Positions 1 through 24,348 of a stretch of 24,348 nt of DNA are shown piece after piece. Made by a program: the position numbers and the translations under genes. Position 1 is the first letter of the stretch; each line of letters opens with the position of its first letter. This stretch comes from a virus: IMG/VR virus record IMGVR_UViG_3300025141_000724, positions 1 to 24,348 of that record; one strand, 5' to 3'. The notes below the pieces were generated by a model. The model was not told the origin of the DNA, searched no databases, and saw only the letters and a list, made by a program, of their open reading frames with translations.

Positions 1-2363
1 ATTTTTTGTAATTTATTTACAAGATCATCTAAATCTGATTTTCGTTCACGTGCATGATACAAACTATTTATCTTTTCAGTTAAATCATCTAACTTAACCA
101 AATAATCTTTAACCACATCCTTATCAACTTCTAATTTTTTCTTGGTTTCTATAGCATCTAATGTAAAAGGATTACTCATACAATATTCACAATTATCGTC
201 CCATTCTAAATTGCCAAGTTTTTCTATTTTATCTAATTTGGAACGAACTTCTATTTTCATCTTATCTAAATCTATATCAAGTTCTTTTTTATTATTCTCT
301 AAATTTTCTAACTCGACAAATTTTTCTTCAGTTTTTTCATTCTTATGACTTTGTATTTTTATACTTAATTCTGTATACAATAAACTTGCCTTTTCAACTC
401 TCATATCAACTTCACCAAGTTCAGTATCAATATTACTCAAAGTATCAAATAATACATTTTTATTTTCTTTTAATTTATCTATATCCTCAACAGATTTATC
501 AGTTTGTCTTAATTTTTTTGATAAAGATATAATATTAGTTTCAATTAATTTCTTTTTAGATTGTACTTCTTTACGCTCTTTAACTAATTGTTTATTAGTT
601 TCTTTAAATTGTTTTTTATATTCTTTTATTTCTGATAATTCTCTTTCCCAATCATTATCTTTGAAATTTTTAAGTACTGCTGATACATCTTTTATTTCAT
701 CAGATGCTGTAGTCCATAACTTATCAAATATTTCCAAACCCATAAATTGAGCAAGAAGTGTTTTCTTTTCCTTTTGAGTTTTTTCAATGAATACAGAATT
801 TTTTATTTGTGAAGATAATGCAGTTAGAATAAAATCATCATAAGAACCAATTACTTTTCGTATGTTAGCATCAGTACTTCTCCTTTGATCTCCATTCATA
901 GAAATTTTTTCACCAAGATCATCAATGGTATAAAAATCAACATCAACCTTAACATTACCTTTTCTTTGTTTTTTGGCAACTCTCTCAATAAAATAATCTT
1001 GATTATCTATTTCGAAATTTACTTTACAAAAAAACTCTCTTTTTTTATTATTAAGAACATTTTCTGCTTTAAAGGCCCTACTACAAGTATCGAATAAACA
1101 AAAAGACAACGCATCTAATAAAGAAGATTTACCAGCCGCATTTGGAGCAAACATTCCAACTATTCCATTAAGTTTTGTAAAATTTACCTCATTATTCTCA
1201 CCATAACTAAACATATTAGAAAACTCAAATGTTTTCAATTTCCAATTAACATTTCTATATACTTCTTCTTCTGGTAAATCTTGATTTAAAGATTCATTAA
1301 TATTTTTTATTTTAAGTAATGTTTCATCATCTACAATATGATTAGCATTCAAATAATCTACTATTAATTGATATTGAACATCAGTATTACTTATATCACC
1401 TATCTGTATAGTTTTGTTTCTAATTCTATCTGTATTATATAACGCATCAGTTCTCGTAACCGACATTTCTTCTATACCATATTTGTTATGAATAATTGCA
1501 AGAGCTTTTTTCAATTCTGTTGCAGACGTATTAGAAACTCTTACTCGTAATCTAGCCTTTTTTGGCATATCATCAATATTTGGTACTACACCTTTATCTA
1601 TATCTAACGTATAATAACCATAATCATTTGGTATATCTATATATTCTGATTTTCTATTTATAACATCCCATAGTAAATAGCCGTGGTCTAATCCTTCACC
1701 ATGATTTTGTTGAACTAAAGAACCACAATAAGAAATAGTTTCATCTTTATTCAAATGTTGTCGTTTATGAATATCACCCAATAACCCCATATCATAACCT
1801 TTGAATTGAGTAATCTTTACATCAGATGGTAATCTAAATCCTAAATCGGTTTGACATTTATCTACTGTACCATGAAACAAAACTATTTTAGTTTCACCTT
1901 CTACATCTTTAGCTTTTATATAATCTTTTTTCTTATCCCAAACATCCCATACTACAAATGATACATCTGCACATTTATATACACCAGTATCTTTTAAATA
2001 ATGTAAATTGGGATGATTAAGATTATTCACGATTGGTGTCAGAACATCAAGACGAGAACGATTATTTAAATTACAATCGTGATTACCAGCAATGATAATA
2101 GTAGGACATATATCTGCCAGATTTTTAAATAACCTTGATAATTGGTCAACCAATTCTGGAGACATATCTGTTTTAGAGTGAGCAATATCACCACCAATAT
2201 ATGCTACCGCATTATCTTTATTTTTCCGTACTTCTGCATAAGTTCTTTCAAAAACCTGTTCATATTCTTTATGTCGTTTAAGATTTCGGATTTGGATATC
2301 CGATATGTGGTGAATGTGTTTTAGCTTACGAAATGGAACTTTTACAACATTTGTTTCAATCAA
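1..2363 (-). CDS. gp47-gp46: Fused gp47-like (SbcD/Mre11) nuclease and gp46-like (SbcC/Rad50) ATPase, partial
   Basis: One open frame of 787 codons enters from a TTG start and runs off the left edge with no stop. Residues 1-200 carry calcineurin-type phosphoesterase motifs: SDIQ (21-24), GDIAH (about 58-62), GNHD (93-96), H164 and GDIH (196-199). After a linker around residues 350-385 comes a Rad50/SbcC N-lobe whose P-loop APNAAGKS ends in G411-K412-S413 (Walker A, with Ala in the first Gly position). A long Lys/Glu-rich coiled coil follows and reaches a zinc-hook CEYC at C725-C728, so the second coiled-coil arm and the Walker B/signature lobe lie outside the window. In T4, gp47 and gp46 are separate proteins forming a nuclease/ATPase for host DNA breakdown and recombination-dependent replication. 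The TTG start overlaps the upstream TGA (TTGA) and has AAGGA 6 nt upstream. Motif I has Gln where the family usually has His. Confidence 0.9.
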   Translation of the reverse strand, partial: MIETNVVKVPFRKLKHIHHISDIQIRNLKRHKEYEQVFERTYAEVRKNKDNAVAYIGGDIAHSKTDMSPELVDQLSRLFKNLADICPTIIIAGNHDCNLNNRSRLDVLTPIVNNLNHPNLHYLKDTGVYKCADVSFVVWDVWDKKKDYIKAKDVEGETKIVLFHGTVDKCQTDLGFRLPSDVKITQFKGYDMGLLGDIHKRQHLNKDETISYCGSLVQQNHGEGLDHGYLLWDVINRKSEYIDIPNDYGYYTLDIDKGVVPNIDDMPKKARLRVRVSNTSATELKKALAIIHNKYGIEEMSVTRTDALYNTDRIRNKTIQIGDISNTDVQYQLIVDYLNANHIVDDETLLKIKNINESLNQDLPEEEVYRNVNWKLKTFEFSNMFSYGENNEVNFTKLNGIVGMFAPNAAGKSSLLDALSFCLFDTCSRAFKAENVLNNKKREFFCKVNFEIDNQDYFIERVAKKQRKGNVKVDVDFYTIDDLGEKISMNGDQRRSTDANIRKVIGSYDDFILTALSSQIKNSVFIEKTQKEKKTLLAQFMGLEIFDKLWTTASDEIKDVSAVLKNFKDNDWERELSEIKEYKKQFKETNKQLVKERKEVQSKKKLIETNIISLSKKLRQTDKSVEDIDKLKENKNVLFDTLSNIDTELGEVDMRVEKASLLYTELSIKIQSHKNEKTEEKFVELENLENNKKELDIDLDKMKIEVRSKLDKIEKLGNLEWDDNCEYCMSNPFTLDAIETKKKLEVDKDVVKDYLVKLDDLTEKINSLYHARERKSDLDDLVNKLQK

Positions 2364-2584
2364 ACAAAATCCTTAATATGTTTTTTAACATCATTTATAA
2401 ATTTATCTGGTACTATTATATCCCATGCTATTGGATTAATCATATCACCTTGATAATATTTAGTACACTCATCTAATTGATTCATAAAATTAAAAGTTTG
2501 GCATACACTTTCCATAAGTTCAGAGTTGGTAATATGAACTTTCCACTCATCATAATATTTCCATATGTTTTTTTGTTGTACCAT
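2360..2584 (-). CDS. Small hypothetical protein between primase and recombination genes
   Basis: A 74-residue acidic to neutral protein, rich in aromatic residues and without signal peptide or membrane segment. I recognise no domain. It overlaps the 3' end of the primase frame by 35 nt and its TGA overlaps the TTG start of the gp47/46 fusion, so it sits inside a translationally coupled replication/recombination block. No strong Shine-Dalgarno precedes the ATG at 2584 and the next in-frame Met is well inside, so the start is the least certain part. The large overlap with the primase is unusual for this compact genome, but the frame fits exactly between two real genes. Confidence 0.6.
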   Translation of the reverse strand: MVQQKNIWKYYDEWKVHITNSELMESVCQTFNFMNQLDECTKYYQGDMINPIAWDIIVPDKFINDVKKHIKDFV

Positions 2585-3491
2585 TCAATTTTATTTTCAT
2601 TAAATCTGAAAACCTCGTTGTTTGTGTTCTTTGTATTAAATATAACAAACTTTTAAAACCAATTTCATTTGGGTCTTTTTCTTTTAATTTCATCATTCTA
2701 ACATCTATACCATTATTAATAAAATTCTCTGAAATTTTTACTGCGTCTTGCAACGCATCATTATCTAAAGCTAAATATATAGTATTAACCTTAGATTCAA
2801 TTATTTTTTTCTGTAAACATGACATTACATTTTTTCCAAATAAAGGTATAGCATTCCTTTTAAAAGACATTGCATCAAATACACCCTCACATAATATAAT
2901 TGGTTCATCCCAATTAACAAATAAATCAAATCCGATTATATCTTTTGTAGTTGTTGAATTACGATATTTCATTATACTATTATAAAAATCTCTACCTACG
3001 AAAAAATTTAGTTGACCTTCAGAATCATAACTTGGTATAATAACTCTGTTACTATAAAATCCTTCATCACAATAACCGATATTATATTTTAAAATGTCAC
3101 TATCATCAATTCCTCTATTGTGTAAATAAGTTAATGCATGTCGTCTTACAATACCATCACCACCATTTTTAAGTGGTTTAAATTCTTTTGGTAATAATAC
3201 TTTTTTCCCCACTTCCTTACTTTCTGATTTATAACGTGGAATATCATCTACTAATTCTCTCAATTCATCAAAATGTTGTTTAGATGCTCCTATCTTTTTC
3301 AATAACTGAAATAAATTACGTCCACCTACATTAGACACCCAACAATGCCATTTACCATTTTGAATATTAATTTGTAATTTGGGTTTATGATGTGAAACAA
3401 AAGGTGACCAATACATATATTCATTCAACTTTTTAAGTTTTGTTCCATTAGAGTTTAATACTCTATTAAGTAAATTAACTATTTTATTCAT
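2550..3491 (-). CDS. gp61-like: DNA primase, DnaG/gp61-like, with degraded zinc-binding motif
   Basis: A 313-residue protein. The N-terminal region (28-62) has the layout of a CHC2-type zinc-binding domain (WSPF..HHKPKLQIN....KWHCW), but three expected cysteines are Ser29, Val32 and Ser53; only Cys50 remains. Residues 149-170 (RVIIP...GQLNFFVGRDF) match the core of DnaG-like primases. A TOPRIM domain follows with EGVFD (Glu202, Asp206), the acidic pair Asp243-x-Asp245 in LDND, and a conserved-looking KDPNE near 272-276. It should synthesise RNA primers for lagging-strand replication, with metal bound by the TOPRIM acids. Its start overlaps the upstream nuclease gene by 8 nt. The loss of the zinc ligands suggests altered template recognition or a structural finger that no longer needs metal. 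Confidence 0.87.
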   Translation of the reverse strand: MNKIVNLLNRVLNSNGTKLKKLNEYMYWSPFVSHHKPKLQINIQNGKWHCWVSNVGGRNLFQLLKKIGASKQHFDELRELVDDIPRYKSESKEVGKKVLLPKEFKPLKNGGDGIVRRHALTYLHNRGIDDSDILKYNIGYCDEGFYSNRVIIPSYDSEGQLNFFVGRDFYNSIMKYRNSTTTKDIIGFDLFVNWDEPIILCEGVFDAMSFKRNAIPLFGKNVMSCLQKKIIESKVNTIYLALDNDALQDAVKISENFINNGIDVRMMKLKEKDPNEIGFKSLLYLIQRTQTTRFSDLMKIKLNGTTKKHMEIL

Positions 3492-3819
3492 TCAGTAATT
3501 CCAACAACTTATCAAATTCTAAAACAGCATATGTCTTTGTTCTGTTTCTTTTAAATATAACCAAAGGTGTATGATTATCACTATTTTCTTCAGCTTGTTC
3601 TAATGCTCCCCATATATTAAGTTTTTCTTGATTTTTACATTCTACACTAAATGGAAACAATCTACGAGCTGCGGGTGACAATAAAATATCCTCACCACTA
3701 TCTCCCATAGTAATAGAACGAACATCATCTTCTTCTAATATATTAAATTTTTCTAATATTAAGTCTCTGACTTTATTCTGTAACCGTTTACCTTTATTCT
3801 TAGCTGAACGTGGTTTCAT
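3484..3819 (-). CDS. Probable PD-(D/E)XK-type nuclease (Holliday-junction-resolvase-like)
   Basis: A 111-residue basic protein. The arrangement GED (42-44), a strand, then VECKN (59-63) gives the D-(x)n-E-x-K core of PD-(D/E)XK nucleases with likely metal ligands Asp44, Glu60 and Lys62. The helix after it, with GALEQAEEN (71-79), fits the usual Gln-containing motif. The N-terminal segment RLQNKVRDLILEKF resembles the first helix, although Gln14 stands where a Glu is common. Size and context (directly upstream of primase and gp47/46) favour a DNA repair/recombination role such as a resolvase. It is the first gene after an 80-bp gap that holds a candidate promoter. The exact substrate cannot be told from sequence alone. 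Confidence 0.65.
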   Translation of the reverse strand: MKPRSAKNKGKRLQNKVRDLILEKFNILEEDDVRSITMGDSGEDILLSPAARRLFPFSVECKNQEKLNIWGALEQAEENSDNHTPLVIFKRNRTKTYAVLEFDKLLELLNE

Positions 3820-3857
3820 GTATATATTATTCTTTTCTTTGGAAATTAAAACATCCT

Positions 3858-3884
3858 ATTATAATTATTAAGAGAAAAACTCAA
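3858..3884 (-). promoter_or_regulatory. Candidate sigma70-like promoter for the DNA-metabolism genes
   Basis: Minus-strand reading gives TTGAGT (3884-3879) and a perfect TATAAT (3863-3858) with a 15-nt spacer, in the 80-bp gap (3820-3899) that separates the leader-protein cassette from the nuclease/primase/recombination genes. This is one of the longest gaps in the window and sits at a functional boundary, which supports a separate early or middle transcription unit. The spacer is shorter than the usual 17 nt and the region is AT-rich, so chance occurrence is possible. I saw no hairpin plus T-run terminator in the gap. Confidence 0.4.
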
Positions 3885-3899
3885 ATTACATTTTATTTT

Positions 3900-4481
3900 T
3901 TACAACCATTTATGTAATTCTTTTTTTGCAAACTTCTCCGCTTTTTCTTCCCATTTATTGTCATCATGTGGATCTAACCCATCATAATTAGCCATTGTAC
4001 CAGCTTGAGTATATTTCTTTATATATTTTTTAATACCTAATCTCTTAGCATCCAATGCGTGTTTTATTTCATGCAATACAGTCATAAGAAATGCTTTAGC
4101 TGATTTATATGATGGTCTTAAAGCTATTGTATCAGTTTCAGGAATATATTCACCAAATTGTTTACCAGTTCCAATTTTTACTTTAGATTTCAATCCATAT
4201 GACTTTACTAACGCAGTAGCACTTTCATGATAATCAACTCTTTCTAATAAAGGTTTCATCTTCATCATTGCTGGTCTTTTCCAACTTCTATAAGTTTCAT
4301 CATCAGGTTTAACTAATTCCTTACTACCGACCATAATATAACCAGTTGTTTTAGAAACAGATTTTTCTAATGATTTCTTTTTTGAATTCCATTGAGAAGG
4401 TTTAATAAAAGCAGTATATCCTTTGACACCTTTAATATTACCAGTTACACTTCCTTCAAGTATGTCTTTTAATTTAATCAT
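3900..4481 (-). CDS. Leader-bearing zincin-like metallopeptidase, probable injected head protein
   Basis: A 193-residue protein starting MIKLKDILE^G, the shared leader with a predicted prohead-protease site (I-L-E) after Glu9. Residues 115-141 read like a zincin core ending in VLHEIKH, an HExxH motif with His137, Glu138 and His141. Downstream, WEEKAEKFAKKE (177-188) fits the glutamate-bearing helix that supplies the third zinc ligand in many gluzincins and ImmA/IrrE-like peptidases. The protein is Lys-rich, like T4 internal proteins. It is the last cassette gene and overlaps the Nudix gene by 8 nt. I infer a protease packaged in the head and injected to cut a host protein. A structural maturation role, or a catalytically dead homologue, is possible. 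The motif is seen; the role is inferred. Confidence 0.75.
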   Translation of the reverse strand: MIKLKDILEGSVTGNIKGVKGYTAFIKPSQWNSKKKSLEKSVSKTTGYIMVGSKELVKPDDETYRSWKRPAMMKMKPLLERVDYHESATALVKSYGLKSKVKIGTGKQFGEYIPETDTIALRPSYKSAKAFLMTVLHEIKHALDAKRLGIKKYIKKYTQAGTMANYDGLDPHDDNKWEEKAEKFAKKELHKWL

Positions 4482-4875
4482 TTTCTATAGTTTCCTTAAC
4501 CCAATCATCTATTGGCTCTGGTAAACTACCCTTATTAAAATATCCCCAATCAATATGTTCGTGATCTAAATGAGGCACAAATCTTTTTTCACCCTTAAAA
4601 GTATATAAATAAAATGTTCCACCATTATCTTTTTTATATGTTTGTGATAATTCTGGAATACCATTTAATACTATTTGAGTTTCTTCTTTGAATTCTCTAA
4701 TTGCTCCTTCTAATGGTTCTTCACCAATCATCATATGTCCTTTAGGAACATTCCATTTTCCAGAACCAGCACTTAAACACAATAATACTTGATCATCATA
4801 ATGGTATAAAATTCCACCACTATCTTTAGTATCGTTTTCATCTCGTTCAAATATCAAATCTTTTAATTTAATCAT
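4474..4875 (-). CDS. Leader-bearing Nudix hydrolase, probable injected head protein
   Basis: A 133-residue protein with leader MIKLKDLIFE^R (I-F-E site after Glu10). Residues 46-68 form a full Nudix box: Gly46, Glu52, Arg60-Glu61, Glu64-Glu65, matching G-x5-E-x7-RE-x2-EE, with Gln67 in place of the last Gly. The preceding WNVPKGH (41-47) is typical of Nudix enzymes acting on capped or polyphosphorylated nucleotides. The family hydrolyses X-linked nucleoside diphosphates with Mg2+. T4 has a NudE enzyme, but I know of none with a capsid-targeting leader. Possible substrates include signalling dinucleotides, NAD/ADP-ribose or mRNA 5' ends; the sequence does not decide. It overlaps the metallopeptidase gene by 8 nt and follows the upstream gene by 3 nt. 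Confidence 0.88.
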   Translation of the reverse strand: MIKLKDLIFERDENDTKDSGGILYHYDDQVLLCLSAGSGKWNVPKGHMMIGEEPLEGAIREFKEETQIVLNGIPELSQTYKKDNGGTFYLYTFKGEKRFVPHLDHEHIDWGYFNKGSLPEPIDDWVKETIEND

Positions 4876-4878
4876 TTT

Positions 4879-5145
4879 TTATCTTTTATATTTTTTCTGA
4901 TAATCTTTACTTTTTTTCCAATAAATCTTTTGTAACTTTTTAATACCAGCTTCTAAACTATTCATAGCAGTCTTATGTACCCACCAATAATCATCTTCAA
5001 TAGAACGATCTTTTTTAGACCTGTATAAATCAAGTCCTCTTTCAAAAACCCCCAATGAACTTTTTACATTTCGAAGAGTTTTAATAAATTCTTTTGTATC
5101 ACCACCTGCCGCCTCTTTTATAAGTAATTTTTTTAATTTAATCAT
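4879..5145 (-). CDS. Leader-bearing small basic helical protein (internal-protein-like)
   Basis: An 88-residue protein with leader MIKLKKLLIKE^A; here the predicted I-K-E site falls after Glu11 and is followed by Ala, as in T4 IPI-III. The body is lysine-rich and predicted largely helical, with aromatic pairs (YWW) and a strongly basic C terminus (KKSKDYQKKYKR). I recognise no enzyme motif. Size and charge resemble T4 internal proteins, which are packaged with the DNA and injected. Its ATG overlaps the stop of the upstream gene (ATGA). The function is unknown; anti-restriction or other counter-defence roles are known for T4 IPI and remain a guess here. Confidence 0.75.
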   Translation of the reverse strand: MIKLKKLLIKEAAGGDTKEFIKTLRNVKSSLGVFERGLDLYRSKKDRSIEDDYWWVHKTAMNSLEAGIKKLQKIYWKKSKDYQKKYKR

Positions 5146-5474
5146 TTCATTTCTCTCGAACCACTTGTACCTTCACCACGTGCAAGTCTATCTAAATGCA
5201 TTCTTTCTGCTTTAGACATTTTAGACCAATGTTTCTGTACACCTTTTAAACCTTTTTTTGCATTTTTATCTCTTGTCTTTTTCAACATCACAAATATTAT
5301 ATGATGTTTTTCTCTATCACTTAGTTTAGGTGGAATTACCACACCACCTTTTTTTGGGTCACGAGATACAGGTGCTTTTAATTTCTTTTTAAGTGCAGAA
5401 ATCTCACTTTTACTTAAAGGTTTTCCCATCCTTTTAGTCCATTGTTCAAATAATAAATCTTTTAATTTTATCAT
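5142..5474 (-). CDS. Leader-bearing basic protein of 110 residues (internal-protein-like)
   Basis: I start this gene at 5474 rather than at an in-frame ATG 39 nt upstream, because the downstream ATG gives the shared leader MIKLKDLLFE^Q (L-F-E site after Glu10) and overlaps the upstream stop as TAATG. The mature part is very basic, with KKKLKAPVSRDPKKGG around 28-43 and a helical KHWSKMSKAERMHLDRLARG stretch near the C terminus. It has no signal peptide, membrane segment or recognised catalytic motif. A DNA-binding or DNA-packaged role is plausible from charge and leader. It is tightly coupled to both neighbours. Confidence 0.75.
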   Translation of the reverse strand: MIKLKDLLFEQWTKRMGKPLSKSEISALKKKLKAPVSRDPKKGGVVIPPKLSDREKHHIIFVMLKKTRDKNAKKGLKGVQKHWSKMSKAERMHLDRLARGEGTSGSREMK

Positions 5475-5845
5475 TACCAATCCCAACCCATTATAGTTTT
5501 CTTTGTTTTCCAATTGTGTGCTACTTCAGCTGGTGTAAATTTTTTATCTACCTTTGGATTCCAAGTTTTATAATATTCTCTTCTTGGCCAACCTTTTCCA
5601 GCATATTTACTTGAACCGGCTTCCATAGTTTGCCAATCTTTAACTAAATTACCATCTTCAACCCAAGCGTGTTTATATCGTTTTCCTTTAGAAATCCATT
5701 TATTCTGTACCGTTCCATATGCAATTTTCATCTTCTTATTTGCTTGTTTATTATCTTGGTTCATAATTCCCATCTTCCAAGCATAAGAAAGACATTCACC
5801 ACAAGCGATTGTTGCTTCTATAAATAATGATTTTAACTTAATCAT
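5474..5845 (-). CDS. Leader-bearing protein with Cys-His-Asp pattern, possible papain/transglutaminase fold
   Basis: A 123-residue protein with leader MIKLKSLFIE^A. The -3 residue is Phe rather than Ile/Leu, the one leader that departs from strict [I/L]xE, although Glu10-Ala11 is kept. After it come CGECLSYAW (15-23), RYKHAWVEDG (56-65) and VKDW (68-71). A Cys at a helix start, then HxWVE and an Asp on the next strand, is the order of catalytic residues in transglutaminase/papain-like folds; candidates are Cys18 (or Cys15), His59 and Asp70. This would make it a small cysteine peptidase, amidase or transglutaminase-like enzyme delivered with the DNA. The assignment is by motif order only. The gene ends in the TAATG overlap with the next leader gene. 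Confidence 0.6.
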   Translation of the reverse strand: MIKLKSLFIEATIACGECLSYAWKMGIMNQDNKQANKKMKIAYGTVQNKWISKGKRYKHAWVEDGNLVKDWQTMEAGSSKYAGKGWPRREYYKTWNPKVDKKFTPAEVAHNWKTKKTIMGWDW

Positions 5846-5860
5846 TTTATTTTTCGATAA

Positions 5861-6106
5861 TTATTTTGCTCCAAAGACTTTGGAAAAGAAACCTTTTTTC
5901 TTCTTCTTTCCTTTTCCGGCTTTTTCACCTTTCTTTTTCTTCTTCTTTTTCTTCTTCTTCACATCTTCACTATCTGATAGAATTACTTGACAACACTCTT
6001 TAACTTCTGTTGTATTACAAGTCTGAGTTACTGCCTCTTGTCCATTCATAGGAACTACACCAAATAGTATTGCTAAAGAAAGAATATATTTCAATATATT
6101 TTTCAT
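5861..6106 (-). CDS. Exported poly-lysine protein embedded in the leader cassette
   Basis: An 81-residue protein without the MIKLK leader. It begins with a signal peptide (MKN + hydrophobic 5-18) and likely cleavage near NG/Q (22-23). A short Cys-containing segment follows (C30, C38, C39), then ten consecutive lysines (50-59), a GEKAGKGK linker, five more lysines (67-71) and the ending GFFSKVFGAK. The mature protein would be secreted to the periplasm and extremely cationic, with an amphipathic tail. GGAGA-type Shine-Dalgarno lies just before the ATG. The lysine tracts come from mixed AAG/AAA runs. Possible roles are membrane or LPS perturbation, or binding of nucleic acid or peptidoglycan; none is shown by sequence. 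Confidence 0.7.
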   Translation of the reverse strand: MKNILKYILSLAILFGVVPMNGQEAVTQTCNTTEVKECCQVILSDSEDVKKKKKKKKKKGEKAGKGKKKKKGFFSKVFGAK

Positions 6107-6129
6107 ATTATTTCTCCATTTGTTAATTT

Positions 6130-6528
6130 TTATAATCTTTTAACCCAACTCAATACATTAGATAATCTTAAACCGTTAGATACTAAAACTTCTGTTTCTT
6201 CTGAACCTTTAGGGTGTTTTGATTTAATAGCATCTTGTAATGTTTTAATCATCATTTTTTTCACACTAGATGATACTTTCTTTTTCTTCTTTCTACCCCA
6301 ATCATTTACACCATCTGCAGGACCACTACCTACACCCGAAAAAAATGGAGCACCATAATTTGGTTTATCATTCCAATCTATTGTTTGCCATCCACCATAA
6401 TGAGATTTACCATATACAAAAGTCCATGGATCATTACCTGCAGCTGCACTATAATAAGAATCACCGATTTTAATATCAGCGTCTGTCAACTTTTCACCTT
6501 CAGATAATAAATCTTTTAACTTAATCAT
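6130..6528 (-). CDS. Leader-bearing protein, Gly/Trp/Tyr-rich with basic C-terminal half
   Basis: A 132-residue protein with leader MIKLKDLLSE^G (L-S-E site after Glu10). The middle part is rich in Gly, Trp, Tyr and Asp (about 22-78), looking like a small beta domain. A GRKKKKK stretch follows near 78-84, then a helical C terminus. I recognise no family. The two-part build (beta domain plus basic helix) differs from the other cassette members, which supports cargo diversity behind a common leader. Its ATG overlaps the stop of the upstream leader gene by 4 nt (ATGA). Confidence 0.75.
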   Translation of the reverse strand: MIKLKDLLSEGEKLTDADIKIGDSYYSAAAGNDPWTFVYGKSHYGGWQTIDWNDKPNYGAPFFSGVGSGPADGVNDWGRKKKKKVSSSVKKMMIKTLQDAIKSKHPKGSEETEVLVSNGLRLSNVLSWVKRL

Positions 6529-6779
6529 TTTATGTAATCACTATCTTTAATAAAATCAAACCAACCACCATATTCCATACTTACTTTTCTTGCAAGATGA
6601 TCCCAATCTTTCATAGTATTATATAAAACTGAATCATTGGTTTTAGGTTTATGTACTCTTCTAAACAAATCATTCAATTTTTCCATTTGTTTTACAATAT
6701 TATCAGCCATCTTTTCCATCTTCTTAACATCAGATTTTGGAGCTGATTCTTCATTTATTATATCTTTTAATTTTATCAT
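6525..6779 (-). CDS. Leader-bearing small helical protein, first of the cassette
   Basis: An 84-residue protein with leader MIKLKDIINE^E (I-N-E site after Glu10). The body is Lys/Met-rich and predicted helical (VKKMEKMADNIVKQMEKL), followed by an aromatic-containing C terminus (GGWFDFIK). There is no recognised domain. It is the first cassette gene after the cyclic-nucleotide-binding protein, behind a 38-bp AT-rich gap that could hold a promoter. Internal-protein-like by size and leader; function unknown. Confidence 0.72.
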   Translation of the reverse strand: MIKLKDIINEESAPKSDVKKMEKMADNIVKQMEKLNDLFRRVHKPKTNDSVLYNTMKDWDHLARKVSMEYGGWFDFIKDSDYIK

Positions 6780-6817
6780 ATTAATATCCCATACTTACAT
6801 ATAAATATATAAATATT
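6780..6817 (-). promoter_or_regulatory. Short gap with tandem ATATTTAT motifs, possible late promoter
   Basis: Read on the minus strand, this gap has two adjacent ATATTTAT octamers (6816-6809 and 6808-6801). The upstream one lies 30-37 nt before the ATG at 6779. The same octamer occurs in the gaps before the genes starting at 10764 and 13618. It could be this phage's late-promoter element, but the sequence is AT-rich and the motif is the reverse complement of the T4 late consensus, not the consensus itself. Confidence 0.25.
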
Positions 6818-7474
6818 CTATTTTCTTTTACTACTACTAACTAATGCACTTGATACTTGTGCACTTAACAAAGATTGAATTGTAAAATATAATGATGGAT
6901 TTCTTTTTAATAACTCTTTAAACTGTTCTTGTTTCCATACCAATAATTCTGCATCATGTTTTACAACACAAGTTGCTGTTGCTGGTTTCTCAGTAAGGAA
7001 TGACATCTCACCGATAAATTGTCCGTCCTTTAATTCTGCTACTTTTTTACCATTTACAGCTACATCTACTGTACCATTATAAATTAAATTTAAATCTGGA
7101 ACTTTATGTTTTTGTTGTGTAATAACTTCACCTGATTTAAAATGTGTCCAATCTGCAATCTTTGTTATTTTTAAAAATTCTACAGGAGTCATATCTTTAA
7201 ACATAGTTTCATATAACTCTTTGTGTTTTGGACTCATGTGTACGGGTCGTTTTTCATAAATGATGACTGCTATGTGATATAAATTAACTACAATAAATAC
7301 AAAATTCCAACCAATAGGTAACCACATAGGTTCAACTGGAATATAAAAATTATAAAATACTGAAAATAAACTGGCTAATATTGAAACAAGTCTAAGATAT
7401 AAAATATCCTTTACAAGAAATGAAAAAGCAATCAATCCAAATGCTAAGTGTCCAGCAATTGTAGCGATGTTCAT
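6818..7474 (-). CDS. Three-TM protein with cyclic-nucleotide-binding-type domain (Popeye-like layout)
   Basis: A 218-residue protein. Three hydrophobic segments (about 5-20, 25-45, 51-73) precede a soluble domain (about 85-200) with the cNMP-binding beta-roll pattern: FKSGEVITQQ, LNLIYNGTVDVAVNGKKVAEL, and a phosphate-binding cassette GQFIGEMSFLTEKPATA with Glu156. The Arg that normally holds the cyclic phosphate is absent (Ala165/Thr166 in that place), so ligand binding may differ or be lost. Three TM helices plus a cNMP-type domain is the layout of Popeye-domain proteins. It should sit in the inner membrane with the domain in the cytoplasm. It is last in the envelope operon and its ATG overlaps the upstream stop by 1 nt. 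A phage role in sensing host state or controlling lysis is inference. Confidence 0.8.
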   Translation of the reverse strand: MNIATIAGHLAFGLIAFSFLVKDILYLRLVSILASLFSVFYNFYIPVEPMWLPIGWNFVFIVVNLYHIAVIIYEKRPVHMSPKHKELYETMFKDMTPVEFLKITKIADWTHFKSGEVITQQKHKVPDLNLIYNGTVDVAVNGKKVAELKDGQFIGEMSFLTEKPATATCVVKHDAELLVWKQEQFKELLKRNPSLYFTIQSLLSAQVSSALVSSSKRK

Positions 7475-7770
7475 TATTTTTCTTTTTTCTTAGAATGTCT
7501 AAACCAAAAATCTATTGTTTTACCAAAAGTGGCAATAAACGTACCTAATAATATATTTAATAAATCTCTATGAACCTCATCTAAATTTAATGTTGGATGA
7601 AATAATAAATATAATACCCACCACAATACTCCAAACATACCAACCGTGATAGTGAATTGCATCCAATCTGGTAATCCATCACCGCCACCGTAAATATCAG
7701 GTCCTGTTGGTAGCGACTTTTGTTTTGCTTTAGCTTCACACGCAGGACAAGATTGTTTAGTTTCAGCCAT
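7474..7770 (-). CDS. Small two-TM membrane protein, holin-like
   Basis: A 98-residue protein. It has an N-terminal CPAC (8-11), a short Gly-rich linker, TM1 at about 38-57, a loop with LNLDEVHRD, TM2 at about 69-88 (LLGTFIATFGKTIDFWF), and a strongly positive tail RHSKKKEK. Two TM helices, about 100 residues and a basic C terminus are typical of phage holins, and the second helix with its FWF ending resembles small holin-like proteins of marine phages. The CxxC is not usual for holins and might bind metal or form a disulfide. Start and stop each overlap the neighbours by 1 nt (TAATG), so expression is tied to the thioredoxin-like and cNMP-domain proteins. Confidence 0.65.
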   Translation of the reverse strand: MAETKQSCPACEAKAKQKSLPTGPDIYGGGDGLPDWMQFTITVGMFGVLWWVLYLLFHPTLNLDEVHRDLLNILLGTFIATFGKTIDFWFRHSKKKEK

Positions 7771-8144
7771 TAGAATACATCTTCAGCTAACACGTCATCT
7801 ATGGCAGATTTTATATCATCTGCAGAAACATCTATTTCACCGTCCATATCAGCTTTCCACACTTCTTTTTTAGAACCATCAAAAAATAAAGCTATTGATG
7901 GAAAATTTCTTATTCGTAATTTCTTACAAAGTTTTTTAGTATTTGAATCTTTTACTTCTATGATAACAGCATCTTCATGACCCGTAACACCATTGAAAAT
8001 CTTTTCATCTAAATCTTTCTCTTGCCATTCGGAAATAAACTTCACGACTACAAACCCACTTCCCGCTTTATCTTTGAAATTCTTATCAGTAACTTGAGCA
8101 GTTAATGTAGATAAGAAAAATATTAATCCAATTAAGTATTTCAT
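7770..8144 (-). CDS. Secreted thioredoxin-fold protein lacking the CxxC active site
   Basis: A 124-residue protein with an N-terminal signal peptide (about 1-16, ending TA/Q). The mature part follows thioredoxin strand order: VVVKFISEW (32-40), AVIIEVKD (59-66), a helix, then IRNFPSIALFFDG (78-90) with the hallmark cis-proline Pro82. Where the redox motif WCxxC should be, the sequence is WQEKD, so no dithiol is present; Cys73 is the only mature Cys. It therefore cannot act as an oxidoreductase and is more likely a binding or scaffold protein in the periplasm. A good Shine-Dalgarno (AGGAGA) precedes the ATG. It sits between the GspE-N-like and holin-like genes of the envelope operon. Confidence 0.75.
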   Translation of the reverse strand: MKYLIGLIFFLSTLTAQVTDKNFKDKAGSGFVVVKFISEWQEKDLDEKIFNGVTGHEDAVIIEVKDSNTKKLCKKLRIRNFPSIALFFDGSKKEVWKADMDGEIDVSADDIKSAIDDVLAEDVF

Positions 8145-8154
8145 AACTTATCTC

Positions 8155-8748
8155 CTATTTATCCCTCTTTCTTCGTTCAAGGTCTTTAATGTCTTTTTGT
8201 AATTCTTTTATGGTTTCCGCTAATTCATCCATTGTGTCAAATACATCATCCATATCTTCTTGAAGTGAACCAACTTGTGTTTTATATTGTTCATAAGACC
8301 TTGGCCAGTTATGTCCTTCAGGTCTTGATGGGTATTCATTTTCATATAAACTTTCTAAATTAGGTAATTCTTTTGCTTCTTCTATTTCACCTAATAACAT
8401 ATAATACACACCAACAGCAGAAGCAATAACAGTTGCGAGTGCAACTATAGTCTGAACTGACATTGTAAATTTTGTGCCCATCACTTTTTCTTCACTTAAT
8501 TCTATCGGTTCTGTTTTCTTTGGTTCTATCTTTTCAGCAATTTCTTCTTGATGTTCTTCATGACCATTCTGACTAGCCATAACAACGTCTGTTATATCAT
8601 CAAGGCTGCAAAATCCTCTATCAACAAGTATCTCACCAAGTGACCTTTTATCGCCTTTAATTTGAGCTTGCAAAGCTTGATTCAATTGTCTTTTTGTGAT
8701 TATATCTTCATCACAAAGTAATTTTCCTATTTTAATATCTCCGTTCAT
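8155..8748 (-). CDS. GspE-N/MshEN-like domain protein with TM helix and coiled coil
   Basis: A 197-residue protein. Residues 5-60 contain two related halves, KIGKLLCDEDIITKRQLNQAL and SLGEILVDRGFCSLDDITDVV, the repeat seen in the N-terminal domain of type II secretion/type IV pilus ATPases (GspE_N, MshEN). In some members this domain binds cyclic di-GMP through RLGxxL-type motifs. The Arg is Lys6-Ile or Ser37 here, so binding is uncertain. A charged linker, one TM helix (about 97-118) and a Glu/Asp-rich C-terminal coiled coil (about 158-195) follow. There is no ATPase domain. The domain would be cytoplasmic and the coiled coil periplasmic. Its start overlaps the lipoprotein stop (TAATG). Confidence 0.72.
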   Translation of the reverse strand: MNGDIKIGKLLCDEDIITKRQLNQALQAQIKGDKRSLGEILVDRGFCSLDDITDVVMASQNGHEEHQEEIAEKIEPKKTEPIELSEEKVMGTKFTMSVQTIVALATVIASAVGVYYMLLGEIEEAKELPNLESLYENEYPSRPEGHNWPRSYEQYKTQVGSLQEDMDDVFDTMDELAETIKELQKDIKDLERRKRDK

Positions 8749-9332
8749 TAGTAATACTCCGAGTAAAATGTATTTGCTGTATCTGTTCCTATCGTAACAT
8801 TCTCAAACATCAATAAACCATTTTGCATAGCATTTGAATATGGATTAAAAAAAGTTCCTTCTGCAAAACCATCCACAATGTTATCCTCATTATTATCTAT
8901 AATACCTTGAGCATTAGTTGTATAATCTGATGCACCCACAATTTCTAATGTAATCCCTTTTGTAGACTCTGATGATGGATTTATATAAACTCCCTCATCA
9001 ATTAAATCAGCATTATCTTCTGCTTTAACGTCATAAAAAATTAAAGCATAATGTTCCTTTTCTGGTGTTACTCTACCACCATCTTTTTGAAAGTGGATTA
9101 CAAATATTTTCTTAATATCTTCAGGTAAAGGACAAGAAGGATTACAATCACCTTCGTGTGCTTCATGAGCGTGTGTTGAAACACCATAAGTAGTTATACT
9201 TTCATAATAATCATACACAGGTATTTCAGTACCATCTAGCCACATACGAATAGATTCTTGTACTGGTAATGCAACTCTGTCATCTTCACAACTAAAAAAT
9301 AATACTAATAAAAGTAAAAGTAATTTTTTCAT
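8748..9332 (-). CDS. Phage-encoded lipoprotein
   Basis: A 194-residue protein. I start at 9332 because GGGAG lies 5 nt upstream; an in-frame ATG at 9344 lies inside that Shine-Dalgarno region and would add MGDK. Residues 1-15 are a short lipoprotein signal (MKK + Leu-run + FFSC) with Cys15 as the acylation site, followed by EDD. The mature chain has a His-rich HAHEAHEGDCNPSCP segment with two cysteines and is otherwise acidic and beta-rich, without a family I recognise. Lipoproteins of some phages, such as T5 Llp, block the receptor to prevent superinfection. The adjacent outer-membrane-protein gene makes such a role attractive but unproven. The gene starts 1 nt after the stop of the small basic protein. 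Confidence 0.78.
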   Translation of the reverse strand: MKKLLLLLLVLFFSCEDDRVALPVQESIRMWLDGTEIPVYDYYESITTYGVSTHAHEAHEGDCNPSCPLPEDIKKIFVIHFQKDGGRVTPEKEHYALIFYDVKAEDNADLIDEGVYINPSSESTKGITLEIVGASDYTTNAQGIIDNNEDNIVDGFAEGTFFNPYSNAMQNGLLMFENVTIGTDTANTFYSEYY

Positions 9333-9333
9333 T

Positions 9334-9477
9334 TTATCTCCCATACGGATTTAAAGGTTTATTTTTATTCTTCTTTAACCATTTCTTATGTTGTATTGCA
9401 GTTCTACCTTCCTTTTTCCACTTTTCATTAAGTTGTAGTCTTTTACGTTTTCTATCTTTTGCAGTTCTGTTTGGCAT
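9334..9477 (-). CDS. Tiny basic protein, 47 residues
   Basis: A short frame from ATG at 9477 to TAA at 9334 fills the gap between the outer-membrane protein and the lipoprotein. The product begins MPNRTAKDRKRKRLQLNEKW and ends NKPLNPYGR, with about 40 percent Lys/Arg. The ATG directly follows the upstream TAA and the stop is 1 nt before the lipoprotein ATG, exactly the spacing of other genes here, which supports it being real. It has no membrane segment. The charge suggests binding to nucleic acid, ribosome or DNA. I recognise no named family. Confidence 0.7.
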   Translation of the reverse strand: MPNRTAKDRKRKRLQLNEKWKKEGRTAIQHKKWLKKNKNKPLNPYGR

Positions 9478-10764
9478 TTAGAATCCTACAAACTGATAAT
9501 TTAATCCAAATTTAAAGTCATAAGCTGGTCTTTCCCAATAATAAAGATATTTACCTTCAGCAAATACACCTAAATTATCTTGTAATTTAACACCAAATAT
9601 AGCACCAAAGTCATAATCATTCCAACTCATCCACATTGGCTCCATATACATAAATTTATGTGGATCTTTATTATCTTCTAAATGGTCTAGATAAGATGCT
9701 GCATTATGATATGAATATTTATCATGTCCATAATGATAAGGCAACCAATTACCCCAAGCATGTATCCACCAATTCTCAGCATAATGATACCAATCAGCTC
9801 CTATTACTAATGATGTTTCTTTTTGATATCCTAAATCTTTCTTTACACCATTAATATAATTTTCTAACATTCCTGGAAAGTGATATAAGAAATACTCTCT
9901 ATCTGTATAAGCAAATATTCTACCATCCTCATCTCTCCACAACCAATCATATCCCCAAGCTTCACCATCACCATGCCAGAAAGGACCATCACCTTCAACT
10001 TTTACCCATTCACCATTCCTATATTCTAATAGTTCATTTTTAATCCATTCACCATTATCATCAACGTGTGCTTGATCTGTCCATTGATTATCATCAACAT
10101 TAAAAGCATCTTCAGCAAAATCCCACCAAGAACCGCGATACCAAGTTGTATCTAATACCATAGCGTCAAATCCATATACTGGATGTTGTCTATGTTTGAA
10201 TCCAACACTTATATTTAAATTATCATCTAATATTGGTGGTGTCCATTTAAATCTTAAATCACCTTGTCCATATTTAATATCTTCTAATCCCAACGCTGTC
10301 CAACCAACTTTAGCAATCATCCAATCACCAATGTATCTTAACCAATATTCTTGATTAACATATTCATTACCCCATTGACGACCTTGAGACCATTTGATTA
10401 AATACTCCCATCCTTTTACAGGACCAAGAGTAGCATTTTCATTTGCATTTTGTTCTGAACCGTCATACCAAGTTCCACCATTACCAGCATTTTTAACACC
10501 ACGTTTTGGTTCGTATTTAAATCTACCAATTTTTCTTAATCCAAAAGCTTTTTGAAAATCAGCTTCAAGTTCCCTTTCGTCCCTTTCAACTACTAAATCT
10601 CCTGTGGATAAACCACCAACTATGGAAAATTTATCATCTTGATATCTTGGTGCATTTAAACTAAAACTTGCATAAGCTGTGGAATACTTAAAAAAGTTTA
10701 ATAAAAAATCTTGTCCAAACAAAGATGAGGTCAATAATAGACCCAGTACAAATTTCTTTAACAT
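9478..10764 (-). CDS. Outer-membrane beta-barrel-type protein with signal peptide
   Basis: A 428-residue protein. A signal peptide (1-17, ..SLFG/Q) is followed by a Trp-, Tyr-, Asp- and Gly-rich chain with many short alternating strands, such as ISVGFKHRQHPVYGF and TSLVIGADWYHYA. It ends FKFGLNYQFVGF, with a C-terminal Phe on an alternating strand, the signature recognised by the BAM machinery. No known porin or receptor family is evident. Shine-Dalgarno AGGAGA lies 5 nt before the ATG. It heads the envelope operon, immediately downstream of the virion genes and a 36-bp gap. Possible roles are replacing or masking the phage receptor, altering outer-membrane permeability, or a virion-associated protein; all are inference. 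The signal peptide implies it acts in the host envelope, not in the capsid. Confidence 0.75.
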   Translation of the reverse strand: MLKKFVLGLLLTSSLFGQDFLLNFFKYSTAYASFSLNAPRYQDDKFSIVGGLSTGDLVVERDERELEADFQKAFGLRKIGRFKYEPKRGVKNAGNGGTWYDGSEQNANENATLGPVKGWEYLIKWSQGRQWGNEYVNQEYWLRYIGDWMIAKVGWTALGLEDIKYGQGDLRFKWTPPILDDNLNISVGFKHRQHPVYGFDAMVLDTTWYRGSWWDFAEDAFNVDDNQWTDQAHVDDNGEWIKNELLEYRNGEWVKVEGDGPFWHGDGEAWGYDWLWRDEDGRIFAYTDREYFLYHFPGMLENYINGVKKDLGYQKETSLVIGADWYHYAENWWIHAWGNWLPYHYGHDKYSYHNAASYLDHLEDNKDPHKFMYMEPMWMSWNDYDFGAIFGVKLQDNLGVFAEGKYLYYWERPAYDFKFGLNYQFVGF

Positions 10765-10801
10765 CTGTTTTCTCCTATTTTATTCCTATAACTATAAATA
10801 T
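10765..10801 (-). promoter_or_regulatory. Gap before the envelope operon with ATATTTAT motif and Shine-Dalgarno
   Basis: On the minus strand ATATTTAT (10801-10794) lies 30-37 nt upstream of the ATG at 10764, followed by TAGGAGA as ribosome binding site. The position matches the copy before the leader cassette. This may be a late-promoter element for the envelope operon. The evidence is position and recurrence only. Confidence 0.25.
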
Positions 10802-11889
10802 TAATTAGTATCAAATCTAACCACGAAAGATAACGCCATTTCTTTATCATTTTTAATTGGTTTTGCAGTTTTACCTACTGCCATTAATTCATTAAAGTTA
10901 TTATATAATCCAATTGTTGTAACATAAGTAGCAAAATCTGAATGTGTAGCTTCACCAATTAATTCAGTTCCTATTTCATATTGAGCATTTTTAAATGATC
11001 CTGTTGCAAATCCAGTTAAATCATATGGATATTTGTCATAGATAGAATTTTTATAGAAATCATCAGTATACTTATTACCAAAAAATGCAACACTACTACT
11101 ATATCCACTTTTTAAACTTCTATTATTAGTATGTTGAAATTCATTTTCACCAATTCTACAAGAATATTCACGTTCATAAATAGTTTGTGTAGAATCAAAA
11201 GTTAAACTAAATCCGTCTGTGCCCTCACCAAGACCAACATTTGAATAAGAACCAGTATCAGTTATTACAATCAAACCATCATCATAAAAAATATTACCAA
11301 CAACACTACCACTCATATTAGATTCTGGAGTTTTACTAGCATAACTTGAACTAAAAGCAACATCATATAAATTACCATATCCATCATCTTGTAAAATAAT
11401 AGTTGAAGGACCACTATCGTCAGTTAATCTCACAGAATCAATGTTTATCGTTTCACCATATAATTCTTGCGGAATGGATATAATACTTGCACTTTGATGA
11501 AGTTGTCTTGTAAATGGCCTTCTTAATGGCATCTGAGAAGGGGTATTTGCCGTATCATATAAATTTCTAGTTTCTGTATAAGTTATAATTGGATCTATAC
11601 CACTTGGTGTTCCAACTATATAATCTACTCTACCTGCCATTTGTTTTATATCACGATAATACAAATTATTAATAACATAATAATTTGGAATACTATAAAA
11701 TACACTTGCTGAAATAGTTTTAGATGCTGTATCATCTGTACTCCAACCATATTGAGTAGCATCAGTTCCTTTTGTAATTGGCAGTGCATAAACTCCACTG
11801 CCACTATCTACATTTGTTATAGTAAAAGTTTTGTGAACCTCAAATGATGAGATTAAGATATCTTCTGGTTCAAGATTCTTGAAAGACAT
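10801..11889 (-). CDS. Virion fibre-like protein, paralogue of its upstream neighbour at the C terminus
   Basis: A 362-residue Ser/Thr/Tyr/Asn-rich protein without signal peptide or TM segment. The last about 45 residues (TYVTTIGLYNNFNELMAVGK..KPI....EMALSFVVRFD) align with the end of the next upstream protein (TYITTVGLYNSDTELLAIAK..RPI....REALIKVKLD), and GENEFQHTNN/TANEFNATTN match further in. This C-terminal module recurs in marine T4-like virion proteins and is likely an assembly or attachment domain. The N-terminal body, variable in sequence, would be the exposed part. Placed after the tail genes, it is likely a short tail fibre, collar or capsid-decorating protein. Confidence 0.7.
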   Translation of the reverse strand: MSFKNLEPEDILISSFEVHKTFTITNVDSGSGVYALPITKGTDATQYGWSTDDTASKTISASVFYSIPNYYVINNLYYRDIKQMAGRVDYIVGTPSGIDPIITYTETRNLYDTANTPSQMPLRRPFTRQLHQSASIISIPQELYGETINIDSVRLTDDSGPSTIILQDDGYGNLYDVAFSSSYASKTPESNMSGSVVGNIFYDDGLIVITDTGSYSNVGLGEGTDGFSLTFDSTQTIYEREYSCRIGENEFQHTNNRSLKSGYSSSVAFFGNKYTDDFYKNSIYDKYPYDLTGFATGSFKNAQYEIGTELIGEATHSDFATYVTTIGLYNNFNELMAVGKTAKPIKNDKEMALSFVVRFDTN

Positions 11890-11901
11890 TTTAGAACCTT
11901 A

Positions 11902-12924
11902 TTAGAAATCGAGTTTTACTTTTATTAAGGCTTCTCTCGATGTTGATTTTAATATTGGTCTACTTAATTTAGCTATAGCTAATAATTCGGTATCAGAATT
12001 ATACAAACCTACAGTTGTAATATAAGTTTTTGGATCACTAGCTAACCCAGCAATAACTTGTTTAACACCAGATATAGATTCTGTATAAAAAGTTTCATTA
12101 GTAGTTGCATTAAATTCATTTGCTGTTGCTCTGACAAAATAATGTGTAGAAGTAATTTCTTCTTTTCTTTTCATCTGAAAATATTTACCAGTTGTAATAG
12201 CATTATACATTAATTTATTATTTCTACTATCAGTATTTGAACCACTAGCTGTTAATAAACCAAGAGGAGCTCCACTTAATCTTTCTGGATTTAATATTAT
12301 AACTCCAAGATTAGGATAAAAAGTTCCATAAGAACCCATAGTAGAATCTTCAGCTGAAGCTGCTGTATTTATTGTAACACCACCAACCAATGTTCCACTA
12401 ACAACATTATATTCGGGAGCAAAATTTCTTTGATTTGTATTACCACCTTTATTTGTGGACGAATCATCAATTAATTTTATAGCCCCACCAGCACTAGCAC
12501 TTAAATGTACTTCCCAACCACCAGGCTCAATAGCTTCTCGCATTCTAGCTCTATTAAGTACTATACCATAAACTTGTTTTGCTGTTGTATTATTTTGAAA
12601 AGTAAAAGCTGTAGTTTCGGGTGGATTAATAAGACTATTAAACTGTCCAAATATAGCAGCTGTCGTTCTATCCCCTGTAGCACCTTTTGTACCCAAAGAA
12701 CCACTACCTTCTTTATGACCGTAAACTACACCAAATTGAACTGAAGCAGAAACATTATTAGCTGGATTATATCTATAAATATCAATATTATAATCTCCAG
12801 TATTTGTGTATTGTGTTGATGATGTATAAAATGTACTTATATTTGAAGCACCATCTTGCCAAACACCTGATGTTACAATTCCTATATCTGTACTTGTATC
12901 ATTATTTGTAAAATTTCTATACAT
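11902..12924 (-). CDS. Virion fibre-like protein with conserved TTVGLYN C-terminal module
   Basis: A 340-residue protein rich in Thr, Ser, Asn and Gly, with many short predicted strands typical of phage fibres. The C-terminal module (about 265-340) has FVRATANEF, TYITTVGLYN and EALIKVKLDF, shared with the downstream neighbour although the N-terminal parts differ. Shine-Dalgarno GGAG precedes the start, and the gene lies 25 bp after the Lys/Gly-tailed structural protein. A role in host recognition or the outer virion surface is likely from composition and position. There is no enzymatic motif. Confidence 0.7.
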   Translation of the reverse strand: MYRNFTNNDTSTDIGIVTSGVWQDGASNISTFYTSSTQYTNTGDYNIDIYRYNPANNVSASVQFGVVYGHKEGSGSLGTKGATGDRTTAAIFGQFNSLINPPETTAFTFQNNTTAKQVYGIVLNRARMREAIEPGGWEVHLSASAGGAIKLIDDSSTNKGGNTNQRNFAPEYNVVSGTLVGGVTINTAASAEDSTMGSYGTFYPNLGVIILNPERLSGAPLGLLTASGSNTDSRNNKLMYNAITTGKYFQMKRKEEITSTHYFVRATANEFNATTNETFYTESISGVKQVIAGLASDPKTYITTVGLYNSDTELLAIAKLSRPILKSTSREALIKVKLDF

Positions 12925-12949
12925 ATTTTATTATCTCCAATTAATCATT

Positions 12950-13618
12950 TTAGTAACTACTTTGACCACCAGTTTGTCCAGTTCCACCTACACCACTTTG
13001 TCCTTTACCAGCTCCGCCCTGGAACTTCTTCTTCTTCTTCTTCTTAGGTCCAGTTGGATCAGTATTAGAAGATGCATCAGCCTTAACAGAAATAGTAACT
13101 ACATTAGTTATACCAGAAGTTATACCTATAATAGTTACAGTAGTAGTTGCACCTGGATTTATAGATTGAGCTACTAAATTAGCGGCTGCGGCCGTAATCG
13201 TTGTTGAATCCGCAGATGCAGCAAATTTTACAATATTAGTATTTTCAATTGTAAATGTATATTGTTCTGCAGGTGCTCCAATTGTTGCTGGATTTAAAGG
13301 AATATTTGAATTAGTATCCACATTACTATAAGTTAAACTACCTATATTTACTTTAGCACCGGCTAATGACTGATCTACTAAAAAACTTCTAAAATTTGTT
13401 CTATTTGGAGTTGCTTCCAATAAAGACATATTTTCAATTACTGCACCATAAGAATCAGTTCCATTAGGATGAGTTACATCATATAATGCGTAATCAACTT
13501 CCTCATCACTTAATGCAAATTTTACTATATTTAAGTCACCGCCTTCAGATAGAATTTCTCTACCTCTTTTTGTTAAAATTGCATCAACGGTAACACTTGA
13601 ATTATCTAAAAATCCCAT
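12950..13618 (-). CDS. Structural protein with conserved N terminus and Lys7/Gly-rich tail
   Basis: A 222-residue protein. The N terminus MGFLDNSSVTVDAILTKRGR, with KFALSDEEVDY and YDVTHPNGT soon after, is a recurring start of virion-associated proteins in marine T4-like phages. The middle (about 120-185) is Ala/Thr/Ile/Val-rich and looks like a beta-sandwich (Ig-like). Residues 192-198 are seven lysines coded by (AAG)7, followed by a Gly/Gln/Ser-rich tail ending GGQSSY. Shine-Dalgarno TTGGAGA precedes the ATG. It lies between the large adhesin and the two fibre-like proteins, so a tail-tip or fibre-connecting role fits. Confidence 0.75.
   Translation of the reverse strand: MGFLDNSSVTVDAILTKRGREILSEGGDLNIVKFALSDEEVDYALYDVTHPNGTDSYGAVIENMSLLEATPNRTNFRSFLVDQSLAGAKVNIGSLTYSNVDTNSNIPLNPATIGAPAEQYTFTIENTNIVKFAASADSTTITAAAANLVAQSINPGATTTVTIIGITSGITNVVTISVKADASSNTDPTGPKKKKKKKFQGGAGKGQSGVGGTGQTGGQSSY
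13025..13045. repeat. (CTT)7 microsatellite inside a structural gene
   Basis: Seven perfect CTT units (AAG on the coding strand) encode the seven-lysine run of the structural protein at 12950-13618. Unit gain or loss would change the lysine count by one without a frameshift. Other Lys runs in the window (5861-6106 and 6130-6528) are coded by mixed AAG/AAA and are less regular. Confidence 0.85.
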
Positions 13619-13701
13619 ATTATTGTCTCCAAAGATTTATAAATTGATATAACTTTTCTAAAAATAAATATCTATAATCTTTATTTTTTATCATTTTATT
13701 A
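13619..13701 (-). promoter_or_regulatory. 83-bp intergenic gap with possible late promoter
   Basis: This is the longest gap in the window. On the minus strand it holds AAGATTATAGATATTTATTTTT, with the octamer ATATTTAT at 13671-13664, 46 nt before the next ATG, and a TTGGAGA ribosome binding site. No stable hairpin is obvious after the stop of the large adhesin gene. A promoter for the downstream structural genes is plausible; support is weak. Confidence 0.25.
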
Positions 13702-16700
13702 TTATAGCTTGTCATCAACCACTTTCAAATTAGAATCAGCTGCATCAGTTGGTACTGCTATAGTTGGTGAAGTTGTCCTAATAATAATTGGATAATCACC
13801 ATCAATTGTTGTAGATTTAGTATTTTTTACACCTTCATAAAATGACCTTCTCCACGCAGTTATATTTTGATAACCTGGATCTAAATCAGTTGGATGTAAA
13901 GATTTTGAATTATAAAAATGTTCAAATCTATCAATACTATATTTTTTACTCTTATCAAATTCTACAGAACTTGTATAAAAATATTTATATTCTAAATTAT
14001 TTTCAGACAATGTATTATTTAAAGCCATTGCACCAGTAGGTTCTTGGTATACAGAACTTGGTCCACCAAATGTAGCTGAAGCACTTACATAAAAACTTCT
14101 TTCATCAAAATTATCATTGTAATCAAATTTATATAAAGATGGTTTTTCAAAAGTATCCGAAGAATCCACTTCACCTTCATAAACTGGATACTCTCCTTCA
14201 ATTTTAAATATAGATTGACTAGCTTCAGCATAAGGATCAGCATTATAATGAAAATTGTATAAATTTATTTTAGCATCATAATATGGTAATGTAAATGATG
14301 GATTATTTCTTTGTACAGGAGATTTTGATCTTTCAAAGATATTAGGTTCAATTACAGTACCCAAATGTGGTTTTGACCTAGCTGGTATTAATTTCTTTAT
14401 TTGTTTAAATACTGATTGGTCGTAGTATTTAACAAGACGCATATAATCCCAAAAATCATTATTATCATCATATTTTTGAAAATACTGATTTGCTGCATCT
14501 TTTAACTCAGGATAATTTAATCTAAAATTATCTCTTGGATCACCAAGATATTGATTAAAATCTAAATTTGCAAATGAAAGTATAATATCTTCATTTACTA
14601 CATCAGTAGGTGAAAAGTATATTCCAACTTTAGGTGAATCATTTGGTGAAAAATCATTAGAACTTATATCAAATCTTTCAGTCCTACTTAAATTAGCACC
14701 ACTACCACTTAATGCATTATTTTCTATTCGTATTTTAGTTGCACTTCTTCTATTTGGACCATAATTAGGAATCATAGTTTTTGTTTTGTCATTAACTGAT
14801 TCAAACATATTAACTCCACCAAAACCAACTGCTGCTCCCGTTACAGTATCAGTTTGGTTGGAACTTACATCTCTTATAGTAGAACCACCAGTTAATGTAG
14901 TATTATCATCAAAAGAATATCTTATAATTAAAGAATGATAAGATGATGATGGTGTATTACCTACAAAAGATTTTGGATTTGCTACATGATTATCAAAATA
15001 TTGTTCTTTTAATGGTTCATTCCATAATCTGAATTCCATCATTGAACCAGTTAATTGATTTCCAAAAGCAGAACTTGGTTTACCACCTATGTATAAACCA
15101 CCACTACCAGTCCATGCTGCATTATAAGATTGTGTAACTGTATTTGAACCAGTAATCACTAACGATGTTTTTGCTGAATAAATTGTTCTATCTAACCCAG
15201 CTTCATATTTTTTTACAAATAAATTATAACTAAAAGCTTCTGCAATGGTATCTGTATTAGTTGAAGTTTTTCTAAGTGAAACATCATCCCAATAAATAGT
15301 AGAATTTGGTTTTACATTTTCAAATCTTATACCTAATTTTGCAGTATTTGGAAACTTTATTGTCTTAGTAACTGTTATTTGTCTCCATTCACTTTCGTCT
15401 AAACCAACATTTTCAGAAGTTTTTACACCACCATGACTACTAATTGATTTGAAATTTTTTGTATCTTGATCTTCATCTACATTTACCATTTCTTCATTTG
15501 AATCCAATTCAAATATTTTTAAACGTCCTATAGAATCTACACCACTAGCAGTAACTTTTGCATAAGCTGATAATGTAAATGTTTGGCCTGAAGTAGCTGA
15601 AGTAACAGATGCCGTTGAACCTCCATATGCACTTTGCGGATTTTTAAAAAACAAAGTATGGGATGGTTGAGTATCAGATGTATTAATATGTCTCAAACTT
15701 TTAGTTCCAGTTCTAGCTACATCAGAACCACTTACTATTTCAAGTGCACCACCCACAGCATTATCAGAAAATGATTGAGTTAAAAATGGTGGATTAAATA
15801 ATGAACTTGTATTAAAAGATGGATATGAAAATAATTCAGTATTAATTTTTGTTTTTTGTAACATAACAGAATAATAATCACCATCAAATATTGGTAGAGC
15901 TGATGAACTTACTGTTTTGTGACCAGCTGATCCAGACAATACAAAAGCTACTGTTCCATAATTATCCGTTGAATTATTGTCTTTTAATTTAATAGCCCAT
16001 TGTGAATCCTTTTCAACAAGTACTTGATCTGAACTATTAACTGACCTAAATCTTAATTCTACAGTTTCAGGTTTTCTTCCTGACGTACCATCATCAGCCC
16101 AACTACTTGAAACGTATTGTCCACCTCTAAAACCTAATGCTTTAGTAAATTTTCTAGATATTTCAAATGCTTCTCTTTGTTTTGGTTCTTGTAATCCACC
16201 ATATTCTCTAATTCTTAATATAGAAGATGGGATTCCAAAACAATTTAACAAACCTTTTAATGATCCAATAGTACCTTTTGATTTAAGAAGATATGGCATA
16301 CTAGCAATAAGTCGTTTCGTGATTTCTTTTGATACATCACCTTCTGGTGGTGAACTAGCTGAACCTGATGTATATAATGAATAAGTTGTACCACTTAATT
16401 TTTGACCAAATCCATCTCTACTTAAATCTAACAAATCTTTACCATCTTGTACATCCCAACCAAGAGATTTAGCTAGATTAAAAATTAAATCTTTAGAAAA
16501 CCCTTCTTCTAAATCTGACTGTCTATCACTAATTTTTGAAAGTGCGTTTGTGTATGCCCAAAGTGAATCAAAGTGTTGTCCAATCATATCCATAAAATCT
16601 AAAAATTGACTATTTTGAGAATCTTCTTTAATATGACTTGGTAATAGATTAACTAATCTATTTGGATTATCAGTATCATAAAGTGAGGCACTATATATTT

Positions 16701-18198
16701 GTCCAGTTGTTTTTACAATAGACCCATACCAAGTTGTAAAATCACTATGAGAAGAACTTACTGGTGCATATGGATCTGCATAAGTTCCACTTCCTGTTTT
16801 TGGCCAAGAAGCATCAGGAAATTCACCCATTGAACTAGATTTATAACTTGAATTTGTACTGTATAAATAAGTTTCATAACCATCAAAACTATTTTTTACT
16901 TCTCTTATTTTATCATCATAATAAATAGCATCATCACTTGCATTTGTAATTCCAACAAATGATGCACTTTTTGCAGTATGTTCTTGAATCTGTTCAATTT
17001 TATATTTAAAGTTTTTTAATCTTTTTTCTGCAGATGAAAAATTTATATAATTTCCATAATTAGAATAATCTATACTTAATTTAACTGGTTTTTCACTACC
17101 ACTTATATATTTATCTACTATTTCTTTTTTTAATCTTGCATCTGAAGTAATTAAATCGTCATAACTTTTTAATTGTACTTCACGTTTTGTTATAGGAGAA
17201 TCTTCTGATGGTGTATCGGGTATTTTTAATACTAATACATCTTCATCTTCTTGATCATATGCAACTAACTCAACTGTTTCTGTTAATTGTGGTAACATTT
17301 CTTTTACAACATAAACATTATCTTTCTCCCCTATATCATCTGATAATGGTTCGTATAATTTATAAATTATTGAATATGGTAACATTGAAAATGTTTTATT
17401 ATCTGATTTTACATTTGTAATTAATTGTAACTTATCATCACCCAAATGTAGATACGTATTTAAATCCCGTTTATTATTTATTTTATATGATATAGTCCAA
17501 TTAGAAAATTGTGATGTTGGTTGAGTTACCGTTTCTTGTATACCACCAAGTTTCTCAACAAATGAATTCCAATTTTGATTTATTGTAATTCTATTATTTT
17601 CAACAGATGTAATATTTGCAACAAATGGTGAAAAATTTGGAATGAGAGTTGCTGAACCATCTGCTGGTGGAGGTGGTATAGCAATAAATTCAAAATTAGG
17701 TAAATCATCCATAGATGTTGGTTCACCGTCAGCATTTTTCATCTTCGGGTAAGCTTTTATAATAAAATTTTGTTGTATACTCGTATTAACAGAACCTATA
17801 TCACTAAGCTTTACAGAAAAATATGTTTCTTCCATTCCAGCATCAGCGGGACCCTCTTCATACATAGGATAAGTTGTACCTTGTTTAGTAACTTCCCATT
17901 TAACTCCATCTAAAGTATAATCTTTTAATATATTAGTTGCTACCCAAGCTCCATCCAATTCAATTTCTATAGTTTTTCCATATCCAGTAACAAGAACTGG
18001 AGTATTATTAGCAGTTAAATTTTCATAAAGTCCACCATGAACAGTATATATTGTTGTACCTTGTTTACCAGTAAATTCATCTTGTAGATTAAATTCATGT
18101 GCTGAATCTAAATCCTCATCTGGTGGTAATGCAGTATTATCTTGTTGTCTATTAAACAACTCATCAACACTTGGTAATTCTATATATGGAGTAGGCAT
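13702..18198 (-). CDS. Large tail/adhesin protein with LamG-like lectin and inserted carbohydrate-binding module
   Basis: A 1498-residue protein, the largest here. Residues about 520-670 form a conserved tail region: HIKED..., DMIGQHFDSLWAY, SKDLIFNLAKSLGW, then YLLKSKGTIGSLKGLLNCFG and IPSSILRIREYGG. This is shared by large marine-phage tail proteins and recalls P2 gpI-type baseplate proteins. From about 713 a LamG/concanavalin-like fold begins (VELRFRSVNSS..., DGDYYSVMLQKTK) and resumes about 983-1066 (YNLFVKKYEAGLDR, AAWTGSGGLYIGGK, GSMMEFRLWNEPL). Between them (about 795-980) lies a galactose-binding/CBM4_9-like module (TGTKSLRH, FTLSAYAK, EWRQITVTKTIKF, IYWDDVSLRK). It is likely a baseplate-attached adhesin that binds host glycans. 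It is 1 nt downstream of the preceding structural gene. Confidence 0.85.
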   Translation of the reverse strand: MPTPYIELPSVDELFNRQQDNTALPPDEDLDSAHEFNLQDEFTGKQGTTIYTVHGGLYENLTANNTPVLVTGYGKTIEIELDGAWVATNILKDYTLDGVKWEVTKQGTTYPMYEEGPADAGMEETYFSVKLSDIGSVNTSIQQNFIIKAYPKMKNADGEPTSMDDLPNFEFIAIPPPPADGSATLIPNFSPFVANITSVENNRITINQNWNSFVEKLGGIQETVTQPTSQFSNWTISYKINNKRDLNTYLHLGDDKLQLITNVKSDNKTFSMLPYSIIYKLYEPLSDDIGEKDNVYVVKEMLPQLTETVELVAYDQEDEDVLVLKIPDTPSEDSPITKREVQLKSYDDLITSDARLKKEIVDKYISGSEKPVKLSIDYSNYGNYINFSSAEKRLKNFKYKIEQIQEHTAKSASFVGITNASDDAIYYDDKIREVKNSFDGYETYLYSTNSSYKSSSMGEFPDASWPKTGSGTYADPYAPVSSSHSDFTTWYGSIVKTTGQIYSASLYDTDNPNRLVNLLPSHIKEDSQNSQFLDFMDMIGQHFDSLWAYTNALSKISDRQSDLEEGFSKDLIFNLAKSLGWDVQDGKDLLDLSRDGFGQKLSGTTYSLYTSGSASSPPEGDVSKEITKRLIASMPYLLKSKGTIGSLKGLLNCFGIPSSILRIREYGGLQEPKQREAFEISRKFTKALGFRGGQYVSSSWADDGTSGRKPETVELRFRSVNSSDQVLVEKDSQWAIKLKDNNSTDNYGTVAFVLSGSAGHKTVSSSALPIFDGDYYSVMLQKTKINTELFSYPSFNTSSLFNPPFLTQSFSDNAVGGALEIVSGSDVARTGTKSLRHINTSDTQPSHTLFFKNPQSAYGGSTASVTSATSGQTFTLSAYAKVTASGVDSIGRLKIFELDSNEEMVNVDEDQDTKNFKSISSHGGVKTSENVGLDESEWRQITVTKTIKFPNTAKLGIRFENVKPNSTIYWDDVSLRKTSTNTDTIAEAFSYNLFVKKYEAGLDRTIYSAKTSLVITGSNTVTQSYNAAWTGSGGLYIGGKPSSAFGNQLTGSMMEFRLWNEPLKEQYFDNHVANPKSFVGNTPSSSYHSLIIRYSFDDNTTLTGGSTIRDVSSNQTDTVTGAAVGFGGVNMFESVNDKTKTMIPNYGPNRRSATKIRIENNALSGSGANLSRTERFDISSNDFSPNDSPKVGIYFSPTDVVNEDIILSFANLDFNQYLGDPRDNFRLNYPELKDAANQYFQKYDDNNDFWDYMRLVKYYDQSVFKQIKKLIPARSKPHLGTVIEPNIFERSKSPVQRNNPSFTLPYYDAKINLYNFHYNADPYAEASQSIFKIEGEYPVYEGEVDSSDTFEKPSLYKFDYNDNFDERSFYVSASATFGGPSSVYQEPTGAMALNNTLSENNLEYKYFYTSSVEFDKSKKYSIDRFEHFYNSKSLHPTDLDPGYQNITAWRRSFYEGVKNTKSTTIDGDYPIIIRTTSPTIAVPTDAADSNLKVVDDKL

Positions 18199-18199
18199 C

Positions 18200-19567
18200 T
18201 TAATCTGGTTGGTTTTCTATGATTGCTGGTAGCCATAATGTAGATTCTGCACTACCGTCACCAAAAGGTTGACTAACTGTTAATTTAATACCAATATGAA
18301 GATTTTTACTATGCATAGTAAATATAAATGTACTACCATCTTGACCATCAACCGTTTGAGCTTGAAATGTATTCGATAATCCTGCTGTAGTAGCGACTGT
18401 AGTATCAGAACTTGTTTCTATAGTAAAATCACCACCACTTGCTCCAGTTCTTGGTGTTATTGGATTCCACCGAGTAGGATTATTATCTTTATCCCATCCT
18501 GTAATTTCCCATAAATAATTTGTTGGTGTTTCAACATTTGGTAAGGTAGAATTACTTCTTAAAACAACATAACTATCCGTACCACCACCCCATTCATAAT
18601 ACATACAATTAAAATTACTATCTTTTAAATTTCTTATATTAGACATCTTATTAGTACCTTCAAAATCAATACCTGTTAAACTAGCAGGTAACGTTTCATC
18701 ATCATAACCAACTCCACCATTTGCAAATTTTTCAAGAGCTAAAGCAAAAGTTTTATCACCTAAGCTTCCATTAGCATTTACTATTTCTGTATAACTAGCA
18801 TCCCTATCAACAAAAAATCTAGCCTGTATAGGAGTACCTTCAATTTCTACCTCTGGTACTATTCCTTCACCAGTATATGGTTGTGGAACTTCAGTAAAAC
18901 TTTTTATAAATACATCTGGAAAAACAATAGTGCCTCCAACCATTTCTTGTAAAAAAACATTGTCTGGAGCGAGAAATCTCATTGCTAAACTATCTTCTTG
19001 TACAGGTTGTCCATGTGCTTCACCCTCAAATATAATAGCAGAATCACCTGTTCCATCAGCTTGTACTGTCTTTTTTGTTTTTTGTGCATAATAAAAATCT
19101 CTTAAATATTGTTCATCACTTATATTTTGTGTCGCTAATCTAACTTCTTTTCTTGATGGTGATATTTCATGTATAAAATATTTATATTCTCTTATTCTCA
19201 TTGTTTCTGGATCATATTCACCATCTTGTATAACACCAGATGAATCAAGTATCACATTTTCATATGAACCAGCAACTTTTCTTAAAAAATTATATTTTAC
19301 AACAAACCTTCCTCTATCATAACCCATTTTTCTAAGTATAGTTCCTGTTTTTAATTTTATTCCAGTATCTTGATCATATAAATAATCTTCTTCATTTACT
19401 ATAGCACTTTCTAAAAAATTATTATTAACATCATAAATTAAAACTTCTATATAATCTTTTGAATTTGTTAAAAACTCACCACCCAAAAAAGCATTCTTAG
19501 GTTCGGATAAATCGACAGTTTTTCCAGTTAATGTAAGTTCTAAGTCTTTTGGATGTAATCTAGCCAT
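18200..19567 (-). CDS. Baseplate/tail-associated structural protein, 455 residues
   Basis: A beta-rich 455-residue protein. The N-terminal part (about 1-160) includes SKDYIEVLIYD, KLKTGTILRKMGYDRGRFVVKYNF, YKYFIHEISPSRKEVRL and ISDEQYLRDF. The ISPSRKEVRL element recurs in marine T4-like baseplate-associated proteins and probably mediates attachment. The C-terminal half has Trp/Gly-rich repeats resembling a receptor-facing or oligosaccharide-binding domain. There is no signal peptide. It starts in a TAATG overlap with the upstream gene and ends 1 nt before the adhesin. By position it occupies the region where T4 has gp7-gp11, but I cannot equate it with one of them. Confidence 0.7.
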   Translation of the reverse strand: MARLHPKDLELTLTGKTVDLSEPKNAFLGGEFLTNSKDYIEVLIYDVNNNFLESAIVNEEDYLYDQDTGIKLKTGTILRKMGYDRGRFVVKYNFLRKVAGSYENVILDSSGVIQDGEYDPETMRIREYKYFIHEISPSRKEVRLATQNISDEQYLRDFYYAQKTKKTVQADGTGDSAIIFEGEAHGQPVQEDSLAMRFLAPDNVFLQEMVGGTIVFPDVFIKSFTEVPQPYTGEGIVPEVEIEGTPIQARFFVDRDASYTEIVNANGSLGDKTFALALEKFANGGVGYDDETLPASLTGIDFEGTNKMSNIRNLKDSNFNCMYYEWGGGTDSYVVLRSNSTLPNVETPTNYLWEITGWDKDNNPTRWNPITPRTGASGGDFTIETSSDTTVATTAGLSNTFQAQTVDGQDGSTFIFTMHSKNLHIGIKLTVSQPFGDGSAESTLWLPAIIENQPD

Positions 19568-20283
19568 TATTCTACAGGTTCCCCATCAGGTATAGTTCTT
19601 AATTGTTCCATAGTTAACGTTTTTATGTCACCCCATTCCATAACAGTACCATAAAAAGTAGCCAAATCTGGAAATATTCTTTTTTGATTATTTTGAATTA
19701 ACCACTTTCTATTATCATCTGCAAATTCATTTGTTATAACATCACCGTTTTCTATACCTTCTGGTAATGATTCTGCAAACGCTGATTGAGATAGTTCTGA
19801 TATACTTCTATCTATAATTTTTTCTAAGTTACTTGTTTTAATATATTCAGGATATTTTGTATTAACTATAGTAGTAGATAATGTTCTTATATAAGCAGGA
19901 ACATCATCAATATTTTGTATTTCTGGTAGTCCTCCATTCGCCCAAACAGCTTGCATATATGCGGCCGTACCTTGTTCTAATGATGGATCAATATTTTCTT
20001 CTAACCAATCTGCGACAGATTGATTTAAATTTTCAAGAGTAGTTGTTAATTCAGGACCACCTAATGCAGACATTAGTGTTGAATATACTCCATTCAAATC
20101 AAAAGTTGCATCTTCAATACCAAGTCCTGTTTCAATATCTTCAAAGGAAATTAAAGCTCCTGTGTTATCTCTAAAAAAAGTTGCAGCTGATTTAGACATT
20201 CTATCTAAATAAGTATATCTTAATTTATCTACAAACTCTTGATAGAAACCTATATTTTCTAACTCTTGTTTTGTGTACGGCAT
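19567..20283 (-). CDS. Baseplate-region structural protein, 238 residues
   Basis: An acidic, largely helical 238-residue protein beginning MPYTKQELENIGFYQEFVDK, with YLDRMSKSAATFFRDNTGAL soon after. It has repeated Leu/Glu-rich helices and a conserved-looking WLIQNNQKRIFPDLATFYG near the C terminus. I recognise no enzyme domain. It is fused into the tail operon by 1-nt overlaps at both ends, which implies stoichiometric co-expression with the baseplate proteins. A baseplate wedge component is most likely from context. Confidence 0.65.
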   Translation of the reverse strand: MPYTKQELENIGFYQEFVDKLRYTYLDRMSKSAATFFRDNTGALISFEDIETGLGIEDATFDLNGVYSTLMSALGGPELTTTLENLNQSVADWLEENIDPSLEQGTAAYMQAVWANGGLPEIQNIDDVPAYIRTLSTTIVNTKYPEYIKTSNLEKIIDRSISELSQSAFAESLPEGIENGDVITNEFADDNRKWLIQNNQKRIFPDLATFYGTVMEWGDIKTLTMEQLRTIPDGEPVE

Positions 20284-21386
20284 TACAACGAAACCTTAAA
20301 TGTGAACCCCTCATCAAAATATTGATCTGTTTCATCAACTGTCCCACTGCCACTTGTTATTCTATATTCTAAAGTATAATATCTTTCAGGTTGATAACCA
20401 TCCATCCAAATATTAAAATAGTTACCACTACTGTCACAACTTAATAATGAACCACTACCATATGGAACAATTACATCATTTGTTTCTGCATCTTTAATAG
20501 AATAAAATGAAGATGCACTTGGTAATGTTTTCACACTTAAATTATCAGCTGTAGTTGAATATGTTTTTGTTGGAAATCTTTCTCTACCTACAACTCTAAA
20601 TTTTACTTTAGACTTTTCTTTATATTCTCGTCTTAATCCTTTCATATAAATAACCATATCTTCTAAATTAGCAGATGAAAGTGCTGATAAAGAACCAGTT
20701 GACCACTTTGAATCATTCCATACCGTTTCCAATGTTGGTGGATATTTTGTATGAGTATCTGATGAAAAGAATGATAAGTTACCATATCTTTGTGTACTAC
20801 CTTCTTCACTACCACTATTTAAATTACCAATACTTCCACTTCTTTTAACCATAAAACCTTCATTCGGTACTGATAAATCTAACCACTTGTTAACAACATC
20901 AGTAACATTCATTCTAATATCAGTAGTATTATGACTAAGTGACTGTGATGCCTCATATCCACTTCCACTATGCCAAACACCTCCAGATGAACTTATTGCT
21001 GGATACCACAACGTTCCATCTGTTAAACCATCTCTAAACTTCCAACTCGCACCTTCAGTAGTTACTGGATTATCATATGAACGTCCATCACCCATAGTCC
21101 AAGAACCACTTATAGGATATGCGTACAAACTTTGTGATGTTGCTAATGCTGTTGGATGAGCATCATAAAGATTTAAATAAAATGATGGATTGGTTATAGC
21201 ACCTCTTACTATTGATGCTGAAATATAAGTTAAATCAAACCTCATCAATACACGGGAAACATTTACATTAGCTCCAGTATCACTAACTTCTTTTCTAACT
21301 TCTAATATTTCATCTAAACCAGCATTTAAACTACCACTAGCTTGATATAATGTTGTATCTTTTTCTGCAAATGTAAAATAATGCAT
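20283..21386 (-). CDS. Tail/baseplate protein with DNRLRE-like beta domain
   Basis: A 367-residue Ser/Gly/Tyr-rich protein. Residues about 1-200 fit the DNRLRE-type pattern: an N-terminal AEKDTTLYQ, then SRVLMRFDLTYI, PSFYLNLYDA, SGSWTMGDGR, GASWKF, and a late VTDVVNKWLDLSVPNEGFMVK. Such domains are jelly-roll-like and occur in surface proteins. The C-terminal 150 residues contain more beta strands (KVKFRVVGRERFPTKTY, ERYYTLEYRI). It lies directly after gp6 with a 4-nt gap. Likely a baseplate-peripheral or fibre-anchoring protein. Confidence 0.65.
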   Translation of the reverse strand: MHYFTFAEKDTTLYQASGSLNAGLDEILEVRKEVSDTGANVNVSRVLMRFDLTYISASIVRGAITNPSFYLNLYDAHPTALATSQSLYAYPISGSWTMGDGRSYDNPVTTEGASWKFRDGLTDGTLWYPAISSSGGVWHSGSGYEASQSLSHNTTDIRMNVTDVVNKWLDLSVPNEGFMVKRSGSIGNLNSGSEEGSTQRYGNLSFFSSDTHTKYPPTLETVWNDSKWSTGSLSALSSANLEDMVIYMKGLRREYKEKSKVKFRVVGRERFPTKTYSTTADNLSVKTLPSASSFYSIKDAETNDVIVPYGSGSLLSCDSSGNYFNIWMDGYQPERYYTLEYRITSGSGTVDETDQYFDEGFTFKVSL

Positions 21387-21390
21387 CTAT

Positions 21391-23379
21391 CTACCCCTGT
21401 GTACCTAAATTATCACCAAGTACTTTTCCTTGTATATCGGAATTAGAATATTTAACTTCAAAAATACTTGGATCTAATGCTGGATATAAAACTCCATTTA
21501 CCATTCCACTTTGTATATCATAAAAGTTTCCCGAATATCCATCAGTTATTTTATATTTATTCTCTATCAATATTGGTAAATTAGTTGGATTATTTTCTAC
21601 TGGAGGTACTACTGTAGCCACACCATCTACTAATGATAATTCATATGCTATATCAGCTAAAACTATTGGTTGACCGATTTGCCATCTATCAATATCAAAG
21701 AAATCTTGAACTGCAGTTACACATCTTAATAATACATCTTGTTTATTAAATCCAACTTTTGTCATTAAACCAAACTTTATACCTATGTTTATTACATAAG
21801 CATCTTTAATATTAATTGCATCTGTAACCATTCTATATTGAGATAAATATGTTTTTAAATTATCTTTAATTGTTTGACTTAGTGGTGCTAATCTTCTAGC
21901 AGAATTAAACCCAAGTGTATACATATTCATTGCTAATGGATTTGGTATTCTACCAGCCTGTAAAGACAATACTGTACTACCAATATCATCTACAGTAATA
22001 GTTCTTTCTAAATTATCAAGTTCAGCTGATTTATTTAATTGATCGTCTTGGACAAAATAAACTTTTGCAACAGAACCATATTTAGCTGGTAATGAATATG
22101 CTCTAACAATATAATCTTCTTTAGTAACATTTCTTTGTTGTGCTTGAAAATGTGCTAATGCACTTTCACGAACTTCTATAACTGTTTGTCCTGTAGAACC
22201 ACCTTTAGCTGGACTCGAATTTGTAAACGCTACTGAATCTTTTGCATCTTGAACTAAAGTTGATGATAGCAATGCATCTTGTATTTCATAACTAATACTT
22301 GTTATATCAGTTATATCTCCAGAATTTACATTATCATCTATGCCGCCACCATATGCATATTTTACAGTAAGTGTTGTATTAGCTGGAGCTAATCCAAATG
22401 TTTTTGTTTTAAGAAAATTACTTGGATCAAATGCTGTAGTAAGATAAGTAGGACTACCTGGTAAACTCGAACCAACACTATCTGGATTTGGAACAATTTC
22501 TTCATCAGGATTATCTGATATTCCTGCTCCAAATCGTAAAATTGTTCTATCATTCTCATCTATATATGTAGTAAATCTACGAGAAGTTTTTTTCAATTTT
22601 AAAATATATGGAGCTGTCTGTCTATCAACAGCTGAAGCTGGATCATTAGTTATATTATTTTCCATATCTACAAAAATTGTATCTCTTGCTAAAGAATCTA
22701 CTTCATACCATTTATTACTGTCGCTGTCTGTTACTGAAATTATTTCTATGATATCAGCATTAGATAATTTTAATGATGTATATTTTTCTGCAGAACCAAA
22801 ATCGTAATATTCTGTAACAATTGTTCCACTTTGTGCTTTAACACTTTTCTGTAATAAAAATTTTGTTGGAAGTCCACTATCAGTTTCAAATATAGAAACA
22901 TTTCTTCTATCATATGAACTTGAAAATTTAAAATTAACATCTTCTAATGTTCTAAATGTTGTACCAGTACTTGATGCTTTTATTGTAGTACCTGCAGTTA
23001 CATTAAGTGCATATCTATAATCTGGTTTATTATTTAAGGCTGGAACTGTTTGGAATACATTCAAAACAGCATCAGCAGCTGAAGTAACTTTTGGTGTATA
23101 TCCAAATGATTGAGCAATATTATATACATTTCTTTTTTCTTCTGCGTACGCCAATAATGATTCTCTAAATTGAGAATCTATATAATAAGAAAGCACATCA
23201 CCAACATATGCTGCCATTTCTATGAACATCATACCAGGCGACGCTTCATTAAAATCATTATATGTATTTGGAAAATACTGCTTAGCAAATTCAATTAAAT
23301 TATTTCTAAAGTCATTAAAATCTTTATTAAGATAATTTACTTGTTTTACTACATTCTTTTTTACACTTGTACGGGCCAT
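21391..23379 (-). CDS. gp6: Baseplate wedge protein gp6-like
   Basis: A 662-residue protein, nearly the length of T4 gp6 (660). The N terminus has the conserved FNEASPGMMFIEMAAYVGDVLSYYID segment (about 42-68) and RNVYNIAQSFGYTP (about 83-96). The middle carries a baseplate-J-like region with VRESALAHFQAQQRNVTKEDY (about 393-415), where curved wedge arms form. The C-terminal part (IGIKFGLMTKVGFNKQDVLL, QPIVLADIAYELSLVDGV) matches the dimerisation/ring-forming end. In T4, gp6 joins wedges into the baseplate ring. It lies next to the gp25 gene, as expected for T4-like baseplate genes. Confidence 0.92.
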   Translation of the reverse strand: MARTSVKKNVVKQVNYLNKDFNDFRNNLIEFAKQYFPNTYNDFNEASPGMMFIEMAAYVGDVLSYYIDSQFRESLLAYAEEKRNVYNIAQSFGYTPKVTSAADAVLNVFQTVPALNNKPDYRYALNVTAGTTIKASSTGTTFRTLEDVNFKFSSSYDRRNVSIFETDSGLPTKFLLQKSVKAQSGTIVTEYYDFGSAEKYTSLKLSNADIIEIISVTDSDSNKWYEVDSLARDTIFVDMENNITNDPASAVDRQTAPYILKLKKTSRRFTTYIDENDRTILRFGAGISDNPDEEIVPNPDSVGSSLPGSPTYLTTAFDPSNFLKTKTFGLAPANTTLTVKYAYGGGIDDNVNSGDITDITSISYEIQDALLSSTLVQDAKDSVAFTNSSPAKGGSTGQTVIEVRESALAHFQAQQRNVTKEDYIVRAYSLPAKYGSVAKVYFVQDDQLNKSAELDNLERTITVDDIGSTVLSLQAGRIPNPLAMNMYTLGFNSARRLAPLSQTIKDNLKTYLSQYRMVTDAINIKDAYVINIGIKFGLMTKVGFNKQDVLLRCVTAVQDFFDIDRWQIGQPIVLADIAYELSLVDGVATVVPPVENNPTNLPILIENKYKITDGYSGNFYDIQSGMVNGVLYPALDPSIFEVKYSNSDIQGKVLGDNLGTQG

Positions 23380-23391
23380 TATAAATTCCTA

Positions 23392-23820
23392 TTAAAATCT
23401 TGTAGCTGTATATGAAGCATCTAATGTAATCTGTTGCATACTTTGAGGAGTTAATATTGTTGAATATTTAAGTGTAACAAATATTTTATTTTTATCACCT
23501 TCTTCAGTTAATGTTTGTACTTCTATAATATTAATATACGGTAACCAGTCACCAACTGTTCTTTTTATTTCTTCTTCTATCCTAATTGGTAAGTTATCAT
23601 CTAGTTGTTCAAAACAAAGAGCTCTCAATCTACTACCAAATTCTGGTTGTCCAACTCTTTCCCCTGGAAAAGTTAATAATAAATTTTTTAAATTATGTTG
23701 AGATTGTTGTAATGATGTTTTAGTTAATGCAAAATCATTATTATTATCTGCTCGTAATGGAAATGATAATCCAATATATTTTCTTGGATCTAAATCAGTT
23801 TCTAATGCATTATTTGGCAT
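23392..23820 (-). CDS. gp25: Baseplate wedge protein gp25-like (GPW/gp25 family)
   Basis: A 142-residue protein, close to T4 gp25 (132). Hallmarks are KYIGLSFPLR near the N terminus (about 14-23), the LLLTFPGERVGQPEFGSRLR core (about 47-66) with the conserved Glu of the EFG motif, LPIRIEEEIKRTVGDWLPYI, and a C-terminal strand pair. gp25 nucleates wedge and sheath assembly in contractile tails. Finding it next to gp6 strongly supports a myovirus. It lies 3 nt after the upstream gene and 12 nt before gp6. Confidence 0.93.
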   Translation of the reverse strand: MPNNALETDLDPRKYIGLSFPLRADNNNDFALTKTSLQQSQHNLKNLLLTFPGERVGQPEFGSRLRALCFEQLDDNLPIRIEEEIKRTVGDWLPYINIIEVQTLTEEGDKNKIFVTLKYSTILTPQSMQQITLDASYTATRF

Positions 23821-23823
23821 TTA

Positions 23824-24267
23824 TTATACTCCTTTCTTTTTATTTATAGCTTTCATTAAACCACTATAATCTCTTGTTAATGCAGCTGTAACGTGTTCTG
23901 GAACATCTTTAACAGATTTACCTGCCTTTTGAAGTGTATCTACAGCTACCATATCTCTTTTAACTTCATCTGGTTTTTCATATCCCATCAATTCTGACAT
24001 TCTGGAAGTATCAAAAGTTCCTCCACCTAAAGTCGGATATTCACCAGTTTGTTTTTTTGATGTAGTAAGTCCTACAGTTTCATTTAAAACTTTATTTAAA
24101 CTTCCATTTTTGGTATACTGTATTTCTTCCTTTGGTTCTAAAACTTCTGGGATAATATCAGCTAATTTACTTGAAGATTCCTCTTTAATAAATATCTTTT
24201 GTACTTCTTTTTTCACTTCTTTACGAACTACTTCTGTGATTATTTTCATTAACTGCTTTTTAGTCAT
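23824..24267 (-). CDS. Small coiled-coil protein upstream of gp25
   Basis: A 147-residue protein. The N-terminal 30 residues are a charged helix (MTKKQLMKIITEVVRKEVKK...), likely a coiled coil, and the rest is low in secondary structure with motifs LGGGTFDTSRMSELMGYEKP and DVPEHVTAALTRDYSGLMKAI. I recognise no named family, although proteins of this build sit next to gp25 in marine T4-like phages. Probably a virion or assembly component. Note that it lacks the MIKLK leader. Its Shine-Dalgarno is AAAGGAG just upstream of the ATG. Confidence 0.65.
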   Translation of the reverse strand: MTKKQLMKIITEVVRKEVKKEVQKIFIKEESSSKLADIIPEVLEPKEEIQYTKNGSLNKVLNETVGLTTSKKQTGEYPTLGGGTFDTSRMSELMGYEKPDEVKRDMVAVDTLQKAGKSVKDVPEHVTAALTRDYSGLMKAINKKKGV

Positions 24268-24281
24268 AACAACTCCTTTAT

Positions 24282-24348
24282 TTAATATCTTCTTGGACCA
24301 ACATCACGTTCTCCACTATCTGTACGTTTTGATGGTTTTGTATCAATT
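24282..24348 (-). CDS. C-terminal end of an unidentified upstream gene, partial
   Basis: Twenty-two codons are open to the right edge and end in TAA at 24284-24282. The visible C terminus is IDTKPSKRTDSGERDVGPRR followed by Tyr, a basic, Gly/Asp-containing tail. The stop is 14 nt before the next ATG, and the genes are in the same direction. By position (just upstream of gp25) it could be a baseplate hub, tail-spike or PAAR-type protein, but 22 residues do not allow an assignment. Confidence 0.55.
   Translation of the reverse strand, partial: IDTKPSKRTDSGERDVGPRRY

Follow-up and report, generated by a model that had tools for sequence, protein, structure and literature searches.

The internal proteins IPI–IPIII of bacteriophage T4 are unrelated small proteins preceded by a leader of ten residues (MKTYQEFIAE / MKTFKEF...TITE), in which positions 4, 7, and 8 are hydrophobic and Glu10 lies just before the cut. 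Mutagenesis of IPIII assigned residues 4 and 7 to targeting, and residues 8 and 10 to processing (PMC9026906). The same leader spacing, with the letters MK.F..FL.E, is found in enzymes from the virions of T4-like cyanophages (SAM hydrolase, APH/ChoK kinase, and NMNAT/cytidylyltransferase); in the parts of the papers available to us, virion carriage or purification carry-over is suggested for such enzymes and the leader is not mentioned. The window described here, which is the whole stretch of 24,348 nucleotides analysed, contains seven genes with a leader of the consensus MIKLKDLLxE. This leader shares with that of T4 the ten-residue length, the hydrophobic positions 4, 7, and 8, the terminal Glu10, and its place in front of unrelated small proteins, but differs in consensus from MKTYQEFIAE, having L4 and L7 in place of the T4-like F4 and F7 of the cyanophage enzymes. 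Very probably, it is a capsid-targeting propeptide that is cut by an S77 protease and loads cargo into the phage head.

Seven leader genes in the window

The MIKLK start is common to seven ORFs on the minus strand at positions 3900–6779 (genes 1–7; slashes below mark the junction of leader and body), and the set sits between a tail/baseplate block and a primase gene. Gene 1 (3900–4481; MIKLKDILE/G, leader at 4455–4481) encodes a zincin-like metallopeptidase as judged from profile matches and an HExxH motif read in the sequence (VLHEIKHALD), and gene 2 (4474–4875; MIKLKDLIFE/R, leader at 4846–4875) encodes a Nudix hydrolase (PF00293, E 7.7e-12). The bodies of gene 3 (4879–5145; MIKLKKLLIKE/A, leader at 5113–5145) and gene 4 (5142–5474; MIKLKDLLFE/Q, leader at 5445–5474) have no family match; the internal ATG at 5474 was used as the start of the latter in place of the upstream TTG of the program-made ORF list. 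Gene 5 (5474–5845; MIKLKSLFIE/A, leader at 5816–5845) has CGEC and KHxWxxD motifs conserved with its homologues, gene 6 (6130–6528; MIKLKDLLSE/G, leader at 6499–6528) is predicted to encode a folded domain, and gene 7 (6525–6779; MIKLKDIINE/E, leader at 6750–6779) gave no significant family match. The set is interrupted by a gene without the leader (5861–6106, minus strand), the product of which starts with MKNILKYILSLAILFG and has a hydrophobic N-terminal stretch and a Lys-rich C-terminus; a homologue of this gene adjoins head genes in the related contig L242.

The seven ORFs lie where the first-pass annotation had placed them, and its description of the leader ends was exact: Glu is at residue 9 in gene 1, at residue 11 in gene 3, and at residue 10 in the other five, and the leader ends in [I/L]xE in six of the seven and in F-I-E in gene 5. 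The complete divergence that it claimed beyond the leader also held, as the seven bodies, compared all against all by blastp, showed no similarity apart from a single match of 4 residues (E 0.86). Five of the seven leaders have the strict T4 spacing (hydrophobic 4, 7, and 8 with E10), and those of genes 1 and 3 are one residue off. A degenerate MIKLK pattern matched the record seven times, always on the coding strand, and the reversed control pattern did not match. Synonymous codons differ within the leader among the seven genes, and neither a common sequence nor a Shine-Dalgarno box was found in the 25 nt upstream of them. A Sec-type signal peptide, which has a long hydrophobic core of 7–15 residues, was considered and rejected; in the leader, no more than two or three hydrophobic residues stand side by side.

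Distribution and conservation of the leader

Uncultured phages commonly carry the leader, with at least 120 stretches in IMG/VR, versus only 31 across 84,980 bacterial and archaeal genomes; of these 31, several are internal to longer frames or come from small contigs that have several leaders. About 118 leader sites were counted in 50 contigs, versus 4 for a reversed control, with several leader genes per contig and a maximum of 11, a number that, together with the identifiable enzymes among the bodies, sets these phages apart from T4. For scanning the collection, fixed-codon patterns took the place of the degenerate 15-base pattern, which was not stringent enough, and chance was assessed in IMG/VR by comparing a fixed-codon MIKLK 15-mer with the same codons reordered. 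The motif [LIVMF]xE with Glu at residues 9–11 was found in 33 of 78 open frames versus 8 of 74 in the control, and Glu exactly at residue 10 in 27 of 78 versus 2 of 74. Position counts in the open frames show that residues 6 and 9 are variable and that residues 4, 7, 8, and 10 are kept, which are those mapped in the T4 capsid-targeting sequence. The window comes from an uncultured phage of water that is probably a T4-like (far-T4) myovirus; its gp6-type protein is 41–45% identical to those of Flavobacterium phage immuto and Microcystis phage Mel-JY01. A search of open-access full texts for the leader peptide strings returned no paper; the T4 propeptide was found in this literature, and neither a report of a MIKLK leader in uncultured or cyanophage genomes nor proteomics of phage immuto was found.

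Linkage to head genes and the capsid protein site

Because the window is a fragment with the capsid and head genes outside it, head comparisons were made in related contigs. A gp23-type capsid gene is present in 14 and an S77 protease gene in 15 of the 50 leader-bearing records, one or both being present in 17 contigs. In contigs holding both, the interval from the protease gene to that of the major capsid protein (MCP) contains 12 of the 27 leader genes, versus 4.5 expected (P 0.0004 by random placement; 0.005 by circular shift), a location inside the head operon that is unlike that in T4. The gene order in L235, for example, is portal, protease, leader genes, scaffold, and MCP. Some leaders are found outside head operons. 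In L234 and L235, moreover, the gene next to the scaffold encodes a conserved head-operon protein with the variant leader MA(T)KLKDLL(T/G)E, and the same protein starts with MAKLKKILEE in L241.

A gp21-like protease and a matching capsid cleavage motif, as predicted in the first-pass annotation, were both found in these relatives. All 11 MCPs of related contigs have L[L/I/V]xE between ENQ and VRR, at a site assigned by homology to the T4 gp23 cut (FLTE/A); thus, in the relatives, the leader end and the MCP cut site carry a matching motif. The portal, S77 protease, scaffold, and gp23 of the relatives are homologous to those of T4. The earlier proposal of an independent leader of the same type is supported as to type and probably wrong as to independence, since related phages carry gp20/gp21/gp22/gp23 homologues; the leader appears to belong to the T4-superfamily targeting system, only with another consensus, and not to be a separate invention.

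Exchange of leaders at a kept junction

Homologous bodies behind different leaders keep an E/G or E/A junction. The body GVYDPGIFK follows MIKLKDILNE, its counterpart GLYDPGIFK follows MIPFILKE in HTVC008M, and the homologue in Melnitz reads MKTFAELQE/GVYDPNIFK. A second pair consists of MIKLK..LITE/ATRW and MKASRLREIIKEEVQNIINE/GTRW.

Leader-bearing proteins in cyanophage virions

A rule derived from T4 picks 6 of the 219 proteins of cyanophage S-CREM2, and five of these six are in the published 52-protein virion proteome (Fisher P=0.003, in a test on six proteins; PMC10665884). They include the SAM hydrolase, kinase, and cytidylyltransferase, which are cytoplasmic-type enzymes. Replication was weaker in a second cyanophage, S-SCSM1, where one of three annotated starts matching the rule (NMNAT) is in the virion; ORF30 (MKTFKQFMSE) is absent from it, though encoded between virion genes, and the match of UvsX is due to chance. 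The virion NMNAT/cytidylyltransferases start with MKSFLQFLKE/A in S-SCSM1 and MRFRQFIIE/A in S-SZBM1 (PMC9602691, PMC9146016). The published virion mass spectrometry identifies proteins by name and not by N-termini, and so bears on presence rather than cleavage.

Bodies behind the leader

The 241 unique leader ORFs fall into 134 mutually unrelated body clusters, mostly sporadic, including Nudix, zincin, zeta/P-loop kinase, ATP-grasp, and nuclease-like families. A few bodies (tail lysozyme with M23, OmpA) resemble proteins of the tail or cell wall and are not obvious head cargo. In the window, gene 1 weakly matches MPTase-PolyVal (PF18818; E 6.5e-4; 20.2 bits against a curated cut-off of 27.5) and the PHROG 'anti-restriction protein' (E 1e-3). 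The former match is a likeness to polyvalent proteins (MPTase-PolyVal zincins and others), which are believed to move along with the DNA of phages or plasmids; these are large and multidomain, whereas the proteins here are single domains, each with its own tag. The gene 2 Nudix hydrolase has leader-bearing homologues in L047, L098, and L099. Gene 5 has three homologues (55–69% identical), all with the leader, and is possibly a papain/transglutaminase-like Cys–His enzyme, a suggestion taken solely from the residue pattern because its predicted structure was poor (mean pLDDT 47) and gave no fold match. Gene 6 has four homologues, also all with the leader, and a fair predicted structure without a fold match (mean pLDDT 74), in which the body is mostly at 70–90 and the leader (residues 1–12) below 50.

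Alternative explanations

The repeated leader could in principle be a DNA- or RNA-level element, such as a translation start or recombination module, that has spread by copying and whose peptide has no role. In its favour, codons match among the leaders of a contig in 383 of 542 cases, versus 281 expected from codon usage, and the six nucleotides just ahead of the ATG are somewhat alike, mostly A-rich. Against it, the upstream sequence is otherwise dissimilar (identity about 0.3); where two leaders have the same residue, the codons differ in about 30% of pairs; residues 4, 7, 8, and 10 are conserved but 6 and 9 are variable; and the [LI]xE/G or A junction is kept behind quite different leaders. 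We regard this explanation as scarcely credible, although recent copying may contribute part of the leader conservation, because codon identity exceeds the expectation. Docking to the tail, baseplate, or another assembly intermediate instead of the head core is highly improbable: the location after the tail/baseplate block and the lysozyme- or OmpA-like bodies would fit it, but against it stand the excess of leader genes between protease and MCP, the capsid-protease motif in which the leader ends, and the cytoplasmic type of the S-CREM2 virion enzymes.

An S77-cut propeptide whose bodies serve head assembly, like T4 gp67/gp68 or IPIII, rather than being injected effectors, is unlikely but deserves more weight. 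The variant-leader protein beside the scaffold and its MAKLKKILEE form are consistent with such a role, and IPIII functions in assembly in T4 (PMC9026906); the sporadic and mutually unrelated bodies, among them the non-structural enzyme families listed above, speak against it.

Proposed role and implications

The first-pass reading of the leader as a capsid-targeting sequence is thus supported by the head-operon context, the MCP site, leader swapping, and the virion proteomics of cultured relatives; for the window phage itself, we infer the packaging, cleavage, injection, and effector role of the seven proteins. During head assembly, the leader would bind the prohead core (a gp22-type scaffold) and bring each unrelated protein into the prohead, where the S77 (gp21-type) protease, in trimming MCP and scaffold after [L/I]-x-E, would likewise cut past the leader Glu. 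The freed body would remain in the head and exit with the DNA into the host cell at infection. The seven genes would then be one of the cargo cassettes of the phage, with a constant address tag behind which bodies are freely exchanged.

This kind of leader is already known from T4; the variant found here has a much wider use than the T4 one. It seems somewhat more probable than not that T4-superfamily phages of natural waters share a general, modular head-loading code, in which several leader classes are swapped in front of an enzyme set that is large and changes, and N-termini alone predict injected proteins; the classes in this reading are MIKLKDLLxE, MKxFxxFLxE, and longer MKxTKSQLKEIIKEEL types. 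To our knowledge, little is known beyond a few models about the material other than DNA that phages inject. A readable address tag would make the injected set of uncultured phages predictable from sequence, and would tie uncharacterised genes to a class of function, namely cargo active ahead of any phage gene expression. It also offers an explanation for the enzymes repeatedly seen in cyanophage virions and sometimes suspected to be contamination, and short leader tags of this kind could serve, in laboratory strains, to pack proteins of choice into phage heads.

Leader genes of the window

On the minus strand at 3900–6779 the window carries seven ORFs that each begin with MIKLK, with one leaderless gene (5861–6106, minus strand) between them, just as the first-pass annotation had described; the MIKLK pattern matches the record seven times, always on the coding strand, and the reversed control gave 0 matches. 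Reading of the ORFs confirmed that the leader (~10 residues; consensus, MIKLKDLLxE) has its Glu at residue 9, 10, or 11, preceded by [I/L]x in six of the seven and present as F-I-E in the seventh. The complete divergence claimed for the remainders of the proteins (bodies) was borne out, as comparison of the seven with each other found no mutual similarity. Synonymous codons differ inside the leader, and the 25-nt upstream segments are unlike one another, with no Shine-Dalgarno box seen. The product of leader gene 1 is a metallopeptidase of zincin-like type (HExxH and a weak match to PF18818 MPTase-PolyVal), and that of leader gene 2 is a Nudix hydrolase (E of 7.7e-12 for PF00293); family searches assigned no family to the other five bodies. 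The interrupting gene product has a hydrophobic N-terminus and runs of 5–10 lysines. Its homologue in the phage contig L242 (10089–10283, reverse-complement coordinates) adjoins the scaffold and capsid genes, and therefore the gene may be a partner of the leader genes.

Occurrence of the leader

Because the record is a 24,348-base IMG/VR fragment, its relatives were examined. As a DNA pattern, the full motif occurs in at least 120 IMG/VR stretches, with up to six leader genes of quite different bodies per locus. So as not to select for the rest of the motif, the exact 15-mer ATGATTAAATTAAAA (MIKLK) was also scanned, with the permuted-codon ATGAAATTAATTAAA as a control, counting open frames of at least 40 residues. 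[LIVMF]xE with Glu at 9–11 was found in 33 of 78 frames versus 8 of 74 in the control, and requiring Glu at exactly position 10 left 27/78 versus 2/74; in the fixed-15-mer frames, positions 7, 8, and 10 are constrained, and 6 and 9 are free. The full motif gave only 31 stretches in a search of 84,980 genomes of bacteria and archaea, several lying within longer frames and several others being small contigs with two or more leader genes, some binned as Flavobacteriales, which are probably phage. The bin labels of four such contigs holding several leader genes (L502, L504, L505, and L507; Flavobacteriales/Flavobacteriaceae) hint at flavobacterial hosts. All loci together comprise 241 unique leader ORFs in 134 unrelated body clusters.

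Cleavage motif and exchange of leaders

T4 gp23 is cut after FLTE. The gp21-type (S77) protease and the capsid and scaffold sites to which the first-pass annotation had pointed have counterparts in some leader contigs: at the gp23-cut position, all 11 of 11 major capsid proteins (MCPs) have L[LIV]xE with A, S, or V as the next residue, bounded by conserved ENQ and VRR motifs, and the scaffold proteins begin (L/I)LKE/A (slash, predicted cut; LKD/A in one pair) and retain [VI][IL]xE near the C-terminus. Since these proteins show a matching motif, these phages' own capsid protease should, judging from sequence, cut at the leader end. In T4 IPIII, mutagenesis assigned targeting chiefly to residues 4 and 7 and processing to 8 and 10 (PMC9026906), and the conserved L4, L7, L/I8, and E10 of the leader fall on these positions.

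Homologous bodies exchange leaders and yet hold the junction, as in the P-loop kinase family (MIKLKDILNE/GVYDPGIFK in contig L013, MIKLKDLLMENIDE/GIRDPGILK in contig L009, MIPFILKE/GLYDPGIFK in Pelagibacter phage HTVC008M, and MKTFAELQE/GVYDPNIFK in Melnitz) and the TRW family (MIKLK..LITE/ATRW, or a second leader type, MKASRLREIIKEEVQNIINE/GTRW), which argues for a propeptide and against start-codon context. Codon identity between leaders within one contig exceeds expectation (383/542 versus 281; body control, 49/98 versus 55.6), suggesting that leaders spread by copying as well. Another N-terminal class, MK(I/L)TKSQLKEIIKEEL and similar, recurs on proteins of these phages that are unrelated to one another (contigs L241, 5045 and 5412; L235, 10355; L234, 2781; immuto gp72, gp80, gp94, and gp95; window, 23824–24267) and stands in place of the MIKLK leader in the TRW family.

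Linkage to head genes

The gp6-like baseplate protein of the window is 45% identical to that of Microcystis phage Mel-JY01 and 41% to that of Flavobacterium phage immuto, both distant T4 relatives. Among 50 leader or baseplate contigs, a gp23-type capsid protein was identified in 14 and an S77 protease in 15. In L235 the portal gene is followed in turn by the protease, the leader genes, the scaffold, and the MCP, and the block from protease to MCP recurs in L236 and L241. In the 11 contigs with both genes, 12 of the 27 leader genes are located between protease and MCP, where 4.5 would be expected (random placement, P of 0.0004; circular shift preserving clustering, P of 0.005). This count leaves out G015, a 369-kb record in which 12 leader sites are scattered and the protease match is weak and split. 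A primase adjoins other leader genes in four contigs (L031, L478, L059, and L074) and in the window; virion enzymes of cyanophage S-SCSM1 are also located beside the primase. S-SCSM1 gp93 (L476, 16626–16835), a virion protein (SKAQQRFMGMVH..STKHKGLP) whose C-terminus, KRTFKEFLEYIE, resembles a C-terminal targeting tail, is homologous to a head-operon protein at L235 7025, L236 10590, L241 2751, and L242 6641 (oriented coordinates).

Virion proteins of cultured cyanophages

In the accessible parts of the proteome literature, virions of T4-like cyanophages are listed with enzymes without structural role, and those parts make no mention of a shared leader on them. A rule fixed from T4 (hydrophobic at 4, 7, and 8; Glu at 10) was applied to all 219 proteins of cyanophage S-CREM2; it was formulated after the N-termini of the virion enzymes had been seen, but its positions derive from T4 and the MIKLK set and owe nothing to S-CREM2. 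It matches six proteins, a small sample, five of which are in the mass-spectrometric virion list of 52 (PMC10665884 Table 3; Fisher P, 0.003), a kind of list that can include lysate carry-over: a SAM hydrolase (MKDFDSFLEE), gp13 (MKDLHSFLTE), an APH kinase with a GTG start (VKRFDAFLTE), gp136 (MQTFSMFFSE), and a cytidylyltransferase (MKNFSSFLTE). The Cas9-like nuclease gp12 of this phage (L469, 7704–10313), reported from virions, carries the targeting motif as LRFASFMAE/A at residues 17–25, about 15 residues further in than the usual leader. Three annotated starts of S-SCSM1 match the rule, namely NMNAT (MKSFLQFLKE/A; virion), MKTFKQFMSE (undetected in the virion), and UvsX; with one virion protein among three, the replication is weak. 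The virion cytidylyltransferase of cyanophage S-SZBM1 starts MRFRQFIIE/A.

Leader bodies and function

Pfam matches are scattered among 140 leader proteins and include Nudix, zeta/AAA_33 kinase, MPTase-PolyVal and SprT-like zincins, RimK ATP-grasp, RNase T-type exonuclease, and NT5C; ART-like bodies (DIVYHFT...) were identified solely by visual inspection. Lysozyme, M23, and OmpA also occur, and for the lysozyme/OmpA group a role as simple head cargo is a poor fit. In contigs L049 and L082 (ORFs of about 569 aa) and L277, nucleotidyltransferase-like domains are joined to ligase-like ones through an LLTE/GG or LLKE/GG junction, as though a single packaged polyprotein were split into two.

The leader most likely works like the T4 capsid-targeting sequence (MKTYQEFIAE), as part of the T4-superfamily system, in which it has a consensus of its own. 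Of the independent leader of T4 type proposed earlier, the type is well supported, with matching conserved positions and cleavage motif, but the independence is probably wrong. The seven leader proteins of the window would be packaged and cut as IPI–III are, and would be injected with the DNA. The rule known from T-even phages is now extended to a broad range of uncultured aquatic phages, for which the leader provides a sequence handle on the proteins they inject.
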